Positions 1 to 64,000 of a DNA stretch of 64,000 nt are shown piece after piece. Positions within the stretch are counted from its first letter, which is position 1. Every line of letters starts with the position of its first letter. Position numbers and translations under genes: made by a program. Source of the stretch: Halalkalibacter suaedae (GTDB lineage Bacteria > Bacillota > Bacilli > Bacillales > Bacillaceae_D); the NCBI RefSeq assembly GCF_017939705.1, contig NZ_JAGKSQ010000006.1, positions 62,001-126,000 of the forward strand, in the 5' to 3' direction. The notes below the pieces were generated by a model. It worked only from the letters and a program-made list of their open reading frames with translations. It ran no database searches and was not told the origin of the DNA.

Positions 1-177
1 CTCACCTGCATCCGCTCCTTCAATTCCCGCTAAAATTTTTAGAAATGTCGATTTCCCCGTTCCATTTACACCAATTAGTCCAATTCTTTGCTTTTCTTCA
101 ATTGCAAAAGAAATATCTTGGAATAATGTCTTATCACCGTATGTTTTTGTTAACCCTTCAATCTGTAAAATGCTCAT
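1..177 (-). CDS. ABC-F family ATPase, N-terminal part (YfmR/Uup-like)
   Basis: Only the first 59 codons lie in the window; the gene runs off the left edge. The ATG at 177 follows an AAAAAGGACGAG ribosome site. The translation starts MSILQIEGLTKTYGDKTLF and has a Walker A motif, GVNGTGKST, at about residues 36-44. The short N-terminus with no membrane segment and the KTYGDKTLF stretch resemble ABC-F proteins such as B. subtilis YfmR, which are soluble, carry two ATPase domains and act on ribosomes rather than in transport. That role is family knowledge. With one partial nucleotide-binding domain visible, an ordinary ABC transporter ATPase cannot be fully excluded. Confidence 0.7.
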   Translation of the reverse strand, partial: MSILQIEGLTKTYGDKTLFQDISFAIEEKQRIGLIGVNGTGKSTFLKILAGIEGADAGE

Positions 178-262
178 TTGACACTCGTCCTTTTTTTCTT
201 TTTCTTATCTCTATCTTATACGATCTTAAGCAACACTGCACGTATACAGTTGAAAGGATTAA

Positions 263-1354
263 TTAATATAATCGTTCCTGATAAAAGTAATTCGGTTTTA
301 AGACTTGATCGTTAAAGTGAGAATGAAAGATCTTAGTCGTCGCAGGTGCGAGCGGTGGAATAAGCCAAGACCACTTCCCATTCACTTCACGTCCAGCAAT
401 TTCCTCTTTTTCACGAAACCGTTCAAACTGTTTGGCTGCTGTATGGTGATCAACAATGCTAACTCCAGCCTGCTTAAAGGAACTGAGTACAGCCAGATTT
501 AATTCAAGTAATGCCCTGTCCTTCCAAAGAGTCGAGTCTCTCATACGCTCAAGATTCATACAATCAGCAATGTCTGGTAAGAGATCATAGCGATTGTCGT
601 CAGCTAAATTCCTAGCTCCAATTTCTGTGCCCATATACCAGCCATTAAAAGGGGCTGCTGGGTACGTAATCCCACCAATCTCTAGCTTCATATCTGAAAC
701 GAAAGGAACCCCGTACCATTTTATTTTCAAGTCGTCAAAACTAGTAATCGTTGGATGAACGATTTCCACTTCCAACACACATCGTTCTGGTATCGAAAAC
801 CATTTCGGCTCCTTCCCATCAACGTGAATGACTAGTGGAAGAATATCATAGTTTGTTCTAGCTCCCCGCCAGCCTAATGATTGACAATACTTTGTGAATT
901 GAATCGAATCTGGATCTCCTACTACTCCTCCATCAGCTTCATAACCAGCATATCTAACTAATTGATGATTTAAGATACGGACAGGGTCACCGTTCTCTTT
1001 TCTTTGTTTAAAGATAGAAATCGTTGGGATTACCTTTCCTTTATTCGTCGCATACTCAATATGATCAAAGATTGCCTCTGCAATCTCATCCTCCGATGAT
1101 AACTGGCGCTGATCTAGCACATGCATCGATTCCCAAAACAGTCTCCCAATACAGCGGTTGCTATTTCGCCACGCCACTCTAGCCCCGTGCGAAAGCTCTT
1201 CATATGTATGAGTATATGTACCAGTCTCGTTTATCTCTTTGCTAATCTCCGCTAATCTTCTCTTGCATTCTGCTTCACTTTTTTCTCCTTCATCATAAAA
1301 AAGTCGGATAAATTCTTCTGCTGCTTGATATAGTTCTTCCATCTGAACTGTCAC
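263..1354 (-). CDS. nos: Bacterial nitric oxide synthase oxygenase
   Basis: 363 aa. It oxidises L-arginine to citrulline and NO on a cysteine-ligated heme with a pterin cofactor. The heme-ligand motif RNSNRCIGR is at residues 63-71 (Cys68), and the substrate region FNGWYMGTEIGARNL is in the C-terminal half with the arginine-binding Glu. Length matches stand-alone bacterial NOS such as B. subtilis YflM; no flavin reductase domain is fused and none is adjacent, so electrons must come from a separate reductase. Start is GTG at 1354, behind GGGAGG five bases upstream; the internal ATG four codons on has poor spacing. It is followed 65 bp upstream on the same strand by a thiol peroxidase-type gene, which fits a shared oxidative-stress theme but does not prove co-regulation. 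Confidence 0.95.
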   Translation of the reverse strand: MTVQMEELYQAAEEFIRLFYDEGEKSEAECKRRLAEISKEINETGTYTHTYEELSHGARVAWRNSNRCIGRLFWESMHVLDQRQLSSEDEIAEAIFDHIEYATNKGKVIPTISIFKQRKENGDPVRILNHQLVRYAGYEADGGVVGDPDSIQFTKYCQSLGWRGARTNYDILPLVIHVDGKEPKWFSIPERCVLEVEIVHPTITSFDDLKIKWYGVPFVSDMKLEIGGITYPAAPFNGWYMGTEIGARNLADDNRYDLLPDIADCMNLERMRDSTLWKDRALLELNLAVLSSFKQAGVSIVDHHTAAKQFERFREKEEIAGREVNGKWSWLIPPLAPATTKIFHSHFNDQVLKPNYFYQERLY

Positions 1355-1400
1355 TGCCCCCTCCCTTCATAGTTTAGACTTCTCAATTCAAAATAAACAA

Positions 1401-1430
1401 CAATAAAAGCATGTCAAAATTATGACATGC
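1401..1430 (-). terminator. Intrinsic terminator overlapping the end of the peroxidase gene
   Basis: Perfect 8-bp stem GCATGTCA/TGACATGC (1409-1416 with 1423-1430), a 6-base loop, then TTTTATTG on the minus strand. The last codons and the stop of the peroxidase gene lie inside the hairpin. Confidence 0.8.
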
Positions 1431-1902
1431 TAAGTAGTGATTTAATATCTTCTTCAATATCAGCTGGGTCTACATTGGGACCATACCGTTTGACTACATT
1501 ACCATCCTGATCAACGAGAAATTTAGTGAAATTCCACTTAATTTCCGAGCTCAATAACCCTTTTTTCTCTTTTTTCAAAAATTTATAGAGTGGGTCTGCA
1601 CCAGAACCATTGACTTTAATTTTCGCAAATAAAGGGAACGTTACACCGAAATTAATTTGACACGCTTCAACCATTCCTTCATTATCAACAGGCTCTTGAT
1701 TCATAAATTGATTACTCGGAAAACCTAGAACAGAGAGACCTTCATCTTTGTACTTTTGGTGGAGCTTCTCTAAGCCTTCAAATTGTGGTGCTAGTCCACA
1801 CTTCGTTGCTGTGTTGACAATTAACAACACACGATCCTTATATGTTTCTAGGTTAATTTCTTCTCCAGATGGCTTTTTAACGACGAATTCATGAACACTC
1901 AT
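1420..1902 (-). CDS. bsaA: Glutathione peroxidase-family thiol peroxidase
   Basis: 160 aa, thioredoxin-fold peroxidase of the GPx family, probably thioredoxin-dependent in this organism. The peroxidatic cysteine is in NTATKCGLAPQ (Cys35), the conserved Gln in FPSNQF and the Trp/Asn in IKWNFTKFL, giving the usual Cys-Gln-Trp-Asn tetrad. Cys replaces selenocysteine, as is normal in Bacillus BsaA. I chose ATG 1902 rather than an upstream ATG because GGGAGGCG sits seven bases before it. Cytosolic, no signal peptide. The terminator hairpin overlaps its 3' end. Confidence 0.93.
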   Translation of the reverse strand: MSVHEFVVKKPSGEEINLETYKDRVLLIVNTATKCGLAPQFEGLEKLHQKYKDEGLSVLGFPSNQFMNQEPVDNEGMVEACQINFGVTFPLFAKIKVNGSGADPLYKFLKKEKKGLLSSEIKWNFTKFLVDQDGNVVKRYGPNVDPADIEEDIKSLLSMS

Positions 1903-1982
1903 TTTTAACGCCTCCCTATAATTACCTACAACCATTATTATATTGTTAGTTAGGAGATAAAACGAATAATCTGCTCATGCAG

Positions 1983-3647
1983 TTACTGTTTATAATAAAC
2001 GAGTGATTCATATGGCTTTAGCTTCATCACATTCTCGAGTCTTCTGTTATCCTCATAATTTGTTAAAACTAACTCGCTTTTATCGAGATCCTTAATCCAG
2101 TTAGAGGGCAAATTGAAAACTGCCTCTTCCCCGTAAAAATTGTTAATTACAAGCAGCTTCTCCTCACCCACTACCCTTTCATAAACAAATAACTGAGGAT
2201 TTTCTCTTTCTAGCAATTGATAACTTCCATTTGTAATAATATCCATATCCTTACGCAATTGAATCAAGGATTGATAATAATAAAAGATTGAATTATGATC
2301 AGCTACCGCTCTCTCCGCATTGATTTCTGGATAGTTCTCAGAAACTCCAATCCAAGGTGTACCCGAAGTGAACCCAGCATTTTTTTCTTCATTCCACTGT
2401 ACCGGTGTGCGAGAATTATCACGTGACTTCGTTTTGATGATCGCCATAATCTCGTCTTCCTTCATTCCTTGTTCTTTCATTAATTGATAATAGTTCAAGG
2501 TTTCAACGTCGCGGTATTGATCAATTGTCTCAAAGCTAGGATTGGTCATACCGAACTCCTCACCTTGATAGATATAAGGTGTGCCCTGCATTAAATGAAT
2601 TGTTGTTGCGAGCATCTTTGCTGATTTCTCATGGAATTGTTGATCATTCCCATATCGAGATACAACTCTTGGCTGATCATGATTACACCAAAACAGAGCA
2701 TTCCAGCCACCACCTTGATGCATCTCGACCTGCCACCTAGTTAAGATGTCCTTAAGTGCAAGAAAGTCAAACTCAGCATTCGCCCATTTTTCACCGTTTG
2801 GATAATCAACTTTTAAATGATGAAAATTGAAAGTCATGCTTAATTCATTACGACTTGGATTTGTATACTTAATACAATGTTCAATTGACGTTGAAGACAT
2901 CTCACCAACCGTCATGCTATCGTATTTTGATAAGACATCATTGTTCATTTCTTGAAGAAATTCATGGACACGTGGGCCATCCGTATAAAATTTCCTGCCA
3001 TCACCAACAGGATCATTTGGAAATGCTTGATTCTTCGAGATTAAATTAATGACGTCTAAACGGAAGCCATCAATCCCTTTGTTAAACCAAAAATGCATCA
3101 TATCATAGACATACCTGCGAAGCTTTGGATTTTCCCAATTTAAATCGGCTTGTGTGACATCAAATAAATGAAGATAATATTGACCCGTTTCCTCATCATA
3201 CTTCCAAGCGTTCCCTCCAAATTTCGATTGCCAATTTGTCGGCTCCGCTTCCTCAATTGGATCCTTCCATATATAAAAGTCACGAAAATCATTTGTCTTC
3301 GATTGCTTCGATTGTTTAAACCATGAATGCTCTGTCGATGTATGGTTGACAACTAGATCCATGATTAACTTCATGTCACGGCGATGAACCTCTTCTAGTA
3401 ATTGATCAAAATCCTCCATCGTTCCATACTCATCATGTATCGAATAATAATCAGATATATCATATCCATTATCCTTTTGTGGTGAACCATAGATAGGTGT
3501 AAGCCATAATACATCTACACCAAGTTTCTTTAAATAATCAAGCTTTTCAATAATCCCTTGGATATCGCCTACTCCGTTACCTGTTGTATCATTAAAGCTC
3601 TTCGGATAAATTTGGTAGACCGTTGACTTTCTCCACCATTCGCCCAT
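1983..3647 (-). CDS. treA: Trehalose-6-phosphate hydrolase
   Basis: 554 aa GH13 enzyme that splits cytosolic trehalose-6-phosphate into glucose and glucose-6-phosphate. It closely follows remembered B. subtilis TreA along its whole length, for example YQIYPKSFNDTTGNGVGD near the N-terminus and FYTDGPRVHEFL in the middle. Catalytic residues visible are nucleophile Asp198 (GFRLDV), acid/base Glu249 (VGEM) and Asp324 (NHDQPR). ATG 3647 has AAGGGGG eight bases upstream; the longer upstream frame lacks a better site. No treP or treR flanks it here, so the PTS importer that makes the substrate must be encoded elsewhere. A TreR-like operator lies in its promoter. Oligo-1,6-glucosidase is the main alternative but the match to TreA is better. 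Confidence 0.9.
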   Translation of the reverse strand: MGEWWRKSTVYQIYPKSFNDTTGNGVGDIQGIIEKLDYLKKLGVDVLWLTPIYGSPQKDNGYDISDYYSIHDEYGTMEDFDQLLEEVHRRDMKLIMDLVVNHTSTEHSWFKQSKQSKTNDFRDFYIWKDPIEEAEPTNWQSKFGGNAWKYDEETGQYYLHLFDVTQADLNWENPKLRRYVYDMMHFWFNKGIDGFRLDVINLISKNQAFPNDPVGDGRKFYTDGPRVHEFLQEMNNDVLSKYDSMTVGEMSSTSIEHCIKYTNPSRNELSMTFNFHHLKVDYPNGEKWANAEFDFLALKDILTRWQVEMHQGGGWNALFWCNHDQPRVVSRYGNDQQFHEKSAKMLATTIHLMQGTPYIYQGEEFGMTNPSFETIDQYRDVETLNYYQLMKEQGMKEDEIMAIIKTKSRDNSRTPVQWNEEKNAGFTSGTPWIGVSENYPEINAERAVADHNSIFYYYQSLIQLRKDMDIITNGSYQLLERENPQLFVYERVVGEEKLLVINNFYGEEAVFNLPSNWIKDLDKSELVLTNYEDNRRLENVMKLKPYESLVYYKQ

Positions 3648-3696
3648 CTTATTTACCCCCTTCATTTCAATTATGTACCAGACCATTTTCCGTCTC

Positions 3697-3726
3697 AATA
3701 TTCTCATGTATATACAAGTTAGTCAA
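3697..3726 (-). promoter_or_regulatory. treA promoter with TreR-like operator
   Basis: On the minus strand TTGACT (3726-3721), an 18-base spacer and AATATT (3702-3697) form a plausible sigma-A promoter 50 bp before the gene. The spacer holds TTGTATATACAT (3717-3706), one base off the TTGTATATACAA palindrome I recall for B. subtilis TreR. Repressor binding there would block transcription until trehalose-6-phosphate accumulates. Confidence 0.6.
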
Positions 3727-4062
3727 GAAAGAAAAAATAGTAATCCTTCTTCATACGTTTCCAATTCTATACCCACACTATACAAATCCAACACAAAAAG
3801 GCCCGGACAGAAATGTCTCAACCGACCAAAACAAGATCCAAATATGGATAGCATACAGACACTGTTAATCAAATGCCTCTCAGTCAAGTATCGTATGATT
3901 CTAACATGACTGAATAAGTAGACGTTTTGTGATGACAATTCAATAAAGAATAATGTGATGACTTATACTTTACTACTATTTTCATCAAGTATTTTCATCA
4001 AGAAATTTTTCATATTCTCTTGATATTTACTGGGGAGAGCAGAGAAATCTATCTTCCCTTTC
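3727..4062. other. Intergenic, no gene recognised
   Basis: AT-rich spacer between the treA promoter and repeat A1. Short open frames here have no family signature or ribosome site. Confidence 0.5.
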
Positions 4063-4196
4063 ATCAAAGCGGACGGGATGGGCGGGCCGACTCCTGCAGG
4101 AAATAAGGGCAGGTTGAAATCCACCGGCATAGCCGGTTAGTTCAACGCCCTCCGGCGGGTGCTGCCCCCCATCCCGGTAGCGGAGTCGAAGCGACT
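4063..4196 (-). repeat. Dispersed GC-rich repeat, family A, copy 1
   Basis: About 135 bp, far more GC-rich than its surroundings. Ends are AAAGCGGACGGGATGGG and CCCATCCCGGTAGCGGAGTC, which pair as an inverted repeat; an inner CACCGGC/GCCGGT stem is also present. Copies 2 (20258-20394) and 3 (61895-62030) are in the opposite orientation. No coding potential. Confidence 0.85.
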
Positions 4197-4228
4197 TTTC
4201 CGGCCACTCTCTTTAAATACCAATGCCA

Positions 4229-4275
4229 ATAACCTATTGATCAAGTCCCACTTTACGAGACTAGATCAATAGGCT
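4229..4275 (-). terminator. Possible terminator hairpin after the ykvU-like gene
   Basis: CCTATTGATC (4233-4242) pairs with GATCAATAGG (4264-4273) across a 21-base loop, just past the stop of the gene. There is no clear U-run, so termination would be weak. Confidence 0.35.
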
Positions 4276-4281
4276 AAGCTC

Positions 4282-5601
4282 CTACCTAGACTTCTTCCGC
4301 AAAAACAAATCAACGTTTATCCGCTCACAAATAGTAATATAATGCATAAATGTCAAAAGCACCGTGCCTATATTCATCCCAATAATAACTCCGTCCATTT
4401 GGAAACGAGGCAACGATCCTAAAAAGTACATCAAGGCAAATGAAACAATCGTCGTGTAGAGTGCATGCATAAATGCTTCCTTGACAAGCCCTAGTCCTAT
4501 TAAATAAGCCTGCATCGGAATCACAAAGAAATGAAACAGAAAATAAGGAACTAGTAATTGTAAGTAGCGAACAGCAGGTGAATCGTCAAAGAAAAGACTT
4601 GTAAGTGGCTCAGCATAATAATAAAAGATAAAAACAGCAATAGATCCGTATACTGCTGTAACGAGCATCACTTTTCGCAATAGACCACTCAACTTATCAA
4701 AATCTCTTCGTTTGTACGCCTCAGAGACAGTCGGAATTAGAACAATCAATAGAGAATGAGCAATAAAGGCAGGAAAGAATCCTATTGAGAAAGCAACTCC
4801 GGCAAGCTTTCCATACTGAACCATCGCAACCGTATCAATCATCCCCGACTTCACAAGTGTCATTTTAATAAAGAATGGTTTAATCGCAAAGGTAGCGGAA
4901 TGAAAAATCCTTAATCCTGTTGTTGGAATAGATACTGCCAATAACGTTTTCATCACCTTAATACCATTTAACTCTGCTCTCGGTCTTTTCTTAAGTAACC
5001 TCATTCTAAGAATAAAAGCTATAAATAAGTAACCAAATACAATCAATTCACTTGCGAGCAATGTACATAATGCAACTAGAATTGCCATTTCCTGATTAAA
5101 AGAAAACCATTTAAATAAGATGAATAGTAATACTAATTGGGCTGCACGCTTTAAGAAATTCGCAACGGCAATTCTCCCCATATCCTGTGCACCCATAAAA
5201 TAGCCTCTAGCAACAGAGGTGAAGGTAATAATTGGAATAAGTAATATAAACAACCACGGGACATATGGATGATAGCGATCAAATACAGGAATCGCCGGAA
5301 TAACCCAAAGCCCAATAATAATGAAGACTAATGTACAGATCAACGAAAACCTAATTGCATGCATCAGCATACTTCGATGGAATATCTCCTCTTTCTCTGC
5401 AACAAACTTCGAAATAGAGATCGGTAATTCGAGGCTAGCTAATACAACGATAAAGAGAATCGTCGGGAAAATTGCCATGTAGAGCCCTAACCCTTCTTCA
5501 CCAAGCTCTCTTGCTAACACAATATTAATCAGAAACTCTATACATTCACCGAGTAAAGCTGCTGCGGTTAACAACAATGCACTTTTAAAAAAAGTTGTCA
5601 T
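4282..5601 (-). CDS. Polysaccharide flippase-family membrane protein (YkvU/SpoVB-like)
   Basis: 439 aa with about 12-14 hydrophobic segments, of the MurJ/MATE-like MVF or Wzx superfamily. The N-terminal pattern of a first helix followed by LARELGEEGLGLYMAIFPT is typical of the SpoVB group, and the length fits B. subtilis YkvU, a sporulation-associated paralogue, better than the roughly 520-residue SpoVB. The substrate is unknown for this subgroup; lipid-linked glycans are assumed. ATG 5601 has AAGGGGAG six bases before it, so the six upstream codons are discarded. It is transcribed alone as far as can be seen. Confidence 0.8.
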   Translation of the reverse strand: MTTFFKSALLLTAAALLGECIEFLINIVLARELGEEGLGLYMAIFPTILFIVVLASLELPISISKFVAEKEEIFHRSMLMHAIRFSLICTLVFIIIGLWVIPAIPVFDRYHPYVPWLFILLIPIITFTSVARGYFMGAQDMGRIAVANFLKRAAQLVLLFILFKWFSFNQEMAILVALCTLLASELIVFGYLFIAFILRMRLLKKRPRAELNGIKVMKTLLAVSIPTTGLRIFHSATFAIKPFFIKMTLVKSGMIDTVAMVQYGKLAGVAFSIGFFPAFIAHSLLIVLIPTVSEAYKRRDFDKLSGLLRKVMLVTAVYGSIAVFIFYYYAEPLTSLFFDDSPAVRYLQLLVPYFLFHFFVIPMQAYLIGLGLVKEAFMHALYTTIVSFALMYFLGSLPRFQMDGVIIGMNIGTVLLTFMHYITICERINVDLFLRKKSR

Positions 5602-5712
5602 TTCAACTCCCCTTCTCAACTTGTCCCTACACTATATGAGACAAGATCAGAAAATATGGTCGTTGAGTGCAAGAAATATCATTTTCTTCGAAAGAAATGA
5701 TCACAAAGCCAA

Positions 5713-5754
5713 TAGAAAAGACACAGGAAAAAGAATGTCTTTTCCTGTGTCTTT
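5713..5754 (-). terminator. Terminator of the chromate-transporter operon
   Basis: 15-bp perfect stem AAAGACACAGGAAAA (5717-5731) with its complement (5740-5754), 8-base loop, then TTTTCTATT on the minus strand, directly after the chrB stop. Confidence 0.8.
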
Positions 5755-5777
5755 GTTGTTTTCTACAAATTAAATGT

Positions 5778-6308
5778 TCAGCTTAAGAAAATCGCACCAT
5801 AACCTAACGCTCCAATAATCACAAACGCCGGATGAACCTTCCACTTTTCTAGAAGGAAGAGGCTAATCACGACAAGAAACAACGTCTGTATCATGCCAGC
5901 ACCTTCATACGAACTTTCAAAGAAACGGAAAGTCAGAACTCCAAGTAAAATAGCAATTGTTGGTCTGACTAAAGTGGTCATTTTTTTAACTTTTGGTGAA
6001 TCCTTATATTTATAAAGAAGACCAAGTAGAGCAATCATTAAGATAAGAGACGGGGCGACAGTAGCAAATACACCGACAAACGCACCAAAAACACCTCCGA
6101 CTTCATAACCAATATAGCCAGACATTTTTGTCGCAATCGGTCCTGGTAACGCATTACCCAATGCCAGGACTTCACTAAATTCCTCAACAGTCATCCAATT
6201 ATAGCGATCGACTACCTCATATTGCACTAGTGGGATAGAGGAAGGTCCTCCACCATATCCAACGATACCAGGTATAAAAAAGGCTAGAAAAATCTCGATA
6301 TAGATCAA
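5778..6308 (-). CDS. chrB: Chromate transporter half-protein (CHR family), second subunit
   Basis: 176 aa, about five hydrophobic segments. It carries the CHR-family signature GIVGYGGGPSSIPLV near residue 15 and NALPGPIATKMSGYIGY near residue 52. Short CHR proteins are half the length of ChrA and occur as co-encoded pairs (B. subtilis YwrA/YwrB) that export chromate together. The start is TTG 6308, preceded by GGAGGG, and overlaps the stop of the first subunit by four bases, which implies translational coupling. Confidence 0.88.
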   Translation of the reverse strand: MIYIEIFLAFFIPGIVGYGGGPSSIPLVQYEVVDRYNWMTVEEFSEVLALGNALPGPIATKMSGYIGYEVGGVFGAFVGVFATVAPSLILMIALLGLLYKYKDSPKVKKMTTLVRPTIAILLGVLTFRFFESSYEGAGMIQTLFLVVISLFLLEKWKVHPAFVIIGALGYGAIFLS

Positions 6309-6874
6309 TTTTCTCCCTCCTTTTTCTGACTTTGCTTCGCTCGGTTAGGCTGCAGTAATGCGTAAGCAAGTAGTATTGCTATGACAAGACCTGGGTGAAT
6401 TCCGAGAACTTCAATTGCCAATAAACTAATAACTAAAAGAAAAAGAGCAAGCTTCCAGCCTAAGCTTTGCTTAGACTTCTTCAAAAAATCCCAAGTTAAC
6501 ACACCTAGCATAACCGTAACAACAGGGATGACACCATTCGTCATGCCTTGAACCCACGGCTGGTCTTTAAATGAGGTCAGTGTCGTTAACAATACGATCA
6601 TTAGAATAATTGTTGGAACGATTGATGATAATACAGCGGTTAACAATCCGCCAATTCCAGCAACTCTATAGCCAATATATCCAGCCATTTTCGTGTTAAT
6701 TGGCCCTGGTAATGTGTTCCCTAAAGCAAGAACATCACTAAATTCCTCATCATTCATCCACTTAAATGTTGTGACAACTTCTTTATGAACGAGTGGAATA
6801 GCTGAAGGACCACCACCAAAGCCTAGCATTCCAGACCTAAAAAAGGCGATAAATAAATTCAAATATGTTTTCAA
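6305..6874 (-). CDS. chrA: Chromate transporter half-protein (CHR family), first subunit
   Basis: 189 aa partner of the neighbouring half-transporter. The same two signatures appear: GMLGFGGGPSAIPLV near residue 15 and NTLPGPINTKMAGYIGY near residue 53, followed by four or five membrane spans and a basic, polar tail. The start is TTG 6874 with GGAGG about seven bases ahead. Gene order, overlap and the next gene upstream (a YwrD-like gamma-glutamyltransferase) match the remembered B. subtilis ywrA-ywrB-ywrD neighbourhood. Chromate is the assigned family substrate; physiological substrate in this organism could be another oxyanion. Confidence 0.88.
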   Translation of the reverse strand: MKTYLNLFIAFFRSGMLGFGGGPSAIPLVHKEVVTTFKWMNDEEFSDVLALGNTLPGPINTKMAGYIGYRVAGIGGLLTAVLSSIVPTIILMIVLLTTLTSFKDQPWVQGMTNGVIPVVTVMLGVLTWDFLKKSKQSLGWKLALFLLVISLLAIEVLGIHPGLVIAILLAYALLQPNRAKQSQKKEGEN

Positions 6875-6971
6875 AAGTAAACCTCCATTAATGATTTAAA
6901 GACAATATGATACTAGTATATACCTAATTCACCCTAAAATAAATTAAATATATCTACAATCATACTATTTG

Positions 6972-8624
6972 TTAATTCCCTAAAGCGATTCCATCCCCGC
7001 GAGGGTCTGCACCTCCAAATTTCATACCGCTCGCTTGGTCAATATAAATAGCCCCAGCATGCCCCATGACATCAGTAAACTCCTCTAACACCTCAATCTC
7101 ATGACCGAACTGCTTTAATACTTCAATTGTTTTCTCCGGAATACGCGATTCTACCTTCAGACTATTCGAATCCGCACCCCATGTTCTACCATACAGCCAC
7201 CTTGGTGCTTCAATAGCCGCCTGAATATCAAATTGGTAATCTATTATTCTCGTTATAAGTGCGGCTTGAGTCTGAGGCTGTCCTTCACCACCCATTGTTC
7301 CATAAATAAGGACTGGTAATTCATCTTTAAGAAGCATTGCCGGATTTAATGTATGAAATGTTCGCTTCTTTGGTTGAAGGCAATTGGTATGATGTGGATC
7401 AAGCGAAAAGAAGCTACCTCTATTTTGAAGTAGAACCCCGGTCCCCTTTGGAATAATTCCTGATCCAAAATCATGATAAATACTTTGGATCAGCGAAACT
7501 GCATTGCCCTCTTTATCGATAAAGCCTAACCAAACTGTATCACCCTTTGGATCAAGGGGATTTAGATGTAATGCGTTATTTCCTTGCTTGATTTGGTTTG
7601 CCAGCTTTGCACCATGTTCTTTCGATAACAATCTGTTTAGTGGAATATCAACAAAATCTGGGTCCGTTAGCCATTGATCTCGATCGTTAAAAGCTAGTTT
7701 GGTAGCCTCGATAATGAGATGATAATACTCTGCTGAACCTTCTTCGATTTGAGTTAGATCGAAATGATTAAGTATATTTAAAATTGACAAAGAAGCCATT
7801 CCCTGCGTGTTTGGAGGGAGATTATAGGCTTGATGCCCTCTGTAATCAACAGAAAGCGGTGTGACCCAATCTGATTCGTGGTTGTTAAAGTCTTCGAGCG
7901 TTAACACTCCACCATTTTCTTGTAACTCTCTCGTTATTTTCTCAGCAATTTCCCCTTGATAAAATGCCTTGCTACCCTCATTACTAATTTGCTCTAATGT
8001 TTGAGCTAGATCAAGTTGACGCATGCGTTCCCCTGTTTTGAACTCAGAACCATCTACGTTCAGAAATGTACTCCGAAATCCATCAAATCGTTGCAGATGT
8101 CTAAACTGATTGTCTGCTTCATTCATATTTACTTTTGTCCAAAATTCTTGGCTTCTCGTAACAGGAAAACCGTCTTTAGCATAACCAATTGCAGTTTGAA
8201 GTAAGTCCTTCCACCCTAATGAGCTTCTAAAATTCAGCTTGCTGTATTGAAAAGCCTCCTCCCATCCGGCCACTGCACCTGGGATTGTATTAGCAGAAAG
8301 ATAACCTCTTGCTGGTATTTTAGAAACACCTTGCTCACGGTAAAATCCAATCGTCGCATTTTCTCCTGAACGTCCACTCGCGTTAAGGGCCTTAACTTCC
8401 TTTTGCTTAGCATCATAAATAAGCCAAAAATTATCTCCACCAATACCATTCATATGTGGGTATACGACAGAAATCGTAGATGTTGCCGCAATCGCTGCCT
8501 CAATTGCATTTCCTCCATTTTCTAGCACTTTCATGCCGGCTTGAGAAGCTAAATAATGAGGTGTTGTTACCATTCCATTTGGAGACATCGTTGTCGCTCG
8601 GTACGCTTTTTGATTATTTTTCAC
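6972..8624 (-). CDS. Gamma-glutamyltransferase-like N-terminal nucleophile hydrolase (YwrD-like)
   Basis: 550 aa. GGT enzymes self-cleave before a Thr that then acts as nucleophile; here that Thr is in GDTVWLGF (about residue 363), followed by GNAVSLIQSI and the GTMGGEGQPQ region. The N-terminal GGNAIEAAIA motif is typical. There is no signal peptide, unlike secreted Ggt, so this resembles cytosolic YwrD. I chose GTG 8624 because GAGGG sits eight bases upstream; the GTG three codons earlier overlaps that site. Substrate is not evident; glutathione or gamma-glutamyl peptides are the family norm, and oxamate (HpxW type) is a remote option. Confidence 0.85.
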   Translation of the reverse strand: MKNNQKAYRATTMSPNGMVTTPHYLASQAGMKVLENGGNAIEAAIAATSTISVVYPHMNGIGGDNFWLIYDAKQKEVKALNASGRSGENATIGFYREQGVSKIPARGYLSANTIPGAVAGWEEAFQYSKLNFRSSLGWKDLLQTAIGYAKDGFPVTRSQEFWTKVNMNEADNQFRHLQRFDGFRSTFLNVDGSEFKTGERMRQLDLAQTLEQISNEGSKAFYQGEIAEKITRELQENGGVLTLEDFNNHESDWVTPLSVDYRGHQAYNLPPNTQGMASLSILNILNHFDLTQIEEGSAEYYHLIIEATKLAFNDRDQWLTDPDFVDIPLNRLLSKEHGAKLANQIKQGNNALHLNPLDPKGDTVWLGFIDKEGNAVSLIQSIYHDFGSGIIPKGTGVLLQNRGSFFSLDPHHTNCLQPKKRTFHTLNPAMLLKDELPVLIYGTMGGEGQPQTQAALITRIIDYQFDIQAAIEAPRWLYGRTWGADSNSLKVESRIPEKTIEVLKQFGHEIEVLEEFTDVMGHAGAIYIDQASGMKFGGADPRGDGIALGN

Positions 8625-8737
8625 TAATCTCACCCTCTCACGGTCATTATATTATCTTTTGTTAATTAAAATAAGTATTTTTATTAACTTTCGAAAAAAA
8701 ATTTAATGTTTTAATATCTATTTGTTTTTAAATAACG

Positions 8738-8779
8738 AAAAAAGGTCACTGAAAGAGAATTCCCTTTCGGTGACCTTTT
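8738..8779 (-). terminator. Terminator of the transglutaminase operon
   Basis: AAAGGTCACTGAAAG (8741-8755) pairs almost perfectly with CTTTCGGTGACCTTT (8764-8778), followed on the minus strand by a TTTTTTCG tail. It closes the 12058-8790 gene trio. Confidence 0.85.
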
Positions 8780-8789
8780 GAGCATTAGG

Positions 8790-9638
8790 TTATTGTGCAG
8801 CCTTTACACTAATGGACACTTTTAAATCCTGATATCCGTTTCCAATATGGACACCTTTTAATGGTGTGATATCAGCGTAGTCACGTCCAGTTGCGACACA
8901 TATATGCTGGTTTTGAGCTATCATATTATTTGTTGGATCGAAACCAATCCAGCCATATGTCGGAAAATACACTTCAACCCAAGCATGTGTAACCGAATCT
9001 CCTCGCATTGCAACATCCTCACCCGAATAAATATACCCACTAACATATCTTGCTGGGATTCCTTGACTTCGGCAAATACCAAGCATTATATGAGTGAAAT
9101 CCTGACAGACCCCAGTTTTCTTGAAAAAGGCATCTGAGGCGACAGTCGTTACATCCGTTGAGCCTGGTAAATAAGAAAATTGTTCATAAATATACGAATT
9201 TAATTTCTCTACAAATGTTAATAGATCAATCTGATCACGCTTAAGTTCACTTGTTATGAAATGGATAATATCTGAATTTAGTTGTGTATATCTTGTCGAC
9301 ATCAAAAATTCAGCAAACGTTTGTTTAAACGAAACCTTGTTCATTTCAGCTTCAATCTCATTGGTCATCTTCAGCACAAGTTCCTTATGATGCAAGTCTA
9401 GTATCGTTCTAGTCCGAACCTGTAGCTCACTATGCGGTTCCCAAATATAAAAAGTAACTACTTCATTTCCCCAATAGTCCCTATGCTCAGAAGCCACCGC
9501 ACTCGGAGTAATGGCCTGCTCATATTGAATCATTGTCTGATTGTCGTTCCCTATTGGCTTAAAAATACATTGGTTAATGCTTTCCCTTACTGGCAGGCTA
9601 TATTGGTAGTGAGTGCTTTGGAGCACTTCGTATTTCAT
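8790..9638 (-). CDS. Transglutaminase-like cysteine protease
   Basis: 282 aa, cytosolic. The N-terminal beta-rich domain starting YEVLQSTHYQYSLPV is followed by a transglutaminase/papain-like core with catalytic Cys178 (KKTGVCQDF), His218 (THAWVEV) and Asp234 (GFDPTNN). Proteins of this architecture are repeatedly encoded beside alpha-E and circularly permuted ATP-grasp proteins, as here, and have been proposed on comparative grounds to act with them in making or trimming a peptide tag. No signal peptide or membrane segment is visible. The ATG at 9638 overlaps the stop of the alpha-E gene by four bases. It is the last gene before a strong terminator. Confidence 0.9.
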   Translation of the reverse strand: MKYEVLQSTHYQYSLPVRESINQCIFKPIGNDNQTMIQYEQAITPSAVASEHRDYWGNEVVTFYIWEPHSELQVRTRTILDLHHKELVLKMTNEIEAEMNKVSFKQTFAEFLMSTRYTQLNSDIIHFITSELKRDQIDLLTFVEKLNSYIYEQFSYLPGSTDVTTVASDAFFKKTGVCQDFTHIMLGICRSQGIPARYVSGYIYSGEDVAMRGDSVTHAWVEVYFPTYGWIGFDPTNNMIAQNQHICVATGRDYADITPLKGVHIGNGYQDLKVSISVKAAQ

Positions 9639-10597
9639 ATCGCATTAATCTCTCCTAAGTAATAAGTGTTTCTAATCGTCATCCCAATCTCATCACATAA
9701 CTGCTGAAGCTTTTGAAAATAATCATGTAAGGAACAATCAATTTCTTCTAGGGACTCATAGCTCACTTCATGTAGTAATTCTTCAAGCCTTTCATTTAAA
9801 TGTTTCGTATACTCATTTACTTTATTACCTTCAAGCTGCTTAAAACTCTGAACTAACTTCTTAACACTATACTTTGCGGACCTTGGTAAGGATTCATCAA
9901 AGATCAGATAATTCGCTACAGTTATTGGTTCAATGAACGCCTGAAACTTCTGTAAATAAGATTCATACCCTCCCAAAGAGTTCAGAACAGAAATCCAGTA
10001 ATGGTAATGGATATTAGCTTTATTATCCCGCCCCTGAACCTTTTTATGATAGTATACATCAAGTGTACGTGATAGCTTCCTCAATCGTTCGACATACTTA
10101 CCAAACATGAGAAAATGATAGCCATCTCCTCTTGGCATAAGGTCATAAATAATTCCTTGGATTAGAAATGATTTGCCTAGAATCATTTGAAAGAAGTCAT
10201 TTAATTGCTCATTGGATACATTCTTTGTTGGAAATGCTTTGATTTTGATATACAAATCATTGATTACTTCCCAAAGTTCAAGCGGAATCATCTCCCTGAT
10301 CCCTTTTGCGTTTTCCCTTGCGATTGCCACACATGAACGAATAGAATTAGCGTTTTCTTTTGAAAAAGCAATATAATCAATAACAGAGCTTCGATTACAT
10401 ATATCGTATGTTGCATTGAAATCCTCTTCATTCGCAGAAATCGCAATAATCTCTTTCCAATCATCCGCATCGCTTATTGTTGGATCATTATTTTCTAATA
10501 GACTCACAAGACGTACAGATAATAATTTCGTCATATTATCTGCTCTCTCCAAATTCAGTGATAGCCAATACAGGGAATCTGCTACGCGACTTAACAA
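9635..10597 (-). CDS. Alpha-E domain protein
   Basis: 320 aa, predicted almost all helical, matching the alpha-E (DUF403, COG2307) family: N-terminal LSRVADSLYWLSLNLERADNM-like opening, SIRSCVAIARENAKGIRE in the first third and YHFLMFGKYVERL in the second half. Biochemical function is unknown. In many bacteria the domain is fused to, or next to, a circularly permuted ATP-grasp ligase and a transglutaminase-like protein, exactly the order seen here. TTG 10597 follows GGAGGGG with six bases between. It begins 18 bp after the ATP-grasp stop and overlaps the next gene by four bases, so all three are one operon. Confidence 0.9.
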   Translation of the reverse strand: MLSRVADSLYWLSLNLERADNMTKLLSVRLVSLLENNDPTISDADDWKEIIAISANEEDFNATYDICNRSSVIDYIAFSKENANSIRSCVAIARENAKGIREMIPLELWEVINDLYIKIKAFPTKNVSNEQLNDFFQMILGKSFLIQGIIYDLMPRGDGYHFLMFGKYVERLRKLSRTLDVYYHKKVQGRDNKANIHYHYWISVLNSLGGYESYLQKFQAFIEPITVANYLIFDESLPRSAKYSVKKLVQSFKQLEGNKVNEYTKHLNERLEELLHEVSYESLEEIDCSLHDYFQKLQQLCDEIGMTIRNTYYLGEINAI

Positions 10598-10615
10598 GAT
10601 GATCCCCTCCTTTCT

Positions 10616-12058
10616 CTATTCTAAAATCCACGTGTCTTTCCCACCACCACCCTGTGATGAGTTGACGACAAGTGATCCCTTTTTTAAGGCAACTCTAGTT
10701 AATCCACCTGGTACAACATGGGCATCCTCATTTAGAACAACAAAGGCTCGCAAATCAACATGTCTCCCACATATACCTTCATCAGTAAATGTTGGAGATT
10801 GTGAAAGAGAAATCGTCGGTTGAGCAATAAATGAGTCTGGGCTTTCAATGATCCTTTGACGAAAGAGCTCTTTTTCCTGCTCGCTCGCCTGTGTACCAAT
10901 TAACATATTATACCCACCTGATGAATTCCTTTCTTTGAACACTAATTCATCTAGGTGTGCAAGAGCATAATCATAATCCTCTTTTTTTGAGAGCAAATAC
11001 GTTTTGACGTTTTGTAACAACGGTTCTTCATCCAAGTAATATCTAATCATCTCTGGTACATAAGCATATGTTGCCTTATCATCTGCTACACCATTTCCAA
11101 TTCCATTAGCGAGCGAGACATGACCAGCACGGTAGGCATCAACTAAACCTGGAACACCAAGTAACGAGTCCGGATTGAACACAAGTGGATCGAGGTAATC
11201 ATCATCAATGCGACGATAAATAACATCGACTCGCTTAAGACCTTTTGTTGTCTTCATATACACGACACGATCCTTCACAAGGAGATCTCGTGCCTCCACA
11301 AGCTCGATCCCCATCTCTTTCGCCAGAAAACTATGGTCATAATAAGCTGAGTTATATACACCCGGTGTCAGTAACACAATCGTCGGATGTCTTTTTTCAT
11401 TAGGAGAAATGTATTTAAGTGCTGCATGCATTTCATGTAATTGATTTTCTAGTGAATGAATTAGATAATTATTAAACAAATCAGGGAATAGCTTTCGCAT
11501 GACAAATCGATTTTGAAACACGTAAGACAATCCTGAAGGGTTACGTATATTATCTTCAAGAACTAGGTATTCGCCCTTGTCATTACGAATCAAATCAATC
11601 CCCGCAATAAAAATATGATTCTGCTTCGGTACATCTATTCCAACGACCTGATGGTAAAAATGTGGTGAGGTTACGATGAGGTCCCTTGGAATAATATTAT
11701 CTTTCAATATATGTTGATCCTTATAGATATCATCCAAGAACGCATTCAATGCTTTGACCCGCTGCTTCAATCCCTTTTCAAGAACAACCCATTCCTCTTT
11801 AGGTATAATTCTTGGAATAGGATCAAATGGCATCGTTCTCTCAGTTCCCTCTGAATCATTGTTGTAGACTGTAAACGTAATACCCTGTCTAATAAAATTT
11901 TGCTGTGCTAATTGGTAACGTGAATCCATAAGCTGACTGTTAATACTTGCATAATTATTATAAAGAGATTTGTAGTGTAAAAAAGGCTGTTTATCCTCAC
12001 CAAACATCTCATCGAAAAAATAACTTGACGGCCTATAGTCTTTAATCAACGAATACAC
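10616..12058 (-). CDS. Circularly permuted ATP-grasp type 2 ligase
   Basis: 480 aa, resembling the CP_ATPgrasp (DUF404/407, COG2308) family: PRIIPKEEWVVLEKGLKQR near residue 80, the metal/ATP segment YLVLEDNIRNPSGLSYV near residue 180, DVIYRRIDDDYLDP near 275, and a C-terminal SSQGGGGKDTWIL. ATP-grasp enzymes join a carboxylate to an amine or thiol through an acyl-phosphate; the substrates of this group are not established. The context with alpha-E and transglutaminase-like proteins supports peptide or amide-bond formation. Start is GTG 12058 with AAAGGAT seven bases upstream. A terminator (12146-12183) separates it from the aminopropyltransferase gene. Confidence 0.9.
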   Translation of the reverse strand: MYSLIKDYRPSSYFFDEMFGEDKQPFLHYKSLYNNYASINSQLMDSRYQLAQQNFIRQGITFTVYNNDSEGTERTMPFDPIPRIIPKEEWVVLEKGLKQRVKALNAFLDDIYKDQHILKDNIIPRDLIVTSPHFYHQVVGIDVPKQNHIFIAGIDLIRNDKGEYLVLEDNIRNPSGLSYVFQNRFVMRKLFPDLFNNYLIHSLENQLHEMHAALKYISPNEKRHPTIVLLTPGVYNSAYYDHSFLAKEMGIELVEARDLLVKDRVVYMKTTKGLKRVDVIYRRIDDDYLDPLVFNPDSLLGVPGLVDAYRAGHVSLANGIGNGVADDKATYAYVPEMIRYYLDEEPLLQNVKTYLLSKKEDYDYALAHLDELVFKERNSSGGYNMLIGTQASEQEKELFRQRIIESPDSFIAQPTISLSQSPTFTDEGICGRHVDLRAFVVLNEDAHVVPGGLTRVALKKGSLVVNSSQGGGGKDTWILE

Positions 12059-12145
12059 CTACCTTATCCTTTACATGATTCATTCGCCGTGAACAGTAAA
12101 TTACCCTCTAATTTTGACAGAATTTTCTGACAGATAATCTCACAA

Positions 12146-12183
12146 AGAAAAAGTATGTTGAGCAGTTCTACTTCAACATACTT
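12146..12183 (-). terminator. Terminator after the aminopropyltransferase-like gene
   Basis: AAGTATGTTGA (12151-12161) pairs with TCAACATACTT (12173-12183); the minus strand then reads TTTTTCTTTG. It lies just past the stop at 12193. Confidence 0.8.
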
Positions 12184-12192
12184 GTTCTCTTG

Positions 12193-13743
12193 TCAATAAT
12201 TTCTCCAAGCCTCTGAGTATTTTTCAAGGATAATCGGATGAATTAATGTATTTATCTCGAGATCAATCACTTCTCCATCTTTATCAGTAATCTCCTGATC
12301 GATATCCTTTCCAAAAATCATTAGACCCGCTAGTACCTCTGCTGTTAAAAACTCGGTTTCCTTATCAATTGTTACTTGAGTTAAATCAAACGGCTCTCTT
12401 TTAGCCAGGATAAATCCCCAATCACCAAAGCTCGGAATATCAACATGCAGATTTTCAGTGTGCATTCCTGTTTCCTTCACCGTCTTATCGATCGTCCAGT
12501 AGACCTCTGTCGCAAATGTTGGACTCGTCGCCTGAATCATAATTGATCCACCCGGTGACAAACGATTTCTTAATAGCTGGTAAAACTCTAATGTATATAG
12601 CTTACTCAGTGTTTCATTATTAGGATCGGGCAAATCAACTAAAATGACATCATACAATTGCCTCGTATCTTCTAAATACAAAAACGCATCTGTATTAACG
12701 ACATTCACTCGCCGATCTGAAAAAGCCTCTTCATTCAACTCGATGATATCATGATTCGTTTCAGCTAATGTTATGACAGCTGGGTCCAAATCAACTAACG
12801 TCATCGATTTAACCTCATCATATTTTCTTAATTCTCTAATTGCCAGGCCATCACCGCCTCCAAGAATTAAGACATTTTCTCTTCTTTCAGCAGTAGCCAT
12901 TGCAGGATGAACTAATGTTTCATGATACCGATACTCATCGGTTGAACTAAATTGTAACTGTCCATCTAGAAAGAGTCTTAGGTCACCTTGTTCCTTTGTT
13001 AGGATAATTTGCTGGTAGTCACTATTTTCATAATGGATGATCGGATCTCTATAGAGCTGCTGTTCAAAAGAGAAAGCAATTTTGTCCCCAACGAAAACAC
13101 CTCCGACTAAGATAAGGAGAATGAAAATACCGATAAAACCGTGCTTTCGATAAGACGGGATCTCGTCGCGGAAATAATATAGAAGCCATAAAGCAACAGC
13201 GATATTAATAATCGCTACAACAAAGGCCGTTTTCACCAATCCAAATTCAGGTCTAAGTAAATAGACAAATAGGAGACCCCCGGCCAAACCGCCAGCGTAG
13301 TCAGAAAAAAGGACACGTGCAGCACTTTTGTTAAGTGTTTCTCCTATATCATTTGCCTTACGTATTAATACGGGTAGCTCCACTCCTGTTAATGTTCCAA
13401 TAACAATTGTGACGGTGTATAAGAAGAAAGCATCGGTTCCTTGTCCTAGATATGCAGTAATTCCAAATAAAAAGAAAGTTGATAATCCACCAATAAGCCC
13501 AATTAAGTACTCAATCCACACAAAGGATAGGATCAGATTCCCCGTTACTCTCTCACTAATTGAAGCACCAATTCCCATCCCAGTTAAGAACAGAGAAATA
13601 ATTAACGTATATTGCTTAACGCCATCACCTAAAATATACGATCCTGCTGCACCAAAAAGTACTTCAAAAATAATTCCGCATATGGAGACAACTCCAGATG
13701 CCCAGTAAATTGCTTTTGTCTTATTTATATTCTTATTATCCAC
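12193..13743 (-). CDS. Membrane-embedded spermidine synthase-like protein (aminopropyltransferase fusion)
   Basis: 516 aa. Residues 1-215 hold about seven hydrophobic segments. Residues 235-460 form a spermidine-synthase-type Rossmann methyltransferase fold with LILGGGDGLAIREL, TLVDLDPAVI and VDLPDPN, the last occupying the catalytic Asp position. The family usually transfers an aminopropyl group from decarboxylated SAM to a diamine, but membrane-fused members are uncharacterised. A further 55-residue tail is unassigned. GTG 13743 has AAAGGAG nine bases upstream. It lies downstream of the DUF350 gene, with a repeat element C inserted between. In Proteobacteria, YjfL/DUF350 and PspA genes co-occur with polyamine-linked ATP-grasp enzymes, which supports a shared role. 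Confidence 0.85.
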   Translation of the reverse strand: MDNKNINKTKAIYWASGVVSICGIIFEVLFGAAGSYILGDGVKQYTLIISLFLTGMGIGASISERVTGNLILSFVWIEYLIGLIGGLSTFFLFGITAYLGQGTDAFFLYTVTIVIGTLTGVELPVLIRKANDIGETLNKSAARVLFSDYAGGLAGGLLFVYLLRPEFGLVKTAFVVAIINIAVALWLLYYFRDEIPSYRKHGFIGIFILLILVGGVFVGDKIAFSFEQQLYRDPIIHYENSDYQQIILTKEQGDLRLFLDGQLQFSSTDEYRYHETLVHPAMATAERRENVLILGGGDGLAIRELRKYDEVKSMTLVDLDPAVITLAETNHDIIELNEEAFSDRRVNVVNTDAFLYLEDTRQLYDVILVDLPDPNNETLSKLYTLEFYQLLRNRLSPGGSIMIQATSPTFATEVYWTIDKTVKETGMHTENLHVDIPSFGDWGFILAKREPFDLTQVTIDKETEFLTAEVLAGLMIFGKDIDQEITDKDGEVIDLEINTLIHPIILEKYSEAWRNY

Positions 13744-13771
13744 AGTTTAGATCTCCTTTTACCTTGTCCAC

Positions 13772-13946
13772 CAGGCCACTGAAAAAGGTGTGATTTTCAC
13801 CTTTCTTCAGTGGCCTTTAAGCAATGAGCGTAACCGTTGCTTTGTCTTAAGCCCTGCTATGAGTGGGTTTCTCATAGCAGGCGTGCAACGTGTGGAGCCA
13901 TTGCTACTTCCTTGAAACTGCTAAAAAGGACTTTTTCAGCGGTCTC
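13772..13946 (+). mobile_element. MITE-like element C, copy 1 (175 bp)
   Basis: Non-coding 175-bp element with imperfect terminal inverted repeats: CAGGCCACTGAAAAAG at the left and CTTTTTCAGCGGTCTC at the right. The first 42 bases fold into a near-perfect hairpin (GGCCACTGAA...TTCAGTGGCC), and an inner TGCTATGAG...CTCATAGCA stem follows. Same length as copies at 37926 and 62144. Flanking target duplication is decayed or absent. It separates DUF350 from the aminopropyltransferase gene. Confidence 0.8.
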
Positions 13947-13982
13947 TGGTTTCCACCTTTTGATAGTGGACTTTAAGATAGG

Positions 13983-14031
13983 TCGAGGGTGTCGCAAAAG
14001 GTCTAGACTCAACCTTTTTCGACACCCTCGA
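13983..14031. repeat. Long hairpin between element C1 and the DUF350 gene
   Basis: CGAGGGTGTCG-C-AAAAGGT (13984-14002) pairs with its complement at 14012-14030: 19 positions, one mismatch, 9-base loop. It is just past the DUF350 stop, so it may end or protect the upstream transcript, but no U-run follows on the minus strand. Confidence 0.7.
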
Positions 14032-14053
14032 TTACTTCCAATCCTAGAAGAGA

Positions 14054-14449
14054 TTATGTAATTGAAGCACCAATTACAAAGGCCAAGCCAACTGAAACCG
14101 CAAAGCTAATGATACCAACTGAAATATTGCCTTTTTTTAGTTGCTCTTCTACCGAGAAATTTCTCGTTAATAGTTCAAAAATAACATATGCCACCATTTG
14201 TAGAACAACACCAAAAATGCCCCAGATCAATGTATCTACTATCGCCGAGCTATGATAAATCGCAAAAGCTAGGACGATACAAATCCCGATAATCTTGCCG
14301 CTTATTGATAATGATACTGCATGATTCCCTTTTAAGACCTCATCCCAGTCCTTATATTGACGCGTTAGCGATTCAAACACAAATAATCCAATAACAACAA
14401 TGATAATTGCAACAGCAAAATACATCAATGTAAGTAAAAATGGTTCCAT
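14054..14449 (-). CDS. DUF350 (YjfL-type) membrane protein
   Basis: 131 aa with four hydrophobic helices (about residues 5-28, 48-66, 70-92 and 108-128), the fold expected of DUF350, which usually consists of two repeated two-helix units. The two units are visible as LFVFESLTRQYKDWDEVLKGN and YVIFELLTRNFSVEEQLKKGN. Function is unknown; in E. coli the homologue YjfL lies in the yjfIJKLMC cluster with a PspA-like protein. ATG 14449 follows AAAGGAG. It starts 22 bp after the DUF4247 gene, inside the sigma-W-promoted operon. Confidence 0.88.
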   Translation of the reverse strand: MEPFLLTLMYFAVAIIIVVIGLFVFESLTRQYKDWDEVLKGNHAVSLSISGKIIGICIVLAFAIYHSSAIVDTLIWGIFGVVLQMVAYVIFELLTRNFSVEEQLKKGNISVGIISFAVSVGLAFVIGASIT

Positions 14450-14471
14450 TTCGCATCTCCTTTTCTATTAA

Positions 14472-15077
14472 TTATTTTCCAGCACCAGGTCCTCCACCAC
14501 GGACAGAAGAAGATCCTCCACGGACAGACGGAGGAGTTGTATAGCCCTTATAGCCTCCACCAGATCGACTAAATCCACCGTAGCAATTATTAGGATTTTG
14601 TTGACACTTAGCCTGTTGATTCCGGTCCCAGTCATTACTACCAAACATATTATTCAAGAAGCTCATTAAGAGCATACCCTGGAAGAAGCTGGGATTATAG
14701 TTATTTCTAACAAACTCTGTGTTTGCAACTTCAATTAATGTACTACCTTCATATTCCTCATCGTCTGTTAATATCACGAATTGATCATCGTACACAAGCA
14801 CTTGTTTGTCTTCTTGTCGTTCACCTATCTTCTCGGGCTGTTCAAAGTCTTGTAGTTCAGCTGTTACTTCATCAATCGACTTATCCCTTGCAAGATAGAT
14901 CTCTGAATAATTTGAAGAGTTAGTTGCACTCGTTACCGTATCATAGAACGCATAATTGTTGTTAATAAAGACGGCAATCCCCTCTTGAAAAAGAGAGGAT
15001 CCTCCCCCAGTCGATGTTCCACAAGCACTAAGTAAAAAAACGACGAATACGATTCCCGTAAGAAGTGAATTCTTCAC
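14472..15077 (-). CDS. DUF4247 lipoprotein
   Basis: 201 aa. A hydrophobic signal peptide ends in the lipobox LLSACG (Cys19), so the protein should be lipid-anchored outside the membrane. A central domain (about residues 30-125) matches what I recall of DUF4247, known from Bacillus PspA/DUF4178 neighbourhoods. The tail is rich in Gly, Ser, Arg and Pro, with two SVRGG repeats, and is probably disordered. GTG 15077 has AAGGGGGG seven bases upstream. It lies between the pspA-like and DUF350 genes in one operon. Function is not known; an outer-face sensor or partner of the membrane-stress proteins is inferred only from context. Confidence 0.8.
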   Translation of the reverse strand: MKNSLLTGIVFVVFLLSACGTSTGGGSSLFQEGIAVFINNNYAFYDTVTSATNSSNYSEIYLARDKSIDEVTAELQDFEQPEKIGERQEDKQVLVYDDQFVILTDDEEYEGSTLIEVANTEFVRNNYNPSFFQGMLLMSFLNNMFGSNDWDRNQQAKCQQNPNNCYGGFSRSGGGYKGYTTPPSVRGGSSSVRGGGPGAGK

Positions 15078-15113
15078 CTATTCACCCCCCTTTATTATGG
15101 TTTTTGAACAATA

Positions 15114-15782
15114 TTACTCTTTCCCCATTCGCTTCTTAAGTGCTGCAAGCTCATCATCAACATTACCCTTATCAAGTGCCTCAAGATCATCATCAAGACT
15201 GCGACTAGCTTGACTTAAATCGTCACTCGTTTCCGCCTCAGATTCCATCTGCATGACCTTCTCTTCCATGCGGTCAAAGCCCTGTCTTGAATGATCACTA
15301 CCGATACTAGACATTGAGCGATTCATTTTTGTTCTTGTTTTTGCTGATTCAGCTCTTGCCTTTAATGAATCTTTCTTCAGCTTCATTTCATTGTATTCTT
15401 CTTTCATTTCATCAAGCTTTGTTCTAAGTGCATCAGCATCCTGCTTCGCACGCAAGTATGATTCTTTTAATGACTCAGCAAGATCGCTCTGCTTTCTTTT
15501 ATCCTCTAAAGCACGACGAGCTAGATCCTCATTTCCAGATTCGAGAGCCTTCATCGCTTGTTCTTCACGCTTGTCTGCCATCTTTTCGGCTTCTTCATAT
15601 TTCTTTTGAAGCATCTTTTCATTTGTAATTAACTTTGCGACAGATGTTTCAGATTCACGAATATCCTCGCTCATTTCTCTCATAAATTGTTCAAGCATTT
15701 TAACTGGATCTTCAGCCTTATCAAGCATTGAATTTAATTCCGAACCAACGACCGTCTTTACTCTTTTGAAAAATTTAAACAT
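15114..15782 (-). CDS. pspA: PspA/IM30 (Vipp1) family membrane-stress protein
   Basis: 222 aa, nearly all helical and highly charged, with the PspA pattern: N-terminal amphipathic MFKFFKRVKTVVGSELN, then EDPVKMLEQFMREM at about residue 25 and long coiled coils to residue 185. Family members form ESCRT-III-like assemblies on stressed membranes and limit proton leakage. ATG 15782 follows AGGAGG. It is the second gene of the operon starting with DUF4178, behind a sigma-W-type promoter; B. subtilis pspA (ydjF) is also sigma-W controlled. Confidence 0.93.
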   Translation of the reverse strand: MFKFFKRVKTVVGSELNSMLDKAEDPVKMLEQFMREMSEDIRESETSVAKLITNEKMLQKKYEEAEKMADKREEQAMKALESGNEDLARRALEDKRKQSDLAESLKESYLRAKQDADALRTKLDEMKEEYNEMKLKKDSLKARAESAKTRTKMNRSMSSIGSDHSRQGFDRMEEKVMQMESEAETSDDLSQASRSLDDDLEALDKGNVDDELAALKKRMGKE

Positions 15783-15803
15783 AATAATTCCTCCTAGTTT
15801 TAA

Positions 15804-16310
15804 TTAGCTTCCTGCTATAATTTTTATTTCATAATGCTCAATTGGATATCCATAGCTTAGTTCAATCTCACTGCCCCAAATTTCAACAGATAGGAAATTC
15901 TCCTCATCCTTATCACAATAGTCAAAGTAGCGACATTGAATATTATTGACATTCGCCCCGCGTCCTTCACCTTTGACATGTGCGGTACCTGATTCATCAA
16001 GATGATACTTTACACCCTCATATGTTAATTCCTTTGGTAATGGTTCCTGTAGCTTTTCCGTCTGCTTTTCATAGATTCCAACATAAAGCTCATCATCCAT
16101 TTCCATACTAAGCCAAATGGTTTTGGCACCTTCAAGCTGATAAGCCGTCCATTCAAATCCATGGTCATTATAAGTTAACTTACCGACAACATGGTAATCT
16201 GCTAGATCGTATTCAACAATATCTCCAACTTGGATATTTTCCACTGTCCGTTCCTTTACTGTTGGAGCAGATGTTTCTTTCTTACCGAATAGCTTCTGAA
16301 AAAAACTCAA
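15804..16310 (-). CDS. DUF4178 protein
   Basis: 168 aa, soluble, beta-rich. After a short basic N-terminus (FFQKLFGKK) comes ENIQVGDIVEYDLADYHVVGK and a C-terminal domain with FDYCDKDEENFLSVEIWG, consistent with the DUF4178 family (the YjfK group in E. coli), which co-occurs with PspA and DUF350. Function is unknown. I place the start at TTG 16310 because GGAGGTGA lies six bases ahead; the upstream in-frame ATG would run through the promoter. It is the first gene of the PspA operon. Confidence 0.8.
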   Translation of the reverse strand: MSFFQKLFGKKETSAPTVKERTVENIQVGDIVEYDLADYHVVGKLTYNDHGFEWTAYQLEGAKTIWLSMEMDDELYVGIYEKQTEKLQEPLPKELTYEGVKYHLDESGTAHVKGEGRGANVNNIQCRYFDYCDKDEENFLSVEIWGSEIELSYGYPIEHYEIKIIAGS

Positions 16311-16346
16311 ACTCTCACCTCCATTGATGCTGATGATATTTATACA

Positions 16347-16372
16347 TACGTTTCTAGTTTCAATTGGTTTCA
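16347..16372 (-). promoter_or_regulatory. Sigma-W-type promoter for the DUF4178-PspA-DUF4247-DUF350 operon
   Basis: The minus strand reads TGAAAC (16372-16367), 16 bases, then CGTA (16350-16347), an exact match to the ECF sigma-W consensus. It lies 37 bases before the first start codon. This predicts induction by envelope stress such as alkali, detergents or cell-wall antibiotics. Confidence 0.75.
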
Positions 16373-16427
16373 AAAATATTTGCTACTCTTTATACTATTC
16401 TTTTAAGCGAAAACAAAACCCTTTATC

Positions 16428-18248
16428 TTAGTCATCTTTTTGCCCTTGGTGATTCATCTCTGCGTATAGCCCGCCTTTACGTAAAAGCTCCGTGTGTGAG
16501 CCATTTTCTACGATTTCTCCTTCATTTAAGACAAGAATTTGATTTGCTTGCTGAATCGTATTAAGGCGATGGGCGATCACAAAGCTTGTTCTTCCAATCA
16601 TTAATCTTTGCAGAGCCTCTTGAATTTTTATTTCAGTTATCGTATCAATACTACTTGTTGCTTCGTCAAGAATAAGGATAGAGGGATTGGCGAGTATGAC
16701 TCTGGCAATTGACAGCAACTGCCTTTGTCCTTGACTAATACCACTGCCTTCTTGATCAAGAATGGTCTCAAATCCATTTGGCAACTTAGAAATAAATGAA
16801 AAAGCATTTGCTTGCTTTGCTGCTTCTCTAACTTCATCATCACTTGCATCAAAGCTTCCATAACGAATATTCTCCATTATACTTGCTTCAAAAAGGAACG
16901 AATCTTGCAAGACAAATCCCATATGCTTCCTAAGATTTTCTCGCTTAATCGTTAGAATATTAATACCATCAATTGTAATCTCACCACTTTTAGGTGAATA
17001 AAATCGAGATAGCATATTAATGATTGTCGTCTTCCCTGCTCCAGTTGGACCAACTAATGCAATCATCTCTCCAGCTTTAACAGAGAAATTGGCATTTGAA
17101 ATCGTTTTGCTTTCTTTTTCATATGAAAAGGATACATTTTTAAATTCAACATTTCCTTTAACAGTTTCTAGATTAATACTCCCTTCCTGATCTTCCTCCT
17201 TTTTTTCATCTAATACTTCAAAAACACGCTCAGCACCTGCTACAGCAGATAGAAGTGTATTAAATTGATTAGCAAGATCATTTAAAGGTCGTGTGAACTG
17301 GCGAGAATACTCCGCAAAAATGACAATCATTCCAATTGTAACAGGGCTTTGCTCGCCAAGTGCTAGCCAGCCACCAATCCCAGCAATAACTGCGAAGCTT
17401 AAGTTATTTAACACATTCATTAATTTAGGGATAAAGCCAGAATAGGCCTGAGCCCAGAAACTAGCTCTTTTAAGCTTTTCGCTTTTGTCCATAAATTGAG
17501 TAATGACTTGTTCTTCCTGAGAAAATGCCTTAACCACTCGTTGACCGGAAATGGTTTCTTCAATGAATCCATTTACTTCCCCTAGTTCCCTCTGTTGTTC
17601 CTTAAAGAAGACAGATGTACGACGTGTAATCCACTTCATTCCCAGTACCATTAAAGGAACAACCGTCAATGTGATTAGTGTCATAAGTGGACTTAAATAA
17701 AGCATCACAATTAGAATACCAAAAAAAGTAAGAACACTCGATAGAATTTGGATAACTGAACTATTTAATGTATTACTTACATTCTCGATATCATTGGTCA
17801 TTTTACTCATCAGTTCACCGTGCTGGCGTTTATCGAAATAAGGAATCGGCAGCAATTGAATCTGTTCAAACAATTCCTTTCTTAATGAGAAGACGGTTTG
17901 CTGTGCAATTCCAATCATCCAGAAGCTTTGCAGCCACATTGACAATGAATAGAGCACATAGATAATCGCGAGCATGAAAAGTAATCGAATCAAACCATTC
18001 TGGTCAAATGCGACAAGATAGTCATCAATCGCTACCCCAATTAAGAAAGGTCCCAGGAGACTTAACACAGAACTAATAATCACCATAAGTACAACTAGAC
18101 TTAAGTATCCCCTATGTGCTGATAAATAACTCCACACACGTGTTAATGTACCAACCCAATTTTCAACCTTTTTATTTTTACCTTTTCTTTCATGATTGGT
18201 AATTGGGATTCGTTTGTAGCGAAACGGTTTGGTGAATTGATTACTCAT
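16428..18248 (-). CDS. ABC exporter half-transporter, ATPase-competent subunit (YfiC-like)
   Basis: 606 aa: a six-helix transmembrane domain (about residues 45-330) fused to an ATPase domain (about 365-600). Walker A is GPTGAGKTT, Walker B ends LILDEATSS with the catalytic Glu present, and the signature loop reads ISQGQ rather than LSGGQ. It is paired with the next gene, whose ATPase carries the complementary defect, the pattern of heterodimeric type IV exporters. Length and order fit B. subtilis YfiB/YfiC. Likely a drug or lipid exporter. ATG 18248 has AAAGGAGG nine bases upstream and overlaps the partner by eight bases. Confidence 0.85.
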   Translation of the reverse strand: MSNQFTKPFRYKRIPITNHERKGKNKKVENWVGTLTRVWSYLSAHRGYLSLVVLMVIISSVLSLLGPFLIGVAIDDYLVAFDQNGLIRLLFMLAIIYVLYSLSMWLQSFWMIGIAQQTVFSLRKELFEQIQLLPIPYFDKRQHGELMSKMTNDIENVSNTLNSSVIQILSSVLTFFGILIVMLYLSPLMTLITLTVVPLMVLGMKWITRRTSVFFKEQQRELGEVNGFIEETISGQRVVKAFSQEEQVITQFMDKSEKLKRASFWAQAYSGFIPKLMNVLNNLSFAVIAGIGGWLALGEQSPVTIGMIVIFAEYSRQFTRPLNDLANQFNTLLSAVAGAERVFEVLDEKKEEDQEGSINLETVKGNVEFKNVSFSYEKESKTISNANFSVKAGEMIALVGPTGAGKTTIINMLSRFYSPKSGEITIDGINILTIKRENLRKHMGFVLQDSFLFEASIMENIRYGSFDASDDEVREAAKQANAFSFISKLPNGFETILDQEGSGISQGQRQLLSIARVILANPSILILDEATSSIDTITEIKIQEALQRLMIGRTSFVIAHRLNTIQQANQILVLNEGEIVENGSHTELLRKGGLYAEMNHQGQKDD

Positions 18249-19965
18249 GAGTCAGGACCTCCTTTCTCGCTTGTGAATCAACTAGTTTTTGATATAAAGC
18301 CGAGCTATTTAATAGATCATAATGCTTACCTTCATCGCTAACTTTACCATCTTCAATTAGAATAATTTTGTTAGCCTCCATTGCCGTTGAAACCTTCTGT
18401 GTAATGACGATAATGGTACACTTGTATTCCTTTAATGCTTTGAGCAATCGTTCCTCTGTCTTAACATCGAGTGCACTTGTACTATCGTCTAGTAATAGTA
18501 TCTTTGGCTTACGAATCAACGCACGTGCAATTGAGATTCGTTGCTTTTGTCCACCTGATAAATTAACTCCTTTTTGACCAATTTTTGTATCATAGCCATT
18601 TGGGAGCTTTCTAATTGTCTCATCAATTTGAGCATCCTGTGCTGCTTTGATAATCTCCTCCATTGAAGCATCCTTTTTGCCCCATGAAATATTCTCCTTT
18701 ATCGTTCCAGAAAACAGCAAGACCTCCTGAGGAACATATCCGATCTCGGCACGAAGGAGATCTGCTTCATATCGTTCAATTGGCTCATTATCAATCAAAA
18801 TCATACCTGATGATGGATAATAAAATCTCGGGATCAATTGAAAGAGACTTGTTTTTCCTGAGCCTGTTTCGCCAATCATCGCAACCGTTTCACCGGCAGC
18901 CACGGAGAAGCTCAGTTTATTTAGTACGAGTTCATTTGTGTTTGGATAGAAAAATTGGACATCCTTGAAAACAATATTTCCATTCTCAATACGTAATCGT
19001 TGGTTTTTCTCTGCTTGCTCTGTTTCAGACGTATGTAAGACATCAGCAATTCGATCAGCCGAGGCCCTTGTTCTTGAGAAAATAATGACAATCATCGAGA
19101 ACATTGTTAGTGCACCAGTAATTCTCGTTGCATAATTAATAATTGCTACAACTTCCCCAACCTGTGCTTGATTGTCAGATACCGCTACACTCCCAAACCA
19201 AAGAACCAAAATAATCGCTGTATTCATTACGACTAGTAGCAAAGGCATAGCAATTTCCATCACACGCAACGCCTTGATCGTCCCCTTCATAAGCCGATCA
19301 TTTCGTTCTAAGAATCGATTTTGTTCATGTTTTCTAGTTACAAATACTTTAATAATTCTCATTGCTAGAAGATTTTCTCGTATTACATGGTTCACTCCAT
19401 CTAACCATTTTTGAACCAATTTAAATAGTGTTGTTCCTCTTTTCATCATCCAAGTAAGAAAGAGAACAATGATCGGAATTGTCACAACAAGAATTAAAGC
19501 TAAGGAAACATTGACAAATAACGCCATAATCATACCACCAATAATAAGTAAAGGGGCTCTTAGCATAATTCGAAGGCTCATAAAAATCGTATTTTGGATT
19601 AACGTTACATCATTCGTTAATCTCGTAATTAATGAGGACGTTTGAAATTTCTGTAGGGCTTCAAATGAAAAGGTTTGGATCTTTTCATATAATCTACTTC
19701 TAAGATCAAAACCGGTGCTCTGACTAACATGTGCCGCATAAAAGGAATTAATAACTCCTGAAGCAAAAGCTAAGAGAGACATAATAATCATAATGACTCC
19801 CCAACGGATGACAAGATTAAGATCATTTCGTAATACACCTTCATCAATAATCTTAGCGAGTAACAAGGGATGAAATAGCTCAACCATTAATTCAACAAGC
19901 ATTAAACTTAATGCAATCCAGATAGGTAAGCGATACGGTTTTAAAAACGGAAAAAGTTTTAACAT
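18241..19965 (-). CDS. ABC exporter half-transporter, degenerate-site subunit (YfiB-like)
   Basis: 574 aa, six transmembrane helices (about residues 15-300) then an ATPase domain. Walker A is GETGSGKTS and the signature LSGGQ is intact, but Walker B reads ILLLDDSTSALD: Asp replaces the catalytic Glu, so this subunit should form the non-hydrolysing site with its partner. That asymmetry is a known feature of heterodimeric exporters. ATG 19965 follows GGAGG by seven bases. It is first in a two-gene operon, with repeats upstream. Substrate is unknown; multidrug export is the usual proposal. Confidence 0.85.
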   Translation of the reverse strand: MLKLFPFLKPYRLPIWIALSLMLVELMVELFHPLLLAKIIDEGVLRNDLNLVIRWGVIMIIMSLLAFASGVINSFYAAHVSQSTGFDLRSRLYEKIQTFSFEALQKFQTSSLITRLTNDVTLIQNTIFMSLRIMLRAPLLIIGGMIMALFVNVSLALILVVTIPIIVLFLTWMMKRGTTLFKLVQKWLDGVNHVIRENLLAMRIIKVFVTRKHEQNRFLERNDRLMKGTIKALRVMEIAMPLLLVVMNTAIILVLWFGSVAVSDNQAQVGEVVAIINYATRITGALTMFSMIVIIFSRTRASADRIADVLHTSETEQAEKNQRLRIENGNIVFKDVQFFYPNTNELVLNKLSFSVAAGETVAMIGETGSGKTSLFQLIPRFYYPSSGMILIDNEPIERYEADLLRAEIGYVPQEVLLFSGTIKENISWGKKDASMEEIIKAAQDAQIDETIRKLPNGYDTKIGQKGVNLSGGQKQRISIARALIRKPKILLLDDSTSALDVKTEERLLKALKEYKCTIIVITQKVSTAMEANKIILIEDGKVSDEGKHYDLLNSSALYQKLVDSQARKEVLTHE

Positions 19966-20105
19966 TTAAAATCCTCCATCTTGCTCAAATCATTCGTATA
20001 ACGAAATATATTAACTTCAATAATAGCTTAGTACAAAGAAGAATACTATATAACATAGTAGAAATCCTACTTTAATGATCATAACTAGTTTACTAACAAA
20101 AGACA

Positions 20106-20200
20106 AAAAAAGGCTACTAAAAGAAAGATATGGTATTTACCTTTCCTTTAGTAGTCTTTATGCGATGAGTGGCACCATTACGTTGTCTTAAGTGTGCTAT
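20106..20200 (+). mobile_element. MITE-like element C, diverged partial copy 3
   Basis: GGCTACTAAAAGAAAGAT...ACCTTTCCTTTAGTAGTC corresponds to the terminal hairpin of element C. It is followed by TTATGCGATGAG and TTGTCTTAAGTGTGCTATG, which match the interior of complete copies. The right half and right terminal repeat are missing. Confidence 0.6.
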
Positions 20201-20257
20201 GTTTGCATTTTTCGTACAAGTTTTTTTATGAGTGATAGGTGGCAGGCCTAATAAATT

Positions 20258-20394
20258 GCTTCGACTCCGCTACCGGGATGGGGGGCACGCTTTCCGCAGG
20301 AGGGCGTGGAACTAACCGGCTCTGCCGGTGGATTTCCACCTGCCCTTTCCATCCTGCAGGAGTCGGCCCTCCCATCCCGTCCGCTTTGATAGAG
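20258..20394 (+). repeat. Dispersed GC-rich repeat, family A, copy 2
   Basis: Begins GCTTCGACTCCGCTACCGGG and ends CCCATCCCGTCCGCTTTGAT, inverse to copy 1. The core ACTAACCGGCTCTGCCGGTG is shared with copy 3. Copies differ in the segment after GGGGGGCA. No gene. Confidence 0.85.
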
Positions 20395-20624
20395 GAAATC
20401 CTGAATATTACTTACTTTTTAAAACCGATCTTAAGACATCAAATCACTCCGAAAAGGTATTTTGAGATCAGTATTAAGGATCGCTAATGAAAATACTTGT
20501 AAATGTTGGAATGGATCGGACTCGAAGTTTGACCGAAAAAAGATAACGGACAATGAAGTTGAAATCATCGTCCGTCAAACTTTTGAAACCTGTGTTATGG
20601 AAACTTATGTTGGTGGTTTGAGAA
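20395..20624. other. Intergenic, no gene recognised
   Basis: Unassigned sequence between repeats A2 and B1. Open frames here read into repeats and have no recognisable protein. Confidence 0.4.
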
Positions 20625-20803
20625 GAGGCTGGGACATAACTGAAGCTTCTAACTAAAATAGCGAACAAAGCAATCATGTAGCTGATGAAATATACGTAGA
20701 CTCCTGCGGGATCTAAAGCCAAGGCTGAGACCCCGCAGAGCGAAGCTCGAGGAGGCTCAGCGGCTTCCCGCGGAAAGCGTAGTATATTTCAGGAGCGGTG
20801 TTT
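20625..20803 (+). repeat. Dispersed repeat, family B, copy 1 (right end incomplete)
   Basis: Starts GAGGCTGGGACATAAC, then GCGAACAAAGCAATCATG, GAAATATACGTAGACTCCTG, the GC-rich CGGGATCTAAAGCC...GGCTTCCCGCGGAAAGCG, and TATATTTCAGGAGCGG. GATGAAATATACGTAG and the terminal TAGTATATTTCAGG form long inverted arms. The right-hand CCGAACAA...CATCCTC end of copy 2 is absent. Confidence 0.85.
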
Positions 20804-20858
20804 CTACTCTACCTATAATTATCTGGCTTTTATATAGTCTTAACCTAATTGTCCGACC

Positions 20859-22034
20859 TCATGCCTTTTTATGATAAGGGAATGTGATGCTTACGTTTGT
20901 TCCGCGGTCTTCTTCGCTTTCAATCATTAATTCCCCTTGATGTTCTGAGATAATATGCTTGCACATCATTAGTCCAAGCCCTGTACCTTCGCTTTTCGTA
21001 GTATAAAAGCTATTCCCTAAATGGGCTAGCTTCTCAGAGGACATTCCACTCCCTTGGTCAATAAAGGAAAAGCAGGCAAAGGAATGTTCTTTTTTTAGTT
21101 TTATTTCAATTATTCCGCCATGCGGCATTGCTTCGATTGAATTCTTAAGGATATTTATAAACACTTGTTTCAGTTTATTCTCATCTGATAAAAGGTACAG
21201 CGGTTCCTTATGATGATCAAAACTCAATTTGATCTGGACATTATGTAAAGATGCTTGCGTATCTAAAATCGTTAGTACTGAATCGAGAATAGGTATGACA
21301 TTATTTCTTTTCATATTAAATTTCTTTGGCTTAGCTAACAGCAGCAACTCCCCGACAATTGAATTAATCCGTTCAATTTCTGACAGCATGATATTCGTAT
21401 ATGTTACATTACTAGCATCGTTGTTCTTCATTAATTGCAAAAATCCTTTTAGACTTGTTAAAGGATTTCTAATCTCATGGGCGATTCCTGCTGCAAGCTC
21501 GCCTAGAACTGATAATTGCTCAACGTGAAATCTCTTTTCGTTCGAGGCTGTTGCAAATTCGTTACCCTTAAACAAAAACAGTCTAATGGTCTCCCCATCT
21601 TCTTGCCAAGATGTATGACTTACTTCGATTAATGCACCGCCGTTAATAGAAAGTCTGATATCTTCATGCTCATTCAACTGATTTGGGAAACTTGGAAATA
21701 CCTCAGAAAGAGCTTTGTTACGTAATCCTTCTTCATCAACCTTTAACAACTCTTGAAGAGGTCGGTTATAGTTGAAAATGCGAGATTCTTTGACTAACAT
21801 AGCAGCCTGTGGCAATATCTGTATAATATTATTAGCACTCGCATTCTTTGTTTGGTGCTTACTTTTGAAACTGTTATATAACCACCCACTAGCACCAATG
21901 ACGATCCCAACAAGAACGATAAAAGGTATCACACTATACTTCAATAACTGAGCAAATATAAAAGTGAATAAAAGAGAGACGGTAAGAAACAAAATGAGTA
22001 CTAACGGCCATTTGTCTTTATACTTCCTAAACAT
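20859..22034 (-). CDS. Orphan sensor histidine kinase
   Basis: 391 aa. Two N-terminal membrane helices (about residues 10-30 and 33-52), a degenerate PAS-like region (about 65-165), a HisKA domain with phosphoacceptor His in AGIAHEIRNPLTSLKGF (about residue 189), and a HATPase_c domain with N-box EN.LKQVFINILKNSIEA, G1 DQGSGM and G2 GTGLGLMM. This is the layout of sporulation phosphorelay kinases such as KinB-type proteins. No response regulator is adjacent. ATG 22034 follows AAAGGGG. A terminator-like hairpin with a U-run lies 27 bases upstream, so expression may be attenuated. Confidence 0.9.
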   Translation of the reverse strand: MFRKYKDKWPLVLILFLTVSLLFTFIFAQLLKYSVIPFIVLVGIVIGASGWLYNSFKSKHQTKNASANNIIQILPQAAMLVKESRIFNYNRPLQELLKVDEEGLRNKALSEVFPSFPNQLNEHEDIRLSINGGALIEVSHTSWQEDGETIRLFLFKGNEFATASNEKRFHVEQLSVLGELAAGIAHEIRNPLTSLKGFLQLMKNNDASNVTYTNIMLSEIERINSIVGELLLLAKPKKFNMKRNNVIPILDSVLTILDTQASLHNVQIKLSFDHHKEPLYLLSDENKLKQVFINILKNSIEAMPHGGIIEIKLKKEHSFACFSFIDQGSGMSSEKLAHLGNSFYTTKSEGTGLGLMMCKHIISEHQGELMIESEEDRGTNVSITFPYHKKA

Positions 22035-22054
22035 GTCGAACCCCTTTCAAATAG

Positions 22055-22092
22055 AAAAAAGACCTAACCCTCCGCGGTAGGAAAGTTAGGCC
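22055..22092 (-). terminator. Hairpin with U-run between the MpsC-family gene and the kinase (leader element L2)
   Basis: GGCCTAACTTTCC (22092-22080) pairs with GGAGGGTTAGGTC (22073-22061), followed on the minus strand by TTTTTT. It follows the MpsC-like stop and precedes the kinase ribosome site, and is related in sequence to the hairpin at 23829-23868. Confidence 0.8.
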
Positions 22093-22123
22093 ATGAGAGA
22101 CTTTTATTCTCTGCATTTACCCT

Positions 22124-22807
22124 TTATTTCAAAACAAAACACATGAGTGATTCGTCTTGTTTAAAATTCCAACTAATAAAAATATCACGTATTTTTCTTC
22201 CAACTATTTTTTCAAAATGACCCTCTAGATGAAAATACTTTTTCTCTAATTCACTTTTGGTCAGTAATAATTCATCTGAAAAACCCTTTTTAATTAAAGC
22301 TTTTTCTATCTCAATTAGAATACCGAAGCGCTTCACTAATATGAAGGACTCAGAAGGAACGGTTGTTACGATTTGTTCAGGTACTTTCTGTAACATAGCA
22401 CTGATCCTACTAATTTCTTCTTCAAATTCACTTAGGTAGTCTACTGACAAATCCTCTATTGCAATATGATTTGTGTCTAACAAATCTAGGATCATAATTC
22501 CTGAGTTATTAGAGAAATTCCAATCATCATGGAATTGATCGATTTCTACATTAAGAACACTTTGAGTATAACCCGCTACTTCTTCAAGTACCGTCAGAAT
22601 AACACATCCACGAGCTTTTTCTACATATTCTGGTTTCCCTTGTGTAATTAGAATTTCTTCCATCGGGGAGATGAATCCACGTATATGTAAAATCAGATAG
22701 TTCTTTGAAAGAGTTGCTGAACATGTCTCAGGACCTCTCCCAAATTTCTTTCTTAGTAATTTGCTAGTAAAACTGCTAATTTGAGTAAGACTCTCTTGTA
22801 TGTTCAA
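22124..22807 (-). CDS. MpsC/DUF2294-family protein, copy b
   Basis: 227 aa, soluble. Family hallmarks are KKFGRGPETCSATL near residue 21, FISPMEEILI near residue 49 and DQFHDDWNFSNNSGIMIL near residue 100, then a second, looser repeat ending ISWNFKQDESLMCFVLK. DUF2294 was renamed after S. aureus MpsC, part of a cation and bicarbonate transport system, but most Bacillus members are uncharacterised and no MpsA or MpsB gene lies here. TTG 22807 is the only suitable start; AAGGGA is 13 bases upstream, a long spacing. It precedes a histidine kinase on the same strand. Confidence 0.8.
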   Translation of the reverse strand: MNIQESLTQISSFTSKLLRKKFGRGPETCSATLSKNYLILHIRGFISPMEEILITQGKPEYVEKARGCVILTVLEEVAGYTQSVLNVEIDQFHDDWNFSNNSGIMILDLLDTNHIAIEDLSVDYLSEFEEEISRISAMLQKVPEQIVTTVPSESFILVKRFGILIEIEKALIKKGFSDELLLTKSELEKKYFHLEGHFEKIVGRKIRDIFISWNFKQDESLMCFVLK

Positions 22808-23105
22808 AGAATATCTATGTCCCTTCTTACTGAGACGAAAATCAATGCCTTAAAAACATCGACCACTCTCATTTTATCATACTTAGCCCGTTTATTTAAT
22901 TTCTTTTTATTTACAAGGAATGTAATTAATTTGTAGTTTAAGCAAGATCACACTAGTTATACATTTATACCCTATAACTCATTAATCTAAACAAAAAGAA
23001 ATAAGCCAAAACAAAAGTGTCCCTTTCATTTTGACTTAGATTAGATTGGAGAATTCTTTTTAATCAAAGGTGAATTAGCATCTACTCGTACAGGAACAAC
23101 TGTCA
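22808..23105. other. Spacer between the two MpsC-family genes
   Basis: AT-rich, about 300 bp. A weak imperfect hairpin (AAGCCAAAAC...TTTTGACTT, about 23000-23038) may end the upstream transcript. No gene seen. Confidence 0.4.
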
Positions 23106-23798
23106 TTATTTCAACCAAAATACAGAATAGCTTTTATTATTTTTATAGTCCCACATAATACAAATGTCTGAAATGGATTTATTTATAATCAATTCAAATT
23201 CACCCCTGTAGTGATTAAAGCGTTGTTGAATATCACGAGAACGTTCAAATAGAATATCCGAAAAACCTTTTTCATGCAGTAAATGCTCTGTTCTAATCAT
23301 TACATCCTTACTTTCAAATATATATAAAGATGAATTCATCTTGAGTAGATTGACATCAGATGGGGTTTTATGGACTCTCGAACTAACAATTTGGACCTGT
23401 TCACATAATAAACTGTCCTCTTTCGATTCAAACTTGGAATTCATCACCGGTGTTGGATCATCAAATAGAAGGATCAGTCCTATATTCGATTCATAATTCC
23501 AATCATGAAAGAAGGTCACGGCTTTGAAACCAGTTATTCTGTAAATTTCTTGCTTCAACTCTTCAAAGATTGCTTTCATAATCACAGACCGAAACTTGAG
23601 AGCAAGACCTAATTCATTCTTATGTAAAAGAACATCCTCTGCTGGTGTTCGAAATTGCTGTACACGAACAGCCATCACATTCTCTTTAATGATCGAGTAA
23701 CAGGTTTCTGGACCTTTTCCAAACTTTTGTTTCAACTGCTTACTAATATAACTACTTATTAATAGCAACTCTTGCTTATTATCTTCTGACTTTATCAT
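23106..23798 (-). CDS. MpsC/DUF2294-family protein, copy a
   Basis: 230 aa paralogue of the neighbouring copy b. It shares KQKFGKGPETCYSII near residue 21, RTPAEDVLL near residue 49 and TFFHDWNYESNIGLILL near residue 105, and again ends with a repeat containing IMWDYKNNKSYSVFWLK. The two differ widely, so the duplication is old. I set the start at ATG 23798 with AAGGAGG ten bases upstream; the longer frame would begin inside a terminator hairpin. It has its own promoter and a leader with a terminator-like hairpin, implying regulated expression. Confidence 0.8.
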   Translation of the reverse strand: MIKSEDNKQELLLISSYISKQLKQKFGKGPETCYSIIKENVMAVRVQQFRTPAEDVLLHKNELGLALKFRSVIMKAIFEELKQEIYRITGFKAVTFFHDWNYESNIGLILLFDDPTPVMNSKFESKEDSLLCEQVQIVSSRVHKTPSDVNLLKMNSSLYIFESKDVMIRTEHLLHEKGFSDILFERSRDIQQRFNHYRGEFELIINKSISDICIMWDYKNNKSYSVFWLK

Positions 23799-23828
23799 TA
23801 ATCCTAAATCCTCCTTGTAGCAAAGCGA

Positions 23829-23868
23829 CAAAAAATGGCCTAACTTCAACAAGAGGTGAAGTTAGGCC
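23829..23868 (-). terminator. Leader hairpin with U-run upstream of MpsC-family copy a (leader element L1)
   Basis: GGCCTAACTTCA (23868-23857) pairs with TGAAGTTAGGCC (23848-23837), then ATTTTTTG on the minus strand, ending about 20 bases before AAGGAGG. It lies between a good promoter and the start codon, so it can act as an attenuator. Confidence 0.75.
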
Positions 23869-23952
23869 ATGAATAAGACATCTATACATATGTATATTAT
23901 TCTTCCATTTACCATAGGTATATTTACTTGTTATTTTGTACGAATTAATATG

Positions 23953-23981
23953 ATTTTAGCATAAACATCTAGTCAATTCAA
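23953..23981 (-). promoter_or_regulatory. Sigma-A promoter of MpsC-family copy a
   Basis: Minus strand TTGAAT (23981-23976), 17 bases, TAAAAT (23958-23953), with an extended TGC before the -10. The predicted transcript carries a leader of roughly 145 bases with the L1 hairpin. Confidence 0.65.
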
Positions 23982-24003
23982 TGTTTTCATCTGTAAATAA
24001 ACA

Positions 24004-24999
24004 TTAGCTATTTAAAATCTGATCAATTTGAGTGAGCTCTTCCGTTGTGAAGGATAGATTGTTTAGAGCGGCCACATTATCCTCTATTTGACTCACCCTA
24101 CTTGCCCCAATTAGAGCAGAGGTCACCTTTCCATCTCTTAAAACCCAAGCTAATGCCATTTGAGCAAGGCTTTGTTGCCTATCTTCTGCTATTCTATTTA
24201 ACTTTTGAATTTTCGTAATTACTTCTTCTGTTACTTGATCTTCTCCAAGTGCTCCAGTTGATTTCGCTGCACGAGAGTCTTTTGGCACTCCACCTAAATA
24301 TTTATTTGTCAAAAGTCCTTGTTGTAATGGACAAAACGCAATCGATCCAATCTTGTTTTCCTCAAGCACATCCTGCAAACCATCTTCTTCGATCCAACGA
24401 TTCAGCATTGAATAGCTTGGTTGATGAATTAGCATCGGCGTTCCTAGCTCTTCTAAAATCTCAATTGCTTTGGCAGTCTGTTCAGCGTTATAACTAGAAA
24501 TCCCAACATATAATGCTTTTCCTTGTCGAACAATTTGATCAAGTGCTCTCATCGTTTCTTCAAGAGGTGTGTTTGGATCCGGACGATGAGAATAGAAAAT
24601 GTCAACATAATCAAGACCCATTCGTTTCAGGCTCTGATCAAGACTGGCAATTAAGTATTTCTTTGACCCCCATTCACCATAAGGACCATCCCACATATGA
24701 TAGCCTGCCTTCGAAGAAATAACTAATTCATCCCGGTATGGTTTAAAATCTGTTTTTAAAATTGTTCCAAACATTTCTTCAGCAGAACCAGGTGGTGGAC
24801 CGTAATTGTTTGCCAAGTCAAAATGGGTAATGCCAAGATCAAACGCTCGACGGAGCATTGCCCGTCCATTTTCAAACGTATCTACACCACCAAAATTATG
24901 CCATAGACCTAATGAAATGGCGGGAAGGAGCAAGCCTGAATTGCCTGTCCGATTGTATTTCATACTATCATAACGAGTTGGGCTTGCTAAATAAGTCAT
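24004..24999 (-). CDS. Aldo/keto reductase, YghZ-like (L-glyceraldehyde-3-phosphate reductase type)
   Basis: 331 aa TIM-barrel NADPH-dependent reductase. It resembles remembered E. coli YghZ closely: SLGLWHNFGG, FDLANNYGPPPGSAEE and RMGLDYVDIFYSHRPDP. The catalytic tetrad is visible as Asp (FDLANNY), Tyr (NNYG), Lys (SSKAGY) and His (YSHRPD). YghZ-type enzymes reduce L-glyceraldehyde-3-phosphate and methylglyoxal, which suggests aldehyde detoxification. ATG 24999 follows GAGGAG. The gene lies 27 bp after a second aldo/keto reductase and is probably co-transcribed with it. Confidence 0.9.
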   Translation of the reverse strand: MTYLASPTRYDSMKYNRTGNSGLLLPAISLGLWHNFGGVDTFENGRAMLRRAFDLGITHFDLANNYGPPPGSAEEMFGTILKTDFKPYRDELVISSKAGYHMWDGPYGEWGSKKYLIASLDQSLKRMGLDYVDIFYSHRPDPNTPLEETMRALDQIVRQGKALYVGISSYNAEQTAKAIEILEELGTPMLIHQPSYSMLNRWIEEDGLQDVLEENKIGSIAFCPLQQGLLTNKYLGGVPKDSRAAKSTGALGEDQVTEEVITKIQKLNRIAEDRQQSLAQMALAWVLRDGKVTSALIGASRVSQIEDNVAALNNLSFTTEELTQIDQILNS

Positions 25000-25026
25000 C
25001 TCTATTTTCTCCTCTTCAAATTAAAG

Positions 25027-25953
25027 TTATTTTTTTACCGCTTGAGGATGCGTCGGTTTAATCATATCTAACGACGCTGCAGCGGCATTGGCTTCTACTT
25101 GTTCAACATTCTTGCAACCTGGTATTACGCTAGTTACAGCATCATGCTGTAAGCACCAAGCTAGAGCCCATTGAGCCATACTCACACCCTCGGGAACTTC
25201 ATTTCGTTTAATTTCCTCAATAAGCTTGAGCTTCCTCTCTACATCTAACTGATCTTGTCGTGAGCGAACATCATTTGCATCAAAAGTCGAACCAGGCTTG
25301 TATTTCCCACTTAAAAATCCACTCGCTAATGGTACTCTGGCAAGAACACCTAGGTTTTGCCGCTGGCATGAAGGGAAGACTGCTTCCTCTGGCTCGCGTT
25401 CTAAACGATTATAGACGACTTGAATCGCACTAGCATTAACCTCCGTCGCTCGATCCGTTTGATAGATATTTTGATTACTTCCAATTGAAATTCCTAAATG
25501 CTTGATTTTCCCTTGTTGTATTTGTTTGTCTAATGTTGTCCAGAGATCATCATTATTAAAGACTTCATCACTTCCTGAATGGAATTGATATAAGTCAATA
25601 TAATCAGTTTTAAGCGCTTTCAAAGAATCATCTAACTGCTGAATAACCTCCTCAGCCCCCCAGTGATTCGTTCGATTGAATTCACCATGAAAGTGATGCC
25701 CAAACTTTGTCGCCACAATCCAATCTTCTCTAATGTCATTTTGTAGATATTGTCCGATGAATTTTTCAGAAAGGTGATCACCGTAGCATTCAGCTGTATC
25801 AATCAGATTAATGCCAACTTCTTTTGCTTTATGTAAAACCGCATCAACCTCTTTTTGAGTGAATTCTTTTCCCCACTCTCCTCCAAATTGCCAAGTCCCT
25901 ACCCCAATCACAGAAACATCTAATTCCGCCCTGCCAAGCTTACGATACTTCAA
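25027..25953 (-). CDS. Aldo/keto reductase
   Basis: 308 aa. Tetrad residues lie in LIDTAECYGDHLSE (Asp, Tyr), VATKFGHHF (Lys) and LYQFHSGSD (His). Family features GVGTWQFGGEWG at the start and PGCKNVEQVEANAAA near the end are present. It is similar to B. subtilis IolS/YccK-type reductases of unknown physiological substrate. I chose TTG 25953, which has AGGAGG eight bases upstream; the in-frame TTG six codons earlier overlaps that ribosome site. First gene of a two-gene reductase operon. Confidence 0.9.
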   Translation of the reverse strand: MKYRKLGRAELDVSVIGVGTWQFGGEWGKEFTQKEVDAVLHKAKEVGINLIDTAECYGDHLSEKFIGQYLQNDIREDWIVATKFGHHFHGEFNRTNHWGAEEVIQQLDDSLKALKTDYIDLYQFHSGSDEVFNNDDLWTTLDKQIQQGKIKHLGISIGSNQNIYQTDRATEVNASAIQVVYNRLEREPEEAVFPSCQRQNLGVLARVPLASGFLSGKYKPGSTFDANDVRSRQDQLDVERKLKLIEEIKRNEVPEGVSMAQWALAWCLQHDAVTSVIPGCKNVEQVEANAAAASLDMIKPTHPQAVKK

Positions 25954-26106
25954 GAGCTTTTCCTCCTTCAAAAAGTAAGTATTTCATTGGACTTTACGTA
26001 TTGCTAATTTAATTCTACCATTATTTCATCATTGAACCAATTAATTGAAATGATTGTAATTAATTCACTAAGAATCGATAAGCATATAGCACCTTCCGAA
26101 ACTATA

Positions 26107-26285
26107 CGGACATTTGATCCCTTAATTTCACTTAATCCTCTATCCTAGCATCCTTAAAGGACATATGATCCGCTATTTCATACTAATCTTATAAAAATGA
26201 GAGGTATCGTACGTAATAACGGATTCAATGTCCGTTACGCCGTGTATTTTCGTTTTTTACACTGATTAGCGGAACCAATGTCCGC
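26107..26285. repeat. Four iterated 17-bp palindrome-like units
   Basis: Units at 26107-26120, 26159-26173, 26218-26237 and 26269-26285 share the consensus GCGGA(T/A)(C/T)(A/C)AATGTCCGC; the first two are inverted relative to the last two. They fill the otherwise empty gap between the reductase promoter side and the purine gene block. They may be intergenic mobile palindromes or binding sites; no gene is seen between 25990 and 26390. Confidence 0.6.
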
Positions 26286-26351
26286 AAAAAATCTAGTATG
26301 CCCTGAGCCTTGCTAGTTCTACTAAAAACCAATGGTCAATTGTGATTATTT

Positions 26352-26385
26352 AAAGGGGGAAATCCTCTATTGATTTCCCCCCTTT
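26352..26385 (-). terminator. Terminator of the pucF-pucG operon
   Basis: AAAGGGGGAAATC (26352-26364) pairs with GATTTCCCCCCTTT (26372-26385) over a 7-base loop, then a short TTTAAAT on the minus strand, right after the stop at 26397. Confidence 0.75.
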
Positions 26386-26396
26386 ATATCCAGCTT

Positions 26397-27338
26397 CTAC
26401 TTGTGTGCTTCATCAATTAGTTCTTGAACGAGTAGACCTTCATGGAAATCAATGATAAAGGCTTCTTCACCGTTGATTGCTTTATGAAGTTCATTCAATA
26501 ATGAGGTAGTCGCTTGTTTTGGTTCTAGTTCATTTAAGGCTTGGCCTCTCTCCGCTTTTTTCAGAACTCTCCAGTTTTCAAGGGAGATGGATTGCTCCGT
26601 TCCGTGGATCGTAAAAGCAATATGCTCTTGTTCTGCTTGACCGACAAGACCATCAACTAGCACATTTATCCCGTTTTTAAGCTTCAATCTAGCCATTAAT
26701 CCAATTTCACTATCCTCGTCTGCTTGAGGAAACTCAACATCCATAACCGTTTCATCCACTTCACCGAAAAGATGGATCAGCATCTGTATGTAATGCGGCA
26801 TAATTTCTCGAATGAATCCACCTTGCTTGCGAGTGCCGATCCAAGGTGTTTGCTGCCATGGCCGTGGCCATTGGTCAAATTGCATACTTAATTCAATACG
26901 ACGTATCTCTCCAAATGCACCGACATTGACCCACTCTTTGATTTGCTCGAATTCTGCTTGATATGGTAAAGGGAAATGGATAGCATGAACAATTCCAGCC
27001 TCTTTCGCCTTCTCATACATGTCTTTAGCTTCTTCAACAGAATTGGCTAAAGGCTTCTCACATAGGAGATGCTTCTTCTGTTTGATCGTTTCAATAACGA
27101 CTGGATGATGATAAGCAGGTGGGACAGCAACATAGACAAGATCAACTGCAGCATCTGCTATTAGTTCCTGATAGTTTGTATATCCTCTTGCATTACAGGC
27201 TGCTGAGGTCTCCTCCAGCAATGCCGCGTTAACATCACAAACCGCTTCAATTTCAAATTTATCGTCTTCAGTAAAGGCTTTCACTAACCGTTGACCAACA
27301 ACCCCTAAGCCAACGATTCCTACACGAATGACCGTCAT
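26397..27338 (-). CDS. Gfo/Idh/MocA-family oxidoreductase
   Basis: 313 aa. N-terminal Rossmann fold with VGIVGLGVVGQRLV and DLVYVAVPPAYH, then the family Lys in HLLCEKPLANSVEEA and a C-terminal alpha/beta domain with REIMPHYIQMLIHLFGEVDE. Members oxidise or reduce sugars and cyclic polyols with NAD(P). I start at ATG 27338 (AAGGAG ten bases upstream); ATG 27344 is possible. A longer frame would add a hydrophobic stretch without a ribosome site. It is last in the ureide operon; a role in that pathway is not obvious. Confidence 0.82.
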   Translation of the reverse strand: MTVIRVGIVGLGVVGQRLVKAFTEDDKFEIEAVCDVNAALLEETSAACNARGYTNYQELIADAAVDLVYVAVPPAYHHPVVIETIKQKKHLLCEKPLANSVEEAKDMYEKAKEAGIVHAIHFPLPYQAEFEQIKEWVNVGAFGEIRRIELSMQFDQWPRPWQQTPWIGTRKQGGFIREIMPHYIQMLIHLFGEVDETVMDVEFPQADEDSEIGLMARLKLKNGINVLVDGLVGQAEQEHIAFTIHGTEQSISLENWRVLKKAERGQALNELEPKQATTSLLNELHKAINGEEAFIIDFHEGLLVQELIDEAHK

Positions 27339-27434
27339 ATACATCCCTCTCCTTCTTTTTCTACAGTAGAAGTATACTAAAATAATACAAAGAGCAAAAG
27401 AAATAGCCATAGAAAGCAGCAAAAAGGTTGCTTC

Positions 27435-28277
27435 CTATGACCTAGATACACCATTAACTAACGGTCTAAATCCATCAATTCTACATTCAATTAACTTCGC
27501 TTCACTAAGTACAGCAGCACCTGGTGTTCCAGTCATAATAATATCACCAGGTAGTAAGGTGGTAATCTTGGACAAATAAGAAATGATTTCGGCCGGTGAT
27601 AGAATCATATTTTTCACAGTATTCTTATGTTGTTCGACACCATTGACGACCGTTGCTACACTATAGTCTTCCATTTGAGAAAGATCATTGACGGTAATTA
27701 GTTCTGGACCAAAGCTAAAAAATGTATCAAAGCTTTTTGCCCTTTGCATAAAACGTGGGTTTTCGGCATGGATATCGGCAGCAGTCATATCTAAAGCTTG
27801 CGTGTAGCCTGCAATATATAATTGACTCTCCTCCACTGAAATGTTTTTACCCTTTTTGCCAATGATGATCGCCAGTTCAGCTTCCCCTGTTGTTTTCTTA
27901 GATTGAGGAGGAATCGCGATCGTTTCATCAGGTCCAATCATGCTGGATCTAGGCTTCATAAAGAAGATAGGATCTGATTCTAGCTTTCCACCAAGCTCTT
28001 TTCGCATTGCCACGTAATTCATTCCAATTCCCCATATTGCACCTGGATTACGATAAAGGGGGGCATAGCTTATTTCTGGGAAAGGAATGAGTTCATATCT
28101 TTCAGCTTGGTAACCAGATGTAGACCATGCTTGAATGACAGCAAGCCTTTCGTCAGTAATTAGATCAAGCAAAGATTTGTCCCACTCCTTATTTACTTGC
28201 TCAAGCGGAAGTGCCCCCGCTTCTGTCAGTAAACAACAAACCTCTTCTCGGCCAAGTCTAATTGTCGCAAGCTTCAT
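27435..28277 (-). CDS. Fumarylacetoacetate hydrolase-family protein
   Basis: 280 aa. The C-terminal FAH fold shows GIGMNYVAMRKELG, FMKPRSSMIGPDETI, the metal-binding GEAELAIIIGKKG and the late IMTGTPGA. Family members are Mg-dependent C-C hydrolases, decarboxylases or isomerases of beta- or alpha-keto acids. In this operon a substrate derived from glyoxylate, oxalurate or oxamate is possible but unproven. ATG 28277 follows GGGAG by five bases and lies two bases after the amidase stop. Confidence 0.85.
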   Translation of the reverse strand: MKLATIRLGREEVCCLLTEAGALPLEQVNKEWDKSLLDLITDERLAVIQAWSTSGYQAERYELIPFPEISYAPLYRNPGAIWGIGMNYVAMRKELGGKLESDPIFFMKPRSSMIGPDETIAIPPQSKKTTGEAELAIIIGKKGKNISVEESQLYIAGYTQALDMTAADIHAENPRFMQRAKSFDTFFSFGPELITVNDLSQMEDYSVATVVNGVEQHKNTVKNMILSPAEIISYLSKITTLLPGDIIMTGTPGAAVLSEAKLIECRIDGFRPLVNGVSRS

Positions 28278-28279
28278 AA

Positions 28280-29461
28280 TTACTCCCTACTCTCTAACCA
28301 TAACTCTTTATTTGCTTCAATCCACTTTAGTAACCTTAGGTCTTGATTAGCACCAGCAATAAATGACAAACCAACTGGTGCACCATCGACGTCTCCTACT
28401 GGGATCGTCACTTGTGGCAATCCAGTAAGACCAGCAATTGCACATAGCTCCATTGTACTTGAACGTTTTTTCTCAAGTTCCTTGCCACTCATGCCAATTA
28501 GGGGAGCGACTCCAGGTGTTGTTGGAATAACCAGGACTCCATCGTTCCCAACTAATTCATTGACTCGACTGCGAACTTTATTTCTTTCAATTGTTTTAGG
28601 CTCATATTTATCACGATCAAGCGTACTAGCCCATTTGAAACGATCTGCAATATCAGGAGCAAATGTCGGATTCGTTTCTTTAATCCATTGTTGATGCGTT
28701 TCCCATATTTCAATTCCTTGGATCAAACGAAATAACGTCATCCATTCTGATAGCCCATTTGTAGCTAGCTTTGGTGATGTAACTGTCGAAAACCTTTCTT
28801 GAATCGCACTTCGAAATGGAGATAGTAGTTCTTGACTAGCTGCATCTGTTACTGCCCATGCATCAGTTGGAATAATCAGCTTTGAGAAAGCTAATTCGGT
28901 ATCCGCCTGATCTGTAAACAACACGTTCCCAACGTTTAGTAGAGTTTCTGTATCTCTTGCCATCCATCCAACCGTGTCAAAGCTCTCGGCGAGTGGGATA
29001 ACCCCTTTAGTAGAAATCGCTCCGTGGGTTGGACGAATACCAAATAGTCCACAATAAGAAGAAGGTACTCGAACCGATCCGCCTGTATCAGTCCCTAGAG
29101 CGAAATCAGCTACACCTGAGGCTACCACTACTGCCGAACCACTCGATGAACCACCTGGAATACGTCTAGAATCTTTTGGGTTAGTCGGTGTACCATAATG
29201 GATATTTTCACCATTTAAACTGAACATAAGTTCATCTGTTATTGTTGTACCTGATAGAGTAGCCCCCTCTGCAAGTAATGCATCTATGACAGGTGCGTTC
29301 CCAACTGCTGCTTCGTGTGTGCGAAGCCAATCTGGATTGCCCGCACTAGCGGTTACTCCTTTTATGTCAAAGATATCCTTAACTGCAAAAGTTAGTCCTG
29401 ATAGCTTGCCATCTCCCGTAGGTTTGACAACGACTTGTTGATCAACAAATCCATTATTCAT
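28280..29461 (-). CDS. Amidase-signature hydrolase, candidate oxalurate amidohydrolase
   Basis: 393 aa amidase-signature enzyme with the Ser-cisSer-Lys triad: Lys in TFAVKDIFDIKG (about residue 28), cis-Ser and Ser in GGSSSGSAVVVASG and GTDTGGSVRVPSS (about residues 100-130). It is shorter than GatA. It follows PucF and PucG, whose product is oxalurate, so hydrolysis of oxalurate to oxamate, by analogy to the amidase HpxY in Klebsiella, is an attractive inference. Other ureides or amides are possible. ATG 29461 follows AAGGAGG and is 17 bp from pucG. Confidence 0.85.
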   Translation of the reverse strand: MNNGFVDQQVVVKPTGDGKLSGLTFAVKDIFDIKGVTASAGNPDWLRTHEAAVGNAPVIDALLAEGATLSGTTITDELMFSLNGENIHYGTPTNPKDSRRIPGGSSSGSAVVVASGVADFALGTDTGGSVRVPSSYCGLFGIRPTHGAISTKGVIPLAESFDTVGWMARDTETLLNVGNVLFTDQADTELAFSKLIIPTDAWAVTDAASQELLSPFRSAIQERFSTVTSPKLATNGLSEWMTLFRLIQGIEIWETHQQWIKETNPTFAPDIADRFKWASTLDRDKYEPKTIERNKVRSRVNELVGNDGVLVIPTTPGVAPLIGMSGKELEKKRSSTMELCAIAGLTGLPQVTIPVGDVDGAPVGLSFIAGANQDLRLLKWIEANKELWLESRE

Positions 29462-29478
29462 TTTGCTGCCTCCTTAGC

Positions 29479-30720
29479 CTATGCCTCTACTTTTTCAGAC
29501 TGCTTATATATATCCAATGCCGCTTGAACCCCTTCACCGACATGTAGCTTTGCTTTATGTCTAAGTAGCACGGCTTCTAAAGCTGCAAGAGTTAGTAAGA
29601 CATTACGTTGCTGGCAGCTGTATCCCATCGTACCAATTCTCCAAATTTTCCCGTGAAGTGGCCCAAATGAACTGGCAATTTCAATTCCAAAATCATCTAA
29701 GAGCATCGATCGGACTGAGTCTCCATTAATCCCTTCAGGAATAGTGACACATGTTACGGTTGGTAGCTTACTAGCCTTGTCTCCAAAAAGAGAAAGGCCC
29801 ATTGCCTCTAGACCAGCGACTAATGCCTGCTCATTTTTTTGATGACGGTCATATCTATTAGCCAAGCCTTCTTCTAAGATGATTCGAAGTCCCTCATGTA
29901 ATCCGTAGAGCATTGTTGTCGCCTCAGTGTGGTGATTCAGTCGTGCTGGACTCCAATAATCCTGTAATTGGCTTAAATCAAGATAATTACTTTGAATTCT
30001 TCGATCCTTCTGGGCAAGTCTTTGCTGCTCAGAGGAAACAAGTCCTTTCTCAATTGATTTACGTTCAAGCAGTATTTTCTCAATTCGGTCGTTATAGGTT
30101 AACGGTGCCATCCCCGCGGGGACAGAGATACATTTCTGTGTACCAGTGATTAGTCCATCAATCATCCATTCATCGGTTTTCACCTCTGTTCCGGCAACGG
30201 TTGCAACTGCATCAACTAGGAGAAGAACGCCCATTTCACGGCATGCATACCCTATCTCCTTTAGTGGTTGAACTCGCCCTGTTGACGTATCACCATGAAC
30301 CATTGCAACAACTTTTGGGTTGACTCTTTTCATTTCTTTAATAACATCATTAGGTTCAAAAACCTTGCCCCACTCACAGTGAATTAGATGAACGTCGGCA
30401 CCACAACGCTCGGCAATCTCTGTTAATAATCCGCCAAAACGACCAAAGGAAGGAATTAATACTTTATCTCCTTCTTCAATTACACTGCAAAGCATTGCTT
30501 CAATGCCTGCTCGTGATGTACCGTCAACTGGAAATGCCCAATGATTACTCGTCTGAAGAACCTCTCTCAGCATCTCCATCGTTTCGTTCATTAATGAGGT
30601 AAAACTAGGATCGAATTGCCCTAATATTGATGAGGACATCGCTTTTAAAACCCTTGGATCAACTTCAACTGGACCAGGAGTCATAATCGTTCTCGCAGGA
30701 ATTTGTAAAGGTGTATTCAT
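29479..30720 (-). CDS. pucG: (S)-Ureidoglycine-glyoxylate aminotransferase
   Basis: 413 aa class V PLP aminotransferase, the length of B. subtilis PucG. Opening IMTPGPVEVDPRVLKAM, the pyruvoyl-like substrate site FPVDGTSRAGIEA, the PLP lysine in GLITGTQKCISVPAG (about residue 195) and the C-terminal RIGTMGYSC are all visible. It transfers the amino group of ureidoglycine to glyoxylate, yielding oxalurate and glycine. Alanine-glyoxylate or serine-glyoxylate aminotransferase is the sequence-level alternative, but position directly behind PucF supports PucG. ATG 30720 follows GGAGG by seven bases. Confidence 0.92.
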   Translation of the reverse strand: MNTPLQIPARTIMTPGPVEVDPRVLKAMSSSILGQFDPSFTSLMNETMEMLREVLQTSNHWAFPVDGTSRAGIEAMLCSVIEEGDKVLIPSFGRFGGLLTEIAERCGADVHLIHCEWGKVFEPNDVIKEMKRVNPKVVAMVHGDTSTGRVQPLKEIGYACREMGVLLLVDAVATVAGTEVKTDEWMIDGLITGTQKCISVPAGMAPLTYNDRIEKILLERKSIEKGLVSSEQQRLAQKDRRIQSNYLDLSQLQDYWSPARLNHHTEATTMLYGLHEGLRIILEEGLANRYDRHQKNEQALVAGLEAMGLSLFGDKASKLPTVTCVTIPEGINGDSVRSMLLDDFGIEIASSFGPLHGKIWRIGTMGYSCQQRNVLLTLAALEAVLLRHKAKLHVGEGVQAALDIYKQSEKVEA

Positions 30721-30735
30721 GTGTAATCCTCCACT

Positions 30736-31983
30736 CTATTTACTTGCAAGCTGAACTAATGTATTAAGTAAAACCTGTGTACCGGTTGCACAATCTTCTT
30801 TGCTCGACCACTCTTTAGGATTATGACTAATCCCGTCTTTTGAGCGAATAAAGATCATTCCCATTTTCGTCATTTTCGACATAATTAACGAATCATGTCC
30901 TGCCCCGCACTGGAGTTTCATTGTTGGAATTGTTAGGTCCTGGCAAGCTCCCTCTAACACTTGAATAATCTCCTCAGAGCAAGAGGTAGGGTCGACATCC
31001 TTTTTTATGTCGATCAAGTACTGTGCATTTCTTTTTTGACAAGCTCTTTCAACAGATTCATAGACGGCATCAACCATCTCAGCCCTTTTTACTTTATCAA
31101 CATGACGTAGATCAACCGAAAATGAGGCTTTGCCAGGAATAATATTTACTCCACCTGGTTCAATAGTCATTTTCCCGACTGTTCCAACCCCATCATATTT
31201 TTTGGCAATGGTTTCAATGTTTAATATTATTTCAGCCATTGTAAGTGATGCGTCTTTTCTCATATTCATCGGAGTCGCACCAGCATGGTCAGCACTCCCA
31301 GTAATCGTAATATCTAGCCACAATGGTCCTTGTATATCTGTAACGATTCCAACAGAGAGACCCTGCTCCTCCAATACTTTGCCCTGCTCTATATGCATTT
31401 CTATATATGCCTTGATCTCTCCTTTATTTCGCGTCGCATCTTTGTATAAAGCCGGATCAAGATTTGCTTGGAGAAATGCTTCACGATAAGTGATCCCATC
31501 ATCATCAATTAAGTCAAAAACATTTTCCTTTAACTCTCCAGCCATTGCTTTACTTCCGATATACCCTGTTCCAAACCTTGTGCCTTCTTCATCCAAAAAG
31601 GAAACGACTTCGATCGAGTGCTTCAATTGCACTCCAGCCTCCATCAAGGTTCTAATTGCTTCAATTGCCCCAAGCACACCAAGTGCCCCATCAAAAATGC
31701 CTCCTTGCTGGACTGTATCTATATGAGAGCCAGTTAAGACAGCCGGTGCAGTGCTGTCAGTACCTTCCCATCTTCCAATAATATTTCCTACTGTATCAAT
31801 TCGTACATCTAGACCGACCTCTTCCATTAAGTCAACTAATGCCCCTCTTGCTTGTAGATCAGACTTAGTTAACGACAGTCTTGTTATGCCTTCTTGGTCA
31901 ATTGGTGAACTAGAACCAATCTCAGCTAATTTCATTAAAGAATCCCATAGTCTCTGTTGATCAATTCGATATGCTACAACCAA
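30736..31983 (-). CDS. pucF: Allantoate amidohydrolase
   Basis: 415 aa M20-family metallohydrolase. Metal ligands appear in TGSHIDTVQQGGIFDGALGV (His, Asp) and FLDEEGTRFG (Glu-Glu), followed by MHIEQGKVLE and the late GAGHDSLIMS. These match AllC/PucF and the related hydantoinase/carbamoylase group. It releases CO2 and ammonia from allantoate to make ureidoglycine for PucG, the next gene, 16 bp on. I place the start at TTG 31983, six bases after AGGAGTG. It heads the operon pucF-pucG-amidase-FAH-Gfo/Idh. Confidence 0.92.
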   Translation of the reverse strand: MVVAYRIDQQRLWDSLMKLAEIGSSSPIDQEGITRLSLTKSDLQARGALVDLMEEVGLDVRIDTVGNIIGRWEGTDSTAPAVLTGSHIDTVQQGGIFDGALGVLGAIEAIRTLMEAGVQLKHSIEVVSFLDEEGTRFGTGYIGSKAMAGELKENVFDLIDDDGITYREAFLQANLDPALYKDATRNKGEIKAYIEMHIEQGKVLEEQGLSVGIVTDIQGPLWLDITITGSADHAGATPMNMRKDASLTMAEIILNIETIAKKYDGVGTVGKMTIEPGGVNIIPGKASFSVDLRHVDKVKRAEMVDAVYESVERACQKRNAQYLIDIKKDVDPTSCSEEIIQVLEGACQDLTIPTMKLQCGAGHDSLIMSKMTKMGMIFIRSKDGISHNPKEWSSKEDCATGTQVLLNTLVQLASK

Positions 31984-32196
31984 GTCAATCACTCCTCTCA
32001 AGATGTTTCATTATACTCAGTTTAGAAAAGCCACTTGAGTTAGTCATTATTCAATTAAGCTAATAAACTCAGAATTATTTGTTCAATCTAACTAAATCAA
32101 ATGCTAAAATCTCGCAACCTCTAAAGATGTAGCACGAACTCCTTTACTCGTTTCTGTAACAAAATGTGCCAAGTAATTCAGTGAATTTCAGATACT

Positions 32197-32235
32197 AAAG
32201 GCCTCAAAAGGTTATGCATCTACCCTTTGAGGCCT
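32197..32235 (-). terminator. Terminator of the HIU hydrolase-ABC importer operon
   Basis: AGGCCTCAAA (32200-32209) pairs with TTTGAGGCCT (32226-32235), extended by AGG/CC inside the loop. It follows the binding-protein stop. Only a short TTT tail follows on the minus strand. Confidence 0.65.
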
Positions 32236-32253
32236 AGTGAGTCATTTCCTACG

Positions 32254-33300
32254 TTATTCTAGAAATTCAGTTGTGAAGATCTCTGTTGCTTCTACTTCAT
32301 CATCAAGCAATTCAAGCTCTAGCAACTGACTAATTAATGTACTCCATCTTTCTTCTGTCATATATCCCACACCATGCTCTGCTGCATCATTACCGTATAC
32401 AAATTCTTTTTGTGCCTCTGTTTCAAATGCCAATTCTTCTAACTCAATATTAGGGTTTGCCACTTGAATCACTTCATTGATCTCTTCAGAATTGTTCTCA
32501 TAGTAATCCCAGCCTTGAGTGAAGGCATTCATAAATTGTTGAACAGTACCCTTGTTTCCTTCTAAATAGTCCTTAGTTACAAAAAGTACGACATTGTAAG
32601 GATCAAAACCTGACTCTGAAACAAGTATTGTTTCTGTTGCAACACCCTCTCGTTCAAGGAAGAACGGTTCAGATGTAACAAAGCTTTGACTTACAGAGTT
32701 TGGATCATCAATGAAATTAACATGTTGTCCAGTGTAGCCTAATTCAGTTACCCCACTTAGGTCATATTTAGCTTGTAGGTATGCCCAATAAGGTATACCT
32801 GGTTGAATATAAGCTGTACGTCCGTTCATATCTTCAAAATCCTCAATTCCTGCACCTTCATGAAACATCATAGCTGCAGGACTATTCTGTAAAGAGGCAG
32901 CTATTGCAACGAGTTCAATTCCTTGATTACGAGCGATGACTAGCTGATCGGCATGTGCTAAACCGAACTGTGCTTGCCCGGAGGCTACAATCTGAATAGA
33001 TGATACTTGAGGCCCACCTGGTTCTATTTCAACTTCAAGACCATTCTCCTCGAAGTAACCTTTTGAATCAGCAGCGAAGAAGCCACCCTGTTGACTTTTA
33101 GGGAACCAGTTTAAGACTAATTTTACCGCTGTCGTCTCTGAAGCTTCCCCACCTCCATTTGCTCCCGAGCCCTCTTCATTATTTTCTGTAGTGTCATCGG
33201 TAGCAGCTGGCTCTTGTCCACCACACGCAGCAAGGATGCAAATGAACATGAAACTTAGCATAACGGCTAACCATTTTCTCTGAATATTATGAATTCTCAT
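32254..33300 (-). CDS. ABC importer substrate-binding lipoprotein (NMT1/ThiY-like)
   Basis: 348 aa. A signal peptide ends in lipobox ILAAC (Cys26), followed by an acidic, Gly/Glu-rich linker. The mature part is an NMT1/SsuA-type periplasmic-binding fold: LVLNWFPKSQQGGFFAADSKG, PGGPQVSSIQIVASGQAQFG and NGRTAYIQPGIPYW. Relatives bind pyrimidine precursors, nitrate, sulfonates or taurine. The tight linkage with HIU hydrolase and OHCU decarboxylase suggests a ureide such as allantoin, or a purine breakdown product. ATG 33300 follows AGAGGGG. Last gene of its operon. Confidence 0.88.
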   Translation of the reverse strand: MRIHNIQRKWLAVMLSFMFICILAACGGQEPAATDDTTENNEEGSGANGGGEASETTAVKLVLNWFPKSQQGGFFAADSKGYFEENGLEVEIEPGGPQVSSIQIVASGQAQFGLAHADQLVIARNQGIELVAIAASLQNSPAAMMFHEGAGIEDFEDMNGRTAYIQPGIPYWAYLQAKYDLSGVTELGYTGQHVNFIDDPNSVSQSFVTSEPFFLEREGVATETILVSESGFDPYNVVLFVTKDYLEGNKGTVQQFMNAFTQGWDYYENNSEEINEVIQVANPNIELEELAFETEAQKEFVYGNDAAEHGVGYMTEERWSTLISQLLELELLDDEVEATEIFTTEFLE

Positions 33301-33330
33301 TTTAAAATGACCCCTCTCTTTATATAATTA

Positions 33331-34194
33331 TTATTTATCAACCTTCATTGCAGACTCATGCCAAGATCCAAGGACATACTTAGCAAGTAAGCTAATCAGA
33401 AGGTAAAAGCCAATTCCTAAAACCGCTGCGGCAATTCCGCAAGCAAATAAGAATGATGTGTTTACCTGTATTGCCGAAACAGTTATCGCATAGCCCAAAC
33501 CACCTTTACCACCACCAACTCCGGCAACATATTCACCGACAATCGCTCCTACGATCGAAAGAGTGCAGGAAACCTTCAACCCAGCCATAATAAATGGCAT
33601 TGCAGCTGGAATACGAAGCTTCCACATCTTCTGCCAATTCGAAGCATTATACAGCGAAAATAATTCATCCATATTTTTATCAACTGAATTGAGTCCCATT
33701 AAGGTATTAGAAATGATTGGGAAAAACCCGATTAGAAATGAAATAACAACAATAGAATTGAAACCAGAACCAAACCATATAACGATAATTGGGGCAACAG
33801 CAACAACAGGTATCGTCTGTAAAATGATCGCATATGGATAAATACTTCTTTCGAGAATTTTTGAACTAGCAAGTAGAATCGATACACCTATCCCGATCAC
33901 AGCACTTAAAAAGAAACCAATCATCGATTCCATTACTGTTACACGAACGGCTACCAATAATAAATCCCAACTTTTAATGGTCGCTGCTATCACGTCAGTC
34001 GGCTTCGGGAAAATATAATGTGGCATGCTGAGTAGAATCGGTACAAGCTGCCACAGGGCGATAAACACAACAAATGCAACAATTGGCCCCAGATAGAGCT
34101 GTTGGAATTTCAGCCATTTACTTTTACTATTCACAAGCTTCATTTTGTCAGTTATCGTTATCTTCTTCGTCACATTAGCAACGGGTGTCGACAT
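33331..34194 (-). CDS. ABC importer permease (SsuC/ThiX type)
   Basis: 287 aa, six predicted membrane helices. The cytoplasmic EAA loop needed to couple with the ATPase reads MDELFSLYNASNWQKMWKLRIPAAMPFI, with the typical Gly/Pro-containing core. It belongs to the BPD_transp_1 permeases of the nitrate/taurine/pyrimidine-precursor importers. ATG 34194 directly follows the ATPase stop codon, and AAAGGAG is within that gene's end, indicating translational coupling. Confidence 0.88.
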   Translation of the reverse strand: MSTPVANVTKKITITDKMKLVNSKSKWLKFQQLYLGPIVAFVVFIALWQLVPILLSMPHYIFPKPTDVIAATIKSWDLLLVAVRVTVMESMIGFFLSAVIGIGVSILLASSKILERSIYPYAIILQTIPVVAVAPIIVIWFGSGFNSIVVISFLIGFFPIISNTLMGLNSVDKNMDELFSLYNASNWQKMWKLRIPAAMPFIMAGLKVSCTLSIVGAIVGEYVAGVGGGKGGLGYAITVSAIQVNTSFLFACGIAAAVLGIGFYLLISLLAKYVLGSWHESAMKVDK

Positions 34195-34989
34195 TTACAC
34201 CAACTCCTTTTGTTCGGAACTTCTCTCTAGCTTTTCTGAAGCAAATTTAACAAGATTTGCAAACTGACGATCTGTCCGCATCTCCAATGTTCTTGGGTAA
34301 GGTAGGTCTACATCAATCGTAGCAGATAATCGCCCAGGTCTAGCTGACATAACGGCAATTTTTGATGATAAGAAAGCTGCTTCAAAGACATTATGGGTGA
34401 CAAATAGAATCGTTGTGTTCGCCTTCTCCCAAATTTGTAAGAGCTCCAGCTGTAAATTCTGCCTTGTCATTTCATCCAATGCTGCAAAAGGTTCATCCAT
34501 TAACAATAACTTTGGTTTTGCAGCCAAAGCACGTGCAATCGAGACCCGCATTTTCATTCCACCAGATAACTCCCGAGGGTAAGCAGATGCATAATCCTTT
34601 AATCCAACCATTTCTAGCACCCTAATGGCTTCTTCCTTGCTTTGACGCTTACTCATTCCCCGAAGCTCTAATGGTAAAATAACATTATCAATCACTCTTC
34701 TCCACGGAAGTAGATTGGCCTCCTGGAAAACGAATGCGATATCGTTTGATTCCTTAATTAATTGTTTCGGAGATTGTCCAAAAACCTTCACTTCTCCTCT
34801 TGTTGCTTCACCTAAGCCAGCAACCATTCGAAGAGCTGTTGATTTGCCGCAGCCAGACGGGCCAAGAAAACTGACAAAGTCACCTTCATTAACCTCAAGG
34901 TTGAAATCACTTAAGGCAATCGTACCGTTCCCATAGACCTTATTGACATGTTCAAAAGTGACAATGGCATTGTTACTAGTAGAAGTCAT
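34195..34989 (-). CDS. ABC importer ATPase (SsuB/ThiZ type)
   Basis: 264 aa single nucleotide-binding domain. Walker A GPSGCGKST (about residues 43-51), Q-loop VFQEANLLPWRR, signature LSGGMKMR, Walker B LLLMDEPFAALD and H-loop FVTHNVFEA are complete, so the subunit should hydrolyse ATP. It powers the permease and binding protein encoded immediately downstream. ATG 34989 follows GGGGGAG by five bases. The gene begins 12 bp after the HIU hydrolase stop. Confidence 0.9.
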   Translation of the reverse strand: MTSTSNNAIVTFEHVNKVYGNGTIALSDFNLEVNEGDFVSFLGPSGCGKSTALRMVAGLGEATRGEVKVFGQSPKQLIKESNDIAFVFQEANLLPWRRVIDNVILPLELRGMSKRQSKEEAIRVLEMVGLKDYASAYPRELSGGMKMRVSIARALAAKPKLLLMDEPFAALDEMTRQNLQLELLQIWEKANTTILFVTHNVFEAAFLSSKIAVMSARPGRLSATIDVDLPYPRTLEMRTDRQFANLVKFASEKLERSSEQKELV

Positions 34990-35001
34990 TCTTTCTCCCC
35001 C

Positions 35002-35376
35002 TTAACTTCCTCGATATGTGCTGTAGCCACCCGGTGCGATTAAGAGCGGCACATGATAATGCTCTTTCGAAACAATAGTAAAACGAATCGGAATACTATC
35101 CAGAAATGGGACTTCTTCATCCTGTGACATTCCCTTGTTTGCATAATACTCTCCGACATTAAAAATCAATTGGTAGGTCCCTGTCTTGAATGAATCTCCC
35201 TCTAATAATGGTTTATTTAACCTGCCATCATCATTTGTTCTCGCTTCAACTAATTTTCTTGGCTTTGTTGGCTCCTCGTAATCCCATAGTTCGACCAAAA
35301 TCCCTTTACCTGGTTTTCCTGTACTAATATCTAAAACATGCGTTGTTAGCTTACCAATTGCTTGCTGTTCATCCAT
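35002..35376 (-). CDS. pucM: 5-Hydroxyisourate hydrolase
   Basis: 124 aa transthyretin-like enzyme that opens 5-hydroxyisourate to OHCU. Active-site His is in LTTHVLDISTGKPG, Arg in KPRKLVEARTNDDGR, His in KEHYHVPLLIAPGGYSTYRGS; the C-terminal YRGS motif that separates HIU hydrolases from true transthyretins is intact. ATG 35376 follows AAGGAGA by seven bases. It lies 14 bp after the OHCU decarboxylase gene, the next pathway step. Confidence 0.95.
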   Translation of the reverse strand: MDEQQAIGKLTTHVLDISTGKPGKGILVELWDYEEPTKPRKLVEARTNDDGRLNKPLLEGDSFKTGTYQLIFNVGEYYANKGMSQDEEVPFLDSIPIRFTIVSKEHYHVPLLIAPGGYSTYRGS

Positions 35377-35390
35377 TATCTTGTCTCCTT

Positions 35391-35912
35391 CTAGCTTTCT
35401 GCTACAAAAGATTGTTCAATCATATCATCAAGACGAAACTTGGCTATTTTACTTACTTCAGTTAGAGCCGTTTTTCGTTCCTCTTGAACAGTGTTAGCAA
35501 TTCGTTGCTCCATTGCCATTTGGATCGACTCCTTTGTATGTCCGCGTACTGCCAAGATAAAAGGAAACCCAAATGTATCTACATATACATGATTTAGACG
35601 AGAAAACTTCTTAAATTCTTCTTCCGTCAGTTCATTCAAGCCAGCCCCTTTTTGTTCACTCGTCGAGGCTTCCGAAATTTCTAATCTTGTACCAAGGTCG
35701 GGATGTGAACGTAGTAATGACAATTGACGATCTTCTTCTGCCTTGTTCATTTCCTCAATTAACAACATATACATTGTATTGGCATTATCGAAAGGGTGAT
35801 GCTTCCAGGTCCGCTCTGCTACCCAAGGCGAATGCTCAAATACAACTCCAACCGTCTTTACAAACTCTTCTTTTGACATCTCATTTACTTCAGCCATTGA
35901 TATCATCTTCAT
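35391..35912 (-). CDS. OHCU decarboxylase
   Basis: 173 aa. It decarboxylates 2-oxo-4-hydroxy-4-carboxy-5-ureidoimidazoline to S-allantoin. Catalytic His is in RTWKHHPFDNANTMY, and the Ser/Gln-Glu region in LLRSHPDLGTRLEISEAS. In B. subtilis this domain forms the N-terminal half of PucL with a C-terminal uricase; here the protein stops after the decarboxylase, and no uricase follows. I chose ATG 35912 with AGGGG five bases upstream; later ATGs at 35906 and 35897 are possible. First gene of a five-gene operon with the ABC importer. Confidence 0.9.
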   Translation of the reverse strand: MKMISMAEVNEMSKEEFVKTVGVVFEHSPWVAERTWKHHPFDNANTMYMLLIEEMNKAEEDRQLSLLRSHPDLGTRLEISEASTSEQKGAGLNELTEEEFKKFSRLNHVYVDTFGFPFILAVRGHTKESIQMAMEQRIANTVQEERKTALTEVSKIAKFRLDDMIEQSFVAES

Positions 35913-36133
35913 CCCAACCCCTAACCCTGTTTTGATTACCCTCATCTTAATTAAAAGGAATAAATCCGTCATTGTACAATACAACCAAAATCATGTCCGA
36001 TTATTAGTGTAATCAACTAAGCAATAGCGACAATTTTATTTACCAGACATTCATTCCGGTCATAATCAACGAAGGCACTGTTAGATTTTCGATCACTCTT
36101 TTCAACAATGATCTTTCTTTTATTTTGGATGAT

Positions 36134-36146
36134 TCAACCAACAATT
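36134..36146. promoter_or_regulatory. Possible PucR box in the divergent intergenic region
   Basis: Reverse complement AATTGTTGGTTGA matches 11 of 13 positions of the PucR box WWWCNTTGGTTAA as I recall it. It lies about 100 bp before pucR, in the 330-bp region between divergent operons. A similar 11/13 site, AAATTTTAGTTAA, lies upstream of pucH near 44985. Both are weak. Confidence 0.3.
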
Positions 36147-36247
36147 GGATAAAAGTTGTGATATATTCTAACAAAAAAGTTTGAGTGACCGCTATTTTCT
36201 TGTACATTATTGACAATAGGTTTTTCTATTAAAGGAGTTGGTTGGAA

Positions 36248-37924
36248 ATGAAGTTAGTAGACATATTAAATCTCCCAACATTTAAAGAAGCTATGATTGT
36301 TGCAGGCAATAAAGGAATTGAGAATAGTGTACAATCGGTCAATCTTATGGATGCTCCAGATATCATTCATTATTTAAATAAAGAACAGCTGTTATTAACA
36401 ACTGCCTATTCGATTAAGAACAGCCCAAATGCCCTGATCAAGCTTGTTGAACAAATGGCTAGGCAAGGCTGTGCAGGACTTGGACTAAAGACAAAGAGAT
36501 ATATTGATGAAATTCCTGAAGAAGTTATCAAATTGGCTAATCAACTTAACTTTCCAATTATTGAGATTCCCCTTAATTACTCCTTAGGTGAGATGCTTAA
36601 TGAAGCATTAGGCTGTATTTTAAAAAGAAGAACCCACGAGTTAGATTACGCATTATCGGTTCATCGCGAGTTCACTGATATTGTGATTTCGGGTGGGGGG
36701 TTTTTGAATATTATTGAAAGCTTGGCATCCATCATTAAAGTCCCTGTCATTCTTTTAAACTACCGTCTTGATGTTATGGCCTACTCAAATGATATCGATA
36801 AAGAAGCGTTCTTTGATGTGTATTGGCATATCCATGAGAAAGTACATCATGAGGATTTAGACACATACAAAGTATTGACCCTCCCACGACAGGATTCCGA
36901 TACCGAATATAACGAGTTTTCCATTTATCCTATTATTACAACGAACCAGCAAAAGGGCTATATCATCATTTTTGGATCTGCTCTATCGAATGAATACCCA
37001 TTTACATTAGCTGTTGAACAAGCAGCCAACGTAATTTCATTTGAATTTATGAAACTTCATGCAATTGAACAACATTCAAGAAGATTAAAAAATGAGTTTT
37101 TTACAGACTTAGTCGAAGGATCAATTGCCTCAGAGGAGGAAATCATCAACCGCGGAAAAACATATCATCTCGATAAATCACATCAATACATTTGTATTAC
37201 TTCAAAAATAGATGAGATTTCAGAGCTTTATGTTGAAAAATATCCGTTAAAATCCGAGAAGGAAATAGGAAATCTGCGTGACCGGATTTACGAGGTGATT
37301 GAATCGATGCTGTCGAAACAATTTGATAATGTCATTTTGTTTACGAAAGGTGACCTTTTCATTATTTTATTAGGATTTGATTTTTACGATGATCTAATTG
37401 AGAAGACAGTCTTTGAAGCTATAACGGATGTTCAACATGACCTATTCGAAGGCAATGCCACTTCTTTGTCATTTGGAATTAGTAATTATACCGAACGGCT
37501 TAAAGATATACCAACTACTTTTCAGGAAGCCGTCGATGCCCTTCGTAGTGGATATCGAGAGAACAAGAGGAGATTTATCAAAACCTATCGAATCAAGGAA
37601 CTGACGGAGATCTTCAAAACCATTCCATCGCAAAAGCTAAAGGAATTTTACAAAACGTCTCTTAAGGACTTGGCTTACCCTGCTGATAAGGAAAAGGAAG
37701 ACCTCATTCAAACATTAACGGTCTACTTGAATAATAATTGTCAGATTTCAGAAACATCAAAAAAGTTATTTGTTCACAGAAATACGGTTATCTATCGAGT
37801 CAAGAAATGCGAGGACATCCTTGGTATTGATCTAAAGGGGGAGGATGAGACACTTCGTCTGAGAATCGCTCTCTTTATCGGAAGTTTGTTTCCTGTCCAA
37901 CTAGGGGTTGCTTCGACAACTTAA
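36248..37924 (+). CDS. pucR: Purine catabolism regulator PucR
   Basis: 558 aa. N-terminal PucR sensory domain (VDILNLPTFKEAMIVAGNKG to about residue 120), a central GGDEF-like fold without catalytic motif, and a C-terminal CdaR-type helix-turn-helix in TLTVYLNNNCQISETSKKLFVHRNTVIYRVKK-type sequence (about residues 490-530). In B. subtilis PucR activates the puc genes in response to allantoin-type inducers. ATG 36248 has AGGAG ten bases upstream; TTG 36242, four bases after it, is an alternative. It is the only plus-strand gene in the purine block and faces the HIU operon divergently. Confidence 0.92.
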   Translation: MKLVDILNLPTFKEAMIVAGNKGIENSVQSVNLMDAPDIIHYLNKEQLLLTTAYSIKNSPNALIKLVEQMARQGCAGLGLKTKRYIDEIPEEVIKLANQLNFPIIEIPLNYSLGEMLNEALGCILKRRTHELDYALSVHREFTDIVISGGGFLNIIESLASIIKVPVILLNYRLDVMAYSNDIDKEAFFDVYWHIHEKVHHEDLDTYKVLTLPRQDSDTEYNEFSIYPIITTNQQKGYIIIFGSALSNEYPFTLAVEQAANVISFEFMKLHAIEQHSRRLKNEFFTDLVEGSIASEEEIINRGKTYHLDKSHQYICITSKIDEISELYVEKYPLKSEKEIGNLRDRIYEVIESMLSKQFDNVILFTKGDLFIILLGFDFYDDLIEKTVFEAITDVQHDLFEGNATSLSFGISNYTERLKDIPTTFQEAVDALRSGYRENKRRFIKTYRIKELTEIFKTIPSQKLKEFYKTSLKDLAYPADKEKEDLIQTLTVYLNNNCQISETSKKLFVHRNTVIYRVKKCEDILGIDLKGEDETLRLRIALFIGSLFPVQLGVASTT

Positions 37925-37925
37925 T

Positions 37926-38100
37926 ATTGTAACATGAAAAAGGTATGATTTTCACCTTTTTCAGCGGCCTTTAAGCAATGAGCGAAACCGTTGCGGTGTC
38001 TTAAGTCCTGCTATGAGTGTGTTTCTCATAGAAGGCGTGCAACGTGTGGAGCCATTGCTACTTCCTTGAAACTGCTAAAAAGGACTTTTGCAGCAGTCTC
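37926..38100 (+). mobile_element. MITE-like element C, copy 2 (175 bp)
   Basis: Same orientation and length as copy 1: terminal hairpin TGAAAAAGGTATGATTTTCACCTTTTTCA, TTAAGCAATGAGCG, the TGCTATGAG...CTCATAG stem, CGTGCAACGTGTGGAGCC and right end CAGCAGTCTC. The left terminal repeat has decayed. It begins right after the pucR stop, so its hairpin may serve as that gene's terminator. Confidence 0.8.
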
Positions 38101-38117
38101 GTTCTGAATCATTTTAT

Positions 38118-38753
38118 TCAGTCAGACACCCTTTTCCCGATGTACCTCTCAACCCTTAATGCTTCTTCATAATCATCTGGTGTATCAATATCAAAGAGAA
38201 CAGAAGACTCATCCACTTCTAACCTAAACATCTCCGCTTGTTTAATGAATGATTTACCACCAGCTTCACTTCCCTCTTCAACTAACCTCAATTCCTGAAA
38301 GTGAGCTAAAAACACAGGATGACCAGGCTGATTCTCATAGTATGGTCTTACTGCAATCGCCATCTTTCTTTCTTTTGCTATTTGACAGCCTTTTTCAAGA
38401 ATGTTACGTATCATCTTATCTTCAATAAATGGTTGATCAGCTAAAAAGAACATTACAGACGACTCGCTTGGAACAAGCTGAATCCCCTTCAAAAACGAAG
38501 TATGCTGGCCAAGTTGATAGCTGCTATTAACTACCCATTTGAATCTCGAATCAGGCAGACTAATCTGCTCTCGAATCAAATCTGCCTTATGCCCAACAAC
38601 AACAAGAATCTGTTCAAACGGAACAGCTGCAACCTTCCGCATCACCAATTCAAGAAGAGGATGTTCCTTTATCTCTAATAGCTGTTTCGTCCTCCCCATT
38701 CGAGTAGACAAGCCAGCAGCAAGGATCACTGCATAAGTAGAATGATCGCTCAT
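38118..38753 (-). CDS. pucB: Molybdenum cofactor nucleotidyltransferase (MocA/PucB-like)
   Basis: 211 aa. The nucleotidyltransferase P-loop LAAGLSTRMGRTKQLL is at residues 12-27, VVGHKADLI follows, and ADQPF (about residue 105) supplies the metal-binding Asp. These features fit MobA/MocA enzymes that attach CMP to molybdopterin for xanthine dehydrogenases. ATG 38753 follows GAGGAGGGG. It is last in the pucC-D-E-A-B operon, matching the B. subtilis gene content for assembling XDH. Confidence 0.9.
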   Translation of the reverse strand: MSDHSTYAVILAAGLSTRMGRTKQLLEIKEHPLLELVMRKVAAVPFEQILVVVGHKADLIREQISLPDSRFKWVVNSSYQLGQHTSFLKGIQLVPSESSVMFFLADQPFIEDKMIRNILEKGCQIAKERKMAIAVRPYYENQPGHPVFLAHFQELRLVEEGSEAGGKSFIKQAEMFRLEVDESSVLFDIDTPDDYEEALRVERYIGKRVSD

Positions 38754-38764
38754 TCAACCCCTCC

Positions 38765-39829
38765 TCATGTCGGGTTAATGTTAGTAATGATTTGAATTGG
38801 GTTTCTGCCCCTTTGCTGTTGTCTGCTTTCATGTCGTACTTTGATCAATTCGGCTAATACACTAATACTAATCTCCTCGGCTCCTTCAGCGTGAATATCT
38901 AATCCGATCGGCGAGTGAACCCAACTCGGAATAGGAGCCGAATCAATTAGTCTCTCCGTTCTACGTCTCGGTCCTAGAATTCCTAAATACTTAGGTTGAT
39001 TTTCTAGAAAGTACTCAAGAATTTTTTGATCCTTCATGAAGCTATGAGTCATAATTAACACATAACTATTTGCTTTCATGTTATTCCCCTCTAAAAAACG
39101 TTCAGGATGTTCTGAGACAAGCAGGCTCGCTTTTGGAAAATAGTTTGTTTGACAGCGATCTTCTCTTGGATCAATGACAACTGGCTTAAAACCAAACTCT
39201 GCTGTTCTAGCAACAATAGGTTCTACATCTGGTCCACCACCAAAAATGTAAAGTATATCATCTGGCTCTAACCACTCTATCGTAAAATTTGTCTTAATTG
39301 TTTCAGACTCTAAATATTGAAAGGATGTTAGCTGACTTTGATATTGATAACCTAAACTGACTAGACTCTCCTTACTAACATTTCCAAAAACCGAACCATC
39401 TTCTCCTAAAAATAGACGAGCCCCACTATGTTCCCCTTCTATTCCATTGACCATAAGCACTTTTTTCGTTTGATCAAGTAAGTCCATAACAACAGACCAT
39501 TCATCGTTCCATTGCAGAGGCTCAACATAAACCTTAATTTTACCGTTACATCCCGCACCCTGTCCCCATCCAAGGTCATCCTCTGATCGTAAGTCATAGG
39601 AAACGCTTTTTGTAATAAAACTAGCAATAACCTCTGTTGCATGATGAGCTAAGTCATCCTCTAAACATCCGCCACTAATTAGACCATACCGCTCTCCATT
39701 CGCCGCAAACAACATTTTCGCTCCAACATGTCGATAAGCAGAACCATCCACCTGAGTTACTGTCGCTAATGCGAACACGCTAGTTGGGTTCATCTTAAGC
39801 TGCTGCAAAAAGCAATAAAACTCATTCAT
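38765..39829 (-). CDS. pucA: XdhC-family molybdenum cofactor insertion protein (PucA)
   Basis: 354 aa. N-terminal XdhC_CoxI domain (FALATVTQVDGSAYRHVGAKML, LISGGCLEDDL) and a C-terminal Rossmann domain (LYIFGGGPDVEPIV, YLGILGPRRR). XdhC proteins sulfurate and load Mo cofactor into xanthine dehydrogenase. ATG 39829 follows GAGGAGG. It lies between the iron-sulfur subunit gene and pucB with gaps of 4 and 11 bp, so it belongs to the XDH operon. Confidence 0.92.
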   Translation of the reverse strand: MNEFYCFLQQLKMNPTSVFALATVTQVDGSAYRHVGAKMLFAANGERYGLISGGCLEDDLAHHATEVIASFITKSVSYDLRSEDDLGWGQGAGCNGKIKVYVEPLQWNDEWSVVMDLLDQTKKVLMVNGIEGEHSGARLFLGEDGSVFGNVSKESLVSLGYQYQSQLTSFQYLESETIKTNFTIEWLEPDDILYIFGGGPDVEPIVARTAEFGFKPVVIDPREDRCQTNYFPKASLLVSEHPERFLEGNNMKANSYVLIMTHSFMKDQKILEYFLENQPKYLGILGPRRRTERLIDSAPIPSWVHSPIGLDIHAEGAEEISISVLAELIKVRHESRQQQRGRNPIQIITNINPT

Positions 39830-39833
39830 TGTT

Positions 39834-40319
39834 CTACCTCCTCAAAAGCTGACTAGACTGTTCGTTGACAATTCGTTCAAGCGCACGATAGATTCCCCCG
39901 TAGCCTGTGCAGCGACAAAGATTCCCTGACAAAGCTTCTTTCAACTCTGCAAATGTCGCTTTTGGATGCTCTAGCAACTTCGCTTTGATCGACATCACCA
40001 TACCCGGAGTGCAATAACCACATTGAAAGCCACCCTCCTCAAGAAAGGCTTGCTGAATTGGATCGATCTTTTGCTCACTTACACCTTCAATTGTTGTGAC
40101 TTTCTTGCCTTCGCACTGATAAGCCATCGTTAGGCAGGCGTTCATTTGTTTTCCATCAACCATGACCATACAGGCACCACATCGACCAACCTCACACGAA
40201 ACCTTTGTTCCTGTTAGATTAAGATCGTTTCTCAACAGATCAACTAGTCTACTTGAAGGAGAAGTACGAAGAACAATCTGCTTTTCATTTAGTTCAAAGT
40301 TTAATAGATACTCATTCAT
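39834..40319 (-). CDS. pucE: Xanthine dehydrogenase iron-sulfur subunit
   Basis: 161 aa with two [2Fe-2S] clusters. The plant-ferredoxin-type set is in CEVGRCGACMV...NACL (about residues 41-61); the second, four-helix-bundle set is in FQCGYCTPGM and NLCRCTGYGGI (about residues 98-140). It carries electrons from the Mo subunit to FAD. Its ATG at 40319 overlaps the end of pucD by four bases, and GGGAGGAG precedes it. Confidence 0.95.
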   Translation of the reverse strand: MNEYLLNFELNEKQIVLRTSPSSRLVDLLRNDLNLTGTKVSCEVGRCGACMVMVDGKQMNACLTMAYQCEGKKVTTIEGVSEQKIDPIQQAFLEEGGFQCGYCTPGMVMSIKAKLLEHPKATFAELKEALSGNLCRCTGYGGIYRALERIVNEQSSQLLRR

Positions 40320-42586
40320 ACTTTCTCCTCCCGTCTCTTTTTAACTGAAAAAGGTGACTCAATTAGTTCTTCTGGTGAAATTGGTAGCTTCTTCACCCAT
40401 TTCCCTGTCGCCTTATGAACAGCAGAAACGATTGCTGGAGCAAGAGCAACAGAGCCAATCTCACCAACCCCACGCGGCCCGAAAACATCACCATCAGGTA
40501 ATTCTTCAATTGCTTCAACATGCTGATCCTCAGGTACATCATAGATCGAGGGGATAAGATACGTATCAAAATTCTTCGTTACATAGCTTCCGTCATTGAT
40601 AATGGCATCCTCTGTTAAGGTGAAGCCCATTGCCATAATGCTTCCACCTTCAATCTGGCCAACATATCCCATTGGATTCATAACTGGTCCAGCAGCCACA
40701 GCATGATCAATTGCTATCACTCGCACCATTCCTGTCAGTTCATTCACTTCCACTTCTACGATTGCTGCGATGCTTGAATAAAGATAATGAGCCCCTATTA
40801 TCGGATCAGGAGTTACCGGATAGTGGAACTGTGTGTTGAATTCAAATGTCTGACCATTTTGTACCATCTCAGCAAAAGAAATAACCCTGTCTGAATCCTT
40901 GATCCAAACCCCTTTTCGGCCAATCTCCAACTGGTCCAAAGGTACAGCACAAACCTTACCAACATACTCATACATCGCTTCTAAAAACGGTCCCTTTAAG
41001 CGATTCAATGATTGCCATACCATATTTGTCGTTCTAGATGCAGTAGAGGATCCGCTCTGGGGAACTAGATCCGTATCACCGATCATAATGCTAAGGTCCT
41101 CTGGCTCACAGTTAAAATGATCGAGTAACATGATCTCTAATGTTGGAATTAAGCCTTGACCGAATTCCTCATGCCCAAATGCAACCTCAATTTGACCTTG
41201 ATTATTCAGACGAATCAAACCTCCTGCATGATCTGGAATCCCGTATCCAAGACCTGACCCGTGCATTGCAATGGCAGCACCAACCCCTCTTTTTATCCAA
41301 GGTGTTGTAGCATTCCATTCAGATGAGACTGTCTTATTCCAAAGCTTGGATTGCATTGCTGCTTCCCAGACTTGATCTGGTCCGATAGTTGGAATGACCT
41401 TTTGTCCAAGTGGCCCTAGATCATCAGATGCCCTTAAGTTCCTTCCTCTTAGTTCCCATGCATCAATACTTATCATCTCAGCCAGTCGATCCATTTGACC
41501 TTCTAAGGCGAAGATAACTTGGTTACCACCAAACCCTCTGAACTCTCCTGAAAGCCCATTATTCGTATACACAACCGTGCCATTTACTTTCACATTTGGA
41601 ATCGAATATGGACCAATCGCGTGCTCTGTAGCAAAATTTAAAACAGGTGCGCCCATTGTTGAATAGGCACCTGTATCAGAAAGAATATCAACAGAATGTG
41701 CAACCAACTTTCCGTTTGAATCCATTCCTGTTTTCATTTTGATCTTCATCGGATGTCTTTTTAAGCCTGCCTTTACTGAATCTTGCCGAGATTGATGTAC
41801 CTTAACCGGGACACCGCAGCGTAGTGCAAGCAGGGCACCATATGGCTGCACATTTAATTCATCTTTCCCACCAAATGAGCCCCCAATTGGACTTGAGATA
41901 ATCCTGATTTTTTCTTCTTCACATCCTAAAATTCGGGAAAGCTGCATTCGATCCTTATAGCCATGCTGTGTCGGTGCATAAACGGTTAGATAGCCATTTT
42001 CCTCTGGGATGAATAATCCTCCCTCCGTTTCCATATAGGCGTGCATTTGCCGGGGCGTCATATACACCTCTTCAACAATGTAGGCACAGCCTGCAAACAT
42101 TGTCTCAACATCACCTTTGGTATAGTCGGTTTGATGAAGGATATTGCCCCCTGGATGAAGCTTCGGTGAGTCCGGCTCTAGTGCCGCTTCAGGACTATCT
42201 ATAATTGCTAGCATGTCATAGGTTACTTCAATAAGAGCCGCTGCTGCTTCTGCGACCTTTTCGTCTATTGCTGCAATCGCAGCAATCGCATCGCCTTCAT
42301 ATCGCACAACATCATGACAGAAGACTGGCTGATCTGGCTGATTGATTCCATAGCCATTTAACCCCGGTACATCCCTAAACGTTAGGATTGCTTTCACTCC
42401 TTCTAACGCCTCTGCTTTTGAAACGTCAATTGCTTTTATCTTCGCATGCGGGATTCCGGCTCTGACGATTTTCCCAATCAACATGGTTGAATCCGATAGG
42501 TCTGTCAAATATCGAAGCTCTCCAGTCACTTTTTCAGCACCATCTCTTCGGACTCTCCAATTTTTATGATTCTTGTCTAGGAGCAA
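40316..42586 (-). CDS. pucD: Xanthine dehydrogenase molybdopterin-binding subunit
   Basis: 756 aa. N-terminal Ald_Xan_dh_C domain starting VRRDGAEKVTGELRY, then Mo-pterin motifs SSPIGGSFGGKDEL (about residue 235), the arginine-bearing GEFRGFGGNQV (about 350), and the late FGPRGVGEIGSVALAPAI with the catalytic Glu in GVGE. It hydroxylates hypoxanthine and xanthine to urate. I prefer TTG 42586, since the preceding AAAGGTGGTGATCC matches the extended anti-SD and would be correctly spaced; GTG 42598 is the alternative. It overlaps pucC by about 23 bases. Confidence 0.93.
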   Translation of the reverse strand: MLLDKNHKNWRVRRDGAEKVTGELRYLTDLSDSTMLIGKIVRAGIPHAKIKAIDVSKAEALEGVKAILTFRDVPGLNGYGINQPDQPVFCHDVVRYEGDAIAAIAAIDEKVAEAAAALIEVTYDMLAIIDSPEAALEPDSPKLHPGGNILHQTDYTKGDVETMFAGCAYIVEEVYMTPRQMHAYMETEGGLFIPEENGYLTVYAPTQHGYKDRMQLSRILGCEEEKIRIISSPIGGSFGGKDELNVQPYGALLALRCGVPVKVHQSRQDSVKAGLKRHPMKIKMKTGMDSNGKLVAHSVDILSDTGAYSTMGAPVLNFATEHAIGPYSIPNVKVNGTVVYTNNGLSGEFRGFGGNQVIFALEGQMDRLAEMISIDAWELRGRNLRASDDLGPLGQKVIPTIGPDQVWEAAMQSKLWNKTVSSEWNATTPWIKRGVGAAIAMHGSGLGYGIPDHAGGLIRLNNQGQIEVAFGHEEFGQGLIPTLEIMLLDHFNCEPEDLSIMIGDTDLVPQSGSSTASRTTNMVWQSLNRLKGPFLEAMYEYVGKVCAVPLDQLEIGRKGVWIKDSDRVISFAEMVQNGQTFEFNTQFHYPVTPDPIIGAHYLYSSIAAIVEVEVNELTGMVRVIAIDHAVAAGPVMNPMGYVGQIEGGSIMAMGFTLTEDAIINDGSYVTKNFDTYLIPSIYDVPEDQHVEAIEELPDGDVFGPRGVGEIGSVALAPAIVSAVHKATGKWVKKLPISPEELIESPFSVKKRREEKV

Positions 42587-43460
42587 GCGGATCACCACCT
42601 TTACTCTGAGCTAAATGATAGAATTCACTTGAAATTAAGTTAGCTATGACTCCCTTTTTATATGCTGACGATGCAAAAGGATCCGATTTTACAATTACTT
42701 CCTCAGCAATCGTTTGATTTACTTGTTCAAGTAGCTGTTGTGAATAAGGTTGATTTTCTATTTTCGCTGCTGCAAGGGCTAGCTTCATCGTTCGTGAAGC
42801 CCCTCCACCTGCAGCGAGTTTAATATGTTGAAAGATTCCGTCTTTCGTTCTTTCACCTACTCCAGCCACGGTGACTACAGAAGCAGTAAACGTTTCTCGT
42901 CTACCTATTTTAGTGTAAAAACAGAAGTCTCCCTCTTGTGTCGTTTGAGTGACGGGAATCATTATAGCGACTAATATCCGGCGATGATTTTGAAGTGGAC
43001 TCACTAACCAATCCTCTAGCCTTTCATATTCATAGTTTGTGCCGTTAAACCATTTTAAATAGGAATCATATACCAGCAGGGCTGGAAGTGTATCTCCTGT
43101 CGCAATTGAAATATTTCCACCTAGTGTTGCTTGATTACGAATGGATGGAGCGGCAATATTTTTGCATGCCTTCGCAAGCAGTGGCACTTTAGTATTTACT
43201 ACTGGATCAGTGATACAGCTTGCTAATGTCGTTGATGCCCCGATAAAAACCATTGTTTCTCCATTTAGAGATGTCTCATTGATCCCTTTCGTTTCATTCA
43301 GACTTTCAAGACTGATCAAATGCGGCGACATCGGTAATAGATCTGCTTCCCATTGTGTCCGTAGCCATGTTCCACCTGAGACATAGGTGTATTCCTCAGC
43401 GAGGTTGTTTTGGATGCTCCAAGCCTCTGATATATCTTTCGGTCTCCAGATCGTTTGCAT
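42564..43460 (-). CDS. pucC: Xanthine dehydrogenase FAD-binding subunit
   Basis: 298 aa. The FAD-binding domain shows YVSGGTWLRTQWEADL near residue 27 and ATLGGNISIATGDTLPALL near residue 118, with the CO_deh_flav C-terminal domain after residue 170. It passes electrons from the Fe-S subunit to NAD. ATG 43460 is chosen because GAGAGGG lies eight bases ahead; the upstream in-frame ATG lacks one. First gene of pucC-D-E-A-B. Confidence 0.93.
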   Translation of the reverse strand: MQTIWRPKDISEAWSIQNNLAEEYTYVSGGTWLRTQWEADLLPMSPHLISLESLNETKGINETSLNGETMVFIGASTTLASCITDPVVNTKVPLLAKACKNIAAPSIRNQATLGGNISIATGDTLPALLVYDSYLKWFNGTNYEYERLEDWLVSPLQNHRRILVAIMIPVTQTTQEGDFCFYTKIGRRETFTASVVTVAGVGERTKDGIFQHIKLAAGGGASRTMKLALAAAKIENQPYSQQLLEQVNQTIAEEVIVKSDPFASSAYKKGVIANLISSEFYHLAQSKGGDPLAPRQES

Positions 43461-43567
43461 TGTCGACACCCTCTCAACCCTTTCGTTTTCAATTATTTTA
43501 CGGAAGCCCCCACCAAAAGACATTAGTTAAACTAAACAAACAATCATTCTGTTTCTAGTTAGTTCCT

Positions 43568-44941
43568 CTAATAATCAAATAGATCTTTTCCAAACCCTTG
43601 CCTCCCCTTCACTTTTCCCTCTTGATAGACAACCGTTCCTCGTACGATCGTATTCGTAACAACACAAGCTGCCTCTAGTCCTTCATATGGAGAATAATTG
43701 TTTTTCATTAAAATGTTAGATTTATTTACTGTTAATTTTTTCGAGGTGTCTAATATAGTCAAATCAGCCAATTGCCCCACTGCAACCATGGAGTTCTTCG
43801 CTTTAAGCCTAAAGCGATCAGTAACATTGCTAGTTAATAATGGAAGGATCTCACTCCATTCAAGTCCTCTTTTCCTTGCTTCACTTATAAAGAAAGGAAA
43901 CCCAAACTGAACTCCTTGAATTCCCCCCCATGTCTGCCATATCGATTGCTGACCTTCATCCTTCATTGATAGTAGGCAGGGCGAGTGATCGGTCCCAATC
44001 ATGTCAACTAATCCTTCCTTAATACAGCTCCATAGCTGTTCGACTGTTCCTTGATCACGTAAGGGCGGGGCACATTTGAGAATTGACCCCTTTTCCAAGA
44101 AATCCGTTTCATTAAATAATAAGTAATGTGGACAAACCTCAACAGATACATCCGCCCCCTTCCTTTTAAATTGGTTGATCAGCCGAATTGCTTCCGGTGA
44201 GCTAACATGAACAAAATGAATAGTTGCTCCTGTTTCGAGTGCACAGTGTAATGCATGCTCAATTGATCGAAACTCTGCTTCTAATGGGCGACTTTCTAGA
44301 AATGCTTTACGATCTTTCCTTTTATCAGCTAATAATACTTGCATTCGTTCCTCAATAAATTCATTGTCCTCAGCATGGAAGGCTAGAAGCATATTAAGCT
44401 CTTTTGCTATTTTCATTGCTTCAATGATTTGTTCTTTCTTTAAATGAGGAAAATCGTTAATTCCACTCTCAGAAAGAAATGCCTTAAAGCCAACAATGCC
44501 TTTTTCTTTCATTTTTGTTAGACAATCAAAATCTGAAACATTCTCGGAGGTTATTCCACCCCATAAGCCAAAATCAATATGGGATTGCGTGTAGATATGC
44601 TTTCTTTTACGTTCGATTATTTCCTCATCAACAGCTGATGGACTGCTATTTAATGGCATATCAAAAACAGTTGTAATTCCACCTGCGGCTGCCGCTTGGC
44701 TTCCTGTTCGGAATCCCTCCCAATCGGCACGCCCAGGATCATTGAAATGAACATGTGCATCAATAAAGCCAGGAACAATCAATTGTTCAGAAGCATCAAT
44801 AACCATAAATTCCTCTTCATTACTTATCGTTTCATCAACTGAGATAATTTGACTAATCCGTTCGTCAATAATAAGAAGCTGTGCTGCTACAAATTGATTT
44901 CCTATATAAATCGAGCCATTTTTAATTAACAATTTAATCAT
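43568..44941 (-). CDS. pucH: Allantoinase
   Basis: 457 aa cyclic amidohydrolase opening allantoin to allantoate. Metal site residues are visible in DAHVHFNDPG (HxH), the carboxylated Lys in VGFKAFLSESG, His in AFHAEDNE and HFVHVSS, and Asp in IGTDHSPC. The match to allantoinase rather than dihydropyrimidinase is supported by context and by the substrate loop near FNDPGR. ATG 44941 follows GAGGGG. It lies upstream of pucC by 107 bp on the same strand and may be co-transcribed. A weak PucR-box-like site lies near 44985. Confidence 0.93.
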   Translation of the reverse strand: MIKLLIKNGSIYIGNQFVAAQLLIIDERISQIISVDETISNEEEFMVIDASEQLIVPGFIDAHVHFNDPGRADWEGFRTGSQAAAAGGITTVFDMPLNSSPSAVDEEIIERKRKHIYTQSHIDFGLWGGITSENVSDFDCLTKMKEKGIVGFKAFLSESGINDFPHLKKEQIIEAMKIAKELNMLLAFHAEDNEFIEERMQVLLADKRKDRKAFLESRPLEAEFRSIEHALHCALETGATIHFVHVSSPEAIRLINQFKRKGADVSVEVCPHYLLFNETDFLEKGSILKCAPPLRDQGTVEQLWSCIKEGLVDMIGTDHSPCLLSMKDEGQQSIWQTWGGIQGVQFGFPFFISEARKRGLEWSEILPLLTSNVTDRFRLKAKNSMVAVGQLADLTILDTSKKLTVNKSNILMKNNYSPYEGLEAACVVTNTIVRGTVVYQEGKVKGRQGFGKDLFDY

Positions 44942-45032
44942 TTGCTCTCGCCCCTCAAGACCTTTTCTCTATTTTGTATGATTTAACTAAAATTTCAGTA
45001 AATTTTGTCAGAAAATCTAGCACACTAATTAT

Positions 45033-45048
45033 GAGGCCACTGAAAAAG
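45033..45048 (+). mobile_element. Solitary terminal repeat of element C or its parent IS
   Basis: GAGGCCACTGAAAAAG, identical over 16 bases to the right terminal repeat of element C4, but followed by unrelated sequence. Probably one end of a decayed insertion. Confidence 0.5.
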
Positions 45049-45136
45049 ATGAAGTAATTTCCGTTCTTCTGAAGCTGCATAAGAAATATTTGTGATATGT
45101 TGGACTTAAAGTAAACGTGGCAGGATATTTCAATAA

Positions 45137-45244
45137 GTTGAAACTAATACCGAGGATTCTATTCTAAAGTTAACGGTACACGAAAAAGATTTGGCTACTG
45201 CTAAAGGGTTATTGGAAGAAAATAAGGAGACGTTATTGCATTAA
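45137..45244 (+). pseudogene. Possible C-terminal gene remnant
   Basis: After a stop at 45134, one frame reads VETNTEDSILKLTVHEKD and continues to LLEENKETLLH before TAA 45242. The composition is protein-like and there is no start or ribosome site. Family unknown. It sits beside the solitary element C end, so it may be cargo of a lost insertion. Confidence 0.3.
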
Positions 45245-45289
45245 CAGGGGAGCTTTACTAAAACACCAATGGTTTGAAGTAATCCAAAA

Positions 45290-45298
45290 TGATATAAT
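45290..45298 (+). promoter_or_regulatory. Extended -10 element for the toxin-antitoxin operon
   Basis: TGATATAAT contains a perfect TATAAT with the extended TG. No good -35 is seen at 17 bases. It lies about 35 bases before the antitoxin start. Confidence 0.4.
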
Positions 45299-45333
45299 TA
45301 AATAAAATATTCATGAAAGAGGTGATGTGTATC

Positions 45334-45531
45334 ATGAATACTGCTAAAGAACGATTACTCAAGATTATTGATGAAATTCCAGAGCAAGAAGTCGATAAAA
45401 TTTTGGACTTTGCTGAATATTTAAAGGTAAAAAGAGAAAAAAGTCTATCAGAAGATTTAACAAAAGCGAGCGAAAGTAGCACTGATTTTTGGGATAATGA
45501 TATAGATGATGAGGTTTGGAATGACGCATAA
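45334..45531 (+). CDS. Antitoxin of a type II toxin-antitoxin pair
   Basis: 65 aa, acidic. Residues 1-33 (NTAKERLLKIIDEIPEQE, then VDKILDFAEYLK) resemble the DUF2281-type antitoxin/YefM-like dimer region; the tail DFWDNDIDDEVWND is strongly acidic, as expected for the toxin-neutralising segment. ATG 45334 has AGAGGTGA eight bases upstream, so seven extra N-terminal codons are dropped. It overlaps the toxin start by 11 bases. Confidence 0.8.
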   Translation: MNTAKERLLKIIDEIPEQEVDKILDFAEYLKVKREKSLSEDLTKASESSTDFWDNDIDDEVWNDA

Positions 45532-45859
45532 ACAAGGGGACATTGTTTTAGTTCCAGTACCATTCAGTGATTTATCAAATAGAAAACAACGCCCTGTTCT
45601 TATTATTTCAAACGATGATTATAATCAAATGACGGATGATGTTCTTGTTGTGGCTATTACATCACAATTAAAAGACCTTGACTATTCAGTCGTGATTGAA
45701 CTAGAAGACTTAGATGAAGGTGCTCTAAAAGTTACATCGGCAGTGAGAGCAGATAAAGTTTATACACTTTCAAAAAGAATCATCAGAAAAAGATTTGGTA
45801 AGGTGAAAATAGAAGTATTAAATAGCGTTCGAACTAAAATAGAACTTTTAATAAAATAG
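45521..45859 (+). CDS. MazF/PemK-family endoribonuclease toxin
   Basis: 112 aa. The MazF fold is shown by KQGDIVLVPVPFSDLSNRKQRPVLIIS at the N-terminus with the conserved RPVLI and, in the middle, VVAITSQL, then SAVRADKVYTLSKR. Such toxins cut mRNA at short motifs; the target cannot be read from sequence. ATG 45521 lies inside the antitoxin end with GAGG six bases upstream, giving tight coupling. Flanked by mobile-element remnants, so probably acquired. Confidence 0.9.
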   Translation: MTHKQGDIVLVPVPFSDLSNRKQRPVLIISNDDYNQMTDDVLVVAITSQLKDLDYSVVIELEDLDEGALKVTSAVRADKVYTLSKRIIRKRFGKVKIEVLNSVRTKIELLIK

Positions 45860-45987
45860 TAATTAAAACTTGTAAAGACGGGCTGCAATGAGCAGTCCTT
45901 TTTGGTTATCGAGTGGTGCAATTGATTTATAAGTATTGTGAATGAGTACACTTAAATTATGGTCTTCTTGCTCCCTTTTCAAATAAA

Positions 45988-46029
45988 GAAAGTGCAAGAA
46001 AGGTATTACCCTTTTCTCACACTTTTTTT
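45988..46029. terminator. Bidirectional terminator between the toxin gene and the epimerase gene
   Basis: AAAGTG-CA-AGAAAGG pairs with CCTTTTCT-CA-CACTTT around a TATTA loop. TTTTTTT follows on the plus strand, and TTTCTTTATTTG on the minus strand, so it can serve both convergent genes. Confidence 0.75.
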
Positions 46030-46031
46030 GG

Positions 46032-46880
46032 TTATTGTCCTTCAACATAATCTCTCCAGTGATGGACTGGATTCCAATCTAATAGCTCTTTTGCCTTTTT
46101 ATTATTTAGTAATGGTTCAAATCCTTCAACATCGCCACGAATTTCAACATTCGGAAAACGCTTGGCCATTAACTCACGACTCTCAATGTTCATACTTGTT
46201 TCATTTGCTCCGATATTTAAGGCAACTGCACCAAGTCCATCCTTCTCGATTGCTTGGATACATGCAGTAGCCGCATCACGAGCATCAATATAGCTCCATA
46301 AGATCACATCTCTTTGAAATGGATCATTGATAAAGGAAGGAAATTGCTGATACATGTCTGGTGTAATGACATTGCCAAGTCTTAGTGAAACAACCTGCAT
46401 GCCCGTTCTTCGGTTCATCATCTCAGCCGTTTTTTCATTAACAATTTTGGACATCCCATAGCTATCATCTGGAAGCTGCGGATGATCCTCATCAATCGGA
46501 ACATATAGTGGCTCGAGTTGTTTTTGTGAAAAGCATACACCGTAGGATGACTCACTTGAAGCTAACACAACCTTATTGATCCCAAGTCCCGCGGCAGCCT
46601 CAAGAATATTGTACGTAGACATCACATTGTTTTCATATGTAACTTCATTAGAATGGGTATAAGCTTGTGGGATAGCAGCCAAGTGGACAACCGCATCTGC
46701 TCCTTGGAGCACTCCATAAACTTCCCCTAAATTCTTCAAGTTTATGATGACTGTTCTACAAGGGAGGTCATCCACCTTTTTCACATCACAATTTACAACG
46801 TCATACCCTCGCTCAACAAATTCTTTAACAATACAGCGACCTAGTAACCCACTTCCACCAGTTATAACAACCTTTTTCAT
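46032..46880 (-). CDS. NAD-dependent epimerase/dehydratase
   Basis: 282 aa extended short-chain dehydrogenase. NAD-binding ITGGSGLLGRCIVKEF is at residues 6-21, VHLAAIPQ near 66, Ser in LASSESSYGV and the catalytic YGMSK motif at about residue 150. It is closest in pattern to uronate dehydrogenase or UDP-glucose epimerase-like proteins; the exact substrate is not clear. ATG 46880 has AAGGAGG nine bases ahead; the longer frame overlaps the ABC permease gene and is rejected. Confidence 0.85.
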   Translation of the reverse strand: MKKVVITGGSGLLGRCIVKEFVERGYDVVNCDVKKVDDLPCRTVIINLKNLGEVYGVLQGADAVVHLAAIPQAYTHSNEVTYENNVMSTYNILEAAAGLGINKVVLASSESSYGVCFSQKQLEPLYVPIDEDHPQLPDDSYGMSKIVNEKTAEMMNRRTGMQVVSLRLGNVITPDMYQQFPSFINDPFQRDVILWSYIDARDAATACIQAIEKDGLGAVALNIGANETSMNIESRELMAKRFPNVEIRGDVEGFEPLLNNKKAKELLDWNPVHHWRDYVEGQ

Positions 46881-46948
46881 CTGAAATTCCTCCTTAGTTG
46901 AAAACCTTTTCACTAGGAGTATAACAGAGTTTTGATCCATTTTACTAT

Positions 46949-48574
46949 TTAAAGGGCTACCCTTAATGCTCTTTTCCATACCACATAGTTACTAATAAGT
47001 AGAATCACGATATAGACATAAACACCAAACGACCACATTAAACTAATAAGATGAGCTACAAAAAACAATGAACCTATCAACATCAACACAAATACTTTCC
47101 AGCCATCAGTTTGCTGTGCCATTTCAAATGATTGCGTGAATGGAAGAACTGTTTTGTCCATAAACAATTGACAAACAACCGTGAACAAACAAGAACTCAG
47201 AAAAACAATTAGTAAATCTGGAAGAATACGATATGAAAAGACAAACAGAAAGATGATTGAAAGAACTAGATAAATTGGTAGAAAAAGCTTGACCAGAAAC
47301 GCCTTAAGCGTCCCGCTAGTCATTGTACCTAATTCCTTCAGTGGAACTGTTTTGAATAACCATGCCCCTTTGTATTTACCAGAATATTTGAGCATCATGA
47401 CAATTGTTGGAATCATGATCATACAGAAATAGATGGAAAGATACCATCTACTATCAGCTAACTGTTCTAGTGATTGCTCCCTTAACTCATTGTAAAAAAA
47501 GATAAATGGAAGAATAAGAGAAAAGCCTAGTGATGGATAGACCTTTAATTTGAAATCTCGTTCATGTTTCATCATTCGACTAGCAAATGTAAAGAACGCT
47601 CGCTCTTCCTTATTTGAACAAACTAATTTCGTAATAGCTTTGCTGAGAAAACCTTCTCTTTTTTCCACTTTTGAACGTTCAGTAGATAATTTCTGCAAAT
47701 TCCTTTCAAACATTGGCATTTGCTTTATATAAATCAAGATGGCTATTATGGGAACAATCAAAGCCAGACCTGTTGCACTCATTAAAACAGGACTAGTTCT
47801 ACCATTTAGAAACACCTCAAAAATAGCTCCATACCACATTGGCGGAAAGAACAGTTGCCACCATTCTGCTTCAAATACAATCGTTAAATCTACGAATTCG
47901 AATGAACGAATCACAATTTGATATCCTACAACAATTGCAATAGACAGGGTGATTTGAACATAGTTAATAATATCCTTTAATAATTCCCCATCAAAATACC
48001 TCAAAATAAAAATATATAATAAGCCGGTCATTACAACAATAAGGAGGTTTGTAAGAATAACACTTAGAAAAAACAGAAACGCAAACCATATTCCCTGTGT
48101 GAACAAGGCAACTATGAAAGGGATCGTTGTAATGGCTGCAGATAAAAAGAATAGATAGATGCATACATGCATGAGCTTAGCTGCACTTAATGTCCTTTGC
48201 TCAATCGGCTTCGTCGCTAGGATCGTCTTATCTCTGATATCAAGCAAAACAGAAGAAAAATCTGAAATCATTGATGTCATGACAATAAACATAAAGCCAG
48301 CGAAAGCAATGGTCATCTGGAAAATATAATTGCTACCTAATAAGATAAACGGGATGAGAAATAACCCAAAGAAGGCATATAGCCATAACGATTTCAAATA
48401 TTGATTTCCGTCCTTCTTTTTGGGCTGTGACTGACTAAACACAGTCGGCACCCTCCGCTGATCCATTGTTAATTTCGTTTCTAATATGAGCCTCATAATT
48501 GGGTAATTAATTCCAACTCTACTAAATAACCATTGAAAACGATCAAGTATGTCTAATGTCTTAAAGTTATTCAT
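46949..48574 (-). CDS. ABC-2 type transporter permease
   Basis: 541 aa with about 12 hydrophobic segments grouped as two six-helix halves separated by a charged loop near residues 290-330 (LQKLSTERSKVEKREGF). It is unnamed but pairs with the ATPase gene directly upstream, with three bases between. Large two-half permeases of this kind occur in bacitracin or lipid export and in poorly known Bacillus exporters. Substrate unknown. ATG 48574 follows AGAGGTG by six bases. Confidence 0.8.
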   Translation of the reverse strand: MNNFKTLDILDRFQWLFSRVGINYPIMRLILETKLTMDQRRVPTVFSQSQPKKKDGNQYLKSLWLYAFFGLFLIPFILLGSNYIFQMTIAFAGFMFIVMTSMISDFSSVLLDIRDKTILATKPIEQRTLSAAKLMHVCIYLFFLSAAITTIPFIVALFTQGIWFAFLFFLSVILTNLLIVVMTGLLYIFILRYFDGELLKDIINYVQITLSIAIVVGYQIVIRSFEFVDLTIVFEAEWWQLFFPPMWYGAIFEVFLNGRTSPVLMSATGLALIVPIIAILIYIKQMPMFERNLQKLSTERSKVEKREGFLSKAITKLVCSNKEERAFFTFASRMMKHERDFKLKVYPSLGFSLILPFIFFYNELREQSLEQLADSRWYLSIYFCMIMIPTIVMMLKYSGKYKGAWLFKTVPLKELGTMTSGTLKAFLVKLFLPIYLVLSIIFLFVFSYRILPDLLIVFLSSCLFTVVCQLFMDKTVLPFTQSFEMAQQTDGWKVFVLMLIGSLFFVAHLISLMWSFGVYVYIVILLISNYVVWKRALRVAL

Positions 48575-48577
48575 CGA

Positions 48578-49363
48578 CTACACCTCTTGAACAATCGAAA
48601 CAAAGTCCTCTGCAATTTGACGATGTTCATTAAATCCGGTTAATTGATTAAAGATTTCTTCAAGAGACCCTTCCTTATTCTTTTCTTTTAGTTGATCAAA
48701 GCTTCCATCAGCGACAATCTTACCTTCAGCTAATAAAATAATTCGATTGCTGATCTTTTCAACAACATCCATAATATGAGAAGAATAGAAAATGGTTTTC
48801 CCTTGTTCCGCTAATTGAGCCAGGATTTCTTTAACCACCATGACACTATTTGCATCTAGCCCACTTAATGGCTCATCAAGAAAAAGTAAATCAGGATTAT
48901 GTAACAAACTAGAGATTAGTAGAACCTTCTGTCTCATCCCTTTTGAAAATGAGGAAATACGAGAATAATATACATCCTCCAAAGAAAACTGCTTCATCAA
49001 TTTCTTCGCTTTACGATCAGCTTGATCTCGATCTAGCCCATATAATTCACCTACAAATGTTAAGTATTCATGTGCTGTTAAGTTATCATATAGCTCGGCA
49101 ACTTCTGGTACATAACCGATCCGCCGTTTGTACTTAATATCTCCATTTGAGACATCTTGTCCTAAGACCGATACGGATCCAGTAAATCCTTGGACAAGTC
49201 CTAACATAATTTTCACTGTTGTGCTTTTTCCAGCACCATTTGGCCCAATATAACCAATAATTTGACCTTGATAGACATCTAAATCTATTCCTCTTAATAT
49301 CAAATCCGTATCATACCTCATCATTAAATCTCTTATTGAAATGACTGGATGATTGGTTTCCAT
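48578..49363 (-). CDS. ABC exporter ATPase
   Basis: 261 aa. Walker A GPNGAGKST (about residues 38-46), Q-loop GYVPEVAELYDNLT, a signature region FSKGMRQKV in place of LSGGQ, Walker B LLFLDEPLSGLD and H-loop YSSHIMDVVE. The FSKGM signature is typical of ABC-2-type export ATPases. It forms a two-gene operon with the permease downstream. ATG 49363 follows GAGGG by nine bases. Upstream lies repeat B2. Confidence 0.9.
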   Translation of the reverse strand: METNHPVISIRDLMMRYDTDLILRGIDLDVYQGQIIGYIGPNGAGKSTTVKIMLGLVQGFTGSVSVLGQDVSNGDIKYKRRIGYVPEVAELYDNLTAHEYLTFVGELYGLDRDQADRKAKKLMKQFSLEDVYYSRISSFSKGMRQKVLLISSLLHNPDLLFLDEPLSGLDANSVMVVKEILAQLAEQGKTIFYSSHIMDVVEKISNRIILLAEGKIVADGSFDQLKEKNKEGSLEEIFNQLTGFNEHRQIAEDFVSIVQEV

Positions 49364-49433
49364 TACATAGCACCCTCTACCTAAATAAGATACTATTACC
49401 CTAACATATATTTCCTTAATTGGATAACAGAAA

Positions 49434-49674
49434 AAAGAGGATGGAACAAAAGTGTGTTTAAACTAACTGAAAACCGAACAAAGAGGGATGGAGTCAGGAT
49501 ACCGCTCCTGAAATATACTACGCTTTCCGCGGGAAGCCGCTGAGCCTCCTCGTGCCTTGCACTGTGGGGTCTCACCTTTGGCTTTTGATCCCGCAGGAGT
49601 CTACGTATATTTCATCCGCTAAATAAATGCTTTGTTCGGAATTTCATCAGCCACTTTAGTTATGTCCCAGCCTC
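49434..49674 (-). repeat. Dispersed repeat, family B, copy 2 (most complete)
   Basis: 240 bp from AGAGGATGGAACAAAAG to TATGTCCCAGCCTC. Order: CCGAACAAAG, ACCGCTCCTGAAATATACTACG, the GC-rich CTTTCCGCGGGAAGCCGCTGAGCC...GATCCCGCAGGAGTC, CTACGTATATTTCATCCGC and TGCTTTGTTCGG. The arms CCGAACAAAG/CTTTGTTCGG and GAAATATACTACG/ CTACGTATATTTC are inverted, so the RNA would fold as one long stem. Opposite orientation to copy 1. Confidence 0.9.
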
Positions 49675-49731
49675 AAAATAACTTTATAGGGCATGTTCAA
49701 AAAGGAAAAAACAATCTTTTAGACCAAACTC

Positions 49732-51243
49732 TTATAATGCTTTCTTTGACTTTCCACCAATCGCTTCAGTCACCGCTTCTTGATTTACTCCGTCCTCAGA
49801 AGAGACATAGTATTCATCGGAAAATGAGTTTCGTGGCTCTTCTAATGTGAAGTAGCAGATAACAAAGCTGATAAAGGCTCCTCCTGCGAGAATGAAAAAG
49901 AAATGCTGTGGTGAAACAAATGTAAACAAAGTAAGATAAACGGTTGCTCCAACATTCCCGTATGCTCCAGACATACCAGCAACCTGACCTGTGATCCGTT
50001 TCTTAATCATCGGGATTACTGCGAATGTCGCCCCCTCAGCCCCTTGGATAAACATTGACGTTAACATCACAACTGCAACTGCAACGACAATTGGCCATGA
50101 TGAATCAATAAAGCCCATACCAACCAATCCAATAGAAATCCCAAACATATACACAAGCATCACATTTCTGCGACTACCCATTCTATCTGATAACACACCA
50201 CCTAATGGTCGGGCAATTAAGTTAATAAATGCAAATGTTGAAGCAATAAGTCCAGCAGAGGCTGGTGTTAATGAAAAGGTTAACTGAAAGAACATCGGCA
50301 GCATTGAAATGATTGCTAATTCTGCCCCGAAGTTGGCAAAATACGTACTATTTAACGCACCAACATTTTTAAATTTATATTTATCATCCTCTGGTACCCC
50401 TTCTTTTAAAATCGGGATGTTTACTTGAAGGATTTTGAATACTTGATAAACGAATACAACAGCAATGACCGTCCAAATCGTGTATAAAATCGTTTCAGAT
50501 ATAAAACCAAGACCCTCAATTCTCCATGCACTAATTGCCAACGCACCGCCTAGTGGAATCGTCCAAAGAATTAATTGAACCATATCGCCCCAGCTACTTA
50601 CTTCCATAGCTCCTGTACGTTTTGGCTTCAACATTACTTTCCCATCAGGCGTATCCCTTACAGAGAAATAGTAAATAATTCCGTAGATAAAACAAACAAC
50701 ACCTGTTAAAGCAAGAGCATATCTCCAGCCATCGTCACCACCGAAAAGAGTTAATCCAATCCATGGTAGAATCATCGCTGCTGCTGCTGAACCAAAGTTC
50801 CCCCAGCCACCATAAATACCTTCAGCAAATCCAACATCCTTAGGTGGATACCATTCAGCAACCATACGTATTCCAATAACAAAGCTAGCCCCAATGCTAC
50901 CAAGAACAAGACGAGCAATTGCTAATTGAATCCAGCTATCACCAAAGGCAAACACTAACGCTGGAATCGACATAATGACTAACAAGCCTGAGTACACAAT
51001 ACGTGGGCCAAACTTATCAAGCAATGAACCAATGATAATTCTTGCAGGAATGGTCAGAGCCACATTCATTATTCCCAGTGCTGCGATATGCTGTGTTGTT
51101 AACCACTCCATATCCGCAAGCATTGTTGTTGCTAGCGGTGCCATATTGTACCAAGTGAAAAATGAAATGAAAAATGCAAACCATGTAAAATGCAATATTC
51201 TTGTTCGTTCATCCTTGAATTTGAAAATATCCGAAACCGTCAT
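49732..51243 (-). CDS. Nitrate/nitrite MFS transporter (NarK/NasA family)
   Basis: 503 aa, about 12 transmembrane helices. The nitrate-porter signature is visible as VAEWYPPKDVGFAEGIYGGWGNFGSAAAA (about residues 128-156), and the second-half equivalent GAEGATFAVIPMIKKRITGQVAGMSGAYGNVGA near residue 400. Arg residues in helices 2 and 8 that bind the anion lie in IPARIIIG and INLIARPLGG. It takes up nitrate or exports nitrite. No reductase genes are adjacent. ATG 51243 follows AAGGGGG by seven bases. Confidence 0.9.
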   Translation of the reverse strand: MTVSDIFKFKDERTRILHFTWFAFFISFFTWYNMAPLATTMLADMEWLTTQHIAALGIMNVALTIPARIIIGSLLDKFGPRIVYSGLLVIMSIPALVFAFGDSWIQLAIARLVLGSIGASFVIGIRMVAEWYPPKDVGFAEGIYGGWGNFGSAAAAMILPWIGLTLFGGDDGWRYALALTGVVCFIYGIIYYFSVRDTPDGKVMLKPKRTGAMEVSSWGDMVQLILWTIPLGGALAISAWRIEGLGFISETILYTIWTVIAVVFVYQVFKILQVNIPILKEGVPEDDKYKFKNVGALNSTYFANFGAELAIISMLPMFFQLTFSLTPASAGLIASTFAFINLIARPLGGVLSDRMGSRRNVMLVYMFGISIGLVGMGFIDSSWPIVVAVAVVMLTSMFIQGAEGATFAVIPMIKKRITGQVAGMSGAYGNVGATVYLTLFTFVSPQHFFFILAGGAFISFVICYFTLEEPRNSFSDEYYVSSEDGVNQEAVTEAIGGKSKKAL

Positions 51244-51514
51244 TGTGAATCCCCCTTTGATTTTTGTTGTTCGCTTAAGGCTATTAATGCATAATCATTC
51301 ACCTGCTGTCTTAGGATTCGGTAGATAATATTCCAGAGATTTTCCTTGAAAACGTTTCATTTTCTCACAAATACCCTCAACTTTTTTTCTGTTAAAAACC
51401 GCATGATAGAGCCATTCTTCGCAATATAACATTAACGATTTTACAACTTTTTTAAAAATTTAAAATAATAGTACAGAAATTGATAAATCATCGTCATAAT
51501 ACCTCACGAATTCA
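51244..51514. other. Divergent intergenic region, narK-like side
   Basis: No gene seen. It should contain the promoter of the nitrate carrier, but no convincing -35/-10 pair was found. TTGAAAACGTTTCAT near 51346 resembles a catabolite-response element with one base missing and is not called. Confidence 0.4.
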
Positions 51515-51543
51515 TTGATTATTTAACCATTATTCATGATAAT
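51515..51543 (+). promoter_or_regulatory. Sigma-A promoter of the MCP-like gene
   Basis: TTGATT (51515-51520), 17 bases, GATAAT (51538-51543), 40 bases before the start codon. Confidence 0.6.
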
Positions 51544-51582
51544 TAATAGTGACAGACGATACTGAAGATATGGAGGGAAAAA

Positions 51583-53049
51583 ATGTTTAAGCGAAAACGA
51601 AAACTTACTAAAGCGAACACCGTTTTACAATTAGTTTCTGAGGGCGATTTAAGTACTGAAATATCTAAGGTAGGGAGGATCTATGAATCAAACCCAACAA
51701 ACGGAGTTTTACGGAAGACGGTCTTAATGTTTAGTCGTTTAGTCCGAATTGTTGATCGGTCAACTAATCAGATCTATTCTAAGGTAACTACGCTATCTGA
51801 CACTTCTTTGCATTTGGAAAATGAAGTCGATTATGTCGCTACAACATTGCAGGAACTTGCAAAAGACATTCAGCAAACAGAAAATAAAACGAGAAAACTA
51901 ACAGATGAACTGAATGATGTGAAGACATCTTCGGAAACGATTATCGATAAAAACAAACAGAATCAACATTCAATAAAGCTAATGGAAGATTATTTAGGAG
52001 AAGGTCGCTCAAGCTCGACTCATTCGCTCGAGATTATTAAGAAGCTCGACCATGAAGGTGAGCGTCATTCTGCTGCTACATTGGACCTGTTAGGTGCCTC
52101 AAAGAAAATTTCAGTGATTAATGAAATGGTTAAAAATATGGCAGAGCGTATTAATCTATTAACGTTGAATGCAAATATTGAAGCCGCAAGATCTGAGGGG
52201 ACTAAGCAGGAATTTACAACCGTGGCGATGGAAATCGGACTTCTTTCTCGCCAGTCGCAACAGGCAACAGACGAAATACAATCGTTGATATCGAAGGTGC
52301 AAGCGAAGATAGCTGATTCTGCTAATCGTACATCGACAGTCTTATCCTTAGTCAATGAAGGCGTCCAAAGCATTTCCGAATCAAAACATGCTTTAAATAA
52401 AATTGAAGAAGAAATTCTACTTATCAAGCCTCGTTTAGATGTGATTTCCGATGAAGGAATGATCATCGTCGAAAGTAATTCTGTGTCAAAAGAAGCTCTC
52501 CAGCACACATCTACTATTATTGAACAGCTCTCTAGAGGAAGCGAGCGAATCCTCGCCTCAACCTTAGAACAAAAGCTATTAATCGAGTCGCTTAGCACAA
52601 CCATTCACGAAACGATTCAAGATATGTTCACATTGTCAGCAGTTGTCTCACAATTTAAATTACCTAATCGTAATCCAGAAAATCCGTTACATGAAAAAGT
52701 CGAGGCCCTGTTCAAGCACGCATTAACAGTTCGGGGAATTATGGTCAATATGATCAATTCAACCGACACCGAAAAAATTGCATCATGGCAGTTGAACAAA
52801 GAGCAAGCTGAGGCGATATTAGCAAGAGAACTAAACCAATTAGAAGCCTTTATTACATCTAAGCATGATGAACATTTCTTAGATAGTTTCAAGAAGGCAT
52901 GGGAGGATTTTCAGGAGATTACGCAAATTAATCAGCGATTAATGCTAGAAGGACAATATGAGGAAGCAAAACTAAATTTGGTTACACGAGGACGAATCCG
53001 TTTTAAGAAAGTCTCAGACACCTGTACACTCTGGCTAGACGCTAGTTAA
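51583..53049 (+). CDS. Soluble methyl-accepting-chemotaxis-like protein with degenerate signalling tip
   Basis: 488 aa, no transmembrane helix or signal peptide. Residues 60-360 are long coiled coils; the hairpin tip reads INLLTLNANIEAARSEGTKQEFTTVAMEIG. The usual tip is [24 protein letters not shown], so the CheA/CheW-contacting segment is altered. The C-terminal 120 residues form a separate helical domain (RGIMVNMINSTDTEKIASWQL to the end) resembling no family I can name, perhaps a sensory bundle. Sensory input and partner are unknown. ATG 51583 follows GGAGGG. Convergent to the Fpg/Nei gene. Confidence 0.8.
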   Translation: MFKRKRKLTKANTVLQLVSEGDLSTEISKVGRIYESNPTNGVLRKTVLMFSRLVRIVDRSTNQIYSKVTTLSDTSLHLENEVDYVATTLQELAKDIQQTENKTRKLTDELNDVKTSSETIIDKNKQNQHSIKLMEDYLGEGRSSSTHSLEIIKKLDHEGERHSAATLDLLGASKKISVINEMVKNMAERINLLTLNANIEAARSEGTKQEFTTVAMEIGLLSRQSQQATDEIQSLISKVQAKIADSANRTSTVLSLVNEGVQSISESKHALNKIEEEILLIKPRLDVISDEGMIIVESNSVSKEALQHTSTIIEQLSRGSERILASTLEQKLLIESLSTTIHETIQDMFTLSAVVSQFKLPNRNPENPLHEKVEALFKHALTVRGIMVNMINSTDTEKIASWQLNKEQAEAILARELNQLEAFITSKHDEHFLDSFKKAWEDFQEITQINQRLMLEGQYEEAKLNLVTRGRIRFKKVSDTCTLWLDAS

Positions 53050-53056
53050 AACAATG

Positions 53057-53106
53057 AGGGTTTGTCTCCAAAAGGTATGGACTCCTTTTAGGACAAACCT
53101 ATTTTT
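53057..53106. terminator. Bidirectional terminator between MCP-like and Fpg/Nei genes
   Basis: AGGGTTTGTC pairs with GGACAAACCT over an AT/GC-mixed loop containing CTCCAAAAGG and CTCCTTTT. ATTTTT follows on the plus strand, and it overlaps the last codons of the minus-strand gene. Confidence 0.7.
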
Positions 53107-53914
53107 AATGCTGACACTGTTCACAGTAAAAACTCTTTCGTGACGAGATTTCGGCTCTAATAATTGGATTAGCACAACGCGGACATGGTTCACCTTCACG
53201 ATCATATACAAAAGCATGATGATTATATGATCCAGTTTTTTTATCGTCTTTGTAAACGGGAAGTTCAATATAGCCACCGAAATCTATTCCTCGTTTCAAT
53301 ATCGACTTGATACTATTATAGAGATTGTTCATCTCTTCGTCAGTCAGCTCATTCGCCTGCCTAGATGGTAAAATTTGTGCATCGAAGCATATTTCATCTG
53401 AATAATGGTTCCCGATTCCAGCAATGAATTTTTGATTAACGAGTGTTGATTTCATCACTCCTCTCTTTTTATCGATTAGCTGATGAAATCGCTCCATTGT
53501 AAAGGATGGATCTAATGGCTCTGGACCAAGCTCACTAAACTCAACAGATAATTCATTTTCTGTTAATAAATGAAGATACCCTAAGCGAAGTCCGATGAAA
53601 AATAGCTTCGTTTCACCAAATGAGAGAATCACTTGCTTCGTTCGGTCTGGACTATCCGTTTCAGAACCGACATACATTAAACCACCAAGCATAAGATGAA
53701 CAATTAATGTTTGGCCAGAATCTAATTTAAATAATAGATGCTTCGCTCTCCGTTCAATTCCGATAATGGTTCGACCTTTTACTTTTTTGACAAACTGCTC
53801 GACAGCCATATTGATTGACTTCTCTCTCGTTACAACAACCTCAGTAATTGTATTCCCTACTAATCGTTCACTTAATAGGATCTTGTAATTCTCCATTTCA
53901 GGTAACTCAGGCAC
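53105..53914 (-). CDS. Formamidopyrimidine-DNA glycosylase/endonuclease VIII family protein
   Basis: 269 aa base-excision repair enzyme. I set the start at GTG 53914 (GGGGTG six bases upstream), because the mature protein then begins M-PELPEME: Pro2 is the catalytic N-terminal nucleophile, Glu3 the acid and Lys in RRAKHLL the second catalytic lysine. A C-terminal zinc finger CPRCANPI...FYCEQCQ is complete. The helix-two-turn-helix region GIGNHYSDEICFDAQILP is present. This type is often a second Fpg/Nei paralogue besides MutM. Three upstream codons in the same frame would block the N-terminus. Confidence 0.9.
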   Translation of the reverse strand: MPELPEMENYKILLSERLVGNTITEVVVTREKSINMAVEQFVKKVKGRTIIGIERRAKHLLFKLDSGQTLIVHLMLGGLMYVGSETDSPDRTKQVILSFGETKLFFIGLRLGYLHLLTENELSVEFSELGPEPLDPSFTMERFHQLIDKKRGVMKSTLVNQKFIAGIGNHYSDEICFDAQILPSRQANELTDEEMNNLYNSIKSILKRGIDFGGYIELPVYKDDKKTGSYNHHAFVYDREGEPCPRCANPIIRAEISSRKSFYCEQCQH

Positions 53915-54061
53915 TCGATTCACCCCAACCTCTGTTTTTATCTCTCATATGCTTAGTATCTCAACTCCATCAAGATCCATGTATATCTTATTTTTTTGCC
54001 TCTATAGGACTTCTCCCATCCTTTGGCGAATTAATAAGAAACATAAAATGAGGTGAAATCT

Positions 54062-54997
54062 TTGATACATAAGGTGAAATTACAATCAGAACATCTACAT
54101 GGCTCTTTCAATCATGAGTATAAACCGATCTTAACCGTTCATTCTGGTGATTCTATTCAACTCACGACACCTGACATTCAATGGGGCTATTCGACATCAA
54201 AGGGAGAGGCTAAAACCTTCTTCACATCAAGAGAGCAAGAGGCAAAGCCAGCACACCCGATTGTTGGTCCATTTGAGGTAGCTGACGCAAAGGCTGGAAT
54301 GGTTCTAGAGATCAGGGTGAACGAGCTTGTACCTGGGTGGTATGGTGAAAACTGGGCAGGCGGCGTACAGAATTGGCAAAATGAAAAATTAGATTTAATC
54401 AAAAGTGAGAGAATCCAAGTGAACTGGGAGCTCAATCCTCTCACGATGACCGGAACATGCAAATTGGGTGAACAAACGTTTCACGTTGGTCTTCAGCCAT
54501 TTATGGGTCTTATGGGTGTTGCTCCTGCAGAGCCAGGCTTGCATACAACTCCACCACCACGTTATTGCGGTGGGAACATTGACTGCAAAGAATTAGTTAG
54601 GGGGAGTAGTCTCTTTCTACCTATAGCAGTTGACGGGGGCTTATTCTCAATTGGTGATGGACATGCTCTACAAGGAGACGGAGAAGTTTCAGGTACAGCT
54701 ATTGAGTGTCCAATGGACTTTGTCGATATTACTTTAATTTTACACAAGGAAAAATCACTACAAATGCCAAGGGCCAATACACCATCTGGCTGGATTACCT
54801 TTGGTTTCAATGAAGATTTGAATGAAGCAACAGCAACAGCTCTAAGCGAAATGGTCGAACTGATTCAACAGTTTCACAACGTGAGTAAGGTAGAAGCAAC
54901 AGCCTTAGCCAGTGTTGCAGTGGACTTAAGGATTACTCAGATCGTAAATGGAGCAAAAGGAGTACACGCGATTTTACCACATGGATCAATACGATAG
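54062..54997 (+). CDS. Acetamidase/formamidase-family amidohydrolase
   Basis: 311 aa, beta-rich FmdA_AmdA fold. Recognisable stretches are VHSGDSIQLTTPD, GPFEVADAKAGMVLEIRVNEL, PFMGLMGVAP, PPRYCGGNIDCKEL and GDGHALQGDGEVSGTAIE. Members hydrolyse formamide, acetamide or related short amides to ammonia, which suits the nitrogen-salvage theme of the window. TTG 54062 is chosen, eight bases after GAGG; GTG 54053 overlaps the ribosome site. Monocistronic as far as seen, with a family B repeat directly after the stop. Confidence 0.88.
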   Translation: MIHKVKLQSEHLHGSFNHEYKPILTVHSGDSIQLTTPDIQWGYSTSKGEAKTFFTSREQEAKPAHPIVGPFEVADAKAGMVLEIRVNELVPGWYGENWAGGVQNWQNEKLDLIKSERIQVNWELNPLTMTGTCKLGEQTFHVGLQPFMGLMGVAPAEPGLHTTPPPRYCGGNIDCKELVRGSSLFLPIAVDGGLFSIGDGHALQGDGEVSGTAIECPMDFVDITLILHKEKSLQMPRANTPSGWITFGFNEDLNEATATALSEMVELIQQFHNVSKVEATALASVAVDLRITQIVNGAKGVHAILPHGSIR

Positions 54998-55144
54998 AAA
55001 AGAGGATGGGACAAAAGTGATTTTACTAACAGAAATTCCGAACAATGATAGTTGGCGGACGTAAACCGCTCCTGAAATATACTACGCTAGGTAATTGCTT
55101 TGTTCGGTATTTCAGTTAGACACTTTAGTTATGTCCCAGCCTCC
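54998..55144 (-). repeat. Dispersed repeat, family B, copy 3 (internally deleted)
   Basis: Both ends match copy 2 (AGAGGATGGGACAAAAGTG and TTAGTTATGTCCCAGCCTC), but the GC-rich middle is missing: CTGAAATATACTACGCT joins directly to AGGTAATTGCTTTGTTCGG. About 147 bp instead of 240. An AT-rich hairpin CGCAAAAT/ATTTTGCG (55161-55186) follows. Confidence 0.85.
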
Positions 55145-55232
55145 AAAGCAAGAGTGAAGTCGCAAAATCTTTTAAAAAATTTTGCGAACTGCACCATTAC
55201 CAACCTCTCTATTTATCTTCTGAATGATCTAC

Positions 55233-55922
55233 CTATTCAAGTAACCCATACTTCTTTTTAAACCTAGTTAATATTTTCAGCCATGACTTACCAAAGACAA
55301 GGAAGAAGAACACATTTGAGATGGCATGCATGAAGTCAAAGAATGCACTGCCGAGGAAATATGATAGGAAGATTGCCCAGCTAAACTGTCCATCAACACC
55401 ATTAATTAAAGCAAACACACCCCAGAGATTCATGATCCAGCCAAATAGAAAACCCCATATGAGGGCAAACATTACTTTTCCCCATTTATATTGCATGAAT
55501 GAACGATTCCGGAGCATTCCTGCGGTGAAGCCGACTAGGCCCCATGCAACCATTTGCCATGGTGTCCATGGTCCTTGACCTAGAATCATATTTGAAGCAA
55601 GTGCTGCAACAACTCCAATAATTAACCCACTTTCAGCTCCAAATACGAGTCCGGCCATCATGATGACAAATGTCGTTGGCTGCACGCTTGGAAGACTTGC
55701 AAATGGAATACGACTAACTGCGGCAATTGCTGCAAGAATAGCGAGTAGAACAATTTCACGAGCTTCAATGACCCGACGCTCAAAATGCACAAGTAAAATA
55801 AGGATCGCTATAATGACAATTCCAAAACTCAACCATAAGTAATGGTTGATCCAAATCACTGACGAAATGACCAGGCTAATTAGAACAAATAATAAAAGCG
55901 TCTTAATGATCCTGAGATTCAT
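55233..55922 (-). CDS. ECF transporter substrate-binding (S) component, probably cobalamin-specific (CbrT-like)
   Basis: 229 aa, six or more membrane helices. The ECF S-component features FIVLLAIL-like early helices, RIPFASLPSVQPTTFVIMMAGLVFGAESG and GFTAGMLRNR are present. CbrT-type S components bind vitamin B12; the assignment rests mainly on the riboswitch-headed operon with transcobalamin-like proteins. ATG 55922 is placed after AGGTGATG, and the gene overlaps the ATPase gene by 20 bases. Last gene of the operon. Confidence 0.8.
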   Translation of the reverse strand: MNLRIIKTLLLFVLISLVISSVIWINHYLWLSFGIVIIAILILLVHFERRVIEAREIVLLAILAAIAAVSRIPFASLPSVQPTTFVIMMAGLVFGAESGLIIGVVAALASNMILGQGPWTPWQMVAWGLVGFTAGMLRNRSFMQYKWGKVMFALIWGFLFGWIMNLWGVFALINGVDGQFSWAIFLSYFLGSAFFDFMHAISNVFFFLVFGKSWLKILTRFKKKYGLLE

Positions 55923-57540
55923 GATGGACATCACCTAACGTTACGATTTCATCTGACACGCCGCGGAAGAGCCTTTGAATCATCGTTGTATAAAAGAAAT
56001 TCCCTTTAAAAAATTGCTGCGGCTGACTTTCAGTAGTAATATGCCCTTGAAACATCATTCCACATGTTGTCGCATATTTAGCAGCGAATTCAACATCATG
56101 TGTCGTCATCATCATCGTCATCCCTTCAGATTGAAGCGATAATAAGATTTGTATAAGCTGTTGTTTGGATATCGGATCAAGTCCTTTTGTCGGTTCATCA
56201 AGAAGTAGAATGTCTGGCTTTCTAAGCAATAAACAGGCTAATGCTGCTTTTTGAAGCTCTCCACCACTTAAATCATATGGATGCTTGTCTAGTAAGTCGG
56301 TCAAACCTAATGAGTCGATCAAGAAAGTCACTTCTTGCTTACTCGTGATCGCCCACTCTTGCATTGTTTGCTTAATCTCCTTAGCAACCGTATCTTGAAT
56401 GAAAAATAATTTAGGATTTTGAGGGAGATAGCCGATTCTTTGTACAATGTCTCGATTTTTCCACGACTTTAGTTGCTTATCAAATAGGAAGACTTTACCC
56501 TTTTGGGGCTTCAAGATACCGTTCATGATTTTCAACAACGTCGTTTTACCTGAACCATTTCCTCCTAGTAATGCATACATTTCGCCTCTTTTAAGTGTGA
56601 AGTCCACTTTGGTTAAGACGGTATTCTTTTCATTATACTGATAGAAGACATTTTTCATTTCAACAACGATCTCTGCGTCTTTGTTTTGCCCCTTCAGTTC
56701 AGCTTGTTGTGGTAGACGAAGCGTTTGACCCTCTAGCCACTTGCGGCCTTTTTTTACACTTAACGGCAGGAAACCAGTTTGTTTCCCTGCAAGAGACAGA
56801 ACGAAGGAAGGAATCGAAGGAATAAATGGTTGTTGCTTTGTTCCCCAAAGTTCCCTGATGACATCTTCAGGCTTACCAGCAGCCAGGATCGAACCCTTTT
56901 CCATCATGACCACCTTATCAGCAACTGTCATAACCTCTTCTAGACGATGCTCTGCCATGATGATCGTCATTCCAAATTCCTCATTTAGTCGCACAAGCAT
57001 ATCCAAAAACTCTCTCGCGCTGACAGGATCAAGCTGTGCAGTTGGTTCATCTAATAACAAAACATTCGGTTGCATTAACAGGATCGATGCTAGATTTAAT
57101 TGCTGCTTTTGTCCACCGGAAAGCTCATGCGTTTTACGTGTTAGCAATGATTCTGCCCCAATAAAATGCACCATTTCTGCCACACGATTTCGCATTTCAC
57201 TTGTCGGTAGTCCAATGTTTTCCAAGCCAAAAACAAGCTCGTGTAGAACTTCATCTGCAACAACTTGATTTTCAGGATCTTGAAACACAAATCCAATTTC
57301 ACCATTTGAATCATTGCGATCCTTAACAGAAACTCCGTTAAATGAACACTCACCTTCAAAAATACCATGTGGTTGAATATCCTTTTTTAATAGCTTTAAT
57401 AGCGTGCTTTTTCCACAACCAGATGGACCAAATAAGACAACGAATTGTCCCCTCTCAATGTCTAACGATACATCTTTTAGTGCAGGAGTTAGCATATCAG
57501 GATATGTAAATTTAATATTTTTTAATTGAATATACGCCAT
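55903..57540 (-). CDS. ECF transporter energising ATPase, two fused domains (EcfA-EcfA')
   Basis: 545 aa with two ABC ATPase domains. Domain 1 (about residues 1-240) has GPSGCGKST, LSGGQKQQL and LLLDEPTAQLD; domain 2 (about 300-510) has GGNGSGKTT, LSGGELQKA and LLLDEPTKGLD. Both have intact catalytic Glu. The fused arrangement replaces separate EcfA1/EcfA2 and is typical for dedicated, group I ECF modules. It powers uptake with EcfT and the S component next to it. ATG 57540; the upstream ribosome site GGGAGGG is 12 bases away, so coupling to ecfT is likely. Confidence 0.9.
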   Translation of the reverse strand: MAYIQLKNIKFTYPDMLTPALKDVSLDIERGQFVVLFGPSGCGKSTLLKLLKKDIQPHGIFEGECSFNGVSVKDRNDSNGEIGFVFQDPENQVVADEVLHELVFGLENIGLPTSEMRNRVAEMVHFIGAESLLTRKTHELSGGQKQQLNLASILLMQPNVLLLDEPTAQLDPVSAREFLDMLVRLNEEFGMTIIMAEHRLEEVMTVADKVVMMEKGSILAAGKPEDVIRELWGTKQQPFIPSIPSFVLSLAGKQTGFLPLSVKKGRKWLEGQTLRLPQQAELKGQNKDAEIVVEMKNVFYQYNEKNTVLTKVDFTLKRGEMYALLGGNGSGKTTLLKIMNGILKPQKGKVFLFDKQLKSWKNRDIVQRIGYLPQNPKLFFIQDTVAKEIKQTMQEWAITSKQEVTFLIDSLGLTDLLDKHPYDLSGGELQKAALACLLLRKPDILLLDEPTKGLDPISKQQLIQILLSLQSEGMTMMMTTHDVEFAAKYATTCGMMFQGHITTESQPQQFFKGNFFYTTMIQRLFRGVSDEIVTLGDVHHESQDH

Positions 57541-58400
57541 TTAAGATAGCTCCCTCCCTCGACTAAAAGTGGAAATGATAGGTATAGAACAAATACTAGT
57601 AAAATCAGGGGTTCTAGTTGCGTGAGTTGGATCGATTCCATTACAGGATAAATTGTTAAATGACCATACTGCAACATGCGACCAATCAGAGAACCAACAA
57701 GCAATAAAAATAAGAACGAAATAGCCCAAACATCGCCTCTATGCCAGCGATAATGCTCATAGGCACTGCGTTTTCCACTTCCATAACCACGAGCTTTCAT
57801 CGAATCAGCTGTTTGAATAGCCTCTTCTAATGAATACGTAAGCAGAACTTGAACAAATAGGAGTCCATTCTTAGCCTTGTCCCTCAAGGATCCTGTTGTC
57901 ACAGTAATCGCTTTGCTTTGTTGTACAGCAGAGATGTCATCTAATCTCCGTTTCATTAAAGGAATAAAACGCAGCGTTAACATGAGCAGAACAGCAAACT
58001 GAGGTAACACTCTCGCAAATAAAAATAATAATTTATTTGGTGTCATCACTTCATTGTAGGAAACAAACAATGAAACAATACCAATTAGAGATAATGCAGT
58101 AATTCCCCCGTACAGAACAGCCTCTAATGTCACGCGATGCTCAAAAATGATAAACAACAGATGAAGACCACGTTCATTAAAGAGCGGATTTAGCACGACA
58201 ATGAAAAGACCGCTGAAAAGGATAAAATAGCGCCATCTTTTTATCCCTTTACACCGATCTTGCTGATAATTAATACCAAGAATGATCAAAAACGCAGCAA
58301 CCAGGAAGACAGGATGGAGCATGATCATCAATAAGGAAATCGCACCAACATAATAAAAAAATGTCACAAACGGGTGAAACTCATGAAAACGATGAATCAT
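57522..58400 (-). CDS. ECF transporter transmembrane coupling protein (EcfT/CbiQ-like)
   Basis: 292 aa, about six membrane helices. The two conserved Ala-Arg-Gly-type coupling motifs are represented by QTADSMKARGYGSGKRS (about residue 205) and the charged loop near RFIPLMKRRLDDISAVQQSKA. EcfT links the ATPases to the S component. ATG 58400 follows GGAGG. Overlaps the ATPase gene by 19 bases. Confidence 0.88.
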   Translation of the reverse strand: MIHRFHEFHPFVTFFYYVGAISLLMIMLHPVFLVAAFLIILGINYQQDRCKGIKRWRYFILFSGLFIVVLNPLFNERGLHLLFIIFEHRVTLEAVLYGGITALSLIGIVSLFVSYNEVMTPNKLLFLFARVLPQFAVLLMLTLRFIPLMKRRLDDISAVQQSKAITVTTGSLRDKAKNGLLFVQVLLTYSLEEAIQTADSMKARGYGSGKRSAYEHYRWHRGDVWAISFLFLLLVGSLIGRMLQYGHLTIYPVMESIQLTQLEPLILLVFVLYLSFPLLVEGGSYLKWRIFN

Positions 58401-58415
58401 TGTCTTCCTCCGATA

Positions 58416-59195
58416 CTACTCAGTATATAACCACTCAATTTGGTCTCCGGCCTTAACCGTCGACACCCCAGCACCCTTCGTAAGTCCAGCACCATTGATC
58501 TTAGCAATCCAGCCACTTGTACTCCCAAAATCAAATTCATAATAATTTGCGATACCATGTACATAGGCAGTAGGCCCTGAGCCACTTGCATCAACAACAA
58601 TGTTACTATTCTTTGCATGTCTCAGTAAAATAGATAAAGCAGTGTCTCCTTCTTGATAAACAACAGTCGTTTTGCCACTAATTGTACCAACACTCTTTGG
58701 ACCGTTAATGACAATACTTACGGTCTCCTTAGCCACTTCTTCCTTTTTGGGTGTTTCAGTTTGACTAGGCTTCGGGCTAACCTTCGTTTTTTCTTCTTTT
58801 GTATTTGACTGTGCCGGCTTACTCGCATCATTTTCCTGTTTCGTCTTTTGGTTCGTTGAATCACTAGCCTTTTCTTTTTCCTTGACCGTCTTAGTAGGTG
58901 GAGTTTCTTCGGTCTTTGCAGTAGAGGATGAACTCTCTTTTTCGACTTCTGCTTCAGAAGCATTTGTCTCTGTTTCTTCTGCCTCTACTTCCTTCGTTTC
59001 CTGCTCAACTTCAACATCTGTATTCGGGTCCTCTTCGTCTAATACAACCTCTTCTTCATTCTCCTCTACTCCACTTACATTATCAACAGACGGAGTTGAC
59101 TCAACGATCTTATCATTAGCTCCACATCCTAATAAGGATAAAATAAATATTATACTTAAGCAAAAGGTAAGTAAGGCTTTCTTGTTTGTTTTCAA
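58416..59195 (-). CDS. Lipoprotein with transcobalamin-like C-terminal domain (DUF4430)
   Basis: 259 aa. Lipobox LSLLGCG (Cys24) anchors it outside the membrane. Residues 35-160 are a long, low-complexity Glu/Thr/Lys/Ser stalk. The last 100 residues (VSIVINGPKSVGTISGKT through SGWIAKINGAGLTKGAGVSTVKAGDQIEWLY) are a DUF4430 domain, the family also named transcobalamin-like C-terminal. With the surface protein upstream and the ECF genes downstream it likely binds B12 and passes it to the transporter. TTG 59195 follows AAGGAGG by six bases. Confidence 0.85.
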   Translation of the reverse strand: MKTNKKALLTFCLSIIFILSLLGCGANDKIVESTPSVDNVSGVEENEEEVVLDEEDPNTDVEVEQETKEVEAEETETNASEAEVEKESSSSTAKTEETPPTKTVKEKEKASDSTNQKTKQENDASKPAQSNTKEEKTKVSPKPSQTETPKKEEVAKETVSIVINGPKSVGTISGKTTVVYQEGDTALSILLRHAKNSNIVVDASGSGPTAYVHGIANYYEFDFGSTSGWIAKINGAGLTKGAGVSTVKAGDQIEWLYTE

Positions 59196-59259
59196 AATGA
59201 TCCTCCTTTAACTTCGATTAAAAACAGATGATAATCTTAGAGGTACCCTTACATCGTAT

Positions 59260-59296
59260 GAAAGCCTACTATGAGTCCAATCTCATAGTAGGCTTC
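59260..59296 (-). terminator. Hairpin after the transcobalamin-like surface protein gene
   Basis: GAAGCCTACTATGAG pairs with CTCATAGTAGGCTTC over a short loop. No strong U-run follows, so it may be a partial terminator or an mRNA processing/stabilising site that lowers expression of the downstream genes. Confidence 0.5.
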
Positions 59297-59338
59297 ATTC
59301 AATCAATCAAAGTTCAGTCAATATAAGATCTTAACGTC

Positions 59339-61381
59339 TTACTGAAACTGCTTCTTTCTTCTGATAAGGAAGGTACCCATGATCAAAAGAACAAATCCTG
59401 TTAGAAGCATTGTGTAGTCAGTTGTTGCCGTATCTGGTAGGCGTTCCCCTTGTTCATTAGAGGATTTTTGATCGCTATTATCGACTACTTCTTCTTGAGT
59501 ATCTTCATTCGGTGCTGTTTCAACACCTACAGACTTTAAATTATATAGTGATCCTTGTCCATTTAGGAAGAGTTGATATGCGACTACTCCTCTAAACGCT
59601 TGATCTGTTGAAAAACTATCACTTTCCGTAGCTGTCATATAATAGAATCCACCATCTTCATTTTGGAAGGTAAGTAGGTATTCAATAATACTTTGCCCGT
59701 CATCCTTTGTATAACTCGTACCATTCGCGTCAATTCCTAATGCAGAAAGAGCAATTACTACTTGTGAAGCTGTTGAACTATTATCGATGTTATTTACATT
59801 ATTTTGTAGGTAGTCTAACCCAGCTTCAACGCTAGAAGCTACATTCGCATCATTCTTATAAGGTGCTAATGCAGTTAGAACAGCTGCCGTTGTATCAATA
59901 TCAGCGGCACCGCCGTCAGACCAAGACCATCCACCATCAGAATTTTGCTTTTCAACAAGACGATTGATGATCGATTCTCTTGTCCACGTTGCATCCGCCG
60001 GAACCTCAAAACCATAGCTATCTAAAGCAATAAGTGCATAAATTACACCATTTAGTCCTTGTTTTTCAATCGTTCCATTATAAATCTTTTCAACTAGATT
60101 ATAGCCTTCAAAATCAGTAGGATTGCCACCAGCTGCTAAAATACCTAAAGTGTAACGTTCATAATCAGTGATATTTCTAAATTCACCGTTAACTTCATTA
60201 AACGTTGCTTTCACAGCAGCTAGGTAGCTTTCAGGCACTTGTTTGCCAGCCTTATTTAAGGCAACAGCTTGCCATTCGCCAACAGTCCCAGCTAATACAT
60301 AGTCTGCAGCTGAATTGATTGAAGATTTAATCTGTTCAGCATCGAATGGTTGAGTAGAACCTTCATTGTCTGGAGTTTCTTTAACGGGATCATCAGCAGG
60401 AACTTCCGTTTCCCATGATTCATACTTAAACGTGATGGTTTGATCTTCAGGTGTGAGTACATAGCTATCTGCTCCTACTTCTGCTGAAGTATCATTCACA
60501 TAAAAAGCCCAAAAATAAGGATCTTCAGCGGTCTTTCCATTAATTGTCTTAATGTATTTACCCCAGTCTGTTTCCTCATATTGAACATTTTCCGTCCCAA
60601 CTGAAGCTACTAACGCATCAAATGCTGTCGCTCCCTCTTCAAGAACAAGGTCCTTTAATTCAATCGAAACAACGTCAGATGGTTCTGTGACTACTTCTTC
60701 CGTTTCCCAAGACTCATACTTAAATGTGATGGTTTGATCTTCAGGTGTGAGTACATAGCTATCTGCTCCTACTTCTGCTGAAGTATCATTTACATAAAAA
60801 GCCCAAAAATAAGGATCTTCAGCGGTCTTTCCATTAATTGTCTTAATGTATTTACCCCAGTCTGTTTCCTCATATTGAACATTTTCCGTCCCAACTGAAG
60901 CTACTAACGCATCGAATGCTGTCGCTCCCTCTTCAAGAACAAGGTCCTTTAATTCAATCGAAACGACGTCAGATGGTTCTGTGACTACTTCTTCCGTTTC
61001 CCAAGACTCATACTTAAACGCGATTGTTTGATCTTCAGGTGCGAGCACATAGCTATCTGCTCCTACTTCTGCTGAAGTATCATTCACATAAAAAGCCCAA
61101 AAATAAGGATCTTCAGCGGTCTTTCCATTAATTGTCTTAATGTATTTACCCCAGTCTGTTTCCTCATATTGAACATTTTCCGTCCCAACTGAAGCTACTA
61201 ACGCATCAAATGCTGTCGCTCCCTCTTCTAATGTAAGCTCACTTAAGGTAATGATAACTTCAGTTGTATCTACTACTGCTTGCTCTGACACGTCTGCAGC
61301 AAAAGCAGATGTTTGGACGCCACCAAAGAACAGTGTAAACACTAACAATATACTCAGTAATGCATTGATATTTCTTTTCAT
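59339..61381 (-). CDS. Sortase-anchored transcobalamin-like surface protein
   Basis: 680 aa. Signal peptide residues 1-28 (ends TSAFA). Three tandem 98-residue repeats (about 41-330), each with LEEGATAFDALVASVG and DPYFWAFYVNDTS, resemble the DUF4430 domain. Residues 350-610 form an alpha/alpha toroid of the prenyltransferase/terpene-cyclase type with NSDGGWSWSDGG and NEDGGFYYM, similar to the N-terminal half of animal transcobalamin and intrinsic factor. The C-terminus has LPDTA (648-652), a hydrophobic segment and RRKK, a sortase signal. ATG 61381 has GGGGGAG ten bases upstream; ATG 61420 behind AGGGG is an alternative. First gene behind a cobalamin riboswitch. Confidence 0.88.
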   Translation of the reverse strand: MKRNINALLSILLVFTLFFGGVQTSAFAADVSEQAVVDTTEVIITLSELTLEEGATAFDALVASVGTENVQYEETDWGKYIKTINGKTAEDPYFWAFYVNDTSAEVGADSYVLAPEDQTIAFKYESWETEEVVTEPSDVVSIELKDLVLEEGATAFDALVASVGTENVQYEETDWGKYIKTINGKTAEDPYFWAFYVNDTSAEVGADSYVLTPEDQTITFKYESWETEEVVTEPSDVVSIELKDLVLEEGATAFDALVASVGTENVQYEETDWGKYIKTINGKTAEDPYFWAFYVNDTSAEVGADSYVLTPEDQTITFKYESWETEVPADDPVKETPDNEGSTQPFDAEQIKSSINSAADYVLAGTVGEWQAVALNKAGKQVPESYLAAVKATFNEVNGEFRNITDYERYTLGILAAGGNPTDFEGYNLVEKIYNGTIEKQGLNGVIYALIALDSYGFEVPADATWTRESIINRLVEKQNSDGGWSWSDGGAADIDTTAAVLTALAPYKNDANVASSVEAGLDYLQNNVNNIDNSSTASQVVIALSALGIDANGTSYTKDDGQSIIEYLLTFQNEDGGFYYMTATESDSFSTDQAFRGVVAYQLFLNGQGSLYNLKSVGVETAPNEDTQEEVVDNSDQKSSNEQGERLPDTATTDYTMLLTGFVLLIMGTFLIRRKKQFQ
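60400..61262 (-). repeat. Three 294-bp tandem repeats inside the surface protein gene
   Basis: The motif CATACTTAAA recurs at 60421, 60715 and 61009, a period of exactly 294 bp (98 codons). The copies are nearly identical at the DNA level over most of their length, so the amplification is recent or maintained by recombination. Copy number may vary between strains. Confidence 0.92.
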
Positions 61382-61420
61382 TTGTCTTTGTCTCCCCCAC
61401 TTTTTATTAAATGAATGCAT

Positions 61421-61443
61421 AAAAAAAACCCCTAAAACAGGAG
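61421..61443 (-). terminator. Possible expression-platform terminator
   Basis: CTCCT (61443-61439) can pair with AGGGG (61433-61429), followed by TTTTTTTT on the minus strand. The stem is only five pairs; the same AGGGG could be a ribosome site for ATG 61420. Confidence 0.35.
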
Positions 61444-61523
61444 ACAAAATTGTTAAGCATGCACGTAGACAAATATCCAACGTTTTACTTAACACCTCTC
61501 CTATCCGCGTAGAACTTGGTGTA

Positions 61524-61687
61524 CAAAAACAGGCAGGTTTCCTGGCTCATGAGTCTCTGCTTCCTACGCCTTCCCATCCAACGGACAGTGACCTTTGTAG
61601 GTTGCTCTCATTTACAGTGGCGGGACCGCGTTGGCATCAAACCAACTTCCCTATTAAGCTAGTACTTAAAAACTAGCACCTGTTTTT
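61524..61687 (-). ncRNA. Cobalamin riboswitch
   Basis: Minus strand. P1 arms AAAAACAGG (61687-61679) and CCTGTTTTT (61533-61525) close the element. The B12 box is present as GCCACTGTAAATG (61621-61609), followed by the conserved long-arm regions, and GAGTCTCTGC/AGGAAACC-type core segments near 61535-61560. Size 164 bases. Adenosylcobalamin or another cobalamin should switch off the downstream surface-protein and ECF genes. Confidence 0.92.
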
Positions 61688-61711
61688 CTAAATATTTGTT
61701 ATGTCGAGGTC

Positions 61712-61735
61712 ATTATACCTAATAATGAATAGCTT
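61712..61735 (-). promoter_or_regulatory. Promoter of the cobalamin operon
   Basis: Perfect -10 TATAAT on the minus strand (61717-61712). The best -35, TGTACA, lies 18 bases upstream and is weak. Transcription would start about 20 bases before the riboswitch. Confidence 0.5.
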
Positions 61736-61894
61736 GTACACATTTTATTGAATAGGAAACAATTAACATTCACCTAGAGAAAAAGGGTATCCAACACTTG
61801 GAAAGACACCCTACTCACATGATTTTTCCGTTATAAAATAAGATATTGTACCAGTTCAATTGGACGCTTATACCTTGTGAGTCCATTGATGAGA

Positions 61895-62030
61895 TGCTTG
61901 GACTCCGCTACCGGGATGGGGGGCAGCACCGCCGGAGGGCGTGGAACTAACCGGCTGTGCCGGTGGATTTCCACCTTGCCCTTTCTATCCTGCAGGAGTC
62001 GGCCTCCCATCCCGTCCGCTTTGAAAGAGG
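61895..62030 (+). repeat. Dispersed GC-rich repeat, family A, copy 3
   Basis: From TGCTTGGACTCCGCTACCGGG to CCCATCCCGTCCGCTTTGAA, same orientation as copy 2. It shares AGGGCGTGGAACTAACCGG and ATCCTGCAGGAGTCGGCC. It directly precedes the family B copy 4. Confidence 0.85.
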
Positions 62031-62070
62031 TCGATTGGGAATATACGTCCTTTTAGATTTTATACCAAAA

Positions 62071-62467
62071 TGTCTAACTGAAATACGAATAAAGCAATCA
62101 CGTAGCGGATGAAATATACGTAGACTCCTGCGGGATCTAAAGCGAAGCCACTGAAAAAGTCCCTTTGAGCAGGTTCGAGGAAGCAGCAATGGCTCCACTC
62201 GTTGCACGCCTGCTATGATAAACCCACTCATAGCAACGCTTAAGACAATGCAACGGTTTCGCTCATTGCTTTAAGGCCACTAAAAAAGGTGAAAATCACA
62301 CCTTTTTCAGTGGCCTCATCTAAAGCCAAGGGTGAGACCCCACAGGCGAAGCCGAGGAGGCTCACCGGCTTCCCGCGGAAAGCGAAGTATATTTCAGGAG
62401 CGGTTCACATCCGCCAATGATCATTGTTCGGATTTTCTATTAGTTAAATCACTTTCATCCCAGCCTC
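62071..62467 (+). repeat. Dispersed repeat, family B, copy 4, split by element C4
   Basis: Left part TGTCTAACTGAAATACGAAT...GACTCCTGCGGGATCTAAAGC (to 62143), right part AAGGGTGAGACCCCACAGG...CATCCCAGCCTC. Removing element C4 and one target copy restores CGGGATCTAAAGCCAAGG as in copy 1. Confidence 0.9.
62144..62318 (-). mobile_element. MITE-like element C, copy 4, with target-site duplication
   Basis: 175 bp. Terminal inverted repeats GAAGCCACTGAAAAAG and CTTTTTCAGTGGCCTC (15 of 16 pair). Flanked on both sides by ATCTAAAGC (62135-62143 and 62319-62327), a perfect 9-bp duplication. Orientation is opposite to copies 1 and 2. No coding capacity, so it must have moved with a transposase supplied elsewhere. 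Confidence 0.92.
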
Positions 62468-62535
62468 TTCCAGTTATTTTATAGTAAAAAGGAGGTATGA
62501 GCTCAATGTTACCGTATGTTCGCTCATAAATTCAC

Positions 62536-64000
62536 TTAAGGCAAACTCGTATGCCCCATCAAATAACGATCACATTCTCTGGCTGCTTCTCTTCCTTCAT
62601 TAATCGCCCAGACGATTAAACTTTGTCCACGCCTCATATCACCAGCAGCGAATACTCCTTCAACGCTCGTTTTATATTTGCCATATTCCGCTTTCACATT
62701 AGATCGCTCATCAGTTTCAATATTTGTTTTTTCTAAGAAATTCGTTTCCGGTCCACTAAAACCAATCGCGAGTAAAACAAGCTGTGCTGGCCACTCTTTT
62801 TCTGTGCCTGGAATCTCATTTCTAACTTTCTTGCCATTCTCATCAATCTTTGTCTCTACATTAATTGTTTCTACCGCTTTGATATGACCATTATCATCAC
62901 CGATAAATCTCTTTGTCATTACAGTATAAGCACGCGGGTCCTCACCAAGTACAGCCGCTGCTTCCTTGTGGCCATATTCTACTCGATGGATAACAGGCCA
63001 CTGTGGCCACGGATTATCTGGCTCACGCTCATCTCCCTTTTTAGGATAAATATCGAACTGAGTCAGACTCTTACAGCCATGTCTTATTGACGTTGCCAAG
63101 CAATCCGTTCCTGTGTCGCCACCACCAATAACAATGACGTCCTTTCCCTCTGCAGATAAATACTTACCGTCTTGATGATTTGAATCAAGCAGGCTTTTCG
63201 TATTTGAATGGAGAAAGTCCATTGCAAAATGGATTCCTTGTAAATTTCGCCCTTCCACTTCAAGATCGCGATGCTTAGCCGCACCACCACAAAGCACGAC
63301 TGCATCATGATCCGCCTGCAATGCTTCCATTGAATAGTCTTTGCCGATTTCGGTATTTGTTTTGAATTCAATTTCTTCTTCTCTTAGTAGATTTACACGA
63401 CGTTCAACAATCGCATATGGTAGCTTCATTTCTGGTATCCCATATGTCAGTAAGCCACCGACACGATCACTCTTTTCAAAAACAGTGACATGGTGACCTG
63501 CTTTATTTAACTGAGCCGCAGCAGCAAGGCCAGCCGGACCTGAACCAACAACCGCTACCTTCTTACCTGTTCTATTAGAAGGGGGAGCTGCCTTAACCCA
63601 GCCTTCTTTAAAGCCCTTTTCGATAATTTCAAGCTCAATTGAGCGAATGGCGACAGGTGGTTCACTTATCCCTAGAACACAAGCTCCTTCACAAGGGGCG
63701 GGACAAGCCATCCCAGTGAATTCAGGGAAATTATTCATCTTATGTTCACGTTCTAGAGCAGCCTTCCATTGCCCTTGATAGACGAGGTCATTCCACTCAG
63801 GAATAAGGTGATGAACCGGACAGCCTGATGTCATTCCGTTGATCATTGTTCCTGTATGACAGGTTGGAACCCCGCAATCCATACAGCGAGCTCCCTGCTG
63901 CTGTAATTCTTCGTCCTCTAATCTTAATGTGTAATCATTCCAGTCTTTTGTTCTTTCAACTGGGTCACGTTCTGGTCTTGTTTGACGCTGATAGTCGATA
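62536..64000 (-). CDS. gltD: Glutamate synthase small subunit, 5' end beyond the window
   Basis: 488 codons are visible; the start lies past 64000, probably by only a few residues. The N-terminal Fe-S region reads GARCMDCGVPTCHTGTMI and CPVHHLIPEWNDL. Two dinucleotide-binding folds follow: FAD in VAVVGSGPAGLAAAAQL and NADPH in VIVIGGGDTGTDC. The late VEGVFAAGDMRRGQSLIVWAI is diagnostic. It reduces the large GltA subunit to make glutamate from glutamine and 2-oxoglutarate, a sink for ammonia released by the ureide genes in this window. Other members of the family (for example, DPYD N-terminal half) are less likely given the length. Confidence 0.93.
   Translation of the reverse strand, partial: IDYQRQTRPERDPVERTKDWNDYTLRLEDEELQQQGARCMDCGVPTCHTGTMINGMTSGCPVHHLIPEWNDLVYQGQWKAALEREHKMNNFPEFTGMACPAPCEGACVLGISEPPVAIRSIELEIIEKGFKEGWVKAAPPSNRTGKKVAVVGSGPAGLAAAAQLNKAGHHVTVFEKSDRVGGLLTYGIPEMKLPYAIVERRVNLLREEEIEFKTNTEIGKDYSMEALQADHDAVVLCGGAAKHRDLEVEGRNLQGIHFAMDFLHSNTKSLLDSNHQDGKYLSAEGKDVIVIGGGDTGTDCLATSIRHGCKSLTQFDIYPKKGDEREPDNPWPQWPVIHRVEYGHKEAAAVLGEDPRAYTVMTKRFIGDDNGHIKAVETINVETKIDENGKKVRNEIPGTEKEWPAQLVLLAIGFSGPETNFLEKTNIETDERSNVKAEYGKYKTSVEGVFAAGDMRRGQSLIVWAINEGREAARECDRYLMGHTSLP

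Follow-up and report, generated by a model that had tools for sequence, protein, structure and literature searches.

The 64,000 nt of Halalkalibacter suaedae DNA analyzed here (the window; GCF_017939705.1, NZ_JAGKSQ010000006.1, positions 62,001–126,000, forward) hold an operon that probably serves B12 (corrinoid) salvage in a Bacillaceae-type bacterium lacking at least one ring-synthesis gene. It consists of a cobalamin riboswitch followed by five genes, all on the (−) strand, in the order wall protein, DUF4430 lipoprotein, EcfT, fused EcfA-EcfA′, and S component. The role in B12 uptake that the initial annotation proposed is supported independently by the riboswitch, the match of the S component to CbrT, the presence of B12 enzymes in a host genome without CbiC, and the conserved layout; judged from sequence, the operon very likely imports B12.

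Layout and predicted regulation of the operon

The features, in window positions, are as follows.

61712–61740 (−): promoter-like site TGTACA-17-TATAAT, directly 5′ of the aptamer (consensus scan, 10/12 matches)
61515–61698 (−): cobalamin riboswitch aptamer (RF00174, 119.7 bits, E-value of 1.9e-29, model positions 1–189 of 189)
61429–61443 (−): terminator-like hairpin CTCCTGTTTTAGGGG with a T8 tail, between the aptamer and the wall-protein gene (scan and folding)
59339–61381 (−): wall protein, 680 aa, with signal peptide, three DUF4430 repeats, toroid, and sorting signal (translation, Pfam, AlphaFold2)
60991–61284 (−): repeat unit 1 with DUF4430 (PF14478), 294-nt direct repeat (87% identity to the reference copy)
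60697–60990 (−): repeat unit 2 with DUF4430 (PF14478), 294-nt direct repeat (98% identity to the reference copy)
60403–60696 (−): repeat unit 3 with DUF4430, the reference copy, 294 nt
59516–60340 (−): alpha/alpha toroid (AlphaFold2 model; weak Prenyltrans/SQHop matches in Pfam)
59351–59440 (−): sorting signal (LPDTAT..., hydrophobic stretch, RRKK tail; NF058670, LPxTATN)
59262–59295 (−): 14-bp perfect hairpin without a T tail, in the gap between the wall-protein and lipoprotein genes (sequence)
58416–59195 (−): DUF4430 lipoprotein, 259 aa (Pfam 49.1 bits, cut-off 23.8)
57522–58400 (−): EcfT, CbiQ family (PF02361, E-value of 6.1e-14)
55903–57540 (−): fused EcfA-EcfA′ ATPase (two ABC_tran stretches; TIGR04520 and TIGR04521 above cut-off)
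55233–55934 (−): S component, CbrT family (profile match to 6fnp)

As initially annotated, a cobalamin riboswitch lies 5′ of the wall-protein gene; the RF00174 aptamer (gathering score 31.5 bits) was the sole Rfam match at gathering score within the 64-kb window. Promoter-like sites in the region were near chance (20 found versus 16.6 expected), and position is the chief argument for the one preceding the aptamer. In the leader, the terminator-like hairpin with its T8 tail, together with an AGGAG stretch 5′ of it that could pair with the hairpin as an antiterminator (folding, alternative centroid), forms a candidate terminator/antiterminator expression platform; terminator-like sites overall were near chance (5 found versus 4.5 expected).

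The mechanical start of the wall-protein ORF (61495; 718 aa) falls within this leader, and translation probably begins with the ATG at 61381, preceded by GGGGGAG, to give 680 residues with an N terminus resembling a signal peptide. The predicted composition of three DUF4430 repeats, a toroid, and a sorting signal was confirmed by Pfam, AlphaFold2, and NF058670. Specifically, DUF4430 gave three matches (123.9 bits summed; cut-off 23.8), and the repeats, being 87–98% identical as 294-nt units and 94–97% alike across the domain, look recently duplicated or homogenized. AlphaFold2 modeling covered residues 276–665, counted along the 718-aa ORF (pLDDT 91.4, pTM 0.74). In the model, DUF4430 runs from a helix (16–24) to strands 29–34, 37–43, 52–58, and 79–85, an order that, judged from the run of strands as a whole, would be compatible with a beta-hairpin inserted after the helix. 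The toroid is helical throughout (pLDDT ~97 over most of it), and its Pfam matches are weak (Prenyltrans 20.2 bits, below the 26.5 cut-off). The sorting signal barely reaches NF058670 (32.4 bits versus a cut-off of 32); the host genome has five sortase-domain matches.

The lipoprotein starts at a TTG behind AAAGGAGG and carries a lipobox (Cys24 within LSLLGC), an acidic linker, and a C-terminal DUF4430 at 58422–58649, with 11 invariant residues, SGW included, among 33 aligned sequences. The whole gap that separates its gene from that of the wall protein folds at −42.1 kcal/mol (z −4.1), and the hairpin there is perhaps a processing point or a 3′ end that sets different levels of the two proteins.

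The downstream genes likewise proved to be what they had been called (lipoprotein, EcfT, fused EcfA-EcfA′, and S component), as judged by Pfam, TIGR families, and the CbrT match. The S-component profile, built from 33 sequences, matched residues 6–177 of 182 of 6fnp, the B12-specific CbrT, in the PDB (E-value of 6.7e-23; next match 0.059), and Pfam returned ECF_trnsprt and ECF-ribofla_trS. A BtuFCD system within the operon was rejected, the four non-ATPase genes having no BtuF- or BtuC-type Pfam match listed.

The host genome (98.7% complete) encodes MetH (TIGR02082, 1071 bits, cut-off 1010.85) and the B12-dependent class II ribonucleotide reductase NrdJ (599 bits, cut-off 399.95), and a search of it for CbiC found none. 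It has three cobalamin riboswitches; the second precedes metE, with a PduO-type adenosyltransferase on its other side, and the third precedes a class I type ribonucleotide reductase alpha gene, so that both stand before B12-independent isozymes. DUF4430 is confined to the wall-protein and lipoprotein genes of the operon. These data also bear on whether the operon could be a cobalt importer of the CbiMNQO type under B12 control, given that its EcfT is of the CbiQ family, its ATPase matches cbiO, and cobalamin riboswitches control many cobalt transporters, according to excerpts of PMC3766115. We rejected this reading as extremely improbable on the basis of the CbrT-like S component, with no CbiM among its Pfam and PDB matches listed, and of the genome without CbiC, in which cobalt would be less needed for ring synthesis; the B12-carrier-type domains outside the cell also argue against it.

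Relation of the outer proteins to animal B12 carriers

The initial annotation likened the wall protein to transcobalamin and suggested comparing its predicted structure with that carrier. In sequence, the likeness held for the DUF4430 repeats: nine of the 11 PDB sequences matched by the repeat profile were transcobalamin, haptocorrin, or intrinsic factor, and these were its best matches, with transcobalamin-2 reached by profile A6 (of the DUF4430 repeats) at an E-value of 2.6e-6. A Ruminococcus DUF4430 structure labelled putative metal-binding was matched as well. The profile of the lipoprotein DUF4430 reached no B12 carrier in the PDB; this domain had been cut out because the PDB matches of the alignment with the acidic linker were judged low-complexity.

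At fold level, the window's own toroid model found farnesyltransferase beta chains first and B12 carriers from rank 24 on; the carriers did not stand out in a fold search with the domain order of the window's protein. The likeness emerged from the predicted structure of a relative's toroid-DUF4430 pair, for which ranks 1–15 were all animal B12 carriers (E-values of 1.5e-9 to 1.2e-7; first match thereafter at 4.7e-5). These 15 matches had an rmsd of 10–12 angstroms and query TM-scores of 0.38–0.47, indicating that the relative's two domains are arranged differently from those of transcobalamin.

The toroid itself is nonspecific, its nearest neighbors in sequence being terpene cyclases (squalene-hopene, drimenyl). 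In alignment A3, the invariant toroid residues are W248, D259, T261, and S298. The window's alignment reached squalene-hopene cyclase at 4.1e-12 and B12 carriers via its DUF4430 part only. With the animal-order alignment, cyclases were best (2e-13) and none of the 32 PDB matches was a B12 carrier. PF01122, the animal cobalamin-binding family, was reached by seven of the 46 relatives (best E-value of 0.044) and by none of the 12 animal-order relatives at E-values up to 1.

Both outer proteins probably bind B12. Their ligand might instead be another corrinoid (cobinamide, pseudo-B12) or something else, with B12 handled by the ECF part only; the generic fold of the toroid and its closeness to terpene cyclases, the metal-binding label of the Ruminococcus structure, and the cobinamide uptake also ascribed to ECF-CbrT in excerpts of PMC5997447 would fit this alternative. 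We consider it quite unlikely, since among solved structures the DUF4430 repeats match B12 carriers best, the animal-order toroid-DUF4430 model places these carriers at the top of its fold search, and the riboswitch stands before the wall-protein gene.

Conservation and variation of the locus

A scan of genome contigs seeded with the entire wall protein turned up no relatives; the S-component alignment did. The best 80 of 564 relatives found in this way were used, which weights the census toward close relatives. Beyond the window's own genome, 43 S matches had E-values below 1e-36, and 40 of these were taken (G259, G133, and G211 were left out). Identity over the last 190 residues of the S protein reduced 123 loci to 113 distinct ones, and a phylum-wide sample comprised 20 regions of 137 genomes matched.

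The toroid wall protein lies 5′ of the importer in 105 of the 113 distinct loci of this census. The riboswitch was found at 106, using a profile built on 11 sequences (of which 8 belong to 7 loci inside the census) with control shuffles that preserve base composition only; six of the seven misses were contig ends or truncated loci. At one locus (L109), no long frame for EcfA was seen. Every locus with a wall protein (105/105) also has a DUF4430 gene encoding the lipoprotein or a membrane-anchored counterpart. Within the window's own family, the wall protein is rare, being convincing in 3 of 41 genomes, with five more matching just in or near the sorting signal.

Architecture varies widely, with up to 10 DUF4430 domains and up to three toroids. 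Anchor classes were assigned by simple patterns that leave some SLH proteins unclassed (L076 is SLH by Pfam). Of the 108 wall-protein frames, 104 have a toroid as their final recognized domain. The order opposite to that of animals, as initially annotated, stands for the window's protein and not for its relatives as a whole, some of which place the toroid before DUF4430, as in animals. Long forms carry lipoprotein-type DUF4430 beside toroids within one chain; we dropped a strict rule under which such a domain would come after each toroid, as another DUF4430 type lies in between at some loci. In 6 of the 20 loci sampled across the phylum, the toroid is a separate gene inside the operon. Finally, a single 737-aa frame joins a CbrT-type S component, a toroid, and SLH domains; this fusion rests on one genome, since neither of two samples near G443 (three genomes each) yielded a second.

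In 5 of the 113 loci, there is no wall protein upstream, yet the DUF4430 gene, EcfT, EcfA, and S are kept under a riboswitch, so the wall protein is not indispensable. It might be a store, or a sponge that monopolizes B12 against neighbors, instead of one step in a relay, with the lipoprotein alone feeding the S component, and the wide variation in DUF4430 and toroid numbers, expected if capacity is selected, and the strong hairpin between the two genes would agree with such a role. We regard this as possible but doubtful, given that the wall protein and the DUF4430 gene are nearly always neighbors and that the toroid also occurs fused to an S component or as its own gene in the operon.

We also considered, as a rather unlikely though not negligible arrangement, that the wall-protein toroid and the lipoprotein DUF4430 close on one B12 in trans and that this sandwich is the hand-off to CbrT. 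It is suggested by the terminal position of the toroid, the constant presence of the DUF4430 gene beside the wall protein, the long forms that join both domain types in one chain, and the toroid-CbrT fusion. If true, the carriers of animals would represent the same arrangement in fused and soluble form.

Proposed B12 route and comparison with known systems

In the salvage reading that we prefer, low intracellular adenosylcobalamin would let transcription past the terminator. Sortase would fix the wall protein to peptidoglycan, and the lipoprotein would sit at the membrane. Through transcobalamin-type beta-grasp (DUF4430) domains and the toroid, both would bind B12 outside the cell and hold it at the surface, from where it would move to the CbrT-type S component; this would topple into the neighboring-encoded ECF module and release B12 inside at the expense of ATP. 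That the outer proteins form an ordered relay, with hand-off from wall protein to lipoprotein to S component, has, in our estimate, an even chance of being right. The usual view is that ECF S components bind their substrate without a soluble binding protein, and B12 collection outside the membrane is poorly known in Gram-positive bacteria. The operon is a compact and widely conserved example, apparently regulated, of two carrier-related outer proteins standing ahead of an ECF importer of the CbrT type.

In essence, the central idea was already published by Burroughs et al. in 2007 (PMC1796856). Excerpts of that paper predict transcobalamin-like SLBB surface proteins in low-GC Gram-positives, in which SLBB is fused to a toroid in either order and which carry signal peptides and anchors of the Gram-positive kind. 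A further paralogous SLBB gene and neighboring CbiO and CbiQ genes are described there too, with B12 scavenging as the proposed role, and such bacteria are proposed as the source of the B12 carriers of animals. Equating SLBB with Pfam DUF4430, as we do here, the two descriptions have in common the beta-grasp and toroid, the anchor, the second DUF4430 gene, and the CbiO/CbiQ-type partners. The word riboswitch is absent from the text of PMC1796856, whereas the window's operon has a cobalamin riboswitch, and the excerpts make no mention of a CbrT-type S component or of variation in toroid number and anchor. New here are the riboswitch, the CbrT-type S component, the breadth of conservation, the anchor and toroid variation, and the CbrT-toroid fusion. 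Literature searches found no laboratory test of the type of system proposed in 2007; with this operon, the bacterial origin proposed there for animal B12 carriers becomes directly testable.

Compared with ECF-CbrT of Lactobacillus delbrueckii (6fnp), as described in excerpts of PMC5997447, the S component is homologous over nearly its full length, and EcfT and two ATPase domains are likewise present. The window differs in encoding the ECF module together with the S component, in its fused ATPases, and in the two outer proteins ahead of them; the words "lipoprotein," "riboswitch," and "operon" do not occur in the text of PMC5997447.

Mammalian transcobalamin, haptocorrin, and intrinsic factor likewise consist of a toroid and a beta-grasp domain, the latter homologous by sequence. 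Animal B12 carriers are soluble and taken up by receptors. Among bacteria, BtuG and BtuH are surface B12 proteins of Bacteroides. Such Bacteroides proteins also take part in B12 acquisition at the surface according to excerpts of PMC12751083; they differ in being outer-membrane systems of Gram-negatives. The mammalian carriers, for their part, have one toroid first and one beta-grasp, in excerpts of PMC1796856, whereas in the window's protein three beta-grasp domains come first and a sorting signal is present.

Operon layout, importer and host supply

The initial annotation had claimed an operon made up of a cobalamin riboswitch and genes for a wall protein, a lipoprotein, EcfT, a fused EcfA-EcfA′ and an S component; this operon proved to be real, comprising the following elements.

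61740-61712, minus strand, promoter-like site 5′ of the aptamer
61698-61515, minus strand, cobalamin riboswitch aptamer (119.7 bits)
61443-61429, minus strand, hairpin and eight T, between the aptamer and the first gene
Five genes 3′ of the leader, all on the minus strand, in this order:
59339-61381, wall protein
58416-59195, DUF4430 lipoprotein
57522-58400, EcfT
55903-57540, fused EcfA-EcfA′
55233-55934, S component

Folding of the leader revealed two alternative structures, namely the terminator hairpin or the pairing of an upstream AGGAG stretch to that hairpin, as in riboswitches that act by transcription attenuation; the region holds promoter-like and terminator-like sites in roughly the numbers found in shuffled sequences. 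The wall protein likely starts at the ATG at 61381 rather than at the mechanically called GTG at 61495. The frames of EcfT, EcfA and S overlap, and 15 nt separate the lipoprotein end from EcfT. The gap between the wall-protein and lipoprotein genes folds better than all of 200 shuffles and hosts a perfect 14-bp hairpin with no T tail (59262-59295). Repeats were also observed here: an identical 16-mer flanks the operon in inverted orientation (55107-55122 and 62071-62086, the sole two occurrences in the window with ≤2 mismatches), and GACTCCTGCGGGA, an interspersed repeat found on both strands, has six copies at 4089, 20352, 20699, 49589, 61988 and 62123 (≤1 mismatch; 0.04 expected by chance).

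When compared with the PDB, a profile of 33 S components matched Lactobacillus delbrueckii CbrT (6fnp, residues 6-177 of 182) with an E-value of 6.7e-23, while the second-best solved chain reached 0.059. ECF-CbrT carries cobalamin and cobinamide (PMC5997447). A folate S-component identity scored 27.9 bits, below the cut-off of 60, and is no competitor to the CbrT match.

Next to the operon's own switch, the host genome (98.7% complete) contains two further cobalamin riboswitches, three in total. The second precedes metE, whose divergent neighbor encodes a PduO-type adenosyltransferase, and the third precedes a class I-type ribonucleotide reductase alpha gene, so that both riboswitches lie before genes of B12-independent isozymes. 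The same genome encodes MetH (first found via PF02607; TIGR02082 above cut-off) and the B12-dependent reductase NrdJ (599 bits), and no CbiC was found in it at this completeness, the CbiC step being common to both routes of corrin synthesis. Taken together, these findings indicate that the host makes use of B12, seems to turn off the B12-independent alternatives in its presence and probably must import it. Elsewhere in the host genome there is no DUF4430; the operon's two genes are its only carriers.

Conservation and variation of related loci

A search of 299 genomes from the order gave 43 S matches below E 1e-36 outside the own genome, and 40 of their regions were taken; two genus mates, the window's own locus and 80 further loci from named genomes (the best 80 of 564 relatives, among them Neobacillus, Evansella, Paenibacillus, Oceanobacillus, Cohnella and Sporosarcina) were added. 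Together, these 123 loci represent 113 distinct operons. A toroid-bearing wall protein lies upstream of a DUF4430 gene and the importer in 105 of the 113; five of these 105 (L026, L107, L109, L171 and L174) have the wall protein divided between at least two frames, and no long EcfA frame was seen in L109. Five operons lack an upstream toroid gene (L140, L144, L163, L167 and L175), and three are truncated or at contig ends (L097, L128 and L168). The draft records of L026 and L119 (both Bacillus sp. JCM 19034) and of L109 have their wall-protein and ECF genes broken into several frames.

A riboswitch precedes the first gene in 106/113 operons; of the seven misses, six stop or are cut short at that place and the other is L093. 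The riboswitch profile gave zero matches on shuffled loci. Rfam alone detected it in 7/7 loci of one set and 7/9 of another (not detected in L093 and L211), with L093 yielding no match at gathering score. Three consecutive cobalamin riboswitches stand before one such operon (L096:1608-2640), and L207 has two.

Anchors were classed by simple sequence patterns, which left 11 of 108 wall-protein frames unclassed. On this basis, proteins with a sortase-type tail have one toroid (72/73 frames), and those recognized as SLH-anchored have two or three (17/24). The second gene does not always encode a lipoprotein: among 112 frames, 13 lack a Cys in the first 75 residues, two of them cut at the start (L128 and L168) and 11 with DUF4430 (L064, L072, L077, L080, L134, L138, L139, L140, L144, L148 and L150). 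Most of these 11 have a hydrophobic N-terminal stretch instead, apparently a membrane anchor that stands in for the lipid.

Among 20 sampled loci from more distant members of the phylum, a separate DUF4430 gene lies near S in 16 and a toroid occurs in 16, as its own gene inside the operon in six; S is fused to the ATPases in four, and a further locus, from a single-contig genome, joins S to a toroid and SLH domains. The fusion frames are:

L207:7836-10436, L208:5986-8964, L209:5642-8302 and L210:8076-10460, EcfA-EcfA′ with CbrT-type S component
L197:2613-4826, minus strand, single 737-aa frame with CbrT-type S component, hydrophobic stretch, toroid and SLH domains

In another B12 operon, a copper amine oxidase N-terminal domain is fused to a toroid protein whose N terminus resembles a signal peptide (L200:5766-7139).

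DUF4430 domains, toroids and the animal carriers

The wall-protein DUF4430 domains lie in three 294-nt units, two of which share 98% and 87% identity with the third. We compared a profile of the third repeat and 27 relatives with all PDB sequences (E up to 1), which revealed 11 distinct matches; nine were transcobalamin-2, haptocorrin or intrinsic factor (best 2.6e-6), and the others were a Ruminococcus DUF4430-like protein (0.0015) and one at 0.95. The lipoprotein domain belongs to a second type, in which 11 residues are invariant across 33 sequences, and its profile reached no B12 carrier in the PDB. Repeat 3 and the toroid were modeled confidently (pLDDT 91.4, pTM 0.74); after its helix, repeat 3 shows a strand pair compatible with the hairpin insert that Burroughs et al. 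(2007, PMC1796856) ascribe to the transcobalamin clade.

The toroid itself is not specific to B12 carriers. A Foldseek search of the PDB with the same model did find transcobalamin, the comparison proposed initially, but from rank 24 (E 1.2e-3), with farnesyltransferase beta chains first. By sequence, the window wall-protein alignment matched squalene-hopene cyclase best (4.1e-12) and reached B12 carriers through its DUF4430 part only (haptocorrin, 6.7e-5), and PF01122, the animal family, was hardly reached (7/46 relatives, best 0.044).

The opposite domain order to that of animals, also proposed initially, holds for the window protein but not for long relatives, which place a toroid immediately before a DUF4430 domain as animals do. 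For one such pair (L148, Paenibacillus sp. Marseille-Q4541; pLDDT 86.1, pTM 0.68), ranks 1 to 15 of a PDB fold search were all animal B12 carriers (1.5e-9 to 1.2e-7), followed by drimenyl diphosphate synthase (4.7e-5). These carrier matches had rmsd values of 10-12 angstroms, with query TM-scores of 0.38-0.47, which means that the pair does not recover how the two domains sit relative to each other. By sequence, the alignment of 12 animal-order members matched terpene cyclases best (2e-13); B12 carriers were absent from its 32 PDB matches, and PF01122 from all 12 members.

Proposed uptake route and earlier predictions

We propose that low adenosylcobalamin would permit transcription of the operon, that the wall protein and lipoprotein would hold B12 outside the cell, and that CbrT would take it up, with the ECF module powering release inside. 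For the riboswitch and ECF steps the basis is membership in well-studied families, and for the putative B12 binding by the two outer proteins it is homology and context; we infer the order of hand-off among these proteins and CbrT. A wall protein acting as a B12 store or sponge would also fit, as it is missing from some loci and variable in size. A literature search covering mostly titles and abstract openings, and little subscription literature, showed no experimental test of such surface B12 proteins among the papers listed.

For SLBB domains, which we equate with DUF4430, Burroughs et al. (2007, PMC1796856) describe fusions with a toroid on either side, including a Bacillus protein with a C-terminal toroid, as well as surface anchors, an operon with a second SLBB gene, and CbiO and CbiQ neighbors. 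They note that key enzymes of B12 synthesis are usually lacking, and propose that these proteins scavenge B12 and were transferred to animals; their text nowhere uses the word "riboswitch". The initial finding was real and well read, and the operon is a member of the kind predicted in 2007, to which our analysis brings no new principle but added support and detail.
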